Shown here: in pieces, positions 1 to 64,000 of the stretch
How positions within the stretch are numbered: the first letter of the stretch is position 1
Layout: each line of letters begins with the position of its first letter
DNA from: Candidatus Eremiobacteraceae bacterium
GTDB lineage: Bacteria; Vulcanimicrobiota; Vulcanimicrobiia; Eremiobacterales; Eremiobacteraceae
Length of the DNA stretch: 64,000 nucleotides
Direction: 5' to 3'
NCBI GenBank assembly: GCA_035710745.1
Contig: DASTCX010000006.1
Span: 1-64,000, forward strand
Translations under genes and position numbers: made by a program
The notes under the pieces: generated by a model
Told to the model about the DNA's origin: nothing
Databases searched by the model: none
What the model saw: only the letters and a program-made list of their open reading frames with translations

Positions 1-67
1 TCGCGCCAGCGTCGAGTTCTTTGAGGATCGAGACGATCTGCGATTCGGTGAAGCGGCTCTTCTTCAC
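1..67 (-). CDS. IS3-family transposase OrfA, N-terminal fragment (window edge)
   Basis: The minus strand encodes a GTG start followed by KKSRFTESQIVSILKELDAG, the typical N-terminus of the IS3 OrfA protein, whose helix-turn-helix binds the element ends. An AAGGAG ribosome-binding site sits about 7 bases before the GTG, which supports the start at 67. Only 22 codons are inside the window. OrfA normally works with a frameshifted OrfAB transposase encoded further along (off the left edge). Confidence 0.75.
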   Translation of the reverse strand, partial: MKKSRFTESQIVSILKELDAGA

Positions 68-140
68 GTGAGTCTCCTTGGCGGGCCTTACGCCCGAGAC
101 CTCACAGTTTCCGCCTGTCCGAAATCACCGCCTCAGGTCA
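1..140 (-). mobile_element. IS3-family insertion sequence, terminal part (cut by window edge)
   Basis: The stretch reads on the minus strand as the left end of an IS3-type element. It begins with a TGACCTGAGG terminus at 140, followed by a leader and then the start of an OrfA-like transposase. IS3 elements end in TG...CA, which fits. The remaining element lies outside the window, so neither the second terminal repeat nor a target duplication can be checked. Confidence 0.7.
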
Positions 141-237
141 AGTTAGCGCTATCAATCGCTACCGGCGCAAGCGCGTAGGTCAGAAGGCCAGCTGCCGACA
201 TTCGGCAAACGGCCGATAAGCGCGACTGGAGGCTGCC

Positions 238-1218
238 ATGGGATCACGAGTCCTTATAGCTCTCTTTTTCGCGGCGACACTCGCCGCGTGCAACTCGCAT
301 GCGAGCTCGCCGGTCACCCCCTACGCTATTACGCCCGCTGCTCAAGTCCTGACGTCGCCGACTGCGACGCCAGGCTGGAGCTCGTTCACGTACTCCGGCA
401 ACATCCAGGGCATGACCGCTGGTCCAGACGGCGCGATGTGGGCGACAATGACCGACGGATCCGTATCGCGCATCGACGTGCTCGGCAATCAGACTTCGTA
501 TGCGGTCGGTGGTGTGGCGCAAGAGTTCATCGTCAGCCTTCAGGGGGATCTCTACGTCTACGAACTGCTTTCAGGGGGCATCTCCGGAATCGCGAAGGTG
601 ACGACCGGCGGTCAAGTGACCGATTATCCGCTCTCGAACGACTTCGTTCAGTCGATGGCGCCGGCGGGCGTCGGACTGTGGATGATCCGCGTGAACCAGA
701 GCACCGGGACCTACCTGACGCGGATGGACACGAGTGGAAACACGTTCAACTACAGCGACACCGTCGGGCAGGGATTTTTAGACATCGTTCAGGGCGCCGA
801 CAAGAACCTATGGGCTGCGGCGTCGGTGTCGGGTATTGTCCGAATCTCGCGCCGCGACGGATCGCAGACGTTCTTTTCGGTAGACGAAAGCGAGACCCCT
901 TATACGCTCGGATCTGACAAACTTCTCTGGACCGTAGTCACCAGTCGTGCGACGAGCGTCGACGTAAACGGAAACTCATCTAACTACCGGCTAGCGAAGA
1001 ACCTACGCGGCTTTCCGCAGGTTGCGACGCCGCACGTCATATGGTGGATCGCCGGAACTCCGATCGAACTCCACGGATTCAACACGACGACGCACCGCAT
1101 CAGCAAGAACATCGCGCTCCCGGTGCAGACGAACTATAGCGGACCGCTCGCGCTCGGCCCCGATAAGCGGCTGTGGGCGGCGATCAACGGAACGATGTAT
1201 CTCTACACGATCAAGTAG
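238..1218 (+). CDS. Streptogramin-lyase-like beta-propeller lipoprotein
   Basis: This is a 326-residue exported lipoprotein. The N-terminus has a short hydrophobic signal ending in the lipobox LAAC. The rest consists of repeats resembling the Vgb/virginiamycin B lyase propeller, with blades such as GPDGAMWAT, GADKNLWAA and GPDKRLWAA. True Vgb lyases linearise streptogramin antibiotics, but this fold is widespread and the catalytic histidine arrangement of Vgb is not evident, so lyase activity should not be assumed. GGAGG lies 5 bases before the ATG. The next gene (1276-2313) is a convergent relative, and two more occur at 56.6-59 kb. The role is unknown. Confidence 0.7.
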   Translation: MGSRVLIALFFAATLAACNSHASSPVTPYAITPAAQVLTSPTATPGWSSFTYSGNIQGMTAGPDGAMWATMTDGSVSRIDVLGNQTSYAVGGVAQEFIVSLQGDLYVYELLSGGISGIAKVTTGGQVTDYPLSNDFVQSMAPAGVGLWMIRVNQSTGTYLTRMDTSGNTFNYSDTVGQGFLDIVQGADKNLWAAASVSGIVRISRRDGSQTFFSVDESETPYTLGSDKLLWTVVTSRATSVDVNGNSSNYRLAKNLRGFPQVATPHVIWWIAGTPIELHGFNTTTHRISKNIALPVQTNYSGPLALGPDKRLWAAINGTMYLYTIK

Positions 1219-1275
1219 CGCTACTTGGAATATTCCGTTCTTTAGGCCCCGCAAGCCAAACCGAAAACGTCGCCC

Positions 1276-2313
1276 CTAATTCAGAGTACCGACGTAGACG
1301 TAGCGGGAATCTGTCATCCATAGGTTGTGGTCCGGAGCGATAATCGCGTCCACCAAATATTCCTGGGCCGGGTCGGTCCACACGTGTAGGCTCACTTCCT
1401 TGGTGGTGTTGAAGCGAAAAATCGTCTGCTGATCCGGGTAGAGCCCGCAGGGCATGATTAGCGTGCCTTTGTGCGGCAGTATTGCGAAAGGCCCGTTACG
1501 TGGACGGCCGAGGGCTATGACTTTAACGCCCAGGTTGTCGTCAATGCGTACCAAATCCGGGTTCAGAATTGTTCCAGCAGCCGCCCAGATGTATCCGTCG
1601 CTGGCTGTCGCTAGGGGACCGATGCGGCCGACAACTACCGACGTGATGCTATCGTCTGGCGCGATGCGGTAGAGCGTCCCCGAGTAGTAACCTACGATGA
1701 ACATCGCGCGTCCCGTCGTGTTGCCGCGCATGATTCCGTCAACCTGCTCAGGCATTGTGAGCGTCGAAATGACACCCACCGTCGTGATGCGCGTGATAGT
1801 CGCGGATCCATCGTCTAGCCACAGCCGCTGATCGTAACCAGAAACCATCGTATCCGCACCGTACGTGCAAGCGTAGGGCGCAATGAGATCGACGACGGTC
1901 AGGTCTGGATGGACCTTGTAAATGTGACACGTCGACCCATTCGACGTCGCGATGTAGATATTGCCATCCGGGTTAGGAGCGATAGCCGTGCCGATCTGTG
2001 TCGGATCGGGGTAGGGCGACGTGAGGACATTGAAGTTGCTCGGCGTTATGCGGCCATATGCGTGCTCGTACGTATCCATGTACCAAACATTTCCATCGTG
2101 GCCGTCAACCATTTTTGTGACGAACGCCGGGCCGTGTAACGTCCATGTCGGCGTAGCAGAGGCGTCAGGCGAGGCCGACTTGCCGAATGCGATCACGGAC
2201 GGCTCTAGTGAGGTGGCAGACGTTGTGGGAATCGATGACACAACGGGGTGTGACGCGCACGCCCCGACCAATGCGAGAACAACCGACAGCACCAACGGTC
2301 GCAACTGGCGCAT
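1276..2313 (-). CDS. Streptogramin-lyase-like beta-propeller lipoprotein
   Basis: The protein has 345 residues from the ATG at 2313 (MRQLRPL), which is preceded by GGAGG at 8 bases; an upstream in-frame start at 2337 lacks this. The signal peptide ends in the lipobox VGAC, predicting an outer- or periplasm-facing lipoprotein. Propeller-like repeats include DGHDGNVWYMD, NPDGNIYIA and PDHNLWMTD. It belongs to the same family as the convergent gene at 238-1218 but the two are clearly diverged. No enzyme activity can be inferred. Confidence 0.7.
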   Translation of the reverse strand: MRQLRPLVLSVVLALVGACASHPVVSSIPTTSATSLEPSVIAFGKSASPDASATPTWTLHGPAFVTKMVDGHDGNVWYMDTYEHAYGRITPSNFNVLTSPYPDPTQIGTAIAPNPDGNIYIATSNGSTCHIYKVHPDLTVVDLIAPYACTYGADTMVSGYDQRLWLDDGSATITRITTVGVISTLTMPEQVDGIMRGNTTGRAMFIVGYYSGTLYRIAPDDSITSVVVGRIGPLATASDGYIWAAAGTILNPDLVRIDDNLGVKVIALGRPRNGPFAILPHKGTLIMPCGLYPDQQTIFRFNTTKEVSLHVWTDPAQEYLVDAIIAPDHNLWMTDSRYVYVGTLN

Positions 2314-2540
2314 CGCAACACCTCCGGTGACCCTCACTTTCGGTGGGGTCGCGAGCTATCCCGCAGCGATGTCTAGGCCGGAAGTCTCTACGTGGAAGAT
2401 ACTGCCCTTGCTGGACCAGCGATCTATTGCTGAATTTTAGTCACCCTGCAAAGAGTAGGCGACGACCTATCGATCGTCGCCCCCTTGCCTGCCGAGACAG
2501 GGTCTCCGTCAGCCATTGTATCAGGCAGAGGCGTAGCGGT

Positions 2541-2765
2541 TCAAGGCGCTTTGCGCCCTCGCGGCCGGAAAGGGATCAGATCCCCCCACCCTTGTGGCAG
2601 CTCTGAGCGATCAAGTTCACGATCGGGCTGAAGAGGCTCGAGAAAAGCAGACTGGTCTTGATCGACTTGATTGCTCAAAGAAAGTGCAAGACGCTTGATT
2701 ATCTCGCAACGCCGGCTGATTGTCTCAAAAGGGTCGGGCTCGCGCAGCTGAACAACTTTTGACAT
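2541..2765 (-). CDS. Small hypothetical protein next to integrase
   Basis: This is a 74-residue, charged protein with no recognisable domain. The ATG at 2765 is preceded by AGGAG at 7 bases, which is better than the TTG six bases upstream. It lies 45 bases downstream of the integrase stop on the same strand, so it may be co-transcribed with it. The C-terminus is rich in Pro, Arg and Gly. Its position suggests a gene of the mobile element, but nothing in the sequence shows a function. Confidence 0.5.
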   Translation of the reverse strand: MSKVVQLREPDPFETISRRCEIIKRLALSLSNQVDQDQSAFLEPLQPDRELDRSELPQGWGDLIPFRPRGRKAP

Positions 2766-2810
2766 TCTCAAACTCCTGTTAGAACGACCGGCGCACCGTG
2801 AGACGCCAGC

Positions 2811-3784
2811 CTAGAGACCAAGTCGGGTAGCCGGGTTGTCGTCGAACAGTGTAGACGGTCTGATGTAGCGCTGGACCATCTCGAGGCTGTGATGCCCAGT
2901 CTGCGACGCGATCGCCGACAGCGAGGCGCCGTTCGCGGCGCTCTGCGTAGCGAGCCCACTCCGCAGCGAATGCCCACCGTACCGAGTCGGATCGAGGCCG
3001 GCAGCCTTGGCGAGTCTTTGAACGCAGCGCGCGACGGCCTGTCCGCTCGCGCGACGCCCGGTCACTTTGCCGTGACGCGTGATCTCTGGGAAGAGCGGCT
3101 CGCCAGCGATCGATCCGAGCCGATCAGCGAGCTCGCGAAGCGCGCGGACGGGGCACGTGCGTGGGTTCGACCCGAACGGAATGCCGACCGTGCGCCCCTC
3201 CCCCTCTTGATCCGTCTTCGATCGGCGAAGCGTTACGATTGCGCCGTCGGGCGTGAAGTCGACGTCTTCAAAGTTCAGCGCGACGATCTCGGAACGTCGG
3301 AAACCGCCAGCAAACCCCAAGAGCACGAGCGCGCGATCGCGGACGCCGCGCTTCCCTCCCGGGAGGTGTGCGAGCATGGCGCGGAGGTCGTCGGTCATCA
3401 TCGCGGCTTTCTGGCGGGGCGCGCAACCCTTTTCTCGGCGAATGCCGGCCCACACGCCAGCCACGACGGGCGATACCAGAGGCGACAGGAGCCCGGCGGC
3501 TTTGTGTGCGGCCGCGATAGCCGACATTTTGAGCCGGATCGTCGCGGTCTTGTGCTCTCGGCGAGATCGGCCAGATACAGTGCGACGGTCTCCGGGTCCG
3601 CCGGCAGGTATGCGCGGCCTCGGTCGATTGCCCAAGCCTCGAACTGCAACCAGAAGGTCCGGTAGATCCGCCGGGTGCTGTGCGCACGTGCGGCCGCGGT
3701 GTACTCGCGAGCACGATCGAAGAGCTGCTGATCTGGAACCGCCAGCGCCGCGCCGGACTCTAGCACTGTCTCCATAGCCTTCAC
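2811..3784 (-). pseudogene. Phage-type tyrosine recombinase/integrase, frameshifted
   Basis: Two overlapping reading frames together make one site-specific tyrosine recombinase. Frame A (from about 3784, or ATG at 3775) encodes the N-terminal SAM-like DNA-binding part up to YLADLAES. Frame B continues with HKTATIRLKMSAIAAAH and the whole catalytic domain. The catalytic set is visible: Arg in GGFRRSE, Lys in RRSKTD, HSLR, and GHHS followed by Tyr in VQRYIR. The one-base shift falls at about 3554, so the gene is inactive unless this is a sequence error. Such enzymes integrate elements into tRNA genes, and a tRNA-Asp fragment lies at 6478-6522. Confidence 0.85.
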
Positions 3785-3826
3785 GCCTCGCCTTCAGCGC
3801 ACGTTACGTCGTGCTATCGGTCACGC

Positions 3827-3836
3827 GCTTATAAGC
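3827..3836. promoter_or_regulatory. 10-bp palindrome upstream of integrase
   Basis: GCTTATAAGC is a perfect palindrome in the AT-rich gap between the divergent integrase and the putative ribbon-helix-helix gene. It could be part of a promoter or operator. There is no further support. Confidence 0.25.
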
Positions 3837-3855
3837 ATATCTGCTCTCGTTTTGC

Positions 3856-3884
3856 TGGTCAAGTATTATTAGCATACTTGACCA
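3856..3884. promoter_or_regulatory. Perfect inverted repeat, probable operator or recombination-protein site
   Basis: The arms TGGTCAAGTAT (3856-3866) and ATACTTGACCA (3874-3884) are exact inverted repeats separated by TATTAGC. The site lies in an AT-rich gap between the divergent integrase and the small DNA-binding protein gene at 3939. That position is typical of an operator controlling both promoters. The likely binder is the product of 3939-4181, which is an inference from proximity. Arm length and spacing would also suit an excisionase or integrase arm site. Confidence 0.5.
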
Positions 3885-3938
3885 AAGAGGACCTGTCCCA
3901 CCGGCGGGAGCAGAAGCAGACCGAGGTACGTTTGAGCA

Positions 3939-4181
3939 ATGCCAAAACAGGCGCGTCGCCCAGAGCGGGTTAAGGCGGCGACGGTGGTGGAGAGGCGAGC
4001 GGTCAGCCTTCCCTCGGATCTAATGCTTCAGGCGGACGCGGCTTTGTTCGACTTGCGAAAGCAGAGTCGTCGTATCAGCTTTTCCGCCCTCGTAGAAGTC
4101 GCTTTACGCGAGCTGCTTGCACGCGCCGACCTTGGTGGAACGCTTCAACGTCACGGCGCCGCGGCCCGGCGCAAGAGCTAG
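3939..4181 (+). CDS. Putative ribbon-helix-helix DNA-binding protein
   Basis: This 80-residue basic protein has a central segment RRAVSLPSDLMLQADAALF followed by ISFSALVEVALRELL. That pattern (a short beta strand and then two helices with a Ser/Ala-rich turn) resembles ribbon-helix-helix proteins of plasmids and integrated elements. Such proteins dimerise and bind palindromic operators. One lies 55 bases upstream at 3856-3884, so autoregulation and control of the divergent integrase are plausible. The ribosome-binding site is weak (GAGG 12 bases upstream). A partition or antitoxin-type role is possible, but no toxin partner is recognisable. Confidence 0.5.
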   Translation: MPKQARRPERVKAATVVERRAVSLPSDLMLQADAALFDLRKQSRRISFSALVEVALRELLARADLGGTLQRHGAAARRKS

Positions 4182-4235
4182 CGACCGGCGCCCCGTCCAC
4201 TAGGTCAACGAGAGAAACGGAGCACTGGGTAGCAG

Positions 4236-5132
4236 GTGAGCCCATGCGTCGCTGCATCAGTCGCCGGCGCAATCGCCGCTGCTTCGGCGGGTGCGCTGCT
4301 GCACGTGCGAGCCGTGTCGTTTGATAGGTTGGGCGCTCCCGATCCCCATCGCGACGAGATCGAACGCTCTCTGGACTATGCTCGCACGGCGGCGAGGGAC
4401 GCGGAGCTAGATCGGTGCACATCGATCGCCGCAATTTATAAGCGAGCGGGTTACTTGTCAACCATTCCAGTCGCCTTTTTCGTGGCTGCGCCAGTGGTCA
4501 TTGACATGTGCGGTCTGTTCTTGGCCGTTGGGTCGCTCGCTCTCATACTCCCTGTGGCCATCGTCCTAATGGTCAAACCCGAGCTGGCGAGGTCGCACCG
4601 GCGAGAGTGGGAGATCGTTCACTATAACAAGTGGACTGGCGAAGTTCTTCCCCCCTGGCCTGGATATCGTGAGTTCCTTCGGGTTCGCGAGTTGGGGGCT
4701 GACGCCGAGCGAGAGATTACCGGCGCGCGCATGCATCTTATCGTCGCATTGCGCGAAGTCTACGATTACGTAATGAAGCGCGGCAGAGGTCAGGGGGGTG
4801 GTGGCGCTTCGGAGTACGATTTCTCTGGCTGGGAATCGAGCCTTGAGAGACTGGAGGAGAGCGTAACGGTGGCGGTGTCTCAGGCGGATCTCTCACCTGG
4901 CCAGACGCAACTCGTCGATGCTGCCGCTGCGGCTGGTCGAGATGCAAGAAAGAGCGCGGCCGATCTGGCGACGCGTTCGGGAAAGGGCGCGCAGCTCGCC
5001 GATCACCTCGGGGTTTGGGTTATCCAATGGAAGGCCGTTGACGCCGTCGCCAAAGCTCGACAGTCTCTCGGCGACGAGTGTCCGGAGTCGGACCTGGAAG
5101 ACATTCGCAAACACCTCGAAGAGATTGACTAA
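4236..5132 (+). CDS. Hypothetical membrane protein (element-borne)
   Basis: The protein has 298 residues from a GTG start with weak ribosome-binding support. An Ala-rich hydrophobic stretch (about residues 5-22) and a tight pair of hydrophobic segments (about 75-92 and 93-113) suggest two or three membrane spans. A long soluble C-terminal half follows, rich in Glu, Arg and Ala and predicted to be largely helical, with a Gly-rich linker near residue 190. I recognise no family. The HNH gene starts 33 bases downstream on the same strand, so the two probably form one transcription unit. A membrane component paired with a nuclease-like protein on an integrated element is reminiscent of defence modules, but that is inference only. 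Confidence 0.55.
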   Translation: MSPCVAASVAGAIAAASAGALLHVRAVSFDRLGAPDPHRDEIERSLDYARTAARDAELDRCTSIAAIYKRAGYLSTIPVAFFVAAPVVIDMCGLFLAVGSLALILPVAIVLMVKPELARSHRREWEIVHYNKWTGEVLPPWPGYREFLRVRELGADAEREITGARMHLIVALREVYDYVMKRGRGQGGGGASEYDFSGWESSLERLEESVTVAVSQADLSPGQTQLVDAAAAAGRDARKSAADLATRSGKGAQLADHLGVWVIQWKAVDAVAKARQSLGDECPESDLEDIRKHLEEID

Positions 5133-5165
5133 CGCCAAGCGCTACTATGATGATAATGGTGCCAT

Positions 5166-6308
5166 TTGATCAATACAACCGCATCAGACATTGAGGGTCG
5201 ACGGCGATACCCACCGGACTGCCTCTATTGTGACCAGCCTGCGGACTCAAAGGAACACGCGCTCGCCAGAGCCCTTGGAGGTCGTCTTTGGGCGCCGATT
5301 CTCTGCGGAGATCACAACGGAGAGGTGGCACGACTTGCCGACGAGCCGATGGTCGAGGAGTACAAGCCGTATGTAAACGCTCTCGCGGTCAAGCGACAAG
5401 ACGGCACGATCGGCGTCTGCTTCAAGGCGACTACTGACGAGGGCGAAACGCTAACCGTGACCGCCGAAGGCAAATTGGAGCCCCAAAAACTTGAGGTCAA
5501 AGCTCGTGATGCATCCGGACGGATCACGAGGGCTTTTGGCGACCTGCTCTTGCTCGAGACCTTGCGGAAGCGTGGAGCGCTGGCGACCGATCCGAACCAG
5601 CGGATCATCGCGGTCGTAGAGAAGGCCCCGGTAGTAAATTTCTCGGTTACAGTGGCCCACGGCGTTGAGCGCGGCGTTCTTAAGTCTGCTCTACATTTCA
5701 TCGCGGGTTTCGTCGGTGATGTTGAACAGGGCGAAGCGTTGGCTCTTTTGCCAAGCGTTTTGGGAAAGGAGCTAGCCGGCGGTGAGTTCGTCAGAACTTG
5801 GGCATACGACGACGCTCTGTTTCCAGAATCATGGCCGCCGCGGCACGAGTTGACGAGCTACCCGGGCGACAGTCTTACATATGTTTCCATGCTTCTTTTT
5901 GGCGTCGATGCTTTCGTGGTTCGGCTGCCGATCACGACTGACCAGCCCCTGCGATACACGCAGCCTTTGATCGGCCCAACCCATCCTAGGCTCTCCGTAC
6001 CCGCACCGGTCGCGATCGACTGGGACCGCCCGCTCGCCACGAGTGATACCGACGCATTCATGGCCGAGCACGGCAGACGAATCGACGCGATATCGGAGTT
6101 CGCAGGACGTCGGATGATCCGAAAGATTTGCCGAGACGCCGCGCGGAGAGCTATGCTGCCGGAGCGACGAGCTGCCGTGCGCACCGATTTCTTCACACGC
6201 TACGCAGCTGAGCTCCAGGTTGGTTGTGTGGAGGCGCCCCTTATCGCATACCTGCTTAGGGAAGGTCGTCGCCTGCGCGATGAGGGCGAAGCCGTATGGC
6301 ATCTGTAG
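5166..6308 (+). CDS. HNH-type zinc-binding protein, possible nuclease
   Basis: The 380-residue protein carries an N-terminal HNH-like motif: CLYC (residues 19-22), KEH (29-31), then ILCGDHN with Cys47, His50 and Asn51. In HNH endonucleases the cysteines hold zinc and the His/Asn residues bind the metal at the active site. The remaining ~320 residues match nothing I know. The start is the only candidate after an in-frame TAA at 5154: a TTG at 5166, possibly translated by coupling to the upstream membrane-protein gene (33-base gap). It is the last gene before the tRNA-Asp fragment and hence inside the element. A restriction or anti-phage role is conjecture. Confidence 0.6.
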   Translation: MINTTASDIEGRRRYPPDCLYCDQPADSKEHALARALGGRLWAPILCGDHNGEVARLADEPMVEEYKPYVNALAVKRQDGTIGVCFKATTDEGETLTVTAEGKLEPQKLEVKARDASGRITRAFGDLLLLETLRKRGALATDPNQRIIAVVEKAPVVNFSVTVAHGVERGVLKSALHFIAGFVGDVEQGEALALLPSVLGKELAGGEFVRTWAYDDALFPESWPPRHELTSYPGDSLTYVSMLLFGVDAFVVRLPITTDQPLRYTQPLIGPTHPRLSVPAPVAIDWDRPLATSDTDAFMAEHGRRIDAISEFAGRRMIRKICRDAARRAMLPERRAAVRTDFFTRYAAELQVGCVEAPLIAYLLREGRRLRDEGEAVWHL

Positions 6309-6477
6309 CCCGCTCAGTATACCAATTGTATGCCGATACGGCGCGGATTTGCGCGGTCGTCGTCGGCTCCGCGCGGTCGCTAGCGCGTCGACAACATTGC
6401 CGCAACCCCGCGCCACCCGTGCGATAGCGCGAATTGGCCGGCGAATATCGCGCGCTTCGGATTTTAGCCTGAACTAA

Positions 6478-6522
6478 CTGTCACGCAGGAGGTCGAGGGT
6501 TCGAGCCCCTTCAGCGTCGCCA
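6478..6522 (+). tRNA. tRNA-Asp(GUC) 3' half: attachment-site fragment
   Basis: The sequence from the anticodon loop CTGTCAC (anticodon GTC) through GCAGG, the variable loop, the T arm (GAGGG-TTCGAGC-CCCTT), CAGCGTC, discriminator G and an encoded CCA is a tRNA-Asp 3' half. The bases before it do not form the 5' anticodon strand, the D arm or the acceptor strand, so the gene is incomplete. This is the usual attR-type duplicate left when an integrase recombines within a tRNA gene. The intact, reconstituted tRNA-Asp should lie left of the window. It is a fragment, not a functional tRNA. Confidence 0.8.
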
Positions 6523-6527
6523 GTTCA

Positions 6528-6560
6528 AACCCGCAAGCCGTATCGGATTGCGGGTTTTCT
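6528..6560 (+). terminator. Rho-independent terminator after tRNA-Asp fragment
   Basis: The stem AACCCGCAA / TTGCGGGTT is separated by 11 bases and followed by TTCTT. It begins six bases after the CCA end and is probably the original terminator of the host tRNA gene. Confidence 0.75.
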
Positions 6561-6594
6561 TACCCGCTTCGTGCAGAGACCCGAATGCCTGACC

Positions 6595-7458
6595 TCAACG
6601 GCCGGATACACCATCGCGGGGAGGGTCAGCAAACGATGCGATTCGCCCGACATAATAGCCGAGCCGATCTTCGGCATCACCCGGCTTGTGGAACCCCTGC
6701 GCCATCAAAGCTTTTATCGAAGTCTGGGCGGCGGGTCGTTGTATCGAAGCCATGCACGCATCCCACCCGGCGCTGAGCTCGATGTCCGGAGCAAGGCTCG
6801 TGTTTACGAGACGCTTCGTGTTCGCTATCGCCCACTTATCGAATCCGGATATCCGAGTCGCAAGCGTCTCTACAAACGCGTCAAGGTCAGCATCAGGTAA
6901 AGCTCGATTGACGTAGCCGTAAGCCTCCGCCTGATCGGCCCTGATATCGTCCGAACTCAGGAGCAACTCCAGCGCGCGGTTTCGGCCCATGAGCCGGGGG
7001 AGTCGAGCCATGGGACCGCCACCTGCGACCAATCCCACACCCACCTCCCATTGCGAGAGCACGGCCTTTTCCCGGCTCGCAAAACTCATGTCGCAAGACA
7101 GAGCGATCTCGCTGCCGTTGCCAGTCGCGCGGCCGCGGATAAGCGCGATCGACGCGACCGGTAAGTGTGTGAGACGCACGAGAAAGTCCGGCCAAGGAGG
7201 CAAACCCGTCGGACCCGCCGGCATCGAGGTAAGATCCTCAAGCCTGGCCGTGAAATCGGAGTGATTCAGGAAATAGCCATCAACGGCGCTATCGAAGACA
7301 ACGACTCTGACATCGTTGTCGGCCTCCAGGCCGTCCATGAGGCTCTGGAACTCGCGAACCATCTGCGGGCCCATGACGTTGATCGGTGGGTTGTCGATCG
7401 TAACGCGCCAGTATGCGGGCGATCGACGAGTCACGCGAATCTGCGGCGTCGAAGTCAT
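6595..7458 (-). CDS. Enoyl-CoA hydratase/isomerase family (crotonase fold) protein
   Basis: The 287-residue protein has the crotonase-fold layout. The oxyanion-hole segment GRATGNGSEIALSCD lies at residues 109-123, and WEVGVGL at 137-143 corresponds to the family's catalytic-Glu loop before RLPRLMGRNRALEL. Family members act on acyl-CoA thioesters (hydration, isomerisation, hydrolysis). The first oxyanion region (HSDFTARL) is not a canonical hydratase site, so the substrate is unknown. The C-terminal half is shortened compared with fatty-acid hydratases. The gene is the last of a ten-gene minus-strand run, 68 bases downstream of the GlcG-like gene, and lies immediately outside the tRNA-Asp attachment fragment. 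Confidence 0.85.
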   Translation of the reverse strand: MTSTPQIRVTRRSPAYWRVTIDNPPINVMGPQMVREFQSLMDGLEADNDVRVVVFDSAVDGYFLNHSDFTARLEDLTSMPAGPTGLPPWPDFLVRLTHLPVASIALIRGRATGNGSEIALSCDMSFASREKAVLSQWEVGVGLVAGGGPMARLPRLMGRNRALELLLSSDDIRADQAEAYGYVNRALPDADLDAFVETLATRISGFDKWAIANTKRLVNTSLAPDIELSAGWDACMASIQRPAAQTSIKALMAQGFHKPGDAEDRLGYYVGRIASFADPPRDGVSGR

Positions 7459-7526
7459 GGGTGTTCTCCTTTATATATGCGTATCAGTGTCGGTCTCTGG
7501 TTGGATCGGCTACTCGCTGCCGACCC

Positions 7527-7994
7527 CTAGTTGATTACCGTCGCTCCGGCTTTGGCGACGATCTCGTCTTGCGAATCCGTGCCACCCGAAACACCGATTG
7601 CCCCGATGATCGCCTCCTTTTCGAGTAGTGGGATGCCGCCTCGTGACGCGATGATTCCCTCGAATGCAAGGATGTAGTTGAGATGCATGACCTGAACGGC
7701 ATCCTCAAAGATCTTGGTTTCGCGCCGGAACGTCGCGGATGCTCGAGCCTTGTGTTCCGCGATCTGAATAGAGGCAAGCATCGCGTCGTCCATTCGTTGA
7801 AACGCTACAAGGTGGCCGCCAGAATCCACCACGGCGATGTTCATCTTCCAATTCCTTTTCTTCGCCTCTGCAGTCGCCGCGAGAATAACTGCTTGCGCTC
7901 GGTCCAAAGATATCGGGGGTCCATACGGAGTGTCGAAGGGTACTTCTTCCGGAACGAAATCGAGGGGATTCGTTTCCGCTGTCTGGCTTGACAT
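7527..7994 (-). CDS. GlcG/HbpS (DUF336) family protein
   Basis: The 155-residue protein starts at the ATG at 7994, which has AGAGGA upstream; a TTG 18 bases earlier is less likely. It carries the family signature: IAVVDSGGHLVAFQRMD, then AEHKARASATF, GGIPLL and IGAIGVSGG with QDE. Known members bind haem or haem-degradation intermediates, or occur beside glycolate and diol metabolism genes; the exact ligand here is unknown. There is no signal peptide, so it should be cytoplasmic. It lies upstream of and probably with the crotonase gene, and its own 325-base leader carries a palindrome (8082-8095). Confidence 0.85.
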   Translation of the reverse strand: MSSQTAETNPLDFVPEEVPFDTPYGPPISLDRAQAVILAATAEAKKRNWKMNIAVVDSGGHLVAFQRMDDAMLASIQIAEHKARASATFRRETKIFEDAVQVMHLNYILAFEGIIASRGGIPLLEKEAIIGAIGVSGGTDSQDEIVAKAGATVIN

Positions 7995-8319
7995 TTCTTG
8001 TCCTCTATTCAATGACCGAGTAATGATCGCTTGACCGGCTGTAGGTCCCGCCTCACCGTGATGGGCGAACGCTGGGGTATAGCGCTAATTAGCGCCGCAC
8101 TGACAAAGCGTCAAGCACGAAGGTGATTTCTACTTGCGCGAAGCTCACAAGGTTATGGTAACAGCGCCCAATGAGAAAGTCTGCACACTCTGAGTCGGCA
8201 CACCATTAGTATTCAGATACGTTAGAAAGCCCAGTTCCGTCGTCGAAATTTCCGCCCGAGGACTATCAGGTCACGGCGTCGCGAGTTCCGGCCTGATACG
8301 GGCGCGACCCCCGGCCTCT
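7995..8319. other. Intergenic region, 325 bases, no gene seen
   Basis: No convincing coding region is present on either strand. The only structure noticed is the 14-bp palindrome at 8082-8095. The stretch separates the CNBD-reductase gene from the GlcG-like gene and probably contains the promoter of the latter. Confidence 0.5.
8082..8095. promoter_or_regulatory. 14-bp perfect palindrome, candidate operator
   Basis: GCGCTAATTAGCGC is a perfect palindrome 88 bases upstream of the GlcG-like start, in otherwise unstructured intergenic DNA. The location suits an operator of a dimeric regulator. The regulator is unknown. Confidence 0.35.
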
Positions 8320-9978
8320 CTACACCTGCTGCAAGGACGGCGACTCTAAGTATTCATAGACATACGAGATCACAATGCTACCTTCTCCGACCGACGACGC
8401 GACTCGCTTGACGGACGAACTGCGAACGTCACCTGCAGCGAAAATCCCGGGGATGCTGGTTTCGAGCGGATACGGCTTTCTAGTGAGACGCCAGTCCTCG
8501 ATGTCGCGACCAGTGCGGATGTATCCGTGATGATCTCGTTCTAGTTCCTCAGGAAGCCACGCGGTCTCGGCGTCGGCGCCGATGAAAATGAACACGGCGT
8601 GAGCTGCGCGGTCCTTTTCCGTACCTACGTCGGTCGAACGAGTGACGATCCGTTCCAAACGTCCGTCACCTTTGACCGCTTCGAGTGTCGTATGGGTTTC
8701 CACGGTGATGTTCGCGATCGCACGAATCTGCTCGATCAAGTATTGAGACATCGTTCGCTCCAGCTCGCCGGCGCGAACCAAAATTGTCACGTTTCGGGCG
8801 TAACGCGAGAAGAAGATCGCAGCTTGACCCGCCGAATTTCCGCCACCGACGAGAAAGATGTCCTTTCCGCGAACGGTATAGGCCTCGCCGCGCGATGCTC
8901 CGTAAAAGACGCCGCGCCCAACACACGCGTCGAGACCAGGCGTCGCGAGCTTCCGCCAAGCCACGCCAGTTGTCAGCACGACACTGCGCGCGCGCACGAC
9001 TGTCCCATCGTCCAACAGCGCCGAAAATTCGGATCCGTTCGCGCGGAGTTCACGGACGCTCCGCGTGACGAGTACTTCGGCGCCGAGCCGTTTGGCTTGC
9101 TGCAGCGCGCGGTGCGCTAGTTCGCCGCCGGAGATTCCGCTCACAAAGCCGAGATAGTTTTCGATACGGGCCGAAGTGCCGGCTTGTCCACCGGGCGCGT
9201 TTTGCTCTATCAGTATCGTCGCAAGACCCTCGGAGCCTCCGTAGACCGCCGCCGCAAGCCCGGCGGGTCCGCCTCCAACGATTAGCACGTCGTATGCGCC
9301 GAATTGCGGAACAGTCGGAAGCGCTAGTGCTTCGGCAAGCGCCTGAAGGTCCGGCGCTACGAGGGTTCGCCCATCGGCGAGGCGCACGATCGGGAGCGAC
9401 GACGTGTCGACGGCGAGCTTCGAGATGAACCCCGCGTCCACGGGATCGTTGAGGTCGAGCCACCCGAACGGCACCTGGTTCCGTGACAAAAAATCACGTA
9501 TCGCGTGCGAAGCCGCATCGAGGTCAGTGCCGATCACGACGGCCTGCTGCGCGCCGTACGTTCGGTACGAATCGCGGAGAAGCGTAACTCGACGAATCAG
9601 CGTCTGCGCCAGGAAAGCGGCTGCTTCTTTGGACTCTGTGATGAGGAAATGAAGATCCGCCGGATCGACCCGCATCAACCGCGATGGGCGCAGCGCGCGA
9701 GCCGAGATGAACGACTCGGTGCCGAGTATGACGGCGAACTCCCCAAAGAATTCCGTCGGGTCAAACGTCGTTGACTGGGCCTCTCGGCCGCTGAGGAGCC
9801 GCACGCGCTCTACTTCCCCTGAGAGCACGACCCACAGATACGGGGCATCGCCTTCTCGCGTGACCCATTCCCCGGCCGCTACTCGGATCTCCGCGGAACG
9901 CGAAGCGATCAATGCCCTCAAGGCCGGGGTTATGTCTGCGAAAAGCGGGACCTTTCGCAGCTCGTTGGCATCGATCAA
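8320..9978 (-). CDS. Cyclic-nucleotide-binding domain / thioredoxin-like / thioredoxin-reductase-like fusion
   Basis: The 552-residue protein has three parts. Residues 1-130 form a CNBD/CRP-type sensor domain (FFGEFAVILG region). Residues ~140-225 look thioredoxin/glutaredoxin-like (VVIGTDLDAASHAIRDFL). Residues ~230-545 are an FAD/NAD(P) disulfide-reductase module with VLIVGGGPAGLAAA for FAD and DIFLVGGGNSAGQAA for NAD(P). The CxxC redox pair of thioredoxin reductases is absent: its position reads FYGASRGEAY. It therefore probably passes electrons to something other than thioredoxin, or is a sensor-gated oxidoreductase. It starts 5 bases after the YceI gene ends, so the two are likely one operon. 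Confidence 0.85.
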   Translation of the reverse strand: MIDANELRKVPLFADITPALRALIASRSAEIRVAAGEWVTREGDAPYLWVVLSGEVERVRLLSGREAQSTTFDPTEFFGEFAVILGTESFISARALRPSRLMRVDPADLHFLITESKEAAAFLAQTLIRRVTLLRDSYRTYGAQQAVVIGTDLDAASHAIRDFLSRNQVPFGWLDLNDPVDAGFISKLAVDTSSLPIVRLADGRTLVAPDLQALAEALALPTVPQFGAYDVLIVGGGPAGLAAAVYGGSEGLATILIEQNAPGGQAGTSARIENYLGFVSGISGGELAHRALQQAKRLGAEVLVTRSVRELRANGSEFSALLDDGTVVRARSVVLTTGVAWRKLATPGLDACVGRGVFYGASRGEAYTVRGKDIFLVGGGNSAGQAAIFFSRYARNVTILVRAGELERTMSQYLIEQIRAIANITVETHTTLEAVKGDGRLERIVTRSTDVGTEKDRAAHAVFIFIGADAETAWLPEELERDHHGYIRTGRDIEDWRLTRKPYPLETSIPGIFAAGDVRSSSVKRVASSVGEGSIVISYVYEYLESPSLQQV

Positions 9979-9983
9979 TGCGG

Positions 9984-10529
9984 TTAGGAGCGCAGGGTGC
10001 CCTGCACGTCGAGTTCGATCCGAACGCCGTCGCCTACCACGACGCCTCCAGTCTCGAGCGCTGCGTTCCAGGTCAACCCGAAGTCTTTGCGGTTGATCGT
10101 GGTCGACGCGCTATAGCCAACGCGCTGCTTTCCCTGCATGTCGGGGCCACGGCCTTCGAGCGCAGCTTTGAGTTCGACGGCGCGGGTCATGCCGTGGATC
10201 GTCAGGTTCCCATCGATCGTGAAGGTCTCCGCCGATCCTCGGATGCGCGTGCTTACAAACTCTATCGTCGGGTACCTCTCGACCTCTAAGAAGTCAGCGG
10301 ATCTAAGGTGCGCATCGCGCTGAGCCTCTCGCGTGTCGATGCATGTCGCATCGATCGTGGCCTGGACGAAGCTCGGGACGTCGCTATTGGGCTCGAAATC
10401 GATGGTCCCCGATACGCCCGCGAAGAGCCCTCGTACTTTCGCGATCATCAGATGACGGACGACGAATGCGGCCGTTGAGTGGGCCGAGTCGATCGCGTAG
10501 GAGGTCGTTTCGGAAAGCTGGCTGGTCAT
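9984..10529 (-). CDS. YceI-like lipocalin-fold protein
   Basis: The 181-residue protein shows the YceI pattern YAIDSAHSTAAFVVRHLMI, then VRGLFAGVSGTIDF, RDAHLRSADFLEVERYPTIEF, and LTIHGMTRAVELKA. YceI proteins form a beta-barrel that binds amphiphilic polyisoprenoid-type ligands. No signal peptide is present, so this copy is probably cytoplasmic. AAGGAG lies 5 bases before the ATG. The gene sits between DUF4331 (45-base gap) and the CNBD reductase (5-base gap). The ligand is unknown. Confidence 0.9.
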   Translation of the reverse strand: MTSQLSETTSYAIDSAHSTAAFVVRHLMIAKVRGLFAGVSGTIDFEPNSDVPSFVQATIDATCIDTREAQRDAHLRSADFLEVERYPTIEFVSTRIRGSAETFTIDGNLTIHGMTRAVELKAALEGRGPDMQGKQRVGYSASTTINRKDFGLTWNAALETGGVVVGDGVRIELDVQGTLRS

Positions 10530-10574
10530 GGTTACTCCTTGCGCTGTGACGTGCGGCGTGAGAGCGCCGCACGG

Positions 10575-11546
10575 TTACGAACTATGAGGCGGGCCTACGT
10601 ACGGGAACTCGGCTAGCAAGTCAGTATGGGGTTTGAGTCCATCCCCCGTCACCTTCCCATTCGTTAGCAGCGAAAGGAAATGCGCAACGGCGTCGTCGGT
10701 GAGCGCACGGCCGTTGACCGGGTACGAAGCTCTTTGTCCGGGCTGAAAGTGCTGCACGTCAGGCAGCATGGTGCCCGCGGTGCGCGTCGCTTCCTCCGGC
10801 GTGTATCCACCTGCATGTTCGAGCCCATGCGCGAAGACGGGGATAAACCGCGCGTCATTCGCTGGCTCTCCTGTTATGTAAGCAATTTTATCGTCCGCCG
10901 CGAGGAACGGCTCTTGCGAGGCCCGCGCGCCGCGATCTGCCTGCACCCACCTTCCGGACGCACCATCGACCGTTCGGCCCCACAGGCGGAGCTTCGAACC
11001 CAGTTTAGAGTTGGGAACTTCGAGCACGATCGAACAGACATTTTTGTCGCCGAAGAAATCTTGACCGGTGAACTTCAAACCGTTCAGCGCGCCCAATGCA
11101 TCGAAGAAAAACGGGTCGCTACGCCAACCTGCGAAAAACCGCAATTCGCCGACGCTGGTTATCTTTGCGTCGCGTCCCGTCGAAACCGGCGCGTCCTTGA
11201 GCACGATTATGCCGTCGTCGCCATTACGATCGGACTTAGTGCTGTCGATACGCCGTAACGTGGCGGTCAGTTGACCCCCATGCGAGGCCGTGAAGCGCGT
11301 GCTATAGGCGACATTCACAACGTTGTCACCGTCCGTGTCGATCATCACCTCGTACAACGCGTCGGTCGCGTACGGCACGGTGGTTGTAGGACCTTTTGGA
11401 TTCACGCCGATGGACGGGTGCGAGTTCAATATCAGTATCGATTTACGATCATCACCGCGCTTCGGAAACGCAAACAGATCTGTGAAGTTCAGGCGCGCAT
11501 CCGAATGGGGAAACGCGAAGTCGGGTCCCGGGAAATGATGAGACAT
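10575..11546 (-). CDS. DUF4331 domain protein
   Basis: The 323-residue protein starts at the ATG at 11546 (MSHHFPGPDFAFP), which has GAGGGTG upstream; an in-frame extension to 11603 has no site. It shows DUF4331 features: the N-terminal FPHSDARLNFTDLFAFPK motif, the IDTDGDNVVNVAYS segment, and a C-terminal LTDDAVAHFLSLLTNGKV. The family's function is not known. There is no evident signal peptide. It sits in the operon-like run between the small secreted protein (14-base gap) and YceI. Confidence 0.85.
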   Translation of the reverse strand: MSHHFPGPDFAFPHSDARLNFTDLFAFPKRGDDRKSILILNSHPSIGVNPKGPTTTVPYATDALYEVMIDTDGDNVVNVAYSTRFTASHGGQLTATLRRIDSTKSDRNGDDGIIVLKDAPVSTGRDAKITSVGELRFFAGWRSDPFFFDALGALNGLKFTGQDFFGDKNVCSIVLEVPNSKLGSKLRLWGRTVDGASGRWVQADRGARASQEPFLAADDKIAYITGEPANDARFIPVFAHGLEHAGGYTPEEATRTAGTMLPDVQHFQPGQRASYPVNGRALTDDAVAHFLSLLTNGKVTGDGLKPHTDLLAEFPYVGPPHSS

Positions 11547-11560
11547 ACGATCACCCTCTC

Positions 11561-11839
11561 TTAGCTTGCTCGATTGCCGTTTTGAGCGGCGTGCTTTTCG
11601 CACGTGTAGGCGCCGCGCGACGTGCGACCGTATTGGCGCTCACCCTTGTGAAAATAGACGCCGCTTGGGATGTCGAGCCATACGACGGCGCTTTCGCAAG
11701 ACCACGAAGGCTTCGACCAGCCCGGCTCGACGACGTTGTTTGCACCGGATCCGCCGCTCGTCAGATCTTCGGCTCTAGCCAGTAAGGGGAAGAAAGCGAC
11801 AATGCTTGCCATAGACCCGATAAAGAAGTTCCGTTTCAT
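11561..11839 (-). CDS. Small secreted protein with SGVYFHKG..YG motif
   Basis: The 92-residue protein has a clear signal peptide (MKRNFFIGSMASIVAFF, cleavage near ARA-ED). The start at 11839 has GGAGG 6 bases upstream; an ATG at 11860 does not. The mature C-terminus, VVWLDIPSGVYFHKGERQYG followed by a TSRGAYTCEKHA segment, resembles small exported domains of the WVNT-SGVYH type seen in many Gram-negatives, whose function is unknown. A paired Cys (CES...TCE) could form a disulfide. It lies 45 bases downstream of the nickel/cobalt permease gene. Confidence 0.6.
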   Translation of the reverse strand: MKRNFFIGSMASIVAFFPLLARAEDLTSGGSGANNVVEPGWSKPSWSCESAVVWLDIPSGVYFHKGERQYGRTSRGAYTCEKHAAQNGNRAS

Positions 11840-11884
11840 AGTGCTCCTCCCGAAAATCAATGTATTCGACCGGCATTGGTCTGT

Positions 11885-12928
11885 CTACGAAGAAAAAGTA
11901 CGCACCACCAACGCTCGGGCCCGATGGACCAGGACCGAGGTTAGCCAACTCACGGCGAAAAGACCGACGATCGCACAGCCGAGCGCTCCCAAGTTCCCGT
12001 TCACCGAGGCGATCGCTGGCCAAAGGCCCCCGCCAAGTTTTAGGCGGTTCTCGAGCAGGTCCAGCGCCTCAACACCGCCCACGAAGAGCGCCCCAAAAAT
12101 GGAAACAACCGTGACGATCATGTTATACGACAGCTTGCGATCGGGCCGTACGAAAGCCCACCCATAGGCGCCGAGCATGAGAATGCCATCGGTCGTGTCG
12201 AGCAGCGACATGCCAGCCGCAAAGAGCAACGGAAAGATCAGAATAGCCGCGACGGGGAGCGCGTTACCGGCTTCGATCGCCGCGATCCCCAGCAATCCAA
12301 CTTCGGTCGCCGTATCAAACCCCAAGCCGAAGAGTACACCGATCGGATACATCTTCCAACTCTTGTCTACCATCGCAAGGACAGGACGGAATAGGCGGCC
12401 GAGAATGCCGCCTTGCGCCACCGACTGACTCAGCGCGTTTCCGTTGTCGTATGCTTGTCCGCTGCGCGCGCGCCAATGCGCGCGCAATACGTCGATAAGT
12501 ACGCCGACGTTGATGACGGCGATCGTGAGTAGGAAAAGGGCCGAGATCGCCGGGCCAACGACGCCATCATCGAAGCGCAGAAGCGGAATGTGGCTCCGTA
12601 CGGCGTCTGCCGAGAGCGCGATCGCGACAGTCAGTAAGACGACGATGGTCGAGTGGCCAAGTGAGAAGAACAACCCGGCCTTGACGGGCTTAGCGCCGTC
12701 GTGCATCAGTCTACGCGTCACGCTGTCGATAGCAGCGATGTGGTCGGCGTCCACAGCGTGGCGTAACCCGAACGTGTAGGCGAGGAGCGCCGTTCCGAGC
12801 AGCGGCGGATGCGAGCCAAACACCGCAAACGCCGCCAACCACGCCCCGGCGTTGAACACGAGCAAGAAGGCGTACGTCGAGACGATTTTCCCGAGCGCAG
12901 GCTTAAAGACGCTGGCGAAGCTGCTCAC
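11885..12928 (-). CDS. NiCoT-family nickel/cobalt permease
   Basis: The 347-residue integral membrane protein has the HoxN/NixA signature FGLRHAVDADHIAAIDS in an early transmembrane helix, and a second conserved block with GFDTATEVGLLGI and LFAAGMSLLDTTDG. Together they define secondary nickel/cobalt transporters that supply metal to enzymes such as urease, hydrogenase or cobalamin biosynthesis. About eight hydrophobic helices are visible. No nickel enzyme is encoded in the window. The gene sits 40 bases after an alpha/beta hydrolase gene in the same direction. Nickel versus cobalt preference cannot be read from the sequence. Confidence 0.9.
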   Translation of the reverse strand: MSSFASVFKPALGKIVSTYAFLLVFNAGAWLAAFAVFGSHPPLLGTALLAYTFGLRHAVDADHIAAIDSVTRRLMHDGAKPVKAGLFFSLGHSTIVVLLTVAIALSADAVRSHIPLLRFDDGVVGPAISALFLLTIAVINVGVLIDVLRAHWRARSGQAYDNGNALSQSVAQGGILGRLFRPVLAMVDKSWKMYPIGVLFGLGFDTATEVGLLGIAAIEAGNALPVAAILIFPLLFAAGMSLLDTTDGILMLGAYGWAFVRPDRKLSYNMIVTVVSIFGALFVGGVEALDLLENRLKLGGGLWPAIASVNGNLGALGCAIVGLFAVSWLTSVLVHRARALVVRTFSS

Positions 12929-12968
12929 ATCGGCGACGGCGTTCGCAGCGGCTACCTCTGGCGACGTC

Positions 12969-13709
12969 TTATGCAGGATTGAACGCAGACCCGGAGATTG
13001 ACCTAGCCGCCTCCGCTATCACGTCGGTCACGGCCTTTGACTGTGAGATCATGATAGCGTGTGAGCCCGGCAACTCTGTGATCTTCGCACCAGCCCGCTT
13101 TGCCATTGACCGGATGATGTCAGTGCCAGCGCCCACGTCGTCAGTGGCAACTATGGCCCAAGATGGTACCGTTTTCCAGGCTACCGGCCCGGAGGTGTCA
13201 GCGAATGCGGCTCCCGCAATGGGCCGCTGCGTAGCTGCCATGAGCTTTGCATGCGCCTCGGGCACGTCAGCGGCATAGGCCCTGCGGAAGTGCACCGGGT
13301 CGATCGAGTACTCCGGCGCCGTCCCTCCGTCCGAACCCGTCGGATACTGACGTTCAATAAGCAAAGAATTTAGTATGCTGTCCTTCGACTGCACGTCAGT
13401 GAGACGTTCGCCTTCCTCTGGAATCAGGGCTGCCACATACACCAGGCCGACAACGTTGGACACCGTAGATGCAGCGTTGCTCGCGACGGCTCCGCCGTAT
13501 GAATGGGCGACAAGGAGGACGGGGCCATCGATCTGATCGAGAAAGCTCGCAAGGTATTCGGAGTCAAAACTCACGCCGCGTAACGGATTAGGCGGAGCGA
13601 TGACGTCAAAGCCTTGTGTCAGCAAACGCTCGATAACGTCGTTCCAACTGGACGCGTCAGCAAAAGCCCCGTGTACGATTACGACGGTTGGTTTCCTGTT
13701 GTGGTTCAT
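12969..13709 (-). CDS. Alpha/beta hydrolase, cytoplasmic
   Basis: The 246-residue protein begins MNHNRKPTVVIVHGAFAD, with the HG oxyanion turn. The nucleophile elbow is AHSYGG (Ser at about residue 90) and the catalytic His is in LPGSHAIM near the C-terminus. The Asp/Glu is probably in ATDDVG. It has the same plan as the next gene upstream (13743-14519), including the shared AATQ-PIA and AWKT-PSW segments, so the two are tandem paralogues. This copy has lost the signal peptide. It resembles the EstC/esterase-like group, but the substrate is unknown. Confidence 0.85.
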   Translation of the reverse strand: MNHNRKPTVVIVHGAFADASSWNDVIERLLTQGFDVIAPPNPLRGVSFDSEYLASFLDQIDGPVLLVAHSYGGAVASNAASTVSNVVGLVYVAALIPEEGERLTDVQSKDSILNSLLIERQYPTGSDGGTAPEYSIDPVHFRRAYAADVPEAHAKLMAATQRPIAGAAFADTSGPVAWKTVPSWAIVATDDVGAGTDIIRSMAKRAGAKITELPGSHAIMISQSKAVTDVIAEAARSISGSAFNPA

Positions 13710-13742
13710 TGAGCGTATCTCCTAACAGTCGCTGCCGACGCA

Positions 13743-14519
13743 CTAGTGCGAACCAGCGGTGTCCGCAGCCTCGATTATGACTCGGGCTACACGTTCGGGC
13801 TGAGACAGCATCGGAACGTGGCTGCTTTCGACTTCGATCGTCGTTGCATGGATCTTCCGTGCCAGTGCTCGTTCGATAGCTGGGTCTATCATACGGTCGT
13901 TTTGGGCGACGATATACCAAGACGGCTTCGTCTTCCAGGCGGCGTTGTGCAGCTTTGTTGAAAAGCACGCTGCAGCGATCGGCCCCTGCGTAGCAGCCAT
14001 CACGTCGGTTTCGGCGCGCGGAAGATCTTGCGCAAAATCCTCAGCGAGTACCGTGCGCGGTAACGAGAGGAAATGGCTCGCGTCCTCTTTCACCGCCGCG
14101 AGACCAGGCGACGTGGGATAGCCGACTAACAGGTCGGCGAACGATTGGCCAACATCAGGCGCGCCAGCCGCCACGAACACCAAACCAGCGACCTTCGGAT
14201 CCACACCGGCCTCGGAAATCACTGCCCCGCCCCACGAATGACCGACGAGCAAAACTGGCCCATTTTGCGCCGCAATCGCTCGTCTTGTCGCGGCGACATC
14301 ATCGGCGAGCGAGGACAGCGGATTCTGCACCACGGTCACGTTGAGCCCCTCAGCCTGGAGCAACGGGACGACTTTAGCCCAACTGGATCCGTCCGCGAAA
14401 GCCCCGTGCACGATAACGATATTCTTGATGCCTCGCGGACCGTCGGATGCCGCACAGGGCTGCCCGAGAGCGATTGCGAGTAGTAAGGCGCTGAACAAGG
14501 CTCCCAACAAACGATTCAT
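13743..14519 (-). CDS. Alpha/beta hydrolase, secreted
   Basis: The 258-residue protein starts at ATG 14519 (GAAGGA 6 bases upstream) with a signal peptide (MNRLLGALFSALLLAIALG, cleaved near CAAS). Hydrolase motifs are IVHGAFADGSSW, the nucleophile elbow GHSWGG, and SSHVPMLSQPERV with the catalytic His. It is the exported sister of the neighbouring cytoplasmic hydrolase (33-base gap), apparently a tandem duplication followed by change of location. It may hydrolyse esters or amides in the periplasm. Confidence 0.85.
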   Translation of the reverse strand: MNRLLGALFSALLLAIALGQPCAASDGPRGIKNIVIVHGAFADGSSWAKVVPLLQAEGLNVTVVQNPLSSLADDVAATRRAIAAQNGPVLLVGHSWGGAVISEAGVDPKVAGLVFVAAGAPDVGQSFADLLVGYPTSPGLAAVKEDASHFLSLPRTVLAEDFAQDLPRAETDVMAATQGPIAAACFSTKLHNAAWKTKPSWYIVAQNDRMIDPAIERALARKIHATTIEVESSHVPMLSQPERVARVIIEAADTAGSH

Positions 14520-14628
14520 AGCCGGATTCCTTCTCTGCAGTGATCTACGCAAAATACGAGACGCTTCAATGTAGCAAGGTTTGCGATTTTTGTCTCGCCA
14601 CCAAAAGTAGACAATGCGATATGCGCGT

Positions 14629-15120
14629 TCATGTGACTATTTCAAAAGTCACCTCGAGCTCAACCGGCAATCCGAGCGGTAGACTTGCGACACCATACAC
14701 CACCCGAACAGAAGTCTTATCCGGGCCAAAAATCTCTAGGAATAGTTCCGAAGCCGCATCGGCGACTTTTGGCAGGTCCAACGAGTCGTCGCCTGTCGCC
14801 AGCATAACGCCGAGACGTACGATGCGAGAGACATGGTTCAGAGAGCCGAGATGTTCTCTCGCAATAGCCAATGCATTTAGCGCAGCCAGGCGCGTCGCGG
14901 ACCAAGCCTGCTCTGCGTTAAGGTCGGTACCGAGGCGGCCGTGATATTGCGGCCGGCCGTTGAGAACTGGTAACGTGCCGCTCAAGAACAACAAATTGCC
15001 AGACCGAACCGCCTCGGCGTATGCGCCGAATGGCGTAGGCGGCGACGGGAGCTCGATGCCAATCTCAGTAATGCGTGTTTCGGCATCGCCGGCTCCTTTG
15101 GATGTTTTCTCAAAGGGCAT
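14629..15120 (-). CDS. RidA/YjgF family protein
   Basis: The 163-residue protein shows the RidA layout: FGAYAEAVRSGNLLFLSG, a middle helix (LAALNALAIARE), and SVRVVYGVASLPLGLPVELE carrying the conserved Arg that binds substrate carboxylates. RidA proteins hydrolyse reactive enamine/imine intermediates. This one belongs to the longer YjgF-like subgroup with a GR-QYHGRLG insertion, for which imine deaminase activity is less certain. It is the first gene of the minus-strand run and is divergent from the LuxR-type regulator, with a 139-base shared gap. Confidence 0.85.
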   Translation of the reverse strand: MPFEKTSKGAGDAETRITEIGIELPSPPTPFGAYAEAVRSGNLLFLSGTLPVLNGRPQYHGRLGTDLNAEQAWSATRLAALNALAIAREHLGSLNHVSRIVRLGVMLATGDDSLDLPKVADAASELFLEIFGPDKTSVRVVYGVASLPLGLPVELEVTFEIVT

Positions 15121-15259
15121 ATCCCTCTCCGATCACGATTCAAGATGCTCATACAAAGCAACGATAACAGCTGCCCGCCGACGTGTCTGTTCACAAGAAG
15201 TGTGCAGGCGCATCGTGCGGCGTAAGAAAATGGACTAAGCGGATTGGCGGACGTTTGTC

Positions 15260-18037
15260 ATGGATAACGATGCAGTGACGAAGCAAGCCACGTCTCGCGC
15301 GTCGGAACTGTTGTTTGGGCGCGACGCCGAGCTGCGCATTCTCGAGCAACGTCTCGACAGCATCGGCGAACACGGGTCCGCTTTGCTTTTCCACGGAGAT
15401 CCTGGCGTTGGTAAGACCGCTGTTCTCGCTGCAGCAAAGATGCTTGCGTCCAAGAAGCGCTTTTTGGTTCTCAGTATTGCCGGCGTCCAAACGGAGACGA
15501 ATCTTCCGTTTGCCGGTCTCTACGAGCTCGTGCGCCCGCTGCTCGACAAAATGGAGCGCCTGCCAAAAGCACAGCAAAACGCGCTTCGCGCCGCTTTTGG
15601 ACTGGTTGAACGTTCCTCAGCCGATCACTTTGTCGTTGCTTTAGGAGCGCTCGACCTTCTAGCGGAAGCCGCATCGGAACGCCCACTACTGTTGCTTGTC
15701 GATGACGTGCAATGGTTGGACCAATCGAGTACGGCCGTCCTCGCATTTATCGCGCGACGATTGGAATCCGAGCCGATCTTCATGCTGGTTGGAAATCGGG
15801 ACCCTGACGGGACACCGTTAGATCGAATTATTCCGAAGTTACGTCTCGATGCACTCGACGATTTAGCTGCTAGCGCATTGTTGCACGCGCACTACTCTGA
15901 GCTTCCGGCGCTTCTCCGCGACAAAGTACTTCGGGAGGCGGCTGGAAACCCGCTAGCGCTCGTTGAGTTGCCAAAAGCCATCACGTCCGATTCCTACGGC
16001 GGGTTATTGCCAGAACCTCTGCCCCTAACAACACGGTTAGAGGACGCGTTCGCGTCGCGCATCTCCGAGTTACCGCTTTCCACCCGCCATTTGTTGCTTG
16101 CTGCTGCGCTTGATGAACAGTCGAACCTAGCTGAGATAATGAGCGTCGCAACGCTCCTTAGCGGTGAGGAACTTCCGCTCGAGGTACTAACGCCGGCTAC
16201 ACGCGCTGGGCTGCTTACTGTTGACAGTATGGATGTTCGCTTCAAACATCCGCTTATGCGCTCCGCCGTTCATAACGCCGCGAGTCTCGCGGAACGAGTC
16301 GCCGCGCACTCGGCGTTGGCGACAGTATTGCGGAACGATGCCGACCGGCGAGCCTGGCATCGGGCTGCGGCGACTGTTGGGCCGGACGACACGGTGGCTG
16401 AAGAGCTTGAAGCGGCTGCAATTCGGGCTCAGCAGCGCGGCGACGTGCCGGTCGCAGTTCAGGCACTCGATCGTGCGACCGAGCTGAGCGCGGACCCGGC
16501 TCGACGAGCGCGTTGTTTGCTAAAAGGCGTGGAACTCGCATTTGACATCGGCTGGCGAGACGTTGTCGTCCGGCTCCTTCAGCGAGCTGCAACCTTGAAA
16601 GTACCGCCCCGAGATCGCTTCAGGTTGATGTGGTACGGCGAGGCATTGAGTCGAAGCATCTCGGGCTCTCAAGCTTTGAGCGAGATTGCAGATAACATCA
16701 AAAGGAGTGATGACGTCGATCTTGCGTTGGATCTACTTTCAGGTCCCGCAACATATGGTTGGTGGGCCGAGCCGGACGAACAGGTGTGCAACAAGGTCAT
16801 CGCGGCCGTCGAACGCGCGCGAATATCATCGCAAGAAGACTCGAGGTTTCTTCTGATCCTTGCCATGACCGCCCCGATCGACCGTGGCGCGTCTGTCGTC
16901 GCTTCTCTGAAGCGGCTAGCTAAGAATGCTGATGGTAATCCTCGCGCGGCATATTTGTTAGGAATGGCCGCCACGCAAGTCGGAGAGTTTGACTTGGTGG
17001 AGCGCTTTTTTACGATTGCCGCGTCGGGCTTTCGGAGTGACGGTAGACTGGCACTGTTGACCCACGTATTGGTCTTGCGCGCGTGGAGCGCCATTTACTT
17101 AGGAAATCGGAATGCCTCCATTGCGAATGCCGAAGAAGGGTTGCGATTGGCCACGGAAACGGACCAAACGATTTATGTCGCGCTTGCCCAAGCAGCTGTG
17201 GCGATGTTGGCTGCGCTACGTGGTGAACACGATAGCGCGGAAGCGTTGGCTGACGAGGCGGAGCGCGCCTCGTTGCGCATCGGCACAGTTGTCGCGGAAA
17301 TACAAATGGTTAGAGGCGTAAATGCGCTGACCGCTCAGCGATATGCCGATGCATACTCGCACCTTCATCGGATGTTTGACCGCTCGGACAGCGCGTATCA
17401 CCCCATGAGGCAATATTTTTTCATCGGTGACTTGGTTGAAGCCGCCATTCAGAGCGGGCATCGAGACGAAGCGAATGTTATCCTAGCGGACGTTGAAGAT
17501 GTCGCACGGCGCACTCCATCATCGCAACTCCACCAGGCTTTACAATACGCACGTGCTATCCTCGTCGCAGACGATGATCCGGATCGCGAGCGGCTATTCG
17601 AGGGCGCGTTGTCGGAGGGGGTTATTCGCTCCCCCTTCACCCTGGCACGCATTCGTCTAGCTTATGGCGCTTGGCTGCGACGTGCGCGGCGCCTAAAGGA
17701 CGCCCGGTCACCGCTACGAGCTGCGATGGAAGCGTTTGACATGTATGACGCGTTTCCGTGGAGCGAACGCGCGCGAAAAGAACTTCGGTCAACCGGTATT
17801 TCGGTCGAGGGGCGAACGCCAGAATTGCGAGATCGCTTGACCCCCCAGGAGTTACAGATCGCTTTGATGGCGGCGACAGGTTTGTCGAACCGCGAAATCG
17901 GCCAGAAGCTGTTCCTCTCGCATAGAACCGTGGGCTCCCATCTTTATCGGATATTTCCGAAGCTCAACATCACGACCAGGTTCCAGCTGCGGGATGTCCT
18001 TGCCGACGGTGGGGCCCAGAACGCCGATGCTACCTAA
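15260..18037 (+). CDS. Large ATP-binding LuxR-family regulator (LAL/MalT type)
   Basis: The 925-residue protein has an N-terminal STAND-type ATPase with Walker A GDPGVGKTAV (about residues 45-54) and Walker B LLLLVDDVQWLD. A long helical-repeat middle region follows, and then a C-terminal LuxR helix-turn-helix (LTPQELQIALMAATGLSNRE with HRTVGSHLYRIFPKL). Such regulators switch on promoters when a ligand releases ATP-driven autoinhibition. It is divergent from the ten-gene minus-strand run that begins with RidA, making that run its best candidate target, which is inference. Codon use is less GC-biased than in the right half of the window. Confidence 0.9.
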   Translation: MDNDAVTKQATSRASELLFGRDAELRILEQRLDSIGEHGSALLFHGDPGVGKTAVLAAAKMLASKKRFLVLSIAGVQTETNLPFAGLYELVRPLLDKMERLPKAQQNALRAAFGLVERSSADHFVVALGALDLLAEAASERPLLLLVDDVQWLDQSSTAVLAFIARRLESEPIFMLVGNRDPDGTPLDRIIPKLRLDALDDLAASALLHAHYSELPALLRDKVLREAAGNPLALVELPKAITSDSYGGLLPEPLPLTTRLEDAFASRISELPLSTRHLLLAAALDEQSNLAEIMSVATLLSGEELPLEVLTPATRAGLLTVDSMDVRFKHPLMRSAVHNAASLAERVAAHSALATVLRNDADRRAWHRAAATVGPDDTVAEELEAAAIRAQQRGDVPVAVQALDRATELSADPARRARCLLKGVELAFDIGWRDVVVRLLQRAATLKVPPRDRFRLMWYGEALSRSISGSQALSEIADNIKRSDDVDLALDLLSGPATYGWWAEPDEQVCNKVIAAVERARISSQEDSRFLLILAMTAPIDRGASVVASLKRLAKNADGNPRAAYLLGMAATQVGEFDLVERFFTIAASGFRSDGRLALLTHVLVLRAWSAIYLGNRNASIANAEEGLRLATETDQTIYVALAQAAVAMLAALRGEHDSAEALADEAERASLRIGTVVAEIQMVRGVNALTAQRYADAYSHLHRMFDRSDSAYHPMRQYFFIGDLVEAAIQSGHRDEANVILADVEDVARRTPSSQLHQALQYARAILVADDDPDRERLFEGALSEGVIRSPFTLARIRLAYGAWLRRARRLKDARSPLRAAMEAFDMYDAFPWSERARKELRSTGISVEGRTPELRDRLTPQELQIALMAATGLSNREIGQKLFLSHRTVGSHLYRIFPKLNITTRFQLRDVLADGGAQNADAT

Positions 18038-18080
18038 GAGTGTGCAGACTTCCTCACCCGGTTAGTGCTACCATGTCATC

Positions 18081-18365
18081 ATGCTCGTCAACTCCATTCA
18101 CTACACCTTTGCTGCCGAAGATGCAGACAAAGCCGCATCGATCTTAGGAGAGCTTCGCGACAAATCGCGAAAGGAAGAGGGCGTCATTTCATTCGAGGTG
18201 GGTCGCGGTCAAGAAGACCCGAACGTGTTCGCGTTATGGGAAGGGTATCGCGATAAGGCGGCTCGCGATGCTCACTTTGCGTCCGATCATTTTATCCGTC
18301 TCGTCGTGAACGGTATTCGACCGCTTGCTCAAAGGCGCGACTTCGTGGCGGTCGTTCCCCTATGA
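18081..18365 (+). CDS. Antibiotic biosynthesis monooxygenase (ABM) domain protein
   Basis: The 94-residue protein is a single dimeric ABM domain (ferredoxin-like fold): VNSIHYTFAAEDADKAASIL, EEGVISFEVGRGQEDPNVFA, LWEGYRDKAARDAHFAS, and HFIRLV. The family includes quinol monooxygenases and many small proteins of unknown substrate. It starts 43 bases after the LuxR-type gene in the same direction, so it may be co-transcribed with it. Confidence 0.85.
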   Translation: MLVNSIHYTFAAEDADKAASILGELRDKSRKEEGVISFEVGRGQEDPNVFALWEGYRDKAARDAHFASDHFIRLVVNGIRPLAQRRDFVAVVPL

Positions 18366-18379
18366 ACGCGTGGTCCGTT

Positions 18380-18733
18380 CTAGCTCGCTAAACGCCCACA
18401 CGATGAACAAAGCAGCGTGACGCTCTGAAGTGCCGGGATTGCGAGGCAAAAAAGTACAGCGCGTTCGTTTGGCGTGACCATCAGCACCTCTGCTACGCGA
18501 TGCAACATGGAGACCGAGGGTTGCGCGAGCTTTCGGCTTTCGAGCCTCGCATACCACCCGCGACTGACACCGATTGCCTCGGCAAGCTCTTCCTGTGTAA
18601 CTGGGCGGCCCCTACGTGATTTCAGACGTTCGTAGCCACCAAGCATCTTTGCGGCAGGATCGATCCGACGGCGTAGATTTACTAGAAACTCACGCCGGTC
18701 ATCCAGTGGGGTCACCTGTGCCTCTCCAAACAT
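18380..18733 (-). CDS. XRE-family helix-turn-helix regulator
   Basis: The 117-residue protein has a central HTH: RGRPVTQEELAEAIGVSRGW followed by YARLESRKLAQPSVSMLHRVAEVL. This is the N-terminal domain of the MmyB-like regulators, which usually carry a C-terminal ligand-binding (PAS-like) domain. Here the protein ends soon after the HTH with a Cys-containing tail (LCSSCGRLAS), so it may be a truncated copy. It is convergent with the ABM gene with a 14-base gap. Confidence 0.8.
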   Translation of the reverse strand: MFGEAQVTPLDDRREFLVNLRRRIDPAAKMLGGYERLKSRRGRPVTQEELAEAIGVSRGWYARLESRKLAQPSVSMLHRVAEVLMVTPNERAVLFCLAIPALQSVTLLCSSCGRLAS

Positions 18734-18908
18734 GCTCAGACCTTCCTAGTGCAACAGCCCGAAGCGCTCGGGCTTCGTGAATCGTTTCGCGCAACGCGCT
18801 TCACCAACAATGGTAGGCGCGCGCTCATAGTCTCGTCATCAGTCACACGACTGAACAATGAGGCTGATCTCGGGACGTGAAACGCACGCGACTAGGGCGA
18901 ATGACTGC

Positions 18909-18942
18909 AAAACCCGCATCGCTAAAGAGCGCCGCGGGTTTT
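18909..18942 (-). terminator. Strong hairpin terminator after sulfate operon
   Basis: AAAACCCGC and GCGGGTTTT enclose an inner CGCT-AAAG-AGCG stem. The structure lies 31 bases beyond the cysA stop. It ends in a T-run on the minus strand and a similar run on the plus strand, so it could act in both directions. Confidence 0.75.
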
Positions 18943-18973
18943 CGATGTCAGGCGACTCGACAAAAGGCAGGCG

Positions 18974-19948
18974 CTAACCGGCTGCCTCGAGGGCCGGCGG
19001 AAACGCTCTCGTGCGGCTCGGGCGGACGTGCACGATCTGTTCGCGGCCGAGTTCGAGTTGTTCGGCTTCATCGCGCGTGACCTGCGCCCAGAGCGCCCGG
19101 CCGTCGGCGAGCGACAGATGGACGCGCACTTCGAACCCGATGTGCGTGATGCGATCGATCATCGCCTCGACACTATCGGCGGTCGCCTCCGTGCGGATGT
19201 CGATGTCATGCGGCCGGATGAACGTGTCGCCGACCTGATTGACCGGGCCGATGAACTTCATGACGAACTCGCTCACGGGCGACTCGTAAACCTCGCGCGG
19301 ACTGCCGACTTGCTCGATCCGGCCTCGATTCATGACGGCGATGAAATCGGCGACTTCCATCGCTTCTTCCTGATCGTGCGTGACGAAGATCGTGGTGACG
19401 TGCACGTCATCGTGCAAGCGTCGTAACCACGTCCGCAGATCTTTGCGTACGTTGGCGTCGAGCGCGCCGAAGGGCTCGTCGAGCAGCAGCATCTGAGGTT
19501 CGACCGCGAGCGCACGCGCAAGCGCCATCCGTTGGCGCTGGCCGCCGGAGAGCTGCGACGGATAGCGATCGGCGAAGCCCTCGAGCTGCACGAGGCTCAA
19601 CAGTTCGTCCACCCGCCCGCGGATGAACGACTTGCCGCGCCGCCGCACCGTCAGGCCGAACGCGACGTTGTCGCGCACTGACATGTGCTTGAAAGCGGCA
19701 TAGTGCTGGAAGACGAATCCGACACCGCGTTCTTGGGGCGACATCGTGCCCGCATCGTCGCCGAGAATCCAGATGCGCCCGCTATCGGGCTGCTCCAACC
19801 CGGCGATCAGGCGCAGAAGCGTCGACTTGCCGCTGCCGGACGGGCCAAGCAGTGCAGTGAGCGAGCCGCGCGGCACGTCGAGATCGACGCCGTCGAGCGC
19901 GAGGAAGCTTCCGTATCGCTTCGTCAGACCACGAGTGCGGATCGCCAT
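18974..19948 (-). CDS. cysA: Sulfate/thiosulfate ABC transporter ATP-binding protein
   Basis: The 324-residue ATPase has Walker [10 protein letters not shown], the signature [15 protein letters not shown], Walker [13 protein letters not shown] and the H-loop [16 protein letters not shown]-terminal TOBE-like regulatory domain follows ([13 protein letters not shown]). It starts at ATG 19948, where the start codon overlaps the cysW stop (TAATG), so translation is probably coupled. A longer in-frame reading to 20626 is antisense-type noise inside cysW. As the last gene of the operon it powers sulfate import through CysT/CysW. Confidence 0.9.
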
Positions 19949-20739
19949 TATCGTTTCTCCTTGCCTGCGACCCAGTGCATCACCGCGAGCGTCGCAAACG
20001 CGAGCAGTGCCAGCACCACGGCCGCCGTGTAGCTTCCCACGGGATCGAACGCCTGATAGCGGTCCTCGACGTACAGCGTCAGCGGCTGCGTCAGGCCTGC
20101 AAGGTGTCCTGAGACGACGCTCACGGCGCCGAATTCGCCGAGCGATCGTGCGGTCGTGAGGACGACGCCGTAGACGACGCCCCAACGGATGGCCGGCAGC
20201 GTGACCTTGAAAAAGGTCTGCCACGGATCGGCGCCGAGCACCGCGGCCGCCTGTTCTTGGTCGGTGCCTATCTCGACGAGCGTCGGCGCGACCTCGCGGA
20301 CGACGAACGGAACCGACACGAAGATCGTGGCGAGCACCAAGCCGGGGAACGAGAAAAGGACGTGAATGCCGTGGCTCATCAACCAAGCGCCGAATGCGCT
20401 GTCGCGGCCGTATAAGATGAAGAGCGCGAGGCCGACGACGACAGGCGACACGGCGAACGGCAAATCGATGAGCGCGTCGAGCACCCGTTTGCCTGCGAAT
20501 TCGCTGCGGACGAGAGCGATCGCGCAGATGATGCCAAACGCGGTGTTGGCCGGCACGACGATGGCGACGATCGCGATCGTGAGCCAGAGCGCGTGAAGAG
20601 CGTCCGGGGCTGTGAGTGCGGCCCACACGGCCGGTAGGCCGGAACTGAACGTGTTGAAGAAAACGACGGCGAGCGGCAACACGAGGAGCAACGCGAGATA
20701 ACCAAGCGCGGTCGACCGGAGCGCGATCTTAGCCGCCAT
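19948..20739 (-). CDS. cysW: Sulfate ABC transporter permease CysW
   Basis: The 263-residue inner-membrane protein has about six helices and the binding-protein-dependent transport signature [21 protein letters not shown] (the EAA loop that contacts the ATPase), followed by SLGEFGAV. It pairs with CysT as the permease heterodimer. The stop overlaps the cysA start by one base, and the start overlaps the end of cysT by 11 bases, so all four genes form one operon. Confidence 0.9.
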
Positions 20740-21541
20740 GGCCCACCTTCTTGCGTAGGCCGGCCACGACGGCGATCACGATGACGGCGAGCGCGAGTAG
20801 CACGACGGAGAGAGCCGCCGCGCCCGAGACGTCGCCGCTCTCGATCTGTCCGAAGATATAGACCGACGCGACTTCCGTCTTGAACGGGATGTTGCCGGTC
20901 ATGAGAACGACCGAACCGAACTCGCCCATGGATCGCGCGAATGCGAGCGACATCCCCGAGAGCAGCGACGGGACGAGCGCCGGCAAGACGATCCTGTAGA
21001 ATATCGTGAGCCGCGACGCGCCGAGCGAGGCGGCGGCCTCCTCCGTTTCTTTGTCGAGTTCCATGAGCACCGGCTGGACCGAGCGCACGACGAATGGCAG
21101 CGTGACGAACAGCAGCGCCAAGCCGACGCCGAGCTGCGTGTAGGCGAGATGCACGCCGAGCGGACTGCGCGGGCCGTACAAAGCCAGCAGCGTCAGCCCG
21201 GCGACGATCGTCGGAAGCGCGAAAGGCAGGTCGATGATCGCGTTGACGATGGGCTTGCCGAAAAAGTCGTCGCGAACGAGCACCCAAGCGACGATCGTGC
21301 CGAAGATCGCGTTGACGACGCACACGCCGACCGATGCGACGAGCGTGAGGCGCAAGGCCGCAAGCGCCTCGGGGCTCGTGACCGCCTCGACGAATCCACC
21401 GACGCCTCCGGTTGCCGCACGCCAGACGACAGCGGCGAGCGGGATCATCACGACGGCGGTCAGGAATATGGTCGCGATGCCCGGCGCCATCGGCAAGCCG
21501 ACCACCGGTTTTGCGCGTGAGCGGCGTTGAGGGCGGACCAC
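20729..21541 (-). CDS. cysT: Sulfate ABC transporter permease CysT/CysU
   Basis: The 270-residue permease carries the EAA loop EEAAASLGASRLTIFYRIVL and SMGEFGSVVL, plus about six hydrophobic helices. I chose the GTG at 21541 (13 bases after the binding-protein stop). An in-frame ATG at 21490 (MAPGIATIF) is the main alternative; neither has a strong ribosome-binding site. Reading further upstream gives low-complexity Arg/Ser sequence antisense to the binding-protein gene and is not coding. Confidence 0.85.
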   Translation of the reverse strand: MVRPQRRSRAKPVVGLPMAPGIATIFLTAVVMIPLAAVVWRAATGGVGGFVEAVTSPEALAALRLTLVASVGVCVVNAIFGTIVAWVLVRDDFFGKPIVNAIIDLPFALPTIVAGLTLLALYGPRSPLGVHLAYTQLGVGLALLFVTLPFVVRSVQPVLMELDKETEEAAASLGASRLTIFYRIVLPALVPSLLSGMSLAFARSMGEFGSVVLMTGNIPFKTEVASVYIFGQIESGDVSGAAALSVVLLALAVIVIAVVAGLRKKVGHGG

Positions 21542-21554
21542 CCCCGCCGCGATG

Positions 21555-22544
21555 CTAGTGACCAACCGAAACGCCGATCTTCGCTTCGATCTGCGCGACG
21601 ATGCCGGTATGCGGATCGAAGAACTGGGTCTGGACGGCATCCCAGCCGCCGAAGTCGGAGATCCTGGAAAGATGCGCGACTTTCGGGAAATTGAACGTCT
21701 TCGCGATCGACTCGACGACCGGGCGATAGCCGAACCCGCCGAAGATGTTCTGTGCGGTCGGCGAGTAGAGGAAGTCGACGAAGGCCTGGGCGGCGAGCGC
21801 GTTCCGGCTGCCCTTGACGGTCGCCACCGGATTCTCGATGAGGATCGTGTCGTCGGGGACGATGTAGTCGATCGCGTTGCCCGCGCGTTTGGCTTGTATC
21901 GCCTCGTTCTCGTACGCGAGCATCGCGTCGCCCTTGCCGCCGACGAAAGTCTGCATCGACTCACGGGCGCTCTTGTCCTGGACCGCGACGTGCGCGAAGA
22001 GGTCGCCGAGATACGCGATCGCCTGTTGCTGCGACTTGCCCTGCGTGATCTGCGCCCCGTACGCCGCCATGACGTTCCAGCGAGCTCCGCCCGAGGTGAA
22101 CGGGTTCGGCGTGATCACCTCAACGCCGGGCTTCGTCAGGTCGCTCCAGCCGTGGATGCCCTTCGGGTTCCCGGCGCGCACGACGATCACGACGACCGAG
22201 TCGGTGACGATGCCGTGGTACGCATTTTTCGACCAGTTCGGCGAGACGAGCCCATCCTTGACGAGGCGCGTGACGTCCGGCTCGAGGGAGAACGCGACGA
22301 TGTCGGCCGGAAGACCCGCTTCCACCGCTCGGCTCTGGTCGCCCGAAGCGCCGTAGGATTGATCGAACGTCACGCCTTGGCCCGCGGCCGTTCGCGCGAA
22401 CGCCGGGATTATGCCGCCATATGCTTCGCGGGGGGTCGAATAGGCGACGAGCGTGAGATGCGGCGCCGTTTCGGTCCCTGCCGCTCCGGCGCACGTGAGG
22501 ACGAGGGCGGCGGCGGCTGCCAAGAACGAGCTGCGGTTGATCAT
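21555..22544 (-). CDS. sbp: Sulfate-binding periplasmic protein
   Basis: The 329-residue protein has a signal peptide (MINRSSFLAAAAALVLTCAG) and the sulfate/thiosulfate-binding fold: LVAYSTPREAY, GASGDQSRAVEAGLPADIVAFSL, DGLVSPNWS, and a STSGGARWN-type loop reading FTSGGARWN. It captures sulfate or thiosulfate in the periplasm for the CysTWA importer encoded immediately downstream. It is the first gene of the operon. A 20-base motif upstream (22579-22598) is echoed in the divergent porin promoter. Confidence 0.92.
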   Translation of the reverse strand: MINRSSFLAAAAALVLTCAGAAGTETAPHLTLVAYSTPREAYGGIIPAFARTAAGQGVTFDQSYGASGDQSRAVEAGLPADIVAFSLEPDVTRLVKDGLVSPNWSKNAYHGIVTDSVVVIVVRAGNPKGIHGWSDLTKPGVEVITPNPFTSGGARWNVMAAYGAQITQGKSQQQAIAYLGDLFAHVAVQDKSARESMQTFVGGKGDAMLAYENEAIQAKRAGNAIDYIVPDDTILIENPVATVKGSRNALAAQAFVDFLYSPTAQNIFGGFGYRPVVESIAKTFNFPKVAHLSRISDFGGWDAVQTQFFDPHTGIVAQIEAKIGVSVGH

Positions 22545-22578
22545 CGTCTGCTCCCAGGGCTTGTGGATGGACTATTAG

Positions 22579-22598
22579 GTATACCCTATCAAATTAGT
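22579..22598 (-). promoter_or_regulatory. Motif copy 1, upstream of sbp
   Basis: On the minus strand this reads ACTAATTTGATAGGGTATAC, 34 bases before the sbp ATG. It matches the porin-side copy at 22817-22836 at 15 of 20 positions. It may be a regulator-binding site or a shared promoter element. Confidence 0.45.
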
Positions 22599-22816
22599 AT
22601 GGTAGGCGACAGGCCTCAAACTTTCCCCGGTAGTCCTCATTTGCTCGCCTAGGCGCGCCGCGGAGCCCGTCTGCGCGCTTTTCACGGGACGGGAGCGTCG
22701 TTTTGGCTCCATTCTTAAGCCGATCCGAGGGGCATCAGCCCCCCTAGCTGGTCCCAATGGATTGGGCCGCTAGCCCATTGACCGCAGGCTGGAAATCCTT
22801 CATTCTATTAAAGTCT

Positions 22817-22836
22817 ACTGAATTGATAGACAATAC
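22817..22836 (+). promoter_or_regulatory. Motif copy 2, upstream of SLH porin
   Basis: On the plus strand this reads ACTGAATTGATAGACAATAC, about 47 bases before the porin GTG, facing the gene like copy 1 faces sbp. The core TTGATAG and the terminal ATAC are shared. It overlaps a GTCTA / TAGAC inverted repeat. Confidence 0.45.
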
Positions 22837-22883
22837 AACACGTGCGATCCTCGGATCGCCTCAGATATGGAGAGAACCGCGTC

Positions 22884-24479
22884 GTGCTTGCATTGAATTC
22901 AATGGCGATCAGATCGCTGGCCTCGGTGGTCGCCGCTATCACGCTCTGCGCCATGCCGGCTTTCGCCGATGACAACCCGTTTAGCGACGTGCCGCCGAGC
23001 GATCCGGCATATCAAGCAGTCATGCGCCTTTACGAAGAAGGCTACCTCAAGGGTTATCCGAGCGGGTACTTCGACGGCAAGCGCCCGATCACGCGCTACG
23101 AGATGGCCATATTGGTCGATCGGGTGACGACCCAGATCGAGAACGACCTTCAAGCGCCTGGGGGTGCTGCGGGCGTCAGCCCGCGAGACGCAGCGGACGC
23201 GCGCCTACTGCTCCAAGAGTATGGGGCCGACATAAAAGATCTCAAGGCGCGCGAGGCCGCGCTGGAAACGACGACCTCGAGTCTCGCATCGACGCTCGAC
23301 CGCGCGCAGATCCATCTGTACTATTACCTGCGGGCACCGGGCTCGTACACGGAGACGGTCGATGCGTTCGAGCCGGGCGGCAAGCCGATCAAGGCGAGCA
23401 CGGCGATCACGGACGGCGTGTCCACGTACGTCACGGGCACGAACGCACGGGGAACCGGGATCCAGGTCATGCGTCTGAGCCTCAGCGGAAACCTCGACAA
23501 GCAGACGAGCTACGGGATCCGGCTGGAGAACAAGAACTACTTCGGTCAGGCAAACGTGAACGGCTTGGACAACCTGAACCCGAGCATCACCACGTACAAC
23601 GACCAGGGCTTGCTTCGCGTCAACTACATGTTCGTCCGATATCAGTTCCTCAAATCGCCCGTGTACGTCATCGGCGGGAAGTATCGGATGGCCGAGAATC
23701 AGGGTCTCGCCTTCGAGAACGACTACTACAACGGCGCGCTTATCGGATTCACCGGCAGGATGAGCGGCTTCGTCGGCTTCGGCGAACAAGGCGGCCCGGA
23801 TCTGGGCAGCAACTCGCCGTTCGCCTACGTGCCTTCGGGGCTCGCATCGACGGGCGCGGTGCCGCACACGCAGTTCGCCGTCAACTCGCATCTCGAGGCG
23901 CAAGTCAGCTCACACCTGCTGCTCGGAGCAAGCCTCATCGACCTACAAGCGCTTCCGCAGAAGATCTGGTCGACGGTAAAACAGAACTTCGAGTCGTTCA
24001 ATCAGCCGCTTGCGGCCGGATCGGTCTGCGTGGTCTACACGGTGAGCCCGTCGCAGGCGTTGAGCGTGGAAGGGCTCGAGCGACTCGGCAACAATCCGAC
24101 GACGAAGCAGGCGTGGGAAGACAACCGCGCGGTCTGGGCTCAATACACGTTAGGCAGCACGACGCCGGTCGCCGACCACAACTATCTCGAGGTCGGCTAC
24201 GTCGGCACCGGATACAACTCGGTCGTGAACAACAACACCGGACTCAACGGCACGCCGTTCTACACCGGCTACTACACCGCGCAAGCGAACGACCGCCACA
24301 TGGTCTACGCGGGCGTCAACCACTTCGTCAACTCCAACCTCCGAGTCGGCATCGAGTATCTCAACTGGGGGCTCAACGTTCCGGAGCCACTGGTGCCGAG
24401 CAGTTCGATCCCGAACGGTTCCTACATGAGCGTCAACGACAATCGCGCGCTCTTCCTCAACACGCAGGTGACCTTCTAG
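22884..24479 (+). CDS. SLH-domain outer-membrane porin
   Basis: The protein has about 531 residues. A signal peptide is followed by one SLH domain (FSDVPPSDPAYQAVMRLYEE, GYLKGYPSGYFDGKRPITRYE, MAILVDRV), then a coiled-coil stretch (ARLLLQEYGADIKDLKAREA), then a long region of alternating residues typical of beta strands, ending in LFLNTQVTF with a terminal Phe as in outer-membrane barrels. This is the OmpM/SomA-type porin of diderm Terrabacteria, in which SLH binds the cell wall and anchors the outer membrane. The GTG at 22884 has GGAGAG 9 bases upstream; ATG 22902 is the alternative. The divergent sulfate operon suggests it may admit sulfate. Confidence 0.85.
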   Translation: MLALNSMAIRSLASVVAAITLCAMPAFADDNPFSDVPPSDPAYQAVMRLYEEGYLKGYPSGYFDGKRPITRYEMAILVDRVTTQIENDLQAPGGAAGVSPRDAADARLLLQEYGADIKDLKAREAALETTTSSLASTLDRAQIHLYYYLRAPGSYTETVDAFEPGGKPIKASTAITDGVSTYVTGTNARGTGIQVMRLSLSGNLDKQTSYGIRLENKNYFGQANVNGLDNLNPSITTYNDQGLLRVNYMFVRYQFLKSPVYVIGGKYRMAENQGLAFENDYYNGALIGFTGRMSGFVGFGEQGGPDLGSNSPFAYVPSGLASTGAVPHTQFAVNSHLEAQVSSHLLLGASLIDLQALPQKIWSTVKQNFESFNQPLAAGSVCVVYTVSPSQALSVEGLERLGNNPTTKQAWEDNRAVWAQYTLGSTTPVADHNYLEVGYVGTGYNSVVNNNTGLNGTPFYTGYYTAQANDRHMVYAGVNHFVNSNLRVGIEYLNWGLNVPEPLVPSSSIPNGSYMSVNDNRALFLNTQVTF

Positions 24480-24501
24480 CGACGTACCGACGACGTAGCT
24501 C

Positions 24502-26079
24502 TTATGGAGACGTAGTAGGCCGAGCGAAGCTCGGCCTATTTCGTTCGGCCCGGTCGGGCCGCGCGATCGCCTCGTACAGCGCTCCGATGCCGACGATGAT
24601 CGTCATGACGAGCAGCGTCACCCAGCCGTAGTTGAACACGGCGCGGCCGCTGCTCAGCGAGCTCGGCCACACGATGTTCAACAGCATGAGCAGCAGGTAG
24701 ACGCCGCCGCCGATCGTAACGGGCATGCCCCACGTGCCGAGCGTGAAGGCGCCGCCCGGTTTCCAGCCGCGGCAGCGCGCGATGAACGCGCCGAGGACGG
24801 TGAGGAAGAACGCTAAGTAGATGCCGGATGTCGCGAACGAGACGAGCGCGTAGAGCGCGTTGACGTTCGCCGGGTAGTCGAACCACAGGATGTGGACCGG
24901 CTTGCTCGGGTTCACGAGCACGAGCAGCAGGAAGAGAAACGGGATTATCGTGCCGACGAGGATCGCGTTCACGGGCGTGTGGTGCTTTTCCGAGATCCGT
25001 TTGATAGCGTCACCGAACGGCAGGCCGCCGTCGCGCGCGAGCGCGTAAGCGACTCGGGCGCCCGCGCCCTGGACCGCGGTGCCGCAACTGAAGAACGCGA
25101 CGATGACCATGATGAGGAAGAAGTCTTGCAACCATGGAGGCAAGACCGAAAGAATCGTGTTGACGCCGCCGGTGACGACCGCCGCGATTCCAGAGGCCGG
25201 CGTCGCTAGCAAGAGCCCGAGCACGAGTACGAAGGATGCGATCCCTCCGTAGAGGAGCGCGTTGCGCATCGCCTTCGGCACTTGCCGCTGCGCACCGACC
25301 GTCTCCTCGGAGATGTCGCCGGCCGATTCGAAGCCGTAGAAGATGTAGACGTTGGCGAGCACCGCGACGAGCGCGGCACCGGTCCACCAGGCACCGCCGA
25401 AGTCAACGCCGAGCGGATTGCTCTTCGCATACTCGACGCTTTGCGTCGTGAACACGAAGCCGATGCGCTGCGTGAAGCCATGGACGGCGAGCGCGAGAAA
25501 GACGCCGAACGTGCCGATCGACTCGACGTACACGCCGAAGCGCGCGACGTGCGCCATGATCTTGGCGCCGACGGAGTTCAATATCGCGGACAGGACGATG
25601 AAGCTGCCGGTGATGACGAAGATCGTCAAGTGGTCCGTCGGATCGAGATGCGTGTGGAACCACGTGTTCGCAAGCGATGCGACGTAACCGACGACGCCCG
25701 AGTCGACCGACGCGACGGTCGCGAGCAGTGCGAATCCGTACGTCCAGCCGATGAACCAGCCGTAGCGCGGGCCGACGGTGTACTTGCCGTATTGATAGAG
25801 CGCCCCCGACAATGGATACTCGCTCGACAGCTCGCCGAAGACGAGCGCGACGAGCGTCATGCACCCGACGACGACGGGAATCGTCCAGACATAGCGCGGG
25901 CCGCCGGTGGCGAGCCCCAGCGTGTACAGCGAGTAGATGCCGACCATCGGGCTCAAGTATGAAAAGGCCACGGAAAAATTGTCGAAGAGCGATAACACTC
26001 TCGACAGTTCTTGCTTGTAACCTAAGGCGCGAAGTCGAGCGCCTTCAGAACCGGCGACGTCGTCGGCAGCGCTGCCCAC
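24502..26079 (-). CDS. APC-superfamily amino-acid permease
   Basis: The protein has about 525 residues and 12-13 hydrophobic helices. The N-terminal helix contains FDNFSVAFSYLSPMVGIYSL, matching amino-acid/polyamine/organocation permeases; FYGFESAGDISEETVGAQRQVP is the usual loop after helix 6. I chose the GTG at 26079. Extending further upstream runs antisense through the tRNA-Phe gene and yields a typical ghost sequence. The last codons overlap a palindromic hairpin (24516-24538) that may terminate both this gene and the convergent porin. The substrate (an amino acid or amine) is unknown. Confidence 0.85.
   Translation of the reverse strand: MGSAADDVAGSEGARLRALGYKQELSRVLSLFDNFSVAFSYLSPMVGIYSLYTLGLATGGPRYVWTIPVVVGCMTLVALVFGELSSEYPLSGALYQYGKYTVGPRYGWFIGWTYGFALLATVASVDSGVVGYVASLANTWFHTHLDPTDHLTIFVITGSFIVLSAILNSVGAKIMAHVARFGVYVESIGTFGVFLALAVHGFTQRIGFVFTTQSVEYAKSNPLGVDFGGAWWTGAALVAVLANVYIFYGFESAGDISEETVGAQRQVPKAMRNALLYGGIASFVLVLGLLLATPASGIAAVVTGGVNTILSVLPPWLQDFFLIMVIVAFFSCGTAVQGAGARVAYALARDGGLPFGDAIKRISEKHHTPVNAILVGTIIPFLFLLLVLVNPSKPVHILWFDYPANVNALYALVSFATSGIYLAFFLTVLGAFIARCRGWKPGGAFTLGTWGMPVTIGGGVYLLLMLLNIVWPSSLSSGRAVFNYGWVTLLVMTIIVGIGALYEAIARPDRAERNRPSFARPTTSP
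24516..24538. terminator. Palindromic hairpin between convergent genes (TAGGCCGAGC family)
   Basis: TAGGCCGAGC, GAA, GCTCGGCCTA form a perfect 10-bp stem between the porin and the permease 3' end, followed by TTTCG. A near copy lies at 27616-27646 in the same type of location. It probably acts as a bidirectional terminator. Confidence 0.6.
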
Positions 26080-26135
26080 GGCGCATCCGTTATGCGCAGG
26101 GCGGGATGCCGCCTCCGACGAATCCGTCGGACGCC

Positions 26136-26211
26136 GCCGAGATAGCTCAGTTGGTAGAGCACGCGCCTGAAAAGTGCGGTGTCGCCAGTTCAATTCTGGC
26201 TCTCGGCACCA
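26136..26211 (+). tRNA. tRNA-Phe(GAA)
   Basis: A complete cloverleaf of 76 bases: acceptor GCCGAGA / TCTCGGC, D arm GCTC...GAGC, anticodon stem CGCGC / GTGCG around loop CTGAAAA (anticodon GAA), T arm GCCAG-TTCAATT-CTGGC, discriminator A and an encoded CCA. No terminator is obvious before msrB, which starts 58 bases later. Confidence 0.95.
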
Positions 26212-26269
26212 CTCACGAAGGGGACGCGCCAAGAGCGTCCCCGCTCGCTTCCTCGAGGACGATAAGTCG

Positions 26270-26689
26270 ATGTCAGTTGATCCGAAGACCTCCGAAAAAA
26301 CTTCTGAAAAGACCGATGAGCAGTGGCGCAAAGAACTGTCGCCGGAACGCTACCACGTATTGCGTGAAGCCGGCACGGAACCGGCCTTCACGGGCGCTCT
26401 GCTACACAACAAAGAAGCGGGGACGTACACGTGCGGAGCGTGCGGCCGCGAACTTTTCAAGTCCGATACGAAATACGATTCGGGATCGGGCTGGCCGAGC
26501 TTCTACGATGCCATCGATGACAAAGCCGTCGTCCTGCTCGACGACGACAGTCTCGGCAGGCATCGCATCGAAGTCCGCTGCGGCTCATGCGGTTCGCATC
26601 TCGGCCACGTCTTCGACGATGGTCCGCAGCCGACAGGACAACGTTACTGCATGAACTCGCTTGCTCTCGATTTCAAGAAGGGCGACTGA
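26270..26689 (+). CDS. msrB: Peptide-methionine (R)-S-oxide reductase
   Basis: The 139-residue MsrB domain protein repairs the R form of oxidised methionine in proteins. Zinc ligands CGAC and CGSC are present, with the substrate motif [11 protein letters not shown] and the catalytic Cys in RYCMNSLAL. The start at 26270 ([11 protein letters not shown]) has GAGGA upstream. The longer in-frame reading starts inside the tRNA-Phe gene and is rejected. No signal peptide is seen, so it is cytoplasmic. A dehydrogenase gene follows 16 bases later, probably in the same transcript. Confidence 0.93.
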
Positions 26690-26705
26690 CCGAAGGAGTT
26701 CGTCG

Positions 26706-27608
26706 ATGGCCACCATCGCATTCTGCGGCATCGGGTTGATGGGCGCCCCGATGGCCGGACGGCTGCGCAAGGCCGGACATATGGTCCGCGTGTGGAACCG
26801 CACGCCTGCGAAGGCCGCGAAATGGGCGGAAGAAGGCGGCGTCGCTTGCAAAACGCCGGCTGACGCCGCTGATCCCGCCTCCGAGATCCATCTCATGCTC
26901 GCGAATGACGACGCAGTCGATCACGCGCTCTTCGACAACGACGGTGCGCTCAAGACGCTCCCCCAAGGCTCGCTCGTCGTCGACCACAGCACGGTATCGA
27001 TGATCGCGACGGGTCCGCGCGCGCAGCGCGTCAAGTCGGGGGGTTGGCGTTACCTGCACGCGCCGGTGCTGGCCGGGCCGACCAACGTCGCCGACGGCGA
27101 AGGGTTGATGATCGTCGCCGGGGATCGAGGCGTCTACGATGCGAGCAAGTCGAGGCTCGAAGAGATCATCGTCCGGCAATGGTATGTCGGCGAGGCCGAG
27201 CAAGATGCCGCCTCGCTCAAGCTCATGGCGAACTCGATGCTCGTCAACATCACGCAGGCGCTCGCCGAGTTCTTCGCCCTTGGCCGTGCGTGCGGCATCG
27301 CGCCGGAACGCGCGCTCGAACTGTTCGATCATTTCGATCCCGGACGGACGATCAAGATCCGCGGACCGCGCATGGCGCACGGCGACTACACGCCGGCATT
27401 CCAAGCGTCGATGGCCGCAAAGGACGTCGACCTCATGGTACAGGCAGCGCGACAAGGCGGCGCCGATGTGCCCGGCCTCGAGCTCGTCCTCCATCGGCTG
27501 CTGCGTCTCATCAAGAGCGGACGCGGCGACCTCGACCTGAGCGCGCTCGGACTCGTCGCCGTCGCACCCGCCGCCGGTCAGAACGGAAGTGCGAGCGGAG
27601 ACGGCTAG
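26706..27608 (+). CDS. 3-Hydroxyisobutyrate dehydrogenase-family NAD(P) oxidoreductase
   Basis: The 300-residue protein starts at ATG 26706 (AAGGAG 8 bases before). It has the N-terminal Rossmann motif IAFCGIGLMGAPMAGRLRKA with GXGXXG-like spacing, the substrate loop HAPVLAGPTNVADG (in place of DAPVSGG), and the catalytic-Lys region SLKLMANSML. C-terminal helices include AFQASMAAKDVDLMVQAARQ. The family reduces beta-hydroxyacids, glyoxylate or related compounds. The altered DAPVSGG loop suggests a glyoxylate/succinic-semialdehyde-reductase-like or imine-reductase-like branch rather than true HIBADH. Confidence 0.88.
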   Translation: MATIAFCGIGLMGAPMAGRLRKAGHMVRVWNRTPAKAAKWAEEGGVACKTPADAADPASEIHLMLANDDAVDHALFDNDGALKTLPQGSLVVDHSTVSMIATGPRAQRVKSGGWRYLHAPVLAGPTNVADGEGLMIVAGDRGVYDASKSRLEEIIVRQWYVGEAEQDAASLKLMANSMLVNITQALAEFFALGRACGIAPERALELFDHFDPGRTIKIRGPRMAHGDYTPAFQASMAAKDVDLMVQAARQGGADVPGLELVLHRLLRLIKSGRGDLDLSALGLVAVAPAAGQNGSASGDG

Positions 27609-27615
27609 GATACGA

Positions 27616-27646
27616 GTAGTAGGCCGAGCTTCGCTCGGCTTACTAC
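27616..27646. terminator. Palindromic hairpin between convergent genes (second copy)
   Basis: GTAGTA-G-GCCGAG and CTCGGC-T-TACTAC form a stem with one G-T pair and loop CTTCG. It lies at the ends of the dehydrogenase and the convergent glycosidase gene and repeats the GTAGTAGGCCGAGC core seen at 24512. Confidence 0.6.
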
Positions 27647-30129
27647 ACTTCTCGCAGCGATAAGAGCCGGAAGCCGAGCACCTCGATCGGCACTGCGAGC
27701 GACTGGAGCTGGGAACCCGCTAGCGTCGTCGTGTCGATCCACGCGTCGCGCTCGCTGTTGTAGACCCGCAATTCGTACTGCTTGTCCGGGCTGACGACGC
27801 GGCTGAGATCGACCGGCGCGTTCGTCGTCTGCGCACCCGAGTTGCCGACCATGATCATCATCTGCGATCCGCGCCGAAGGGCGATCGTCGACGCGTTCGC
27901 AGCGAGCACGACGATCGAATCGGTGATGTCCTCTTCGTATTCGTGGGCGTCGTTCTTCGTCTCCACCTCGCACGTCGCGAAGACGTTGAGCTTGCCTTCC
28001 TGGCGCACTGCGAAATAGGAGACCTCTTCGCCGTGGTATGGGAGCCGCCGCAATCCCACCCATCGCCAAGCCGGCGGTATGAGCGGGTTGATGCGCGGCG
28101 TTTCCGGGCTGAGCGTGAAACCGCAAACACCTTCGATCGCCGCCCATAGGAAGCGCGGCGGCTCCCAAGGGCTCAGGCGCATGCCGCGGTTGACGAGCGT
28201 CTCACCATCGAACCACTCGCTGAACTCTCCCGGCACGGTGTTGTGCGCCGCGCTCGCCTCGGAATAGTGGACGAAGGACGATCTCAGAGCGCGCACCATG
28301 AATTCGGGGTGGTATCGCGCCGCCGCGAATGCGTACCACCACGTGAGGCCGGGCCACACGCCGCCGAGCAGACCTGTGAACGCGGTCGGCTCGTAGAGCG
28401 GATCGTCGCGCGAGACCGTCCGCAGGCCCGCTCTCGTCCAGAAATCGGGCGCGTTCAAACGGCTGACGATGCGGTAGCCCGTCTCGTCGTCGCAGACGCG
28501 CAGGAGGACGGGGAAGATCTCGTCGCCGGTGACGTCGGAATGTTTGACGCCGTCGACGTCGATGTTCAGGTAGTAGAGGCCGTTCTCCGGATTGCGGAGA
28601 TGGCGCTCCATCGCGTTGCGGATGCTTTCGTAGGCGGAGAACGACCACGCGGCTTGTTTCTTGGTCTGCCCGACGTTTTGCGCGAGGTGGTTCGTCGAAC
28701 GCAGGGCGGCCGCACAAAGCGCGTTGATCTCCGTCACCGCGCCGTTGATGCGGTAGCCGTTGATGATGTTGCGCCAGCCGGCGATGGCCCATGCGTTGCC
28801 GCGCGGATCGTTCGCGGTGCACATGACGAGGCCGCGCTCGTCCATCTGCGAGGCGATGTATCTCGCCGCCTTTTCGACCGCTGGGTAGATACGCCGCAGC
28901 CACTCGCCGTCGCCGGTCGAACGGTAGTGGTGGTTGACGCCATGGATGAACAGCGGCGTGTCGTCGTTGATGTTCAGCCCGTAGTCTTCCACCGTGCGGT
29001 CGAGCGCGTTGTAGTATTCGGGGATCTTGCCGTTTTCGTATTGGAGCGCTGCGAACATATCGAGCATCGCGCGTGAGAAGGCGGGCATGAAGTGGTCGCA
29101 GCCGATGGAGTACCACACGGCATCGCGCGCGACGACGTTCGATGACGCACCCGGATCGTTGGTGAAGGCAAGGCCAGTCGGGTAACGCGCCATGACGCGG
29201 CGCATATTCACCTTGCTCCATGCAGCGCCGAGGTTGACCTGATGGTCCGGCGTGAGGACCTGCGACACGGCGAGCGCTTCATCGAGATGACGCTGCGTCC
29301 GCGCAAGCGCCGTTTCGCCGCGCTCGCGCTTCGTATAGTCGCGCCGCGCCTCGTCGAGCGATGCGTAGACGCCGGTGACGACGGCGAAGCGGATCGTGTC
29401 GCCCGGTGCGAGATCGAAGTCCGATTGCAGGCATGCGAGGACGTCGCCGGTCGCGGAGACGTCGCCGTCGAGCGTCTTCGCGATGAGCGGATCGTACGCG
29501 CTGCCGAAATCCGATGTCGCGGCGTGTCGTGCGAATGGCGCTGTCGTGCCGAAGACGCGGACGTTCGTCGGGTCGCTCGCGCTCGTCGCGACGAGCGCGC
29601 CGATCACGTCATCGAAACGCACCTCGATATCGGGCGGCGTGCTGCCGCACATCCTCGCGAAGGCCGTGACGCGCAGCGATGCCGCAAGCCGAGAACGGTT
29701 CTCGAGCCTGATGGACTGGTAGAGCAGCGGCGGATCGCCGCCGACGCGGTCGATCGGTCCGAACGGCACGAAGATCGTCTCGGCGACGTGGATCGCGCCG
29801 GGGAGGACGAAGCGATGCTGTTGGCTCGCGGGGTCGAGCTGGAACTCGCCGGCCGCTTCCTTTCGAAGCGGAACGTGGCCGGCCTCAGTCGTCGTCTCGG
29901 TCGAATGGTCGGCATGCCGCACGATCGGCCCCCCGACGCCGGCATATTGGATGGTGATCGAGCCCGTCACGTTGGCGCCGAGCCTGTTCGAGAAGATGCG
30001 CTCGACCGATCCATTGCTCTTGATCTGCGTCCAGATCGCGCTGTTGCCAAGCGACGCGCCCGCGGCGATGCGGTCGTCGGGCAATTGGTACGACAAGGGA
30101 GCGCCCGACTCGGATATGAGTGTCTTCAT
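27643..30129 (-). CDS. Six-hairpin ((alpha/alpha)6) glycosidase-like protein
   Basis: The 828-residue protein has an N-terminal beta-rich region (~1-290) and then an (alpha/alpha)6-barrel. Typical segments include WYSIGCDHFMPAFSRAMLDM, NGKIPEYYNALDRTVEDYGL, NDDTPLFIHGVNHHYRSTGD, and GLLGGVWPGLTWWYAFAAARY. It resembles the amylo-alpha-1,6-glucosidase/GH63-like superfamily, whose members hydrolyse alpha-glycosidic bonds. Which acidic residues are catalytic cannot be stated safely from sequence alone. No signal peptide is seen, so a cytoplasmic role in oligosaccharide or glycogen-type metabolism is likely. The gene is divergent from the flavin-binding protein gene at 30240. Confidence 0.7.
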   Translation of the reverse strand: MKTLISESGAPLSYQLPDDRIAAGASLGNSAIWTQIKSNGSVERIFSNRLGANVTGSITIQYAGVGGPIVRHADHSTETTTEAGHVPLRKEAAGEFQLDPASQQHRFVLPGAIHVAETIFVPFGPIDRVGGDPPLLYQSIRLENRSRLAASLRVTAFARMCGSTPPDIEVRFDDVIGALVATSASDPTNVRVFGTTAPFARHAATSDFGSAYDPLIAKTLDGDVSATGDVLACLQSDFDLAPGDTIRFAVVTGVYASLDEARRDYTKRERGETALARTQRHLDEALAVSQVLTPDHQVNLGAAWSKVNMRRVMARYPTGLAFTNDPGASSNVVARDAVWYSIGCDHFMPAFSRAMLDMFAALQYENGKIPEYYNALDRTVEDYGLNINDDTPLFIHGVNHHYRSTGDGEWLRRIYPAVEKAARYIASQMDERGLVMCTANDPRGNAWAIAGWRNIINGYRINGAVTEINALCAAALRSTNHLAQNVGQTKKQAAWSFSAYESIRNAMERHLRNPENGLYYLNIDVDGVKHSDVTGDEIFPVLLRVCDDETGYRIVSRLNAPDFWTRAGLRTVSRDDPLYEPTAFTGLLGGVWPGLTWWYAFAAARYHPEFMVRALRSSFVHYSEASAAHNTVPGEFSEWFDGETLVNRGMRLSPWEPPRFLWAAIEGVCGFTLSPETPRINPLIPPAWRWVGLRRLPYHGEEVSYFAVRQEGKLNVFATCEVETKNDAHEYEEDITDSIVVLAANASTIALRRGSQMMIMVGNSGAQTTNAPVDLSRVVSPDKQYELRVYNSERDAWIDTTTLAGSQLQSLAVPIEVLGFRLLSLREV

Positions 30130-30239
30130 TGTATCCTATCGATGATAGCGTGCCCGCACGAACGCCGGCAGAAACCAGTCGTTTGCTTGACTTGGCCCGG
30201 TTCCTGTGATATCGTGGCCGCCGGTACGGGAGGATACGG

Positions 30240-30890
30240 ATGAAAAAAATCGAGCCGACGAAGCGAACGCGCGTCGTCCGCGAACCACATCGCGGCGTCT
30301 ACGACCGCGAATCGACCTATAGTATCCTCGACGAGGCGCTCGTCTGCCATATCGGTTTCGTAGTTGACGGCCAGCCGTACGTCATCCCGACCTTATTCGC
30401 GCGCATCGGCGACATCGTCTATTTCCACGGATCCGCTGCCAGCCGGATGCTCCGCCAAATCGGCGCCGGCGCTCCGATGAGCTTGACGGTGACGCTCGTC
30501 GACGGCATCGTGCTCGCACGCTCGGTGTTCAACCATTCGATGAACTATCGCTCCGTCGTCGTCCTCGGCACCGCGACCGTCGTCGACGACGTCGATTCAA
30601 AACGCGACGCGCTCGCCGCGTTCACCGATAAACTGCTCAAGGGGCGCTGGGGAGACGCGCGGCCGCCGACCGAGAACGAGCTCGCAGCGACCTCGGTTCT
30701 CCGTCTGCCGCTCGAAGAGTTCTCGGCGAAGGTGCGTACCGGGCCGCCCATCGACAAGGATGAAGATCTGGCGCTGCCGGTTTGGGCGGGCGTGCTTCCG
30801 CTGCGCGTCGTGGCGGGCGATCCGATCCCGGATGCGGGCTGCGATCCGACATCGACGCCTCCTCGATTCGACCGTTTCGAAAGGGTGTAA
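30240..30890 (+). CDS. Pyridoxamine 5'-phosphate oxidase-family, FMN-binding protein
   Basis: The 216-residue protein has a split-barrel flavin-binding fold: DEALVCHIGFVVDGQPYVIP, IGDIVYFHGSAASRMLR, and the FNHSMNYRSVVVLGTATVV strand. This group (flavin-nucleotide-binding proteins) is common and mostly uncharacterised, and it is not the vitamin B6 PdxH enzyme proper. GGGAGGA lies 5 bases before the ATG. It is followed 69 bases later by the c-di-GMP enzyme gene. Confidence 0.85.
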   Translation: MKKIEPTKRTRVVREPHRGVYDRESTYSILDEALVCHIGFVVDGQPYVIPTLFARIGDIVYFHGSAASRMLRQIGAGAPMSLTVTLVDGIVLARSVFNHSMNYRSVVVLGTATVVDDVDSKRDALAAFTDKLLKGRWGDARPPTENELAATSVLRLPLEEFSAKVRTGPPIDKDEDLALPVWAGVLPLRVVAGDPIPDAGCDPTSTPPRFDRFERV

Positions 30891-30959
30891 TCCACGCGCC
30901 TGTGACGAGGGTCACGTACGGCGCCTAGACCGCCCCGACCGCCGATATCTACTATTAGT

Positions 30960-33305
30960 ATGGGGCCCCGCGTGTCGTCCGACGGCTCATCGCTCGGCCG
31001 TGAGCAGACGCGCCGCAGCAAGGTCGTCGTTTCGTTCCTGGTCGCGATCGCGTTCGCCGGCGCAGTCTACAACTATCAATCGATCTCGAGCGCGTTCGCG
31101 CACACCGAGTCGCTGTACAACGCGCGTCAGCTGACGCAGCAGATGGTCGGTTCGCTCTTCCGCGAAGAGTCGAGCATGCGCGGTTACACGAGCACGCGCG
31201 ATCCCGAATATCTCAAGCCCTATAGGCAGGCGCATAACGACTTCGAGCGCCAGCTCGACGATCTGCGCAGCTACATGTGGAACGTCGGACTGAGCGGCAC
31301 GCAGCCGTACATCGTCGACGTCGGACGCGTCCACGACCAGTGGAGCGACATGGTCGCGGGCCCGCTCATCCACGATCCGGCCGGCGAGCTCGCGCAGAGC
31401 CGCCAGCGTACCGGCGAGCTCTTGTTCGACACGCTCGACGACGACGTCGGCTGGCTCAACCAAACGGTCGACGAACAAGCCCAAGCGTCCGGCGGCGTCG
31501 CCCGCTTCCGCGTGATCGTCGCGGTCGTCGAGCTAGCGATCATGACGCTCGTCTTCATCGTCACGACGGTCGGCATGTACAGGAACAACCGGCGCGTCGA
31601 ACACCGCTACTTGCAAGAGCTCACCGACGCGAACACGAGCCTCGTCAACGCCCAGCGCGTCGCGCGCGTGGGCAACTGGACACGTGATCTGCGCAGCGGG
31701 AAACTCACGTGGTCCGACGAGATGTGCCGGATTTTCGGCGTCGACAAGAGCGAGATCCGAGAAGGTTTGCTCCGCGAGTTCGATCACCCGGAAGACGCAC
31801 CGCAGGTCAACCGGATCGTGCGAGCGGCCGAGCACGAGTACGCTCCGTACAGCGTCGATCATCGTATCATCCGCGCTGACGGCTCGATCTCACACATCCA
31901 GGAACAGGCTGAGTACGCGTTCGATTCCGCCGGTTTGCCGGCCCAGCTCATCGGTACGCTGCTCGACGTCACGCGACGCAAGCAGGCCGAGGATCAACTC
32001 GCGCACCTCGCGCACCACGACGCGCTGACCGGGCTGCCGAACCGGCTGCTCCTTCTCGAGCGATTGACGCAGCTGCTCTCGTTCGCGCAGCGACATGGCC
32101 GTTCGCTCGCCGTGCTCTACCTCGACCTCGATCGCTTCAAGATCGTCAACGACACGCTTGGCCACGGCGTCGGCGACGAAGTGCTCAAGGCCGCAGCCGA
32201 GCGGCTCGCGCGCGCGGTGCGTGGGAGCGACACGGTCGCGCGTCCTGGCGGCGACGAGTTCATCGTCATCCTATCGGACGCCGCCACCGAAGCTGACGTG
32301 CGTACCGTCGCCGACAAGATCGTCGCAGCCTTCGATGCGCCCTTCCTGGTCGGAGACGACGAGTTTTTCATCTCGACGAGCATCGGTATCGCGCTCTATC
32401 CGCGTGACGGGGTCGACGTGGATACGCTAATCAAGAACGCCGACGCTGCGATGTATCATGCGAAGGACACGGGCCGGAACAACGTCCAGTACTACACGGC
32501 GGCGCTCCATGAGGCGACGCTTCGCCGGCTCTCGCTCGAAAGCGAGCTGCGCCGTGCGATCGAGCGCGACGAGTTCGTCATCCACTACCAGCCGATCGTC
32601 GCGCTGTCGGACGGACGCATCACCGGTTTCGAAGCGCTCGTGCGCTGGCAACACCCGACGCGCGGCCTCATGCTCCCGGACAATTTCATCCCGCTCGCCG
32701 AAGACACGGGTCTCATCGTGCCGCTCGGCGACTGGGTTCTGGATCAGGCGTGCCGCCAGCAGAAGGAGTGGGAGCGGCTTGATTGCCCGAGCGGCCGCGT
32801 CACCGTCAACATCTCCGCGCGACAGTTCCAGCAGCGCGACCTCGTCGATACGGTTCGCCGCTGCGTCGAGCGCCACGGGATCTCGCCCGGGACCCTCGAG
32901 CTCGAGCTGACCGAAAGCCTCGTCATGAGCAACGTGAAAGCGACGATGGACGCGCTCGTGCAGCTGCGCGAGATGGGCGTCGGCGTTTCGATGGACGACT
33001 TCGGCACCGGCTACAGCTCGTTCAGCTATCTCAAGAATTTCCCCATCTCTTCGATCAAGATCGACCGATCGTTCATCGACGATCTCACGGTCGATCCGTT
33101 CGACGACGCTATCTCGCTTGCGATCATCACGCTCGCGAAAAGTTTGCGCATCCGCGTCATCGCCGAGGGCGTCGAAAAGCAGGTCCAACTGCTCAAGCTG
33201 CGACGCCTTGGCTGCGACGAGGCGCAAGGCATCCACTTCAGCGGCCCGGTCCCCGCCGAAGCGACGATCCGGCTCTTCGACCGCTTCCGGAGATTGCAGG
33301 CGTGA
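30960..33305 (+). CDS. Membrane sensor with PAS, GGDEF and EAL domains (c-di-GMP enzyme)
   Basis: The 781-residue protein has TM1 (~20-40), a periplasmic CHASE3-like helical sensor (~41-178; EESSMRGYTSTRDPEYL), TM2 (~180-203) and a PAS domain (~225-345). A diguanylate cyclase domain follows with an intact GGDEF in PGGDEFIVIL, then a phosphodiesterase domain with an intact EAL (GFEALVRWQHP) and DDFGTGYSSFSYLKNFP. Both catalytic signatures are present, so it could synthesise or degrade c-di-GMP. The GTGA overlap with the following peptide-binding lipoprotein gene suggests co-translation and perhaps a shared signal. Confidence 0.93.
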   Translation: MGPRVSSDGSSLGREQTRRSKVVVSFLVAIAFAGAVYNYQSISSAFAHTESLYNARQLTQQMVGSLFREESSMRGYTSTRDPEYLKPYRQAHNDFERQLDDLRSYMWNVGLSGTQPYIVDVGRVHDQWSDMVAGPLIHDPAGELAQSRQRTGELLFDTLDDDVGWLNQTVDEQAQASGGVARFRVIVAVVELAIMTLVFIVTTVGMYRNNRRVEHRYLQELTDANTSLVNAQRVARVGNWTRDLRSGKLTWSDEMCRIFGVDKSEIREGLLREFDHPEDAPQVNRIVRAAEHEYAPYSVDHRIIRADGSISHIQEQAEYAFDSAGLPAQLIGTLLDVTRRKQAEDQLAHLAHHDALTGLPNRLLLLERLTQLLSFAQRHGRSLAVLYLDLDRFKIVNDTLGHGVGDEVLKAAAERLARAVRGSDTVARPGGDEFIVILSDAATEADVRTVADKIVAAFDAPFLVGDDEFFISTSIGIALYPRDGVDVDTLIKNADAAMYHAKDTGRNNVQYYTAALHEATLRRLSLESELRRAIERDEFVIHYQPIVALSDGRITGFEALVRWQHPTRGLMLPDNFIPLAEDTGLIVPLGDWVLDQACRQQKEWERLDCPSGRVTVNISARQFQQRDLVDTVRRCVERHGISPGTLELELTESLVMSNVKATMDALVQLREMGVGVSMDDFGTGYSSFSYLKNFPISSIKIDRSFIDDLTVDPFDDAISLAIITLAKSLRIRVIAEGVEKQVQLLKLRRLGCDEAQGIHFSGPVPAEATIRLFDRFRRLQA

Positions 33306-34945
33306 AGCGAGCGCTCGGAGCCGTTCTCATGACCGCCTTTGCGCTCGCCAGCGCGGGTTGCACGCCTTTCGCGTGGCCGGCGAGAGCGGTCGAGACGCAC
33401 GCGAACTCGTGGACCCGCGATGGGCTGCTTCGCATGGTGGGAGCGACGAAACCGGACAACCTGAACCCGTTGCTCGGCACGCAGGTGATCGACACGGATC
33501 TCGCCATGTTCTGGGGCGCGTATCTGTTCTCGCTCAACGGCGCGAACGACATGCGCCCCGAGCTCGCGTTGACGACGCCGACCGTCGAGAACGGCGGTGT
33601 CAGCGCCGACGGCTTGCGAATCACGTATCATCTGAGGCGCGGGGTCCTGTGGCAGGACGGCGAGCCTTTCACGGCCGCGGACGTCGTCTACACGTGGCGC
33701 CAGGTGATGAACCCGCGTAACGACGTCGGCAGCCGCCAGGGCTACGAGCTCGTGAGGCGGATCGACACGCCGGACCCATACACGGTCGTCGTCCACCTAC
33801 GGCACAAGTGGGCGCCGTTCGTCGCGACGTTCTTCGCGATGTCCGCGACGACGTATCCGATCATGCCCAAGCACGTATTGAGCAAGTACGCGAGCATCAA
33901 CGACGCGCCGTTCAACGAGGTGCCGCTCGGCACGGGCCCGTTCAGGGTGGTCTCCGACGAAAACGGCGACATCAAGATGGTCGCGAACGATAAGTACTGG
34001 CGCGGGCAGCCGAAGATCCATGAGATCGATTTCACCGTGGCACCGAGCGATGAGGCGGCGCTCGAGCTGGTCAAAGACCACAAGGTCGACTTCTACGTCG
34101 ACGCCGCGCAGGCGCTCGAGCCGCAGCTCCACGGCATCCGCGGCATGACGGTCTACCTCTACCCGTTCACGCGCTTCAGCGACATCGGATTCAACCTTTC
34201 GCGGCCGCAGCTCCGCGACGTGCGCGTGCGTCGCGCGCTCGCGTACGCGACCGATCGCGAACAGCTCATCACGCACGTGACGCACGGCGTGAACCTGCCG
34301 ACGAACAGCGATCAGCCGGCGTTCTCGTGGGCGCACTCGGACGACGTCCACAAGTACCCGTACGATCCGCGCCTCGCCGCTCATCTGCTCGACGAGGCGG
34401 GTTGGGATCTTCACCCCGACGGCCTGCGCTATCGCGATGGCAAGCCGCTGCGGCTCGTCATGGTCGGCGATTCGGGGTCGTCGACGACGACCGACGCCGA
34501 GCAATGGATAAGACTGCAGTGGCGCGAGGTCGGCGTCGACCTCGTCGTCCGCAACTACTCTTCCGACAAGCTGTATTCGAGTCAGGCGGAGGGCGGCGTC
34601 GAACAGCTCGGACATTTCGACGTCGCGTTCGAGGAGTGGGCGAATGGCGTCGACCCGGACGAGTCGCAGTTGTTCCTCTGCTCGCTGAGGCCTCCAGCCG
34701 GCTGGAACATTTACAACTACTGCGATCCGGCGCTCGACGCGGCGGAAGGACGCGCGCTCACGGACCACGGGCGGGCGGCGCGAAAGGCTGATTATCAGCG
34801 CGTGCAGTTAGTGTTGACCGACGACCTGCCGATCTTCGTCATCTGGTTCCAGCAGCGCCAAGACGTCGTCAACGTCGATCTGAAGAACTACCGACCCGCG
34901 CAGGCCGTGAGTCCGTTCTGGAACTCCTGGCAGTGGGAGATCTGA
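33302..34945 (+). CDS. Peptide-type ABC transporter substrate-binding lipoprotein
   Basis: The 547-residue protein starts at a GTG overlapping the upstream stop (GTGA). The N-terminus has a signal with lipobox ASAGC, so it is membrane-anchored. The SBP family 5 (OppA-like) signature is present: KPDNLNPLLGTQVIDTDLAM, GVLWQDGEPFTAADVVYTW, FNLSRPQLRDVRVRRALAYA, and PDESQLFLCSLRPPAGWN. No permease or ATPase genes are adjacent, so it is an orphan binding protein. Its ligand (peptide, opine or nickel-complex type) is unknown. A longer in-frame reading to 32783 is antisense/out-of-frame within the EAL gene. Confidence 0.87.
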   Translation: MKRALGAVLMTAFALASAGCTPFAWPARAVETHANSWTRDGLLRMVGATKPDNLNPLLGTQVIDTDLAMFWGAYLFSLNGANDMRPELALTTPTVENGGVSADGLRITYHLRRGVLWQDGEPFTAADVVYTWRQVMNPRNDVGSRQGYELVRRIDTPDPYTVVVHLRHKWAPFVATFFAMSATTYPIMPKHVLSKYASINDAPFNEVPLGTGPFRVVSDENGDIKMVANDKYWRGQPKIHEIDFTVAPSDEAALELVKDHKVDFYVDAAQALEPQLHGIRGMTVYLYPFTRFSDIGFNLSRPQLRDVRVRRALAYATDREQLITHVTHGVNLPTNSDQPAFSWAHSDDVHKYPYDPRLAAHLLDEAGWDLHPDGLRYRDGKPLRLVMVGDSGSSTTTDAEQWIRLQWREVGVDLVVRNYSSDKLYSSQAEGGVEQLGHFDVAFEEWANGVDPDESQLFLCSLRPPAGWNIYNYCDPALDAAEGRALTDHGRAARKADYQRVQLVLTDDLPIFVIWFQQRQDVVNVDLKNYRPAQAVSPFWNSWQWEI

Positions 34946-34992
34946 CGCTCGCCGAGTAGGTCGCGTGTGGTCCGCAAGATAAGCCTCTCCGC

Positions 34993-35481
34993 ATGCACGA
35001 GATCGCCGCGGCGAAGATCCGCCAGCTGACCGCCGCTGAGATCGACGTCGCGAAAGACATGCGTCATAAGATGATCCTCGAGCTCGACGGCCGCGATGCC
35101 GACGAGGCGTATCCCGGTTGGCGCGAGCGCTACGTCGAGTTCTACAGCACGAGGATGGCGCAGGGACATGCCGCGCTCTTCGTGGCCGAGACGGAGGGGC
35201 GCCCGCTAGGCGTCGCTGCCGTATACTTATTGAAGAATCATCGCAGCACGATCTTCGCACGTCCTTCGGCATACGTCAGCAACGTGTGGGTGGAACCCAC
35301 CGGGCGCCGCAAGGGCATCGCGTCGGCGCTGACGAGGATGACGATCGAGTGGGCGCGCGCCAAAGGCTGCGAAGTCGTCCGTCTCCGGTCGTCGCAGATG
35401 GGCAGACCGGTCTATACCTTGATGGGATTCACGCCGAGCGACGAGATGGAGCTGCGCCTCGACGAACCGGAGCACCCTTAA
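34993..35481 (+). CDS. GNAT-family N-acetyltransferase
   Basis: The 162-residue GNAT fold has the acetyl-CoA loop VEPTGRRKGIASALTRMTIE (the R/Q-x-x-G-x-G/A motif) and a C-terminal YTLMGFTPSDEMELRL strand. The substrate is unknown. Its last four bases overlap the convergent aminotransferase stop. No clear ribosome-binding site precedes the ATG at 34993. Confidence 0.85.
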   Translation: MHEIAAAKIRQLTAAEIDVAKDMRHKMILELDGRDADEAYPGWRERYVEFYSTRMAQGHAALFVAETEGRPLGVAAVYLLKNHRSTIFARPSAYVSNVWVEPTGRRKGIASALTRMTIEWARAKGCEVVRLRSSQMGRPVYTLMGFTPSDEMELRLDEPEHP

Positions 35482-36590
35482 GCGTCGAGGAACGCCTCGA
35501 AGCGCTCGAGAGCCCGCGGCATATCTCGCCGCCCAAATCCGATGCGGAAATGATTGCCGCGATGATCGAAGATCGTCTCGGGTGCGATCATGACGCCGGT
35601 GTGCTCGACAAGCCGTGCAGCGAACTCTTCGATAGGCTCGGCCCTGAGCAGTCGCGGAAAGCCGATCGGCCAAGACGGCGGCCGGATCCATTCAAGTTCT
35701 TCCGCTCGACGTGCGAAGAGCTCGTCGAGCAACGAGAGATTCGCCAGCGCGATCGCCTTGTTACGTGCAAGCACTCGGTCGCGCGCCCGCAATGCGGCGA
35801 TCGCGAGCAGTTCGCTCGGGGCTGAGCTGCAAATGGTGAGATAATCCTTGAAGGCGGCGAGGCGCCGGAGAAACGGCCGGTCTCTTGTCGCGATCCATCC
35901 GATCCGTAGTCCGGCGAGGCCGAACGGTTTCGCGAGACCGCCGAGACTGACCGCGGTCGGCGACGCCTCGCACGCTGCGGGCAGCCGATTCTTTTCGTCG
36001 AGCTCGCCATAGCGATAGACCTCGTCGACGAAAAGGCGCGCACCGGTGCGTTCGCACAGCGTGACGGAGGCCTCAAAAGCTCGGCGTTCGGGAATGGCGC
36101 CCGTCGGATTGTGCGGGATGTTGAACACGACGCAAGCGGTCGTCGGCCGCACGAGCGACGCGAGCTGGTCGGGATCGAGCGCCCACGCCTTGTCGTAGCG
36201 GAGGCGCAGGAGCGAGACATCCGCGCCTGCGGCACGCGCCGTCTCGTGGAGCGACTGGTACGCCGGCCACATGACGACGGCGTGATCACCCGCGGCGAGC
36301 GCGACGTTCGCAAACGTGAAGATCGCTTCTTCGGCGCCGGCGAACACGAGGACGTCATCAGCGCTGATGCCGTCGTAGTTTCGCGCGATGGCCTCGCGCA
36401 ATTCCGGATGCCCCGGGGATTCGGTATAGCCGAACCGCATATCGCGCCAAAGCTTGCGGCTGTCATCGTCGGCGAGTGTCAGGAGTTCTTCAAGCCCGAA
36501 TGACTCAGCGTCGGACGAGCCGAGAAGCAGTTTCGCTACGAATTCCCAGCGCGCGAAGTAGCGTTCGAGCTTGAATTCGGCGATGCGCAT
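35478..36590 (-). CDS. PLP-dependent aminotransferase, class I/II
   Basis: The 370-residue fold-type I enzyme shows FAGAEEAIFTFANVAL, FNIPHNPTGAIP, FVDEVYRYGELDE with the Asp that binds pyridine N, and the Schiff-base Lys in SLGGLAKPFGLAGLRIGW. The C-terminal Arg segment is HFRIGFGRRDMP, which binds the substrate carboxylate. It resembles capreomycidine-synthase/aspartate-aminotransferase-like branches, but the amino donor is not determinable. It is convergent with the GNAT gene (4-base overlap). Confidence 0.88.
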   Translation of the reverse strand: MRIAEFKLERYFARWEFVAKLLLGSSDAESFGLEELLTLADDDSRKLWRDMRFGYTESPGHPELREAIARNYDGISADDVLVFAGAEEAIFTFANVALAAGDHAVVMWPAYQSLHETARAAGADVSLLRLRYDKAWALDPDQLASLVRPTTACVVFNIPHNPTGAIPERRAFEASVTLCERTGARLFVDEVYRYGELDEKNRLPAACEASPTAVSLGGLAKPFGLAGLRIGWIATRDRPFLRRLAAFKDYLTICSSAPSELLAIAALRARDRVLARNKAIALANLSLLDELFARRAEELEWIRPPSWPIGFPRLLRAEPIEEFAARLVEHTGVMIAPETIFDHRGNHFRIGFGRRDMPRALERFEAFLDA

Positions 36591-36708
36591 CGCCGCGACT
36601 TTGTCGCCTCTTAGGGCTCGCCCTCCGCGGAAAAATCGGCGTCACATTGACAGTGCGTTGTCAAGTCGGGCGGGGGCGAGAGGAAACGCATCGTCGAAAT
36701 ATCCGCCG

Positions 36709-37773
36709 ATGATACTGCTCGCAGCGGTCGCAGCTGCAACCCTGGCGTTGGCACCACCGGCACCTTCGCCCACCGCCCCTGCGGCGACCAAGTCGCCCTC
36801 ACAGATCGCCGCTGATGCGCTCGTCAGGCTCCAGGCGCATCTCGCCATCGCGAATCGGGCGATGGGAGAGGACCAAGCGGAGGCGCTCGGCTCCCGGCTC
36901 GCCGACGATATGGAAGCGTTCGACGACCCGACAATGCCGCAGGGCTACACGCCGGCGACGTATCAAGAGCGGTTGCGCAACGGTGCGATGCTCGACGCGA
37001 GCATCGTCGATCAAGTCTTGAGCGGCAGGTACGAGCAGATCGGCGGCGTCAGTGGACTTGCGGAGCGCCTCATCAAGTCGACGACCGACGGCACCTGGCA
37101 GCCTTTTGCCCTTTACGTGCCGCGCGCGCTCAAGCCGGACCCGACGCTCGTCATCTTACTCCACGGCCAGCCGCAGACTGAAACAAACCTTCTCGCGCCG
37201 CCGTATTTCCAAACACTCGCCGATTCGACGAACAGCATTGTCGCTGCACCGTGGGGTCGCGGCAACTACGATTTCTGGGGGGTCGCGAGCGACGACGTCT
37301 ATCAGACAGCCGACGCCGTCGCGAAGGCGTACGGCATCGATGCGCATCACGTGTACCTCGCCGGCTACTCGATGGGCGGCTTCTCCGTGTTCAAGATCGG
37401 GCCGACGCATGGCACCGTCTGGCACGCGGTCCTCTGCATTTCAGGATCGATCCTCAACAGCGAGACCGCATCGGTGCTCAAGGTCTGGCGAAACACGCCG
37501 ATTTACGTCGTCAACGGCAAGCTCGATCAAAGCATCCCGCCCATATACGGCGAGATGACGGCCGACTGGCTCGCGGGCGTCGGGGTTCCGACCGGGTTCT
37601 ATCAGGAGCCGAACGGTACGCACATGGTCCCGACGCTCATGCCGTCGCTGACGCAGGCCTGGCACGACATGATCGCCGGTGTCGTTCGAAACACGCCGAA
37701 CGTGCAGGGGGCAGATCCGCTTTCGATACCTTCGTCTCTCGGCACATCCAATCTCGACAAGATGCCGCCCTAG
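36709..37773 (+). CDS. Secreted alpha/beta hydrolase (esterase-like)
   Basis: The 354-residue protein starts at ATG 36709 with an Ala/Pro-rich signal (MILLAAVAAATLALA). A helical N-terminal part precedes a hydrolase core: FALYVPRALKPDPTLVILLHG, the nucleophile elbow GYSMGGFSV, VNGKLDQSIPP with the likely Asp, and EPNGTHMVP with the His. It resembles PHB-depolymerase/feruloyl-esterase-type secreted esterases. A longer in-frame reading to 36571 is GC-rich leader with no start signal. REP-like hairpins follow the stop. Confidence 0.8.
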   Translation: MILLAAVAAATLALAPPAPSPTAPAATKSPSQIAADALVRLQAHLAIANRAMGEDQAEALGSRLADDMEAFDDPTMPQGYTPATYQERLRNGAMLDASIVDQVLSGRYEQIGGVSGLAERLIKSTTDGTWQPFALYVPRALKPDPTLVILLHGQPQTETNLLAPPYFQTLADSTNSIVAAPWGRGNYDFWGVASDDVYQTADAVAKAYGIDAHHVYLAGYSMGGFSVFKIGPTHGTVWHAVLCISGSILNSETASVLKVWRNTPIYVVNGKLDQSIPPIYGEMTADWLAGVGVPTGFYQEPNGTHMVPTLMPSLTQAWHDMIAGVVRNTPNVQGADPLSIPSSLGTSNLDKMPP

Positions 37774-37784
37774 AATGGGATGGA

Positions 37785-37976
37785 GCGGTCGATCCTTACG
37801 GTCGACCGCCGACGATCTAATATGTAGCGGTCGAGCTTTAGCTCGACCGAAGGTGACCTTGCATTGCAAGGCCGCGGCGGTCGACCGTAAAGGTCGACCG
37901 CTCCATTTGAGGCGCGATTGCAAGGCCGCGGCGGTCGAGATAAATCTCGACCGCTCCCTTTCTTAAGAGGAGCGGT
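37785..37976. repeat. REP-like palindrome cluster A (4 hairpins plus a partial)
   Basis: There are four GGTCGA-based hairpins: 37785-37809; 37828-37849 (9-bp arms, loop TTTA); 37877-37901 (10-bp arms, loop GTAAA); 37931-37954 (11-bp arms, AA loop). A partial unit follows at about 37970. The 22-bp tract containing ATTGCAAGGCCGCGGCGG occurs twice, at 37863 and 37917. The cluster separates the convergent esterase and BNR-propeller genes, and is related to clusters at 46292 and 50863. Confidence 0.85.
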
Positions 37977-38013
37977 CGATGGTCGATGGTAGATCGTCGG
38001 TGGAGTTCGCGCG

Positions 38014-41000
38014 TTACTTGATCGCTTTCGCCATCGCGATCCAGGACGAGACGTCTGACATCGCCTTTTCGTAGCGCGGCTTGAGGATAGCCGCGGCACG
38101 ATACGACGGTGCGTACGGTGCGCTTTCCGAGAACGCCGAGAAGAGCGCACCCTGGATATCCTCGCGCAGGCCCGGCGCCCAGAGGATGCCGTCCTCTTCG
38201 TTCTTGTAGTTCGCCGTCAGCATCTTCTCGAGCGCATTACCGGATGTCACGGCGCTCGTCGCGACCGGCGTGTTCAGCTTCTTGAGTCGAGCCAACTGCG
38301 CGTCGATCGAGTTGAGAGCGACGTCGATGCCCTCGACGTCGGAACGGAGACCCTCGACGAAGTCGTAGGTCGCCTTATAGTCCGCTGCCGTCAGCTTCGA
38401 CTGTGGATCGGGCCGGACGTCGAACGTCCGCGACTCGACCTTGCCGTCCGACCACGTGAAGCGCGCTCGATAGGTCCCGGGCACGACCTGGAGACCGAAG
38501 CCGGGTTGCCGCGCCTGCGGATTCGCGGCACCGCGCCACGGCGTGATCGGGTCGGTCTGTAGGTTCCACACGAAGCGGTTGAGGCCGATCTCGTTCTTCA
38601 CGAACGGCGTCTTCTTGCCGGTCGTCGGGTTCGTGCGCGAACCGATGACGTGCCGGATGCGATGACCGGCCGAGTCGTAGAAGTCGATGACCGGCGGCTT
38701 CTTTCCGGGCTTTGCCTGATAGAAGTATAGAACCGTGCCGCTCGGCGGATTGGGCGCGCCGTATTCGGTGTACGTTCCTTCGGCGAGTTCCGTCTGGTTG
38801 TACTCGTACGTCGGCATCGGCTGGAAGACGTAGTCGCCCGCTGCGCGTGCCGTGTCGAGCTGTTGTAGCGGCCGGATGTCATCCATGATATACGCGCCGC
38901 GGCCGTGCGTCGCGATGACGAGATCGTCGAACGTCTTCTGCATGCGGATGTCGAAGACTGCCGTGTGCGGTAGACCCGCTTGCAGCGTCTTCCACGACTT
39001 GCCGCCGTTGAACGACACCCAGATGCTCTTCTCGAGACCGACGTAGACGAGATTCGGGTTGACAAGATCCTGGCGGATCGCTCGGGCCGGTTCCGATGGC
39101 AGGCCCGCTGAGATCGATGTCCACGTCTTGCCGAAGTCGGTCGTCTTGAACACGTACGGCGTCGTATCGCCGCTGTAATGGCGGTCGTCGACCGCGAACG
39201 CGGTGCCGTCGGCGAACGTCGACGGCGCGACGATCTCGAACCGGCCGTACGGCGGCACGCCTTTCGGCGTCACGTTTGTCCAGTGCTTGCCGCCGTCGCG
39301 TGTCAGCTGGACGAGACCGTCATCGGTGCCCACCCAGATCTCGCCGCGGCCGATCGTGCTGCCTTCGATGTCGAGAATCGTGTCGTACGTCTCGGCGCCC
39401 GAGAAATCGTAGTTGATCGGGCCGCCCGGGATGGTCTGACGCGACTTGTCGTTGAGGGTGAGATCCGGGCTGATCGGCGTCCAGATCTTACCTTCGTCGT
39501 GCGACTGGAAGACGACATTGCCGCCGTACCATACGGTGTGCGGATCCCACGGCGCGAACGCGATCGGCGAATCCCAATCGAACCGATACTTGTCCTTGGA
39601 ATACGTGAAGCCGTTGAAGCCGCCAAGATCGGGAGCGGTGTTGATGGTGCGTTTTTCCTTGAGCATCCAAATTCCGACCGAGCCGTCTTCCGAGTCGCCC
39701 CAGATGTAGTCGGGATTGCCGGGATCGGGCACGACCCACACGCCGTCGCCGCCGACCGTTTGGAAAGCGTACGAATTCGTGATGCCGTCGGCATCGAGGC
39801 TGTTCGACGGCCAGCACCAGCCGCTGTTGTCCTGCATGCCGCCGCAGACCGTGTACGGATTGTTGTCGTCAAGCCCGACGTGATAGATCTGCGCGATCGC
39901 GTAGTTGCGCGAGAAGAACCAGTTCTGCCCGCCGTCGTTCGTCACCATCGCGCCGCCGTCTTGACCGACGATCATCCGCTTCGGGTTGTCGGGCGCGATC
40001 CAAATAGCGTGGTAGTCGGGGTGAAGATCGCCCGCGACCTCTTTGAACGTCTTGCCGCCGTCCTTGCTCACCGCAGGGAACATGGAGACGGAAAGGACGC
40101 GGTCCTTGTTCGTCGGATCGACGTCGATGTGCGAGAAGTAGAAGGGCCGCTGGTCGATGAGCGTGTTGTCGCTCACCATCGTCCAGTTCGCGCCGGCGTC
40201 GTCCGAACGGAATAAGAAGCCTTCCTTGCTCTGGATGAGGGCGTAGACGCGATTCGGATCTGAACGCGAGACCGCAAGCGCGATGCGCCCCATGAGTCCG
40301 GTCGGCAATCCGTGGCCGGTGAGCTTGGTCCAGGACTTCCCGCCGTCGGTCGATTTGTAGAGGCCGTCGTCCGGCCCACCGCTCGACGCGGTCCATGGTT
40401 GACGGCGGAACTGCCAGATGCCGGCATAGACGACGTTCGCGTCTTTCGGGTCGATCGCGATGTCGGATGCGCCGCTTGACGGGCCGACGTAGAGCGAATG
40501 CGTCCACGTCTTGCCGCCGTCGCTCGTGACGTAGACGCCGCCGGCAGGGCTGTCTTTAAAGAGGTTGCCGATGCCGCCCGCGATGACGTGATTGACGTTC
40601 GCGGGATCGACGACGATGCGCGAGATCGAATGGAGCTGGTCGAGGCCCATTTTCTTCCAAGAGTCACCGGCGTCGGTCGACTTGAAGATGCCGTCGCCAA
40701 GGATGACATCGTTGCGCGGATTCGCCTCGCCTGTGCCGACCCAAACGGTCTTGTCGTCGCTCGGGGCGATCGTCACGGCACCGATCGACTGAGTGTCCTG
40801 ATCGTCGAAGACCGACGCCCAAGTCTGCCCGCCGTTTTCGGACTTCCAAACGCCGCCGCCGGCCGCACCTATATAGTAGAGATTCGGATCGGTCGCACTG
40901 CCCGCGACGGCCGCGACACGGCCACCTGCGGCAGCCGGGCCGACTTCGCGCCATGAGAGCGCCGCGTACGGCGTCGACGGCGTCGGCGACGCCTTCGGTT

Positions 41001-41133
41001 TCGGCGACCCCTTCGGAGCGGGCGCCGGCGTGACCGGAGCGCTGGTCGCTGGCGCCGGCGTTGGCGGCGGAGTCGACTCGGGCGGGGCCATGGCGACAGA
41101 AACAGCGGCGAAAACGCCGATGATTGCGAGCAC
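38014..41133 (-). CDS. BNR/Asp-box beta-propeller protein (sortilin/VPS10-like)
   Basis: The 1039-residue protein has a signal peptide and a Pro-rich linker (~15-55), then two seven-to-ten-bladed propeller regions marked by Asp-boxes: SENGGQTW, STDAGDSW, TSDGGKTW, STDGGKSW, SKDGGKTF, TNDGGQNW, SHDEGKIW, TRDGGKHW, TTDFGKTW and SFNGGKSW. A C-terminal helical region ends at ~1039. This architecture is common in bacterial secreted proteins annotated as glycosyl hydrolase or VPS10-like; no sialidase active site is evident. The GTG at 41133 has GGAGG 5 bases upstream. The function is unknown. Confidence 0.85.
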   Translation of the reverse strand: MLAIIGVFAAVSVAMAPPESTPPPTPAPATSAPVTPAPAPKGSPKPKASPTPSTPYAALSWREVGPAAAGGRVAAVAGSATDPNLYYIGAAGGGVWKSENGGQTWASVFDDQDTQSIGAVTIAPSDDKTVWVGTGEANPRNDVILGDGIFKSTDAGDSWKKMGLDQLHSISRIVVDPANVNHVIAGGIGNLFKDSPAGGVYVTSDGGKTWTHSLYVGPSSGASDIAIDPKDANVVYAGIWQFRRQPWTASSGGPDDGLYKSTDGGKSWTKLTGHGLPTGLMGRIALAVSRSDPNRVYALIQSKEGFLFRSDDAGANWTMVSDNTLIDQRPFYFSHIDVDPTNKDRVLSVSMFPAVSKDGGKTFKEVAGDLHPDYHAIWIAPDNPKRMIVGQDGGAMVTNDGGQNWFFSRNYAIAQIYHVGLDDNNPYTVCGGMQDNSGWCWPSNSLDADGITNSYAFQTVGGDGVWVVPDPGNPDYIWGDSEDGSVGIWMLKEKRTINTAPDLGGFNGFTYSKDKYRFDWDSPIAFAPWDPHTVWYGGNVVFQSHDEGKIWTPISPDLTLNDKSRQTIPGGPINYDFSGAETYDTILDIEGSTIGRGEIWVGTDDGLVQLTRDGGKHWTNVTPKGVPPYGRFEIVAPSTFADGTAFAVDDRHYSGDTTPYVFKTTDFGKTWTSISAGLPSEPARAIRQDLVNPNLVYVGLEKSIWVSFNGGKSWKTLQAGLPHTAVFDIRMQKTFDDLVIATHGRGAYIMDDIRPLQQLDTARAAGDYVFQPMPTYEYNQTELAEGTYTEYGAPNPPSGTVLYFYQAKPGKKPPVIDFYDSAGHRIRHVIGSRTNPTTGKKTPFVKNEIGLNRFVWNLQTDPITPWRGAANPQARQPGFGLQVVPGTYRARFTWSDGKVESRTFDVRPDPQSKLTAADYKATYDFVEGLRSDVEGIDVALNSIDAQLARLKKLNTPVATSAVTSGNALEKMLTANYKNEEDGILWAPGLREDIQGALFSAFSESAPYAPSYRAAAILKPRYEKAMSDVSSWIAMAKAIK

Positions 41134-41284
41134 GGAAGCCTCCTATCGGTGACGCAAAGCGCAACTACATTATCAGTAGCGGCGCCGGCACCCTCTCGCG
41201 GTCGCGGTTGTTATGCGTGATTCCCACGCCATGACAATGCTGTGGCAAGGCCCGCCAAGCGTTGAGCGGGTATAACCGCGTCGG

Positions 41285-42256
41285 ATGAAGGCCGAGCGCA
41301 AGGGCAAACGCAGCACGGCAGCGGCGGATCCGATCGAGGTCAGCAAAGACGCGACGGTCGACGTCGCCGGCCGAGCCGTGTCGCTGACGAACCTCGATAA
41401 GCACTTCTGGCCGGCGATCACGAAGCGCGATTTGCTGCGCTACTACGCAGACGTCGCGCCGTATCTGCTGCCGCACATCGCCGACCGCGCGATGGTCATG
41501 AAGCGATACCCGAACGGCGCCGCCGCGCCGTTTTTCTTCATGAAGCGCGCGCCGTCGCCGCGACCCGATTGGATCCGCACGTGTCGGGTCGATCATCGCA
41601 GCGGCAATGTCATCGACTTCCCGGTGATCGACGATCTCGCCGCGCTGCTCTGGGTTATCAACCTCGGCTGCATCGACTTGAATCCTTGGTACGCGCGTTG
41701 CGATGACGTCGACCGGCCGGACTACCTGCACTTCGACCTCGATCCGGTCAAAGGCGGCTCGTTCGTGCAAGTGCGCGAGACGGCGATCATCGTCCGCGAC
41801 GCGCTCGACGCGATCGGCATGTCTGCATACGCGAAGACGACCGGATCGCGCGGCATCCACGTCTACGTGCCGATCGTCCGCGGGCCGACGCAGAAGGAGG
41901 TCTGGACGGTCGCAAAGGCGATCGCGGTCGAGCTCGCGCGCGCGAATCCGACGCTCATCACGGCGGAGTATCGCATCGCGAAGCGGCCGAAGAACCGGAT
42001 ACTCGTCGATTACAATCAGAACGCGTGGGGGCGCACGCTCGCGTCGATCTACTCGTTACGCCCGACGCCGAAAGCAACGGTTTCGATGCCCGTGACCTGG
42101 CGCCAGATCGAAAAGGGCGTCGAGATCGACGATTTCCGCATCGACAACGTGCCTGCGCTGCTACGCCGATCCGGAGACTTGTGGAAACCGATGCTGGCGA
42201 AAACAGGCCGGGTGGACCTGAAGCGACTCTTCTCAGGGCGACGGCGCAAAACGTGA
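41285..42256 (+). CDS. LigD-type DNA polymerase/primase domain protein
   Basis: The 323-residue standalone PolDom (archaeo-eukaryotic primase fold) carries the metal-binding HFDLDP (150-154) and the nucleotide-binding TTGSRGIHVYVP (185-196). In bacterial non-homologous end joining this domain, usually fused in LigD, fills gaps at double-strand breaks and can add ribonucleotides. The gene overlaps the DNA ligase start by four bases (GTGA), so the two are translationally coupled and likely work together. No Ku or phosphoesterase domain is encoded nearby. Confidence 0.92.
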   Translation: MKAERKGKRSTAAADPIEVSKDATVDVAGRAVSLTNLDKHFWPAITKRDLLRYYADVAPYLLPHIADRAMVMKRYPNGAAAPFFFMKRAPSPRPDWIRTCRVDHRSGNVIDFPVIDDLAALLWVINLGCIDLNPWYARCDDVDRPDYLHFDLDPVKGGSFVQVRETAIIVRDALDAIGMSAYAKTTGSRGIHVYVPIVRGPTQKEVWTVAKAIAVELARANPTLITAEYRIAKRPKNRILVDYNQNAWGRTLASIYSLRPTPKATVSMPVTWRQIEKGVEIDDFRIDNVPALLRRSGDLWKPMLAKTGRVDLKRLFSGRRRKT

Positions 42257-43956
42257 GCGGCGAGTCCTCAGCCGCAATCGTCGCCGAAGCGCCGCTGCGC
42301 GACTATGCGGCGATGTGCGACGCTGTCGCCGCGACGACGAAGCGGAACGAGAAGATCCAGATCGTCGCAGCCTACTTGAGGAGCGTACCCGATGATGCGC
42401 TCCCCGCGGCAGCGTCGTTCGCGAGCGGCGATGCGACGCCGCCGGGTTCGCCGTCGCTGCGGCTTGGCGGGCGGCTCGCGATCGACGCGGCGAGGTCTGT
42501 ATTCGAGATCGACGATCGATCGCTCCGCGACGCCTACAGCCGACACGGCGATCTGGGAAACGCGCTCGCCGATCTCGCATCGCATGCGATGCGCCCGACA
42601 CTATTCGCGGCGCCGCTGACGATCGGGCGTGTCGCTTCGATATTTCGCGAGATCGCGGGTGCGGTCGGCGCCGGCGCGAACAAGAAGCGGACGTCGCTCT
42701 TCGCGAGCCTGCTCTCGGACGCGACGGCGGCCGAAGTGCGCTATCTCGTCAAGCTTGCGACGGGCGATATGCGCATCGGTCTGAAGCAAGCGCTGACCGT
42801 CGACGCGCTTGCTGTCGCGTACGGCGCGGACGCGGCCGACGTTCGCCGCGCGCTCATGGCGATCGGCGACATCGGCGCCGTCGCCGGGCTTGCGCGGGCG
42901 GGAAGACTCGAAAAAGCCGGCGTCGCGTACGGCAAGCCGATCGGATTCATGCTCGCATCGCCGCTGCGCTTCGGCGGCGACTACAAGGAGCTCGAGCCCG
43001 GCGAGTATCTGCTCGAGGACAAGTTCGACGGGATCCGCATCCAGGCCCATTGCGACGACGGTTCGGTCAGATTGTTCAGCCGGCGGTTGAACGAGGTGTC
43101 GAGATCGTATCCCGAGGTGGTCGACGCGCTAGCAGCGCCGGGCGTGCCCCACGCGATCGTCGACGGCGAACTGCTCGCGTTCAAGGACGGGCGGGCGCTC
43201 CCGTTCCAGCATCTCCAGGGCCGGCTGCAGCGCAAGGTCGTCGATGCGTCGCACATCGAGGGCGTGCCGCTCGCGCTCGTCGTCTTCGACATCTTGGCGG
43301 AGCGCGATGACTTGCTCTTCGACCGTCCGCTCGGCGAGCGCCGCGCTCGGCTCGAAGCGTGGATCGAAAGCCTGCCCGCATCGGCTCGAAGCAACGTGCT
43401 GCTCGCCGTCGCGACATTCGTCACGCTGCGCGGAGATGCGCACGAACGCGCGTCGCTCCTCGAGCCCGCCTTCGAAGCCGCCCGCATGCGCGGCAACGAG
43501 GGGCTCATGATCAAAGCGCTCGCGTCGACATACACGCCTGGCCGGCGCGGCAAGCAATGGTTCAAGCTGAAGAAGGAGCTCGCGACGCTCGATTGCGTCG
43601 TCGTCGCCGTCGAATACGGACATGGAAAACGCAACGACGTCCTGTCGGACTACACGTTCGCGGTCCGCGCCGGCGATCGGCTCGTGACGATCGGCAAGGC
43701 GTACTCGGGACTCACCGACGCGGAGATAGCGACGATGACGCGCTGGTTCCTCGACCACGCGCTCGTCGACGAAGGCCGCCGCCTCGTCGTCGAGCCGACC
43801 ATCGTCGTCGAGATCGCATTCGACATCATCCAGCGCAGTTCGCTGCACGAGTCCGGGCTGGCCATGCGCTTTCCACGCGTCGTAAGGCTCCGGCCGGATA
43901 AAGGGCCGGGGCAGGCGTCGACGCTGCGCGACGCGCTCGCTCTCGTCGCCGATTGA
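42253..43956 (+). CDS. ATP-dependent DNA ligase
   Basis: The 567-residue protein starts at the GTG at 42253, overlapping the polymerase-domain stop. Residues 1-230 are the helical DNA-binding domain; the adenylation domain has the lysine motif EDKFDGIR (Lys257). Further nucleotidyltransferase motifs are seen as FSRRLNEVSR, IVDGELLAF, LMIKALASTY and WFKLKKE, followed by an OB-fold domain to the end. It resembles archaeal-type LigB ligases rather than NAD-dependent LigA. Together with the upstream LigD-like polymerase it probably serves DNA break repair. A longer reading to 42025 lies inside the polymerase gene in another frame. Confidence 0.92.
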   Translation: MSGESSAAIVAEAPLRDYAAMCDAVAATTKRNEKIQIVAAYLRSVPDDALPAAASFASGDATPPGSPSLRLGGRLAIDAARSVFEIDDRSLRDAYSRHGDLGNALADLASHAMRPTLFAAPLTIGRVASIFREIAGAVGAGANKKRTSLFASLLSDATAAEVRYLVKLATGDMRIGLKQALTVDALAVAYGADAADVRRALMAIGDIGAVAGLARAGRLEKAGVAYGKPIGFMLASPLRFGGDYKELEPGEYLLEDKFDGIRIQAHCDDGSVRLFSRRLNEVSRSYPEVVDALAAPGVPHAIVDGELLAFKDGRALPFQHLQGRLQRKVVDASHIEGVPLALVVFDILAERDDLLFDRPLGERRARLEAWIESLPASARSNVLLAVATFVTLRGDAHERASLLEPAFEAARMRGNEGLMIKALASTYTPGRRGKQWFKLKKELATLDCVVVAVEYGHGKRNDVLSDYTFAVRAGDRLVTIGKAYSGLTDAEIATMTRWFLDHALVDEGRRLVVEPTIVVEIAFDIIQRSSLHESGLAMRFPRVVRLRPDKGPGQASTLRDALALVAD

Positions 43957-44074
43957 CGCCTTTTCAGCATTTTCATCCGTCCGGACGCCCCGTCAAGAAA
44001 CAATTCGCTGACCTCTGCAATATCGCGTTATAACCACTTGGCATTCCCGGAGACTTGTGCTACAGTCGAGCCAG

Positions 44075-44092
44075 CAACTAATTCCTTAGTTG
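44075..44092. promoter_or_regulatory. 18-bp palindrome upstream of DUF5916 gene
   Basis: CAACTAA-TTCC-TTAGTTG is a perfect inverted repeat 18 bases before the ATG. The same site, differing at two positions when aligned in reverse complement, lies upstream of the paralogous gene at 63679-63696. It looks like an operator for a dimeric regulator such as MarR or TetR type; the regulator is not in the window. Confidence 0.6.
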
Positions 44093-44110
44093 AATAGCGG
44101 TTGAAGAGAT

Positions 44111-46255
44111 ATGAAGCTGAAAACCTCGTTCGCGGTTCTAGCTTTCTGCGTCGTCGCGAGTACGTTCTTGCTGACGCTCGACAGCGTTGCGGCCCGTGCG
44201 GACACCGCGTCGTTCACTGTGGCGATCGCCAAGGTCGCCGAGGATCCCAAGATCGACGGCACGATGAACGATCCGGCCTGGAAGCAGGCGACGCACGTCT
44301 CCCTCGACTGGGATTACCAATTCCGGCGCCCAGCCGAGGAGAAGACCGACGCTTACATCATGGCGGACTCGCAGTTCGTCTATGTGGCGGTGGTCGCGCA
44401 GCAGAAGGAACCCGTGACCGCGACGATCCGCACGAACGACGTCGCGCTCGCGGCGGACGACGTCGTGCGCGTCTACTTCTGGCCCGGGGGCGACAAAGGT
44501 TTCGAATATTTCTTCGTCGCGACGCCTATCGGCACGCACAACGAGTTCTCATCAGAGAATTCGGCGTTCGCGCCGTCCTGGACGTCGGCCGGATCGCGTA
44601 CGCCGGACGGCTACATAGTCACGATGCGCATCCCGCTCAAAGTGATGCGGGGCGACGGCCGTACGACGTGGCGCGTGCAGTTCGAACGCGCGGTCCACGT
44701 GACGAACCAAGATTTCGAGTGGGCGCACGATCCGTCGCAGAACGGCGTCGACAACTCGACCTTCGTGGGCTACCTCACCGGCATGTCGCCGGTGCGAGCG
44801 AGCCTGCGGCCGTCGCCGCGTGTGGGCGTTTATGCGCTCGGCCAGGTCGGCTCGAGTTCTGCAGGCGGCGACACATCGCACATGGGCGCCGACATCTCCC
44901 TTCCGATAACGAACACGTCGTCGTTCTTCAGCACGCTCCATCCTGACTATTCGAACGTCGACCGCGACCAGCAATCGATTTCGCCGACCGCGTTCGCGCG
45001 CCAGTTCAGCGAAGTGCGCCCGTTCTTCACGCAGGGCTCGAACTCGTTTCAGAACTTCAACTGCAACGATTGCGTCGACTATCCGTTCCTCTATACCCCG
45101 GCGATCCCGACGCCGACCGACGGCTATGCGGTCGAGGGCGTTCAGGGCCTCGCCTCTTTTTCCGCCTTCGATGCGCTCGGGCACTTCGGCCGCTCAGACA
45201 ATGCCGAAAGCCTGTCGTGGACGACGCCCGACAGGTATTGGCAAGGGCACGTCATGCATTTCAGCACGATCTTACCCGGCGTCTTCGACAGCACGAACAT
45301 GTATCAGCTCATCGAAGGGAACCGGCGAAATTCGAGCATCTACTTCACAGACGCCCAAGAGACGGGATCGTTCGTCACCGATCCGGGTCAAGCGTACATG
45401 CGCGAGTGGGGCCTCAACCTCTACACGCAAAAGGAAGGCTTCTATCCGGCGTACCACGAGATCGGTCAGCAGTTCGCTCCGTTCGACACGTTCGTCACGG
45501 CGAACGACCTGCATGGCCCGTCGCTCTACATGACAAAGACGTGGGATTTCGCACCGACCGCCCCGGTCCTCAATTACACGCTCTCGCAAGACATCCAGCA
45601 CTACGACAACAGCGCCGGCAAACTCGGGCTCGCCGACGCGTTCACCGTGTTGACGATCAACACGAAGTCGCAATTCCAATTTCAGGCGACGAGCGGTTAT
45701 CAGTACTTCCTCATCGGCGCGTACGGGTCGACGATCGACCAGAACGGCGCCGCGCTCAGTTACGGACCGAACACGAACGCGCCGACGACCGTGACGTACA
45801 ACATCGGGCGTTTCGGGCCGGGCTATCTGCGCACGACGACCCGCCTTGCGACGCTTCGCACCGGACCGCGTGGAACGCTGACGCTCGAGGGCGATAACAC
45901 GAACCAAACGCTCGACTTCGAAGGTGCCAAGGAAGTACAGTGGCTGGAGCGGGCGAGCTTTGCGTATCAGATCGATCCGCAGTCGTCGCTCGCGCTTGGC
46001 GTGCGCCACATCATCGGCACGAGCCCATTCGTAACGCCGCCGCCTCTTAATCTGCATCAGCCGTCGGGGGCGTGCTCGCCGCGTTTCGTATCGCCCGGAT
46101 GCTTCTCCGACGCGTCGAATCTTTCGCTCGCGTACTACCACCACATCGGTCCGAACGAGTTATACCTCGTCTACGGCGACCCGAACCAGCTGAACACGCT
46201 GCCGGCGTTCATCATCAAGTTCGTCCACTACTTCGGCGCCCAAAAAGGCACCTGA
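44111..46255 (+). CDS. DUF5916/CBM9-like outer-membrane protein, paralogue 1
   Basis: The 714-residue protein has a signal peptide, then an N-terminal CBM9-like domain (PKIDGTMNDPAWKQATHVSL, DAYIMADSQFVYVAVVA, FEYFFVATPIGT) and a barrel-like C-terminal half. The DUF5916 hallmark HPDYSNVDRDQQSISPTAFA is followed by RPFFTQGSNSF. It is predicted to be an outer-membrane protein of unknown role, perhaps carbohydrate- or ligand-binding uptake. It is a clear paralogue of 61502-63637. A perfect palindrome lies in its promoter (44075-44092), and its 3' end is followed by a REP-like hairpin. Confidence 0.8.
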   Translation: MKLKTSFAVLAFCVVASTFLLTLDSVAARADTASFTVAIAKVAEDPKIDGTMNDPAWKQATHVSLDWDYQFRRPAEEKTDAYIMADSQFVYVAVVAQQKEPVTATIRTNDVALAADDVVRVYFWPGGDKGFEYFFVATPIGTHNEFSSENSAFAPSWTSAGSRTPDGYIVTMRIPLKVMRGDGRTTWRVQFERAVHVTNQDFEWAHDPSQNGVDNSTFVGYLTGMSPVRASLRPSPRVGVYALGQVGSSSAGGDTSHMGADISLPITNTSSFFSTLHPDYSNVDRDQQSISPTAFARQFSEVRPFFTQGSNSFQNFNCNDCVDYPFLYTPAIPTPTDGYAVEGVQGLASFSAFDALGHFGRSDNAESLSWTTPDRYWQGHVMHFSTILPGVFDSTNMYQLIEGNRRNSSIYFTDAQETGSFVTDPGQAYMREWGLNLYTQKEGFYPAYHEIGQQFAPFDTFVTANDLHGPSLYMTKTWDFAPTAPVLNYTLSQDIQHYDNSAGKLGLADAFTVLTINTKSQFQFQATSGYQYFLIGAYGSTIDQNGAALSYGPNTNAPTTVTYNIGRFGPGYLRTTTRLATLRTGPRGTLTLEGDNTNQTLDFEGAKEVQWLERASFAYQIDPQSSLALGVRHIIGTSPFVTPPPLNLHQPSGACSPRFVSPGCFSDASNLSLAYYHHIGPNELYLVYGDPNQLNTLPAFIIKFVHYFGAQKGT

Positions 46256-46291
46256 CGACTAGACCTCCGCGACCTTCCCCCAAAAAACGTA

Positions 46292-46315
46292 GCGGTCGAG
46301 CTTTAGCTCGACCGC
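46292..46315. repeat. REP-like hairpin, cluster B (single unit)
   Basis: GCGGTCGAGC-TTTA-GCTCGACCGC, 10-bp perfect arms, lies between convergent genes. It is nearly identical to unit 37828-37849. Confidence 0.85.
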
Positions 46316-46342
46316 CGCGGTCTGCCCAGATCGTCGGAACCG

Positions 46343-46759
46343 CTACATCGCCGACCCGTTGCTCGCCGGGATGTCGCCGCAGCTCACGTACTTCTTGATC
46401 AACGGCCCAGGTCCGGCGTGGACATTGATCGCGAAGTGACCGGTCTCGAGCGACGCGAGCGGCACATCGACGACCGTCGTCGACTTGCCGCCGACGACAT
46501 TCGACAGCGGATACTTCGGCACCGGGTTGAGATTCGCGCACGATCCCGGATGGATGTGCGCGGGTTCGGATCCCTTCGTGTGCGACAGGCTTAGGACGAC
46601 CTGCGTCTTGCTTCCCATCGCCGTGAGAGTCGCCGAACCGGTCTGCATCGATCCGTGTTGTGCCACGAGTTTGATTGTGATGGAATCGCTTTTCGCGCTG
46701 ACGGCGGTTGCGATACAGGCGATCGCGACGAGCGCAAGCGCCGCTATGGATAACTTCAT
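46343..46759 (-). CDS. Secreted CHRD/Cu-Zn SOD-like-domain protein
   Basis: The 138-residue protein starts at ATG 46759 (GGAGGAAGG 3-9 bases upstream) with a signal peptide cleaved near VSAKS. The mature part has alternating beta-strand pattern and EPAHIHPGSCANL, reminiscent of the AHIHxGxC motif in CHRD/superoxide-dismutase-like domains. The full SOD metal-ligand set is not evident, so enzymatic activity is doubtful. It probably functions in the periplasm or outside the cell. Confidence 0.6.
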   Translation of the reverse strand: MKLSIAALALVAIACIATAVSAKSDSITIKLVAQHGSMQTGSATLTAMGSKTQVVLSLSHTKGSEPAHIHPGSCANLNPVPKYPLSNVVGGKSTTVVDVPLASLETGHFAINVHAGPGPLIKKYVSCGDIPASNGSAM

Positions 46760-46903
46760 TGCCCTTCCTCCCATATTCGTTTTGCGGCGTGAAATCACAC
46801 GCCGCTCACGGGCGTCCGGTTCGCTCAAGCAGCGGCGCCGCCTCTGCGTTCAGCGGACATGCGACGGGATTCGCTGGCGGGAAAAGCCAATGAAGGCAGC
46901 CTC

Positions 46904-46976
46904 GCGGGAGTAGCTCAGTTGGTAGAGCATCAGCTTCCCAAGCTGAGGGTCGCGGGTTCGAGGCCCGTCTCCCGCT
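46904..46976 (+). tRNA. tRNA-Gly(CCC)
   Basis: A complete 73-base cloverleaf: acceptor GCGGGAG / CTCCCGC, D arm GCTC...GAGC, anticodon stem TCAGC / GCTGA with loop TTCCCAA (anticodon CCC), T arm GCGGG-TTCGAGG-CCCGT, discriminator T. CCA is not encoded here (next bases TATA), unlike in the tRNA-Phe gene. Confidence 0.93.
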
Positions 46977-46992
46977 TATAACGTGGAACACG

Positions 46993-47022
46993 GCGGCCGA
47001 GCATCGCGCTCGGCCGCTTTCA
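46993..47022 (+). terminator. Terminator after tRNA-Gly
   Basis: GCGGCCGAGC, 5-base loop, GCTCGGCCGC and TTTCATTT follow 16 bases after the tRNA-Gly end. Confidence 0.75.
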
Positions 47023-47263
47023 TTTGTCTCGCGTATTCTCAACGTCGCCGTCGAGATGCCCGGGAATTCGGCGGTCCGAAGGTCGACGACTCGGCCCCGG
47101 GCGGCGCGCAAATGCAGCGGTGGGCCTGGGGTCCTTAGCCGAAAGAGAGATTTGTGTGACGAGGTAAGGCAGCGGACGCGATGGAATTCTCTCACTCGGT
47201 AGTCCGGTACGTTCGATTCCGGCCGATTGCGTTTTTCGCGTGATCTGTAGAGCGGCGATCGCA

Positions 47264-48358
47264 ATGCGTTTCATCTCTTCCCTATTGATGACCGGTGTCT
47301 GTTTTGCGTTTCTAACCATGGGCGCTTATGCTGTTGCAGCTCCGCCGCCCGTGCCCACGCCGTCCGCTAACGGTTCGTCGCTGGCGGTAGGATATGTGCA
47401 GGCTGGAGTCACGAGTGCGGAGTCGGGTGACTACAACGGCGCGATCGAGCAATTCACCTTAGCGATCGCGGCTGATCCAAGCAATACAGACGCTTATCGC
47501 GACCGCGCGATCGCCCGCGATGACATCGGCGATTATAAAGACGCTCTCAGCGACTACACGCAAGTGCTCGCGCTGTCGCCCGACGACTCCGCCGCGCTTG
47601 GAGGCCGTGGAGAGGACCGATATCGGCTCGGTGACTATGCGGGAGCCGACACGGATTTCACGGCCTACCTCAAGCAGAATCCGGATAGTTCGAACGTTTT
47701 CATGAACCGAGGATACGCGCGGGCGAAAGAAGGCGACGGGGCAGGAGCAGCAGCCGATTTGCGGCGCGCGGTGAAGCTCGACCCGAACAACCTGGATATC
47801 CGCACGTCGCTCGCAGCCGCGGACGTCGAAGCGCACAACATGAGTGCGGCGTCGTCGGATCTGGATGCGGCGATCCACATCAATCCGAAATCGACGGCCT
47901 TGATCAAGATGCGCATGCAATTGCGCATGGAAATGGGCAATACAGCTGGTGCGTTGGACGATGCGCGCCGTCTGATCAAAGCGGGCAATGGCGACCCTGC
48001 TTCGTACGACCTTGCTTGCCAGATCGAGGCCGATGCCGAGCAGTACAAAGACGCTCTCGCAACGTGCGGTCAGGCGATCAAACTGCACCCGAACGACATC
48101 AACGCATACGGTACGTTGGAGCGCGTCAACGGGATGCTCAACCGCGACAGCGCCGTGCTCGACGACCTCAACGCGATGGTCCGTCTCGAACCGCAATCAG
48201 GAGAGGCTTACTACAGCCGGGCCCTATTCGAGGATGGTCACGGCGACCGAAAAGCAGCAGCAAGCGACTTTCGCACGGCGCTCAAGCTCTACAAGCTCGC
48301 GGGCGACTCGCCTCACGTCCAGCAGATCCAAGTGATCATGCAAGAGCGCGGTTATTAG
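47264..48358 (+). CDS. Secreted TPR-repeat protein
   Basis: The 364-residue protein has a signal peptide (MRFISSLLMTGVCFAFLTMG, cleaved near AVAA-PPP) and about nine tetratricopeptide repeats. Typical repeats include AGVTSAESGDYNGAIEQFTL, ARDDIGDYKDALSDYTQVLA and GRGEDRYRLGDYAGADTDFT, suggesting a protein-binding scaffold in the periplasm. The start at 47264 was preferred over 47240, which has no signal peptide at its N-terminus. The next gene follows with a 25-base gap, but no functional link is evident. Confidence 0.85.
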   Translation: MRFISSLLMTGVCFAFLTMGAYAVAAPPPVPTPSANGSSLAVGYVQAGVTSAESGDYNGAIEQFTLAIAADPSNTDAYRDRAIARDDIGDYKDALSDYTQVLALSPDDSAALGGRGEDRYRLGDYAGADTDFTAYLKQNPDSSNVFMNRGYARAKEGDGAGAAADLRRAVKLDPNNLDIRTSLAAADVEAHNMSAASSDLDAAIHINPKSTALIKMRMQLRMEMGNTAGALDDARRLIKAGNGDPASYDLACQIEADAEQYKDALATCGQAIKLHPNDINAYGTLERVNGMLNRDSAVLDDLNAMVRLEPQSGEAYYSRALFEDGHGDRKAAASDFRTALKLYKLAGDSPHVQQIQVIMQERGY

Positions 48359-48383
48359 GGTTAGACGGCTGAAGTAGTATTAC

Positions 48384-49499
48384 GTGCCCCGCATAGTTTC
48401 GCTCCTCGCAAGCGGCACAGAGATCGTCTGCGCCCTCGGCGCCGGCGAGTGCCTCGTCGGTCGATCGCATGAGTGCGACCGGCCGGTGTGGGTGCGCCGG
48501 CTACCTGCGTGCACGCGTCCGACGTTCGACGTCTCGCAGACGAGCGGCGAGATCGATGCTGAAGTGAGGCGACGTCTCCGAACCGGAGAACCTCTTTACT
48601 CGATCGACGCGGACCTCATCGAAACTTTGCACGCCGACATTTTGATCGCCCAAGTCCACTGCGACGTCTGCGCTGTGACGCCGGACGATGCGCGGCGAGC
48701 CGGAACGGACGCGGGGAGACACGTCGTCGCGCTCCAAGCGGGCAGCGTCAAGGGCATCTTCGACGATATCGCGTCGATCGGCGGGGCTGTCGGCCTCGAA
48801 GACGCGGCAAGCGCTCTCATCGCAGATCTGAAAGCGCAAATCGAATCGGTGCGCCTCGCGACGGGCGGTACGACTCCGCGGCTCGTTCTCGTCCTCGAGT
48901 GGACGGACCCGATCTTCGTCGCCGGCAATTGGATGCCGGAGCTGATCGAAGCGGCAAACGGGATGGTCGCGCTCGGCGATGGCTCATCGTATTCCTCGCA
49001 AGCGACGTTACAAGAAGTAGAAAGCGCTGATCCCGACATCCTCATCGTCGCGCCGTGCGGATTCGATCTCGACAGGACGCTAAAGGAAATCTCGTACCTC
49101 GAATCGCTTCCCGGCTGGAACCGGCTCCGTGCGGTCAGAGACGGAAACGTGATCTTCGCCGACGGCAACGCGTACTTCAATCGATCCGGCACATCGATCG
49201 CCGACACAGCTGAAATACTCGCGGAGATCATCCACGGCATTGGGAAAAAGCACTATCGCACGGCCTGGCTACCGTACGGCGAAGCGCGGATCGCCGCCGA
49301 GATCAACCGCCGTCATAGCGACGCGTGCGCTCGTGGTCTCGCGACGTATGCAGATCCGACGACGGGCTATGAAGTGATGACGGCGGATTTCTTGAGACGA
49401 CGAGGTGCGTGCTGCTCGAGCGGGTGCCGCCACTGCCCGTATAAAGGATTCGATGCGGAGCCAACGCTGACAGCGGAAAGTGCGGCCACCGGACTCTAA
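48384..49499 (+). CDS. BtuF-like cobalamin-binding domain fused to a DUF5522 cysteine-rich domain
   Basis: The 371-residue protein starts at a GTG at 48384. Residues ~1-290 form the helical-backbone metal-receptor fold of BtuF/FhuD-type binding proteins (RIVSLLASGTEIVCALGAGE and LVGRSHECD). The C-terminal ~45 residues carry a DUF5522 motif: HSDACARG, DPTTGYEVMTADFL, RRRGACCSSGCRHCPY. There is no signal peptide, so a soluble cytoplasmic role is more likely than classic import. The cysteine motif could bind a metal. The fusion is uncommon enough to flag. The gene follows the TPR gene with a 25-base gap. Confidence 0.8.
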   Translation: MPRIVSLLASGTEIVCALGAGECLVGRSHECDRPVWVRRLPACTRPTFDVSQTSGEIDAEVRRRLRTGEPLYSIDADLIETLHADILIAQVHCDVCAVTPDDARRAGTDAGRHVVALQAGSVKGIFDDIASIGGAVGLEDAASALIADLKAQIESVRLATGGTTPRLVLVLEWTDPIFVAGNWMPELIEAANGMVALGDGSSYSSQATLQEVESADPDILIVAPCGFDLDRTLKEISYLESLPGWNRLRAVRDGNVIFADGNAYFNRSGTSIADTAEILAEIIHGIGKKHYRTAWLPYGEARIAAEINRRHSDACARGLATYADPTTGYEVMTADFLRRRGACCSSGCRHCPYKGFDAEPTLTAESAATGL

Positions 49500-49611
49500 C
49501 CTCAGCCGAATCGACTTCACGCAGCGCGCAATAACGGGCTAATCGCGGGCGCGAAACCAACCACGAGCGCATTAGGTATCTTCCTGCGGGAGGCTGGCAG
49601 GAGGGTCCAAG

Positions 49612-50313
49612 ATGCGATCAGCGCGCGTCGGGATCGTCGCCATCCTCATCGCGTCGGCATCGAGCACGGTCTTCGCTCCAACGCCGTCGCTAGCGTCACC
49701 GATCGACACCACGAACGCCGATGAGACTGTCATCGTGTACGCCGCGAGAGGCGCAGTGACGAATATCGGGGCCGGCGTGATCGTCGGTCAACAGGGCGGT
49801 GCGCTCGTCATCGCGACCGCCGCACACGTCATAGCGAACGCCATTCCTCGCGTCCAGCTCGACTCGGGCGCGATGTTGAACGTTGTCGAGATCGATCGGA
49901 TCGAGGGGTTCGATCTAGCCGTCCTCAAGACGAGCGCATACGACGGCCGCCCTTCGCTCGCAGCCTTTGGTCAGCCGTCGCCAGGTGAGGACGTCCACGT
50001 CTGGGGCCATCGGCTCACGCAAAGGTATGTGGAATCGCAAGCGTCAGTGAGCGACCTTGACCCGACGTTACCTGAGGGACCTGCCGACGGGCGATTCGGG
50101 ATCGATTGCGAGTCATGCGATCACGGTGATTCCGGTGCCGGCGTCTTCGATGCACGTGGCAGGTTGCTCGGCATCCTCGAAGGGGCACGACGCGACCAGT
50201 TCGGCGACATCGTCTTCGTCGAATGCGAGCCGATCGCGCCGATCGAGACCGCGCTCGCGACCGCAGCTTCTTCGAAATCCGGTCGTCAGCGGTCGTCTAG
50301 GCGGCGCGTGTAG
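49612..50313 (+). CDS. Trypsin-like (S1) serine protease, secreted
   Basis: The 233-residue protein has a signal peptide, and then catalytic His in ATAAHVI, Asp in FDLAVLK, and Ser in CDHGDSGAGVF: the complete triad of chymotrypsin-fold proteases. GGAGGG lies 6 bases before the ATG. Size is close to a single protease domain with no PDZ domain, so it differs from DegP/HtrA. The C-terminus overlaps the convergent GNAT gene by 28 bases. Confidence 0.88.
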   Translation: MRSARVGIVAILIASASSTVFAPTPSLASPIDTTNADETVIVYAARGAVTNIGAGVIVGQQGGALVIATAAHVIANAIPRVQLDSGAMLNVVEIDRIEGFDLAVLKTSAYDGRPSLAAFGQPSPGEDVHVWGHRLTQRYVESQASVSDLDPTLPEGPADGRFGIDCESCDHGDSGAGVFDARGRLLGILEGARRDQFGDIVFVECEPIAPIETALATAASSKSGRQRSSRRRV

Positions 50314-50798
50314 GCGATTTCGTCGACCTCGATCCCCCAAACGCGCTGGCGGCGGCGACTACCGCTCCGGATCCAGCCATCGTGCTCGTAGAAGGCTTCG
50401 GCGTGTGCGTTTCCGTCGAGCACCCACAACACGGCATCAGCGAAACCACGACGGCGAAGCTCTCCACGCGCGCGATCGATAAGGACGCGACCGATGCCAG
50501 TCCTCCAATCGTCGGGGTCGACGTACAGCGCCATGAGCTCACCGGTTTCGCGAGCCGGTGAGTCGGGCGACGCGCCGACAGTCGCGAATGCGCGAATCAA
50601 ACCGCCGTCGACGGCGACGAGCGTGAACGGCGCCATCTGATCTGCAGGCGCGAAATCGTAACGTACTGCACGCTCTTCTGCGCGCAGCGAGTCGAGATAT
50701 TCAGCGGGCAACAAACCCTTGTATGCCGCCTGCCAGGAACGGACGTGGACCTGAGCGACGCCGAGCGCATCATCAGGTCGAGCAGCGCGGATTTCCAT
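50286..50798 (-). CDS. GNAT-family N-acetyltransferase
   Basis: The 170-residue protein shows the GNAT pattern IRAARPDDALGVAQVHVRSW, VDPDDWRTGIGRVLIDRARG (acetyl-CoA loop), and AVLWVLDGNAHAEAFYEHDG. It resembles acetyltransferases acting on small amines or antibiotics, but the substrate is unknown. Its 3' end overlaps the protease gene on the opposite strand by 28 bases. Confidence 0.87.
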   Translation of the reverse strand: MEIRAARPDDALGVAQVHVRSWQAAYKGLLPAEYLDSLRAEERAVRYDFAPADQMAPFTLVAVDGGLIRAFATVGASPDSPARETGELMALYVDPDDWRTGIGRVLIDRARGELRRRGFADAVLWVLDGNAHAEAFYEHDGWIRSGSRRRQRVWGIEVDEIAYTRRLDDR

Positions 50799-51251
50799 TC
50801 GATTGCGCTCGTCGTTCTTGCCGGCGAGCGAGGCTACCTCGAAGTCGCAAGCCGCCAGTACGATGGAGCGGTCGAGCTTTACGCTCGACCACCGCGGTCT
50901 GCCAATTGCAAGCCGTCTCCGGTCGAGCTAAAGCTCGACCGCTACAGACGACTTCAATGCAAGGTCGTCTGCGGTCGACCATAAAGGTCGACCGCTCCAT
51001 CAGTACCGCACGGTTGCCTTACCGTGCCGGGTGAGTGACTCATGGTAATGTCCGAGCTCACGCTGTCATCTGGCGTTCAACACTCGATCATCGATCGCGA
51101 ACGTTAGCGCACACCGCGCCCGTGACGCGACTCGCACATGCATCGCGACACAGGAACTCGCGATACATCTTTGCCGAATCTCAAATGCGATGGGCGAGCG
51201 GCGCGTGCTTAACCGAGCCGCTAACATCTACCGTGTGGGGGTTGTTGGGAG
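50799..51251. other. Intergenic region, 453 bases, holding REP cluster C
   Basis: No gene is supported. The first 200 bases contain the REP-like cluster at 50863-51001. The remainder to 51251 shows no coding or structural signal and probably carries the promoter of the lipoprotein at 51252. Confidence 0.6.
50863..51001. repeat. REP-like palindrome cluster C (3 hairpins)
   Basis: Hairpins at 50870-50890, 50920-50941 (10-bp arms, AA loop) and 50971-50995 (10-bp arms, loop ATAAA) are joined by linkers containing GCAAG and CAATGCAAGG. The cluster as a whole is flanked by inverted GATGGAGCGGTCGA and TCGACCGCTCCATC, so it looks like one composite, BIME-type element. Confidence 0.85.
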
Positions 51252-52574
51252 ATGTCTAAGCGTGTTCTCGGCGTTGCGTGCGCCACGCTACTACTAGCTG
51301 GCTGTACCGGCTCGAACAGCTCGATGCCGACGAGAGGCGATTCGCTAATGCCCGGGCTGGGCGCATCGCAATCGCAGGTCGGTCACAACGACGGATTCAG
51401 CGGCCCGGCGCCGATGCCGAGCCCGCACCTTTTGACGAGCGTCGATACGAACGACACGCTTGCGATCACATTGTCGCAAGCGCAGCCGTACCTGTCGATC
51501 GGGCACACGAACTCGGGCGCAGCACAGGCCGACGCGTATTCGTCCGCGGGGATCGAGCCGATCCCCTATACAGACATCGATCACTACATCCCCAACGACC
51601 AATCAGGCACGAACCCGACCCTAAGCATGTCCGACGTCGCGCTGACGTGCGACGGTCAACCGGTCGAGTGGGTGAAACCGAACCATCCGCTTATCTATGT
51701 CACCGATCCGCGGATCCCGGGGACCCTCGCGGCGTGGGAGCAATGGTACACGAACTTCGTCGCGGCCGGCGGTGAGACGTGGGCGCTGTATGAGGACACG
51801 GCGGACAATCCGTTCACCTTCGCTGTTCCGGCGCCGCCTTGCGCAGCAGACGGCAGCGGAACCGTGACGACGCAAGAGTGGACGGCGGCGGAAGAAGCGC
51901 AAGAGGGCGCCATGCAGGCGTTCTCCGGCAAACCGGTCATCTTCAACGGTCTTGCTCCCGGCTACCACACGTGGATGCCGCTGGCGAACGCGCTGCTCGA
52001 CGGCCCGGCCGCCGGCGGCGAAGCCGAGGCCTGCGCACCTCCGAACACGACCGAGTGGCTCAATCAGCTGGCGATCGAGATCCACGCGGTTCAGCGCCAG
52101 AAGTACTTCGTCTGCCACGGCAACGACACGAGCGACGGGTCGACGCCGCAGGCGATCGCATTCAGGAACTACCACTTCGCTTCGATGATGCTCGAGTACG
52201 ATCCGAGATACACGATCTACGAGTCGAATTTCGGGGTCGGCGCGTCGAACTTGCGCGTCGAGCCCGAATCCGGCGTCGTCATGCTGAACCCGTACAAGCT
52301 AAACGTGAGCGTTCAGACCGATCTTCTCAAGCCGGGCGGAGCGTACGCGCGCCGCTACAAGGATTGCTACGTGAACGGCACGGACGTCGGGCAGTGCGCC
52401 GCGGTCGTCAATCCGACGAAGGTGCCGGTCCCGTTCCCGTTCACCTGGGTCCACTACCAACACACGATGCTGCTCACCGGGTCGGGCATCTACGACGGCG
52501 CTACGGTGAGCAATCTCGGACCGGCGCCGGCGACGAGCGTTGGGCCGTACTCCGGCGAGGTCGCGTTCCTCTGA
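51252..52574 (+). CDS. Hypothetical lipoprotein, possible TIM-barrel hydrolase-like
   Basis: The 440-residue protein has a signal with lipobox LLAGC, so it is a lipoprotein. The mature part has aromatic-rich blocks such as TLAAWEQWYTNFVAAGGETW, AFRNYHFASMMLEYDPRYTI and PFTWVHYQHTMLLTGSGIYD, reminiscent of glycoside-hydrolase-like TIM barrels of the uncharacterised GHL type. No catalytic acid pair can be assigned. Convergent with the VOC gene. This is a weak family guess. Confidence 0.55.
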   Translation: MSKRVLGVACATLLLAGCTGSNSSMPTRGDSLMPGLGASQSQVGHNDGFSGPAPMPSPHLLTSVDTNDTLAITLSQAQPYLSIGHTNSGAAQADAYSSAGIEPIPYTDIDHYIPNDQSGTNPTLSMSDVALTCDGQPVEWVKPNHPLIYVTDPRIPGTLAAWEQWYTNFVAAGGETWALYEDTADNPFTFAVPAPPCAADGSGTVTTQEWTAAEEAQEGAMQAFSGKPVIFNGLAPGYHTWMPLANALLDGPAAGGEAEACAPPNTTEWLNQLAIEIHAVQRQKYFVCHGNDTSDGSTPQAIAFRNYHFASMMLEYDPRYTIYESNFGVGASNLRVEPESGVVMLNPYKLNVSVQTDLLKPGGAYARRYKDCYVNGTDVGQCAAVVNPTKVPVPFPFTWVHYQHTMLLTGSGIYDGATVSNLGPAPATSVGPYSGEVAFL

Positions 52575-52584
52575 CCAGTAACGA

Positions 52585-52989
52585 TCAGAACTTGATGCCT
52601 ACCTTCTGGACTTCCTGATAGGGCAGCAGCCACACGAGCGACTCGTCATGCAGATCGACGACTTGGATGCGGTTGCCGAACGGGTCCAGGAAATCGCAGC
52701 GGAATCCGGGGAAGAGCCGAAGGCCGTACTTGGCCGCGACTTTTTCCCTGACCGCTTTGATTTCGCGCTCGTCGCGGACGATGATCCCGAAGTGGCGAGT
52801 CCGGTCGGGCGTCATCTTCTCGACTTCGAACAGCGCGAGAAACTGATGCTCGCCGATCTTGAAGAACGCGTCGCCCTCGCCTTCGTCCTTTTTCTCGAGA
52901 CCGAAGACGTCGGTGTAGAACGCGACCGCCTTCTTGATGTCCGTCACCTCGATGGCGACGTGATTGATCCCGTAGACGTGGACGCCCAT
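52585..52989 (-). CDS. VOC-family (glyoxalase/dioxygenase) protein
   Basis: The 134-residue protein is a two-module VOC fold: INHVAIEVTDIKKAVAFYTD, VFGLEKK, a central FKIGEHQFLALFEVE strand, HFGIIVRDEREIKAVREKVA, and FLDPFGNRIQVVDL. The His and Glu positions are compatible with divalent-metal binding. The substrate is unknown. The ATG at 52989 has AGGAGG upstream. Confidence 0.87.
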   Translation of the reverse strand: MGVHVYGINHVAIEVTDIKKAVAFYTDVFGLEKKDEGEGDAFFKIGEHQFLALFEVEKMTPDRTRHFGIIVRDEREIKAVREKVAAKYGLRLFPGFRCDFLDPFGNRIQVVDLHDESLVWLLPYQEVQKVGIKF

Positions 52990-53082
52990 CACGCCTCCCT
53001 CCTACCCGCCCTGAGCGCCGACAAACTCGGGGCGGCAGCAGTGAGGCGCGTAAACGGTCGACGGCCGGGGTAAGACCTACGC

Positions 53083-53439
53083 ATGAGAACGACATGGAAA
53101 CCGCATGAGAAGCACGGACGCCTGACTGCGCAGAGCGATCTGCCCGACAGCGCGTACGCTTTCCCGAAGCTGCGAAAGGAGCCGTTGACCGACGCGCGCC
53201 ACGTCCGCAACGCGGTGGCGCGCTTCGATCAGGTGACATCGGCCTCAGATAGCGAGCGCGCGCAGGCATTCGCCAATATAAAGAAGGCCGCGCGCCACTA
53301 CGGCGTCGAGCTGAGTGAATCAAGCTGGCGCGACCTGGGCAAGCATCCGCAGCGAAACCGCAGCGCGCGCGCGAAGCGCGCTACCGCAACGAGAAAACGG
53401 CGCGCATCGTCGGCGTTGAGGGCCGCCAAAGGACGCTAG
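53083..53439 (+). CDS. DUF6582-type protein
   Basis: The 118-residue protein carries the block LPDSAYAFPKLRKEPLTDAR, HVRNAVARFDQVTSASDSER and GVELSESSWRDLGKHP, which matches the DUF6582 family of small soluble proteins found near phage-capsid or DNA-binding genes and also free-standing. The C-terminus is very Arg/Lys-rich and could bind nucleic acid. It overlaps the convergent hypothetical gene by four bases. The function is unknown. Confidence 0.65.
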   Translation: MRTTWKPHEKHGRLTAQSDLPDSAYAFPKLRKEPLTDARHVRNAVARFDQVTSASDSERAQAFANIKKAARHYGVELSESSWRDLGKHPQRNRSARAKRATATRKRRASSALRAAKGR

Positions 53440-53726
53440 GGCCGGTACGTCGCGAGCAGACGGGCGGCGTACCATCGCTCCCAGTGGGCGCCTGGCGCCT
53501 CGAGATTCATCTCCTTGTCCACCTTCACGAGCAAGTAGATGAGATCGCTCTTGAGCAGCTTGGCGTCGAGCAAGCCCTCGATGCCGAGTTCGATGAGATG
53601 GCCGGCGTACCAGATCGACCAGTCGGCATCGACCCCGTCCGTCGCGGCATAGGCGACGTGATGATCTTCGGAGGTTTGGTGCAGCATGATCGCGAGCCGG
53701 TCGATGAGTCCGCTTGCATCACTCAT
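53436..53726 (-). CDS. Hypothetical protein
   Basis: The 96-residue acidic protein has no recognised domain. Sequence blocks such as DWSIWYAGHLIELGIEGLLD and LIYLLVKVDKEM suggest an all-helical small fold. Related small proteins occur in actinobacteria and cyanobacteria in my memory of genomes, but I cannot name a family. Four bases overlap the DUF6582 gene on the opposite strand. Confidence 0.6.
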   Translation of the reverse strand: MSDASGLIDRLAIMLHQTSEDHHVAYAATDGVDADWSIWYAGHLIELGIEGLLDAKLLKSDLIYLLVKVDKEMNLEAPGAHWERWYAARLLATYRP

Positions 53727-53853
53727 TATTGTGGTCGCCGTTCGACCGGTCGAGGCGTGCCTTCCTTGGGCCCGACCAGAGCGAAGGCACGTATCGGCCC
53801 CGCGGAGAACCGCGTCGGCCCTTCACCCGACGATCGAACAGGAGAGACCGCTC

Positions 53854-54267
53854 ATGGAGTTGGCACCGTATATCTTCATCACCGGCGGCCGCTGCGAGGA
53901 AGCGCTCAATTTCTACAAGAGCGTCCTCGGCGGCGACATAAAGGACATCTCGCGTTGGAGCGACGCGCCCGCCGACATGGGCATGCCCGCCGACATGGGC
54001 AATCGCGTCATGCACTCGACGTTCTCGGCGCCCGGGATCACCTTCATGGCTTCGGACTCGCAGCCGACGACGACGTACGGCGACGGACCGATCTCGCTTT
54101 GCGTATCTGCAGACAACGAAGGCGACGGGAAGCGCGTCTTCAACGCGCTTTCGGCCGGCGGCAAGGTCGAAGTCCCATTCGAGAAAGCGTTCTGGGGTCA
54201 GTGGTTCGGGATGTTCACCGACAAGTACGGCATCGACTGGATGGTCAATTGCCCGGCGAGCTCCTGA
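53854..54267 (+). CDS. PhnB-like VOC protein
   Basis: The 137-residue protein starts at ATG 53854 (GAGAG upstream). It begins LAPYIFITGGRCEEALNFYK and contains GITFMASDSQPTTTYGDGP and FWGQWFGMFTDKYGIDWMVN, matching the PhnB-like group of VOC domain proteins of unknown substrate. Its last 19 bases overlap the start of the MGMT gene, suggesting they are co-expressed. Confidence 0.85.
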   Translation: MELAPYIFITGGRCEEALNFYKSVLGGDIKDISRWSDAPADMGMPADMGNRVMHSTFSAPGITFMASDSQPTTTYGDGPISLCVSADNEGDGKRVFNALSAGGKVEVPFEKAFWGQWFGMFTDKYGIDWMVNCPASS

Positions 54268-54749
54268 CGGCGGTCTTCGATACGCCTGTCGGACCACTGG
54301 TCGCGCGCGCCGGCGAGGATGGTATATCGGAGCTCCTCTTCGCTCGCCGCGGCCAGAAAGCCAAACCGGCGAGCGGAGAACCATCCGCTCGCCGGCATAT
54401 CCACGCGATAGAGGCGCAACTCGTCGAGTACTTCGACGGCAAGCGCAAGACGTTCGACGTCGCGCTGCGGCCGCAAGGACCACCGTTTCACATGCGCGTG
54501 TGGAACGCGCTGCTCGGCATCCCCTACGGGGAGACGATCTCGTACGGCGAGCTCGCCGCGCGCGTCGGTGATCCGACGGCGGCTCGCGCCGTCGGCGCTG
54601 CGAACGGCGCGAATCCGATCGTCATCGTGATCCCGTGCCATCGGGTCATCGGCGCCGACGGCAAGCTCGTCGGTTACGGCGGCGGGCTTTGGCGGAAGCG
54701 GACGCTCCTCGATCTCGAGTTCGGCCGGCTGTCGCTCGTCAAGGTTTGA
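54249..54749 (+). CDS. Methylated-DNA-[protein]-cysteine S-methyltransferase
   Basis: The 166-residue Ogt/MGMT has the active-site Cys in IPCHRVIGADGKLVGYGGG, the winged-helix DNA-binding segment (FHMRVWNALLGIPYGETISY), and an N-terminal DTPVGPLVARA. It removes O6-alkyl groups from guanine by suicidal transfer to the Cys. The TTG at 54249 overlaps the VOC gene (54267) and is the best start in this frame, because longer in-frame readings are antisense. It is convergent with a secreted hypothetical gene (11-base overlap). Confidence 0.9.
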   Translation: MPGELLTAVFDTPVGPLVARAGEDGISELLFARRGQKAKPASGEPSARRHIHAIEAQLVEYFDGKRKTFDVALRPQGPPFHMRVWNALLGIPYGETISYGELAARVGDPTAARAVGAANGANPIVIVIPCHRVIGADGKLVGYGGGLWRKRTLLDLEFGRLSLVKV

Positions 54750-55389
54750 CGAGCGGGTTCTTCCAGGCGAACGCGCCTTTCGGATTCGGCTTCACCCAGA
54801 CGACGAGATCCCAGCTCGACGGGAACTCGAAGATCCGCTGGACCGAGCCAGCAGATTTCGCTTTTCCCATCTTGACGAGCGTCGCCGCGGACGGGTTCTC
54901 AGGGTCGCCGCCACCCTTGCGGAAATCCGGCGCCATGATGTAATTATCGTACGTCGGCTTGCCCGTCTTCGGATCCGTGCCGATCCAGTGGACGTGCTCG
55001 TCGAACTCGAACCAACGGCCCGGATTGACGCCGAACATCGTCGGCCGTGCCGCTCCCGGCTTGTACGGTTCGCAGTAATCGACGCCCAGCAGAGCGCCGT
55101 CGCGGCCGTACCACAACTGGCACGGCTGCGATATGCTGCCCGAGGTCCAATGACGGTTCGCGAAACTGATCGCGCCCGTATCGTCCTCGTTGGTGTAGCG
55201 GAAGAAGCCCGCAGCCTCGGCGTCACTCTCATGCGCGTAGCGCGTGCCGAGCGTCGCCTGCAACGACTTGACGAACTGCTGCTCGGACGCATTGAGCGGT
55301 CCGTTGTACGACGGGCGTTGGTCCGCGCGGGCGACGACGGTCGTCGCGACGATCATCGCGAGCAGCGCTAAGGTCACTCGTTTCAACAC
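54739..55389 (-). CDS. Secreted hypothetical protein
   Basis: The 216-residue protein has a signal peptide (MLKRVTLALLAMIVATTVVA, cleaved near ARAD). The mature region contains FFRYTNEDDTGAISFANRHW, YGRDGALLGVDYCEPYKPG and SSWDLVVWVKPNPKGAFAWK; one paired Cys (SQPCQLWYG, VDYCEPY) may form a disulfide. I recognise no family. The GTG start has GGGGAGAG upstream. Its 3' end overlaps MGMT by 11 bases. Confidence 0.65.
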   Translation of the reverse strand: MLKRVTLALLAMIVATTVVARADQRPSYNGPLNASEQQFVKSLQATLGTRYAHESDAEAAGFFRYTNEDDTGAISFANRHWTSGSISQPCQLWYGRDGALLGVDYCEPYKPGAARPTMFGVNPGRWFEFDEHVHWIGTDPKTGKPTYDNYIMAPDFRKGGGDPENPSAATLVKMGKAKSAGSVQRIFEFPSSWDLVVWVKPNPKGAFAWKNPLVKP

Positions 55390-55587
55390 GATCTCTCCCC
55401 GATTTCAGCAACGTGGTGGCTGTGCGCTGACAAGTAGGGGACTGCCGTGCACGTTGCCTGCCTGGCGCGCGGGCGATCATATGCCATAATGGGTCCTTAA
55501 GCCCAGTCCGCAGAGAGGGAAACCAGCGTCGATTCATGCGAAGTTCATGCCCGGGGGAGCTACTGGCCGCAGGAGCCACCGACGAAT

Positions 55588-56595
55588 ATGTCTGCTCACC
55601 CCGAATTCACGAACTTCCCGGCGCGACTCGACCGCTCCGTCTACGACGCAGCGGTGCGCAACTACGTCGCAGCCGTCGGGTCGCGAGCAAGCGCGATCTA
55701 TCACGTCGGCAACGTCCGCTTCCCCGGCCTGTCCGACATCGACCTCGTCGTCGTCGTCAACACGTCGGCGTGGGATAACAACCAGTTCTTCTCTCCGTAC
55801 GTCCGGCTCGGAAAGCAGTACACGCCGCTGTTCCATCACGAGCCGCGCTTCTTGCCCAAGACGTGCATCGACGCGATCACGTACAGCTCGTGCGTGCACG
55901 CGAGCACGGGCCAGGCGATGGATCAGATCCCGACCGTCTTCGGGAGCCGGCGCTGCCTCGTCCACGGTACTGACGTGCTCGGCGACCGTGCCGTCGACGT
56001 TTCGAGCGAATCGTGGCAGCGCTGCCGGTTGCTCGAGACCTCGTTCATCTTCTCACGGGCGCTTCGCGAGCTCGCAGTCGAGCCGTCCATCGACGTCGTG
56101 AAGCTCATGTCGCGCGCGACCGGCTTGCGCTATCCGATGCGCCATCTCCACGATCTGCTCGACATGCCTCGCGATCGCGGATACGAAAGGCATATCGACG
56201 AGGCGCGCGAGCGCCTACTGGATCCGATGACTACCCAGCACGAGAAAGGCAAGGTCGTCGCCGATACGTACGAGCTCTTCGAACGCGGCGCGCGGCGATT
56301 CGAAGCGAACGTCAGGACGCTCTTCGGCATCGGCGCGAGCGAATCGCTCGTGCCCGTCGTCATGGGGATGCTTGCCGGCGAGCGGCCCGCGCCGGGCATC
56401 GAAGCCGAGTATCTCGAGGAACGCCGAAAAGCGACGGCCTTGTATCAAGAAGAGCAGCGAGCATATCGTCTGAGCGCGGGCAGCATTTTCGCGACGAGGC
56501 CGCTCAACGGTGCGCGCAAACCGTACGTCCAGCCGCTCGCGCATCGCATCGCGTCGAGCGCGCGCTGGCGCCTGCGGCCGCTAGGCGCGTTCTAG
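55588..56595 (+). CDS. Nucleotidyltransferase-fold protein of unknown substrate
   Basis: The 335-residue protein carries AIYHVGNVRFPGLSDIDLVV, matching the catalytic GSxxxGxSDxD-like loop of polymerase-beta-type nucleotidyltransferases (the G-x-x-x-PG-SDIDL spacing), with two Asp for metal binding. The rest contains helical blocks and a basic C-terminus (RIASSARWRLRPLGAF). Relatives include antibiotic-adenylylating enzymes and uncharacterised NTases; the target is unknown. The preceding 200-base leader has no gene. Confidence 0.65.
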   Translation: MSAHPEFTNFPARLDRSVYDAAVRNYVAAVGSRASAIYHVGNVRFPGLSDIDLVVVVNTSAWDNNQFFSPYVRLGKQYTPLFHHEPRFLPKTCIDAITYSSCVHASTGQAMDQIPTVFGSRRCLVHGTDVLGDRAVDVSSESWQRCRLLETSFIFSRALRELAVEPSIDVVKLMSRATGLRYPMRHLHDLLDMPRDRGYERHIDEARERLLDPMTTQHEKGKVVADTYELFERGARRFEANVRTLFGIGASESLVPVVMGMLAGERPAPGIEAEYLEERRKATALYQEEQRAYRLSAGSIFATRPLNGARKPYVQPLAHRIASSARWRLRPLGAF

Positions 56596-56611
56596 CGCAG
56601 GTTCGTCGACT

Positions 56612-57673
56612 TCAGAAAGCCGACGCTGCCGGGATACGGGCGACGACAAACGTCCGATACAGTCCGAACCAGTGGCTTTGCAGCCCGATGACGTAGAGCG
56701 TCTGCGACGGTCCGGGGAAGACGAAGATCGGGCTGCTCAACGTGTAAGGCAAGAGGGCGTCGCGGATCGCGTGGTCCGCCGTCACCTGTCCGATGCGATC
56801 CGTGTCGAGCTCCGTGAACCAGACGACACCGGAGGAATCGACGGCGATCGCATCGGGCTGCGAATTCGCCGTCGGCACGACGTACGTGCGCACCGAGTCA
56901 TCGGCGCCGACCGACACGATCTTGTTGGCGTCGTATTCCGCGACCCAGACGCTGCCGTCCGGTCCGGCCGCGAGATTCGAGAGAGCCGACGTTGGATCCG
57001 GCATCGCGACCCAGTGCGTCGCTCCGGTCCGCGAAAGAACGCAGATCTTGCCCTTCTCGTCGCCGACGACGTAGATCGCCCGCTTCGTTCCGACGAGTCC
57101 GTACGGGCTGAAATGTGGATCCGGGAGCGGGTACATCGTCTGTCGTCCGTCGAGTCGTACGTGTGTGACGTCGTTTCCGCGCTTATCGGAGATCCATGCG
57201 CTACCGTCGTAGTCGAGCCAGACGCCATCGGGAATGCCGCGGCCGCGGCCTAGGCGATGGATCTTCAAAGTCGTAGGCTTGGCGACCGGGAATCTCGTGT
57301 AGCCGGAATTGCCGCACGGCGAGCTCTCCGGGTTGCACGCGAGCGCGAGCCACGCCATACCAGACGGCGTCACGGCGATATCGTCGACCGCATAACCGTA
57401 CGCCATCGGGGCGAGTTCGATCGTCGAGCCGTCGCCCGCAGTTCTGATCGAGCCGATGCCAGGATCGCCGCCGTCTCCCATGTACGTGAACCAGAGGCGT
57501 CCATCTTGGCCCAGGCTCGACGCGCGGATGATTGCGCCCGACGGAAGCGGCATGGCGGTGACGATACCGGGAACGGACTTGACCGTGCACGATGCGGCGA
57601 CGCACGCGGCGAGGGCGGAAGCGATCGTGATGAGGGCTCGAAGCGCCGCAGCGCCTCGCTTGATCGGGGTCAT
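56612..57673 (-). CDS. Streptogramin-lyase-like beta-propeller lipoprotein
   Basis: The 353-residue protein has a signal with a Cys-containing lipobox region (VAASC) and repeated blades of the Vgb type: LGQDGRLWFTYMG, LDYDGSAWISDKRG, GPDGSVWVAEYD, and DSSGVVWFTELDTDRIG. It is a relative of the genes at 238, 1276 and 57688. Its function is unknown; lyase activity cannot be inferred. It lies 14 bases downstream of the related 57688 gene on the same strand. Confidence 0.75.
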   Translation of the reverse strand: MTPIKRGAAALRALITIASALAACVAASCTVKSVPGIVTAMPLPSGAIIRASSLGQDGRLWFTYMGDGGDPGIGSIRTAGDGSTIELAPMAYGYAVDDIAVTPSGMAWLALACNPESSPCGNSGYTRFPVAKPTTLKIHRLGRGRGIPDGVWLDYDGSAWISDKRGNDVTHVRLDGRQTMYPLPDPHFSPYGLVGTKRAIYVVGDEKGKICVLSRTGATHWVAMPDPTSALSNLAAGPDGSVWVAEYDANKIVSVGADDSVRTYVVPTANSQPDAIAVDSSGVVWFTELDTDRIGQVTADHAIRDALLPYTLSSPIFVFPGPSQTLYVIGLQSHWFGLYRTFVVARIPAASAF

Positions 57674-57687
57674 CGGTCGCCGAAACC

Positions 57688-58956
57688 CTACATGACCGTG
57701 ACGTTAACCGAGACGCTATTGCCGACGCTGTCGGATATCTTCACTTTGCACGTGCCCACCCCGACCGACGTGACGTCGAACGTCGACGCGGAGCCGCCTT
57801 GCGCGACGGTCGCAACGGACGTGTTCGTCGACGACGCGGTCCAGCTCGCGACGCCCTTCTCGCTCACCGTGATCGTCATCATCTGGCCGGTGCCCGAAAA
57901 CGTCAGCTTGTTCGGCGCCACCTTCATCGGATCGATGACGAGTACGTCGATGTCGCCGCCGACGGAATCCATCCATATATTGCCGTCAGGCCCGGCCGCG
58001 ACGGCGTCGGGCCTTGCGCCCGGACTGAGCGGAGGCGTAAAGGTTGTGACCGTGTGCGCTGACGTGTTGACGCGGAATATCGTGCCGTCGTTGCCGGCGG
58101 CGCACCATGGCTCGCCGTCGGGGCCGCGTGCGCAGAACTGCTCGGTCTCGTTCGAACCGAACGTGCCGCCGATGTTGTAGGTCGTGATGTTGCCGCTCGG
58201 GGTTATTTTGCCGAGCGTCGGCGCCGAGGTCAGGCAGAAGAACCAGACGTTGTTGTCCTTCGCGAGCACGACTGAGGCCGGCGTGCAGGAGGCGGAGATC
58301 GTGAACATCTTGATGACGCCGGTCGTAGGGTTGATGCGGCCGATCTGGTTCTGCGCGGACTGCGCGAACCAGACGTTGCCGTCGGAACCCGTCGTAACGC
58401 CGCCGTACTGGTTGATGCCGCTCGGATAGGGGAATTCGGTCACGACGCCGCCCGGTGTCACTTTTGCGATGTGCATGAACTCGGCGAACCACACGTTGCC
58501 GTCGGGGCCGGCGGCTAGCCCGTCGATCGCGGTGCTGTCGCCGCTCGGGATCGGGATCTGGACGGCGGTCCCGTTCGTCGTCACGCGCGTGATGCTCGTC
58601 GCCTCGTCGGAGATGTAGAGCTTGCCGTCGGGGCCGACCGCCATCGATACCGCGTTGCCCGGCAGCTCCGCCTCTATGTTGAACTCTTTGATCGTGCCGC
58701 TCATGGACATCCGGACGAGTTGCGCCGCGTTCTCATCGAGGAACCACATGTTGCCGTCCGGGCCTTGGACGATCGCCGAATACAGCGCACCGAGCGTTTT
58801 CGGAGTGAACTGGACGAATTGACCACCGCCGCCCTTTTGGACGACGTCCGGTATGACTGGGTTTGGCAAGGCGGGTGTCGCGGGCTGACCGTGTCCAGAG
58901 CACGCGGCGAGTACCAAAGCGGAAACGACGAGAGACGCAAGGCGGCGCGCTATCAT
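57688..58956 (-). CDS. Streptogramin-lyase-like propeller lipoprotein with C-terminal Ig-like domain
   Basis: The 422-residue protein starts at ATG 58956 (GGAGG 7 bases upstream). The lipobox is VLAAC. Vgb-type propeller blades (GPDGNMWFLDENA, GPDGKLYISDEA, GPDGNVWFAEFM, GSDGNVWFAQSA) occupy most of the protein. The last ~80 residues resemble a BIG2-type Ig fold (WTASSTNTSVATVAQG). The extra Ig domain, not seen in the neighbour, would project the propeller from the cell surface. Confidence 0.78.
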   Translation of the reverse strand: MIARRLASLVVSALVLAACSGHGQPATPALPNPVIPDVVQKGGGGQFVQFTPKTLGALYSAIVQGPDGNMWFLDENAAQLVRMSMSGTIKEFNIEAELPGNAVSMAVGPDGKLYISDEATSITRVTTNGTAVQIPIPSGDSTAIDGLAAGPDGNVWFAEFMHIAKVTPGGVVTEFPYPSGINQYGGVTTGSDGNVWFAQSAQNQIGRINPTTGVIKMFTISASCTPASVVLAKDNNVWFFCLTSAPTLGKITPSGNITTYNIGGTFGSNETEQFCARGPDGEPWCAAGNDGTIFRVNTSAHTVTTFTPPLSPGARPDAVAAGPDGNIWMDSVGGDIDVLVIDPMKVAPNKLTFSGTGQMMTITVSEKGVASWTASSTNTSVATVAQGGSASTFDVTSVGVGTCKVKISDSVGNSVSVNVTVM

Positions 58957-59135
58957 GACATGCCTCCATGGTTCGAGATCGCTTGCTTTCGTGCGGCCGC
59001 CGAAGGCGCCTTTGCGGGTCGCATATGGTGACCCGGTCACTTTGTGAGCGTCTATCGGGTGTGGCCAGACGGTGGTAACCTGACATCGCCAGGGTAGTTT
59101 TGGACCCGGCGCGAGGCTTCCAGGAGACTAAAGTC

Positions 59136-59969
59136 ATGGAAAAGACGCCGCGAGCTCAGGAACTCAACGCCCATATCCTCAGACTCGCTCGCGACAAAGG
59201 CGCGCTCGCGGATAAGGATCTGCACGCGCTGCTCGCGGTCGAATACGGCGTTGCGGTCAGCGCGCAGCCGATCGCCTCGGTCGATCACATGCTGTTCTCG
59301 GCGAACGTCAATCTCGCGAAGCGGCGTCTCGTGCGTTATGGCCTGCTCTCGCTCGACGCCCAAAAGCACATCTCGATCACCGCACAAGGCGAACTATTCC
59401 TCGCGCGAGCGTTCACGCGCCTCGACGCACGAGTGCGACGCTGCCTCGACGACGCATGGCTCAACATTGAAGTGCCCGTCCAGGCCGCATCAGTCGCGGG
59501 CGAGCGCGCCGAACGCGCCTCGGAAGAAGACGAAGGGTCGCCGCTTCACGAGCTGCTCTGCGCCTCGAATCTCGAGTTCCATGACCTGGACGACGGCGGG
59601 GCGCTTGTGCCCGTTTGGTCTCGGCTCCGTTCCTGGATCGTCGATCTCCGCGAGTCGAACGGCTGGATCTGTTTGCGGACGCACGTCATGGCGCTGCCGG
59701 ATAAGCCGGCGGCGCGGATGGCGGTCATCGACACGGCGATGCGCGCGAATTCGAATCTCATGTCCTGGAGGTTCTCGCTCGGACCTCGTTCGCAGGCGAT
59801 CTTTCTCGAAGCCGAGTGCCGCGCAGATCAACTCGACGGCGACGATCTCGCCGGCATCATCGCTCTGCTCCGCTCGACGGCCGAAGAGCAATACGAAGCG
59901 CTCCTCAAGATCGCGCTTGCGCCGTCTCCGCTCGACGCTCTCGAGGCTGCGTTCAAGCGCTCGGCGTGA
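59136..59969 (+). CDS. YbjN-like protein with N-terminal winged-helix-like domain
   Basis: The 277-residue protein has an N-terminal part (RAQELNAHILRLARDKGAL to GLLSLDAQKHISITAQGELF) resembling the Mrr-type winged helix that reads DNA methylation or structure. The C-terminal half (WICLRTHVMALPDKPAARMA, WRFSLGPRSQAIFLEAECRA) matches the YbjN/type III chaperone-like fold. The combination could be a stress regulator or an adaptor. The start at 59136 has AGGAG 9-10 bases upstream. The function is unknown. Confidence 0.55.
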   Translation: MEKTPRAQELNAHILRLARDKGALADKDLHALLAVEYGVAVSAQPIASVDHMLFSANVNLAKRRLVRYGLLSLDAQKHISITAQGELFLARAFTRLDARVRRCLDDAWLNIEVPVQAASVAGERAERASEEDEGSPLHELLCASNLEFHDLDDGGALVPVWSRLRSWIVDLRESNGWICLRTHVMALPDKPAARMAVIDTAMRANSNLMSWRFSLGPRSQAIFLEAECRADQLDGDDLAGIIALLRSTAEEQYEALLKIALAPSPLDALEAAFKRSA

Positions 59970-60057
59970 CCCGCATCGTGCATTCGTCCAAACGCGTGGG
60001 CTGACGACTCACCTCTTGGCCGGGGCTAGTCGACGTCAAGCGCAGAAGCGACTGGAC

Positions 60058-60678
60058 ATGCACGCTTCGGCGCTTCTCGCGTTCATCGCCCTCGACACCG
60101 TCCTTTGCCTCATCCCGGGCCCGGCAGTGATGGCAGTCGTCGGCGCCGCACTCGGCCGCAAGCAAGCCGGCTTTGCGACCGCCGCCGGGATCCTCACCGG
60201 CAATACGATCTACTTCGCGGCCTCGGCTTTCGGCATTGTGTCGGTTATCGTCGCGTCGCAGAACGCGTTCGTCGTCCTCAAATGGTGCGGTGCCGCGTAT
60301 CTCGCCTATCTCGGCGTCCGCGCGATCGCGTCGCCTCACGCGGGAGAGCTCGATTCAGCCATAGTCGTGGGTCGACCGGCGGTCGGGAAGAACTGGGTGG
60401 GCGGCACGCTGACACAGCTCGCCAACCCGAAGGCGTTCGTGTTCTTCGGCGCCATCGTGCCGCAATTCGTCGATCCACACACGCCGTTGCTCATCCAGGT
60501 CGTCATCCTCGGCGTCGCGTCGCTGCTCATCGAACTCGTCGTCCTGACAGCGTACGTGCTCAGCGTCGAAGCGATCCGCCTTCGCGGGATCAAACCTGCG
60601 GCGCGCGCGCTCGCCGAGCGCATCGGCGGGGCATTTCTCCTCGGCGTCGCCGCCGCCGTGCTCGCCGAACATGCATAG
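60058..60678 (+). CDS. LysE/RhtB-family amino-acid exporter
   Basis: The 206-residue inner-membrane protein has six hydrophobic helices with the LysE signature VLCLIPGPAVMAVVGAALGR, KWCGAAYLAYLGVRAI, and a conserved LTQLANPKAFVFFGAIVPQF helix. It exports amino acids or analogues. Start at 60058 chosen; a longer reading to 59251 passes antisense/in another frame through the upstream gene. Confidence 0.88.
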   Translation: MHASALLAFIALDTVLCLIPGPAVMAVVGAALGRKQAGFATAAGILTGNTIYFAASAFGIVSVIVASQNAFVVLKWCGAAYLAYLGVRAIASPHAGELDSAIVVGRPAVGKNWVGGTLTQLANPKAFVFFGAIVPQFVDPHTPLLIQVVILGVASLLIELVVLTAYVLSVEAIRLRGIKPAARALAERIGGAFLLGVAAAVLAEHA

Positions 60679-60750
60679 GGTGGCGTCTGCAAGCGCCAAA
60701 TCTGTGCCACGCCGGATGACGCCCGCTCCGCTACACCGAACGCCCGCCGC

Positions 60751-61497
60751 ATGGAACGATCGAAGTTTCTCTTCTCTACCGCAGTCGCGCTTACGCCGCT
60801 TGTCGCGGGCCTCGAACCGGCGGCCGCCGCTGCGTCGAACACGGAGACCCCGATGAAGTCTATCGCCGGTATCGCCGTGCCCGACACCGATCTCGCGAAC
60901 GAGGCGACCAGCATCGCAAAGGCGGCGCTCCCACCCGAGATCTTCAACCATTCGCTGCGGACGTATCTGTTCGCGCAGCTGATCGCGAAGGCGAAGAAGA
61001 TCGACCACGACGTCGAGATCGTCTACGTCGCCTCGATCCTCCACGACTCGGGCATGTCCGCCGCACACATGAGCGACGCGCGCCCGTTCGAGGTCGACGG
61101 CGCGTTCGTCGCGCGCGACCTGCTCGCCAAGCACGGCGTGTCCGATGCGCGGATGGACGCCGCGTGGGATGCCGTCGCGCTCCACGACAATAGTGCGATC
61201 GCCGTCCACAAGCAGCCCGAAGTCCGGCTCGTCGCCTCGGGCGTCGGCGCGGATTTCGGGGCCTACCTCGATCTCATGACGCGCGATCAGATCGTCGCCA
61301 TCCTCGGCGCGGCGCCGCGGACAAAGTTCATCGACGCGTTTCTCGACGCGACGGCAGTCGTCGCGAAGAAGAAGCCGATGGCGTCGTCTCATTCGTTCGT
61401 CGCGGACGTCGGTTACAAGCGCGTGCCGGGTTTCAGCCTGCCGAACTTCGTCGATGAGGTGCTATCGGGAGATCCGTTCAAGCCGTACGAAAGCTGA
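60751..61497 (+). CDS. HD-domain hydrolase with signal-like N-terminus
   Basis: The 248-residue protein has a hydrophobic Ala-rich N-terminus (FLFSTAVALTPLVAGL). The HD metal-binding motifs are NHSLRTYLFA, ASILHDSG and a later VALHDNSAI. HD-domain enzymes are phosphohydrolases or, in the cyanamide-hydratase branch, hydratases; this size and motif spacing fits the latter branch. Export of an HD enzyme is unusual, and the leader may instead be a membrane anchor. The gene is convergent with the DUF5916 gene, ending 4 bases before it. Confidence 0.8.
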   Translation: MERSKFLFSTAVALTPLVAGLEPAAAAASNTETPMKSIAGIAVPDTDLANEATSIAKAALPPEIFNHSLRTYLFAQLIAKAKKIDHDVEIVYVASILHDSGMSAAHMSDARPFEVDGAFVARDLLAKHGVSDARMDAAWDAVALHDNSAIAVHKQPEVRLVASGVGADFGAYLDLMTRDQIVAILGAAPRTKFIDAFLDATAVVAKKKPMASSHSFVADVGYKRVPGFSLPNFVDEVLSGDPFKPYES

Positions 61498-61501
61498 CGG
61501 A

Positions 61502-63637
61502 TCAGGTGCCCTTGTCGGCGCCGAAGTACTTGATATACTTGATGATGAAACGCGGCGAGGTCTGGAACGTCGCCGCGTCGCCGTAGACGACGTACAGCTC
61601 GCCGCCCGGCACCTTGCGGTGGTATGCGGCCGAGAGGTTCCACGCGTCGGCCGGTTGCCGTAAGTTGAAATGTTGCGGCGTCAACGCGACGAGCAGTGGC
61701 GAGAGGCCGATGATGCGCCGCGCGCCGAACGCGAACGACTGATCCGGCCCCGACTGGTACGAGTAATCGAGCCGATCGAGCCACTGCGTGGCGCGGTCGC
61801 CTGTGTCGACGAACTGCTGCGTGTCGTCAGCTTCGAGGGTCAGCGCGCCGCGCGTGCCCGTACGGACCGTCGCGCTCCGGAACCACGAATCGAGCTCGCC
61901 CGGTCCGAAACGGCCGCGGTTGAAGCCGATGAACGACGGCAGAAGGCCGTTGAGATTGTAGCCGATCTGAATCCCTTGCTGCGTCACCGGCGTGAAGACC
62001 GGAGGCAGCAGCAGGTACGACGATCCGGTAGAGACCTGGAGGTTGAACAATGTCCGCGTCGTGAGCGACGCGTTGACACCTTCGTTCGTCTGGTCGAGCG
62101 ACCCCGTGTGGTCGTGGTAGCGGCTAACATCCCCGTTCAGATCGAATTCCGTGAATCGGTCGGTCGTGGCGAACTTGAACGGGTCGAAGAAGTTGACGTC
62201 GTAGCCGGCGATATCGGGGTGCTGAACGATTCCGTCGACCGGATCGAAGAAGGCACCGACCTTGCGGATCACGGCGCCGACAGCCGCACCCTTCGCGTCG
62301 AACCAGCCGGCGCCGGCCTCGTAGCGCTGGGCTTCGCCGCCCTCGACGACATTCGAGCCCGAGTCGTTTCCGTAGCGCGCGAAAACTTGGAAGTCGGTGA
62401 GGTTGTTCTCCGTGAACGTCATGCCGTCGGCTAAATCGTGCACGGGCCCTTTTTCGATGACGCCGGCGCCCGCGTCGACCTGGCTGCCTTGGAAATCGAT
62501 CGCCGTCCGCTGGTTCGGTGAGACGTAATCGATGGCGTCACCGGTGTCCGTACGGCCGGTGATCTCGGTGTGGAGGGCTCCATAACTGAAGAGCCCGTGC
62601 TGCCCTTCGATTGCGTAGCCGTCGCGAGGCGTCGGGATATTCGGGGTGTAGAACTCGACGATGCCGGGGCAGCTCTCGCAAATGCCCTGCGGATAGCTAT
62701 AGACGTTCGCGCCCTGCGTGAAGAACGGACGCACGTCGTTGAAGATGCGCTGGAATGCGGTCGGTGCGATCGTCTGCTGGTCGACCTCGACGTTCGAGTA
62801 GTCCGGATGCAGGGTTGCGACGAACGACGTGCCGGTGACGATCGGGATCGAGATGTCCGCGCCCACACGCGACGTGTCGCCGCCGTTCGACTTCGGCGCG
62901 AGCTCACCGAGGCCGTAGACGCCGACGCGCGACTTGCCGCGCTGCGCGGACAGACGCGGCAGTCCGCTGAGCGATCCCGAATACGTGACGTCGTTGAAGT
63001 TCTGTTGCGACGCGCCCCAGCTCCAGACGAGGACGTCGTTCGTCACCGCGAGGTAGCGGATGAACTGGACGCGCCAACTGCCCGAGCCGGTGCCGTGCAT
63101 GACGGAGAGCGGGATCTTCTCGGTGATGATGTACCCGCCGTCGACGATACGCCCGACCGTCCACCACTCCGGCTCGAACGAGTTGTTCTCGGTCGAGAAC
63201 TGGTAGTGCGTGCCGATCGGCGTCGACGTGAACTTGTAACGGAAACCGCTCGTGCCGTTCGGCCACAGATCGACCTGGACTTCGTCGTCGGTGTCGAGAC
63301 CGACGCCATTCGTATGCTCGGTCGCTCGGATCGGCGTGCTCTGGCGCGCATCGATGCCGACGTAGAGGAACGGCCCGTCCGTGATGAGATACAGCGTCGT
63401 CGCTTGCGTCGCCGTGGCGTGGTAGCGTAGGTCGTAGCCGAGGTGGGCGACGGCGGCCGATTTCCACACCGGGCTATCGAGCGTTCCGTCGATCGGCGGC
63501 GCCGTCGTCGTCGACGGAATCGTTATAGAGTCGAGATGAAGCGTTTCGACGGCAGCGGCGGCCGGAGCCGGGGCGATCGCGAAGCAAATGGTCGCGATGA
63601 GGCAGACGGACGAGAGCGCTGTTCCGAGGCGGTGCAC
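61502..63637 (-). CDS. DUF5916/CBM9-like outer-membrane protein, paralogue 2
   Basis: The 711-residue protein starts at the GTG at 63637, which has GAGGAG 7 bases upstream and a signal peptide following; the in-frame extension to 63778 has no such support and would begin before the shared palindrome. N-terminal CBM9-like segments (PPIDGTLDSPVWKSAAVAHL, FLYVGIDARQ) precede the DUF5916 hallmark HPDYSNVEVDQQTIAPTAFQ and RPFFTQGANVYSYPQGICES. It is about the same length and order as 44111-46255, and both end FGADKGT / FGAQKGT. An outer-membrane role is predicted. Confidence 0.8.
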   Translation of the reverse strand: MHRLGTALSSVCLIATICFAIAPAPAAAAVETLHLDSITIPSTTTAPPIDGTLDSPVWKSAAVAHLGYDLRYHATATQATTLYLITDGPFLYVGIDARQSTPIRATEHTNGVGLDTDDEVQVDLWPNGTSGFRYKFTSTPIGTHYQFSTENNSFEPEWWTVGRIVDGGYIITEKIPLSVMHGTGSGSWRVQFIRYLAVTNDVLVWSWGASQQNFNDVTYSGSLSGLPRLSAQRGKSRVGVYGLGELAPKSNGGDTSRVGADISIPIVTGTSFVATLHPDYSNVEVDQQTIAPTAFQRIFNDVRPFFTQGANVYSYPQGICESCPGIVEFYTPNIPTPRDGYAIEGQHGLFSYGALHTEITGRTDTGDAIDYVSPNQRTAIDFQGSQVDAGAGVIEKGPVHDLADGMTFTENNLTDFQVFARYGNDSGSNVVEGGEAQRYEAGAGWFDAKGAAVGAVIRKVGAFFDPVDGIVQHPDIAGYDVNFFDPFKFATTDRFTEFDLNGDVSRYHDHTGSLDQTNEGVNASLTTRTLFNLQVSTGSSYLLLPPVFTPVTQQGIQIGYNLNGLLPSFIGFNRGRFGPGELDSWFRSATVRTGTRGALTLEADDTQQFVDTGDRATQWLDRLDYSYQSGPDQSFAFGARRIIGLSPLLVALTPQHFNLRQPADAWNLSAAYHRKVPGGELYVVYGDAATFQTSPRFIIKYIKYFGADKGT

Positions 63638-63678
63638 GATCGACTCCTCAAAACCGGATACGCCCGGGCTTGTCACTA

Positions 63679-63696
63679 CAACTAATTCACTAGTTG
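63679..63696. promoter_or_regulatory. 18-bp palindrome upstream of DUF5916 paralogue 2
   Basis: CAACTA-ATTCAC-TAGTTG lies 41 bases before the GTG start. Reading toward its gene it is CAACTAGTGAATTAGTTG, which matches the reverse-complemented site at 44075-44092 at 16 of 18 positions. Confidence 0.6.
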
Positions 63697-63810
63697 CATT
63701 TTCAGGCAAGCGCTTTCCTGGTCCTGCCCCCGATCCTCGAATCGAGTTTGACCGCGCGAGACGTTGGGGAAACGGCACATGAGGTAACCATTGATGCCAC
63801 CGGGTGAGTA

Positions 63811-63848
63811 AGCGAGGCGTCGGGACTAGTCGGTCCCGGCGCCTCTTG
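63811..63848. terminator. Hairpin between DUF5916 gene promoter and helicase gene end
   Basis: GAGGCGTCGGGAC, loop, GTCCCGGCGCCTC form a 13-bp stem with one mismatch, followed by TTGTCATTTT. It lies 24 bases downstream of the helicase stop and probably terminates it. Confidence 0.6.
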
Positions 63849-63871
63849 TCATTTTCGGAAAGTCTGCGGCC

Positions 63872-64000
63872 CTAGCGCAGTGAACGCAACGCTTCGAGCG
63901 CTTCGGGCAGACAGAACTGTTCGCCGACGTACGACGAGACGAAACGGCCGCCGCGGATGACGCCCTGGAGTTCCATTCGGCGAAGCTCGACGAGAAGGTC
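63872..64000 (-). CDS. Lhr-like ATP-dependent helicase, C-terminal fragment (window edge)
   Basis: The last 42 codons are visible: [20 protein letters not shown], then [20 protein letters not shown] and a stop. This is the closing segment of the large DEAD/DEAH-box helicase-related (Lhr) proteins involved in DNA repair. The rest lies off the right edge. It is too short to judge intactness. Confidence 0.7.

Follow-up and report, generated by a model that had tools for sequence, protein, structure and literature searches.

Two palindromic dyads in the genome of a Candidatus Eremiobacteraceae bacterium are predicted, with high confidence, to be operators of a winged-helix repressor of the BlaI/MecI family (PF03965) that is partnered by an M56 protease and controls genes for DUF5916 barrel proteins. 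Most of what is known about BlaI-M56 pairs comes from beta-lactam resistance, and the Eremiobacterota are a little-studied soil phylum. The stretch of DNA analysed here, referred to as the window, comprises 64,000 nucleotides (C6:1-64000 of genome G000; 2.97 Mb, 97.9% complete). What could be observed directly were the dyads and their positions, the class-wide confinement of such sites to promoters of BlaI and DUF5916 genes, and the way in which operator subtype covaries with BlaI subtype. The reader of the dyads very probably belongs to the BlaI/MecI family and not to the MarR or TetR families, as judged from sequence.

Two dyads ahead of paralogous DUF5916 genes

The relevant features of the window are as follows.

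38014..41133, minus strand: Sortilin/Vps10-BNR-repeat gene behind operator 3 (Pfam PF15902)
41162..41179, no strand: weaker, probable operator 3, CAACTACATTATCAGTAG; 16.8 bits, the last window site above 15 bits
44038..44066, plus strand: probable promoter of gene 1, TTGGCA (44038-44043), 17 bp, TACAGT (44061-44066), a consensus match
44075..44092, no strand: predicted operator 1, CAACTAATTCCTTAGTTG; exact CAACTA-N6-TAGTTG dyad, same sequence in the congener
44111..46255, plus strand: DUF5916 gene 1, 714 aa, beginning 18 bp downstream of site 1 (Pfam PF19313/PF06452)
61502..63637, minus strand: DUF5916 gene 2, a paralogue with a GTG start at 63637, 41 bp downstream of site 2 (Pfam PF19313)
63679..63696, no strand: predicted operator 2, CAACTAATTCACTAGTTG (toward the gene, CAACTAGTGAATTAGTTG); exact CAACTA-N6-TAGTTG dyad

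The paired CAACTA...TAGTTG inverted repeats at 44075-44092 and 63679-63696 are exactly as the original prediction described them, and no other exact CAACTA-N6-TAGTTG dyad is present in the 64-kb window. The agreement of 16 in 18 positions that had been claimed for the gene-oriented sites holds on the plus strand; when each site is oriented toward its gene (site 2 on the minus strand) the agreement is 14 of 18, and all four differences fall within the spacer. Both sites do lie shortly upstream of paralogous DUF5916 genes, with gaps of 18 bp and 41 bp, and both gene products score above the cut-off for PF19313 and share 40% identity. The outer-membrane label given to these products is backed by the predicted fold. 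An AlphaFold2 model of the gene 1 protein (mean pLDDT 81, pTM 0.79) shows a signal helix and a CBM9-like sandwich together with an extended series of antiparallel strands. Foldseek retrieves a xylanase CBM9 (1i82) and, for the barrel, TonB receptors (Cir, BtuB), LptD and AlgE at low TM-scores (~0.2-0.36). Because of this fold prediction and the Foldseek barrel matches, the DUF5916 protein is likely to be located in the outer membrane. A literature search for DUF5916 found no paper in the library that it covered.

Distribution of the motif within the genome

The genome was covered by pattern searches and by chosen stretches. The motif is not randomly abundant, since the exact pattern occurs three times genome-wide against ~0.05 copies expected from hexamer frequencies over 2.97 Mb, and its promoter bias is evident in that all three copies sit at DUF5916 promoters. 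The search for further copies upstream of genes, which had been proposed along with the original prediction, yielded one more exact copy and one copy with a single mismatch, both at DUF5916 genes.

C6:87093: third exact copy, at the start of a third DUF5916 gene
C40:33055: one-mismatch copy, preceding a fourth, related DUF5916 gene

The product of the C40 gene is missed by the Pfam DUF5916 model, yet it is 41% identical to that of gene 1. Upstream of two further DUF5916 paralogues, both on C3, no site is present. The shorter core ACTA-N6-TAGT is found in nine genomic copies versus ~3.8 expected, four of the nine being the DUF5916 sites. A reversed-pattern control made a poor null, as it resembles GATC, which is common in this GC-rich DNA, and positional bias and shuffles were the nulls relied on.

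Genomic matches with one to two mismatches are mostly noise; the genes at these sites were named by reading their translations and not by a family search. Those rejected as regulon sites lie between an Lrp/AsnC gene and pyruvate phosphate dikinase (C16:212737), at a GntR gene (C16:169201), ahead of a putative ABC-transporter operon (C19:64899), within a coding frame (C16:239820) and between two gene ends (C3:79698). The locus at C19:64899 (L039:1501) carries a different pair of dyads, GTACTACTACGTTAGTAC and GTACAATAGTAC, after a TTGACA-N17-TATTGT promoter upstream of the putative transporter operon. A site at an S10 peptidase gene (C6:100437) matches ACTA-N6-TAGT, but its score is only 3.9 bits and the congener has a disrupted version, so this gene was left out of the regulon.

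A class-wide survey of BlaI promoters

A palindromic profile was trained on the upstream DNA of 59 BlaI genes from other Eremiobacterota genomes, with the genome under study and its congener left out, and a site is present in 55 of these 59 training sequences. Applied to the window, the BlaI-trained profile ranks the site at 44075 first (24.8 bits), that at 63679 second (23.7) and that at 41162 third (16.8), which amounts to three sites above 15 bits versus a mean of 0.075 in shuffled windows. As the seed of the profile drew on the finding itself, a second search was run from random starts: the same dyad emerged from the BlaI promoters in 39 of 60 runs, and the log-likelihood of the seedless search was 990 versus at most 49 in shuffled upstreams.

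Sites above 14 bits occur in 17 of 60 DUF5916 upstreams versus 0.05 expected. Within 514 kb surrounding 80 DUF5916 genes, all 49 profile sites above 15 bits are situated at DUF5916 and/or BlaI promoters (48 assigned automatically and one, L238, by hand; L238 is site 1 as it occurs in the congener, overlooked by the script's motif). The exact pattern is found in 16 copies in 11 of the 117 class genomes, and all 16 lie at BlaI promoters, DUF5916 promoters or both. Four genomes (G037, G040, G104 and G105) have a single dyad in the gap that separates blaI-M56 from a divergent DUF5916 gene; in G034 and G061, blaI-M56 is preceded by two dyads. Overall, two dyads are seen in 29 of the 53 site-bearing BlaI promoters, mostly 44-47 bp apart.

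The BlaI and M56 genes of the genome

The sole PF03965 (BlaI/MecI) gene in the genome (C6:93455-93838, E 4.8e-29) is located 6 kb from the site at C6:87093, and the best solved relatives of its product are MecI and BlaI (1okr, E 7e-9). It is followed by a gene for an M56 (BlaR1-type) protease (PF05569, E 2.5e-29) with a HELGH zinc motif, the coding sequence of which overlaps the end of blaI. A related dyad, AACCTAATAATTTAGGTG, is positioned between the -10 element of a TTGACG-N17-TACGCT promoter and the start codon of blaI. Outside the window, the BlaI operon also includes a paralogue of the Vps10/BNR gene.

No penicillin-binding sensor domain was detected in the M56 protein, for which Pfam gives M56/M48 only; its C-terminal part is composed of degenerate repeats (V.DLI.L.N.GV...), possibly a sensor region that replaces the penicillin-binding domain. 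Since the protein carries no recognised penicillin sensor and ends in repeats, a beta-lactam is probably not what it senses, and with no sensor domain a beta-lactam function is unsupported. The ORF after the M56 gene carries similar repeats and has no Pfam match (L018:9835-13198, corresponding to C6:93835-97198).

Operator subtypes and BlaI subtypes

Across the sequences compared, operator subtype and BlaI subtype vary together. BlaI proteins of the Q subtype, defined by an NTVQT recognition helix, are associated with operators of the form ACC...GGT, with C as the third base of each half, in 15 of 15 cases, whereas this form is found in 0 of 39 site-bearing promoters of other BlaIs, the subtype of most upstreams having been inferred from an N-terminal E-x-E-Q signature. 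These counts should not be taken as independent, because the proteins form two clades and perhaps one or two evolutionary switches are involved; in the tree a single branch (support 94/88) separates the Q rows from the L rows.

The genome and its congener each have one BlaI, of the Q subtype, with ACCTAA-N4-TTAGGT as its own operator. Their DUF5916 operators are of the A type (AACTAA; AAC...GTT), a pattern that in other genomes goes with the other subtype. Comparison with the congener shows the C40 operator and site 2 as conserved islands in diverged flanks. The operators at sites 1 and 3 are identical in the congener and are less informative on conservation because the DNA around them is well conserved. 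On this sequence comparison the A-type DUF5916 operators are not decaying. We infer that the single Q-type BlaI probably reads both operator types, and the long stem branch of this BlaI (0.8) would weakly fit a changed specificity.

Alternative explanations

The dyads could in principle be chance palindromes or functionless relics, and the window does contain just two exact copies; this is very improbable given that ~0.05 copies are expected genome-wide and three are seen, all at DUF5916 promoters, and that operators have been kept between species where their flanks diverged. The original prediction also proposed a shared operator and a small regulon, both of which are well supported, the regulon being larger than two genes; its suggestion of a MarR- or TetR-type regulator is unsupported. 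A reader from another family (MarR, TetR, PadR or Lrp), at least in this genome, would accommodate the different operator that the genome's sole BlaI has for itself. It is an unlikely reading, as none of the 16 exact copies from the 117 genomes lies in the promoter of a MarR or TetR gene, and the sites occur at BlaI promoters and change with the BlaI subtype.

The mismatch between the Q-type BlaI and the A-type operators could also be explained by a second BlaI of the L subtype, missing from both assemblies, that reads the A-type operators while the Q-type BlaI governs only its own operon. L-type BlaIs are present in genera of the same family (G003, G010, G012, G005, G011 and G008), some beside a Q-type BlaI, and the DUF5916 sites match L-type operators. 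The genome is nevertheless 97.9% complete, and no second gene was recovered in G000 or G001 with PF03965 or with a mostly L-type profile (6 of 7 rows), which leaves this explanation rather doubtful, if somewhat less so than a reader from another family. It is an even call whether the two BlaI lineages of the Eremiobacterota, with Q or L in the recognition helix, read operators differing at one base per half-site and the L lineage has been lost in this genus, its retained DUF5916 operators being taken over by the Q-type BlaI. Such a regulator replacement would have occurred inside a regulon that is found class-wide, senses the envelope and has nothing to do with beta-lactam resistance.

Members of the regulon

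The best supported regulon, as predicted from sequence, comprises four DUF5916 genes, blaI-M56 and, probably, the Vps10/BNR gene at 38014-41133. Operator 3, ahead of the last of these, is retained by the congener with the sequence CAACTAGATTATCAGTAG, which scores 17.8 bits. A further site, CTACTATAGAATTAGTAG, scores 23.7 bits at C7:18738-18755 (L021:4739), with a TMEM175-type channel gene on one side and a divergent TPR-containing gene on the other, and the channel gene is a possible member. The window also holds other genes: at 41285-43956 (plus strand) a LigD-polymerase-like gene, recognised from its translation, is followed by an ATP-dependent DNA ligase gene, which suggests an end-joining pair, and at 48384-49499 (plus strand) a periplasmic-binding-protein domain (PF01497) and DUF5522 are present in one open frame.

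Proposed mechanism

In the mechanism that we infer, binding would consist of a BlaI dimer on each dyad, at or near the promoter. At gene 1, operator 1 would cover ~+1 to +18, that is, the transcription start, and at the C40 gene the dyad overlaps a TTGACA -35 box. Bound BlaI would thereby repress the DUF5916 barrel genes together with the blaI-M56 operon that encodes it. The M56-family membrane metalloprotease, whose gene adjoins blaI, would sense an envelope signal, and proteolytic induction would follow if it cleaves BlaI, allowing the regulon to be expressed; the analogy for both steps is S. aureus, in which direct cleavage of BlaI by BlaR1 is documented (PMC9834060).

Comparison with known systems and significance

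The proposed system resembles BlaI/MecI-BlaR1/MecR1 of staphylococci and Bacillus licheniformis in its PF03965 repressor, its autoregulated palindromic operator and a co-encoded M56 protease with HELGH. It differs in that the M56 protein has no detected penicillin sensor and that the targets are DUF5916 barrels, whereas there they are a beta-lactamase or PBP2a. The operator core is here ACTAA-N4-TTAGT and in the classical BlaI/MecI operator TACANNTGTA (PMC7253601); the canonical core is absent from sites 1 and 2, the centres of which are TAATTCCTTA and TAATTCACTA, with the outer ACTA/TAGT alone being common.

In Clostridium thermocellum, BlaI_0696 and BlaI_1845 were characterised by DAP-seq and EMSA and have small autoregulated regulons in which two dyads per promoter are frequent (PMC8457756). 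The BlaI_1845 half-site GACTAT has the same ACTA core as the sites described here, yet the outer base and spacing of the C. thermocellum sites are unlike them and no outer-membrane targets were reported there (PMC8457756). The CopY/CopR copper repressors belong to a related family and share the dyad geometry (PMC7253601), but their metal-sensing Cys-X-Cys tail is absent from the BlaI in this genome and their consensus, RNYKACANNYGTMRNY, is unmatched by the operators.

Literature searches for BlaI in Eremiobacterota, or for BlaI with M56 in other roles, returned nothing on this regulon. A class-wide regulon of the kind predicted here would link BlaI-M56 pairs to DUF5916 proteins, and its operator code becomes testable in a little-studied phylum.
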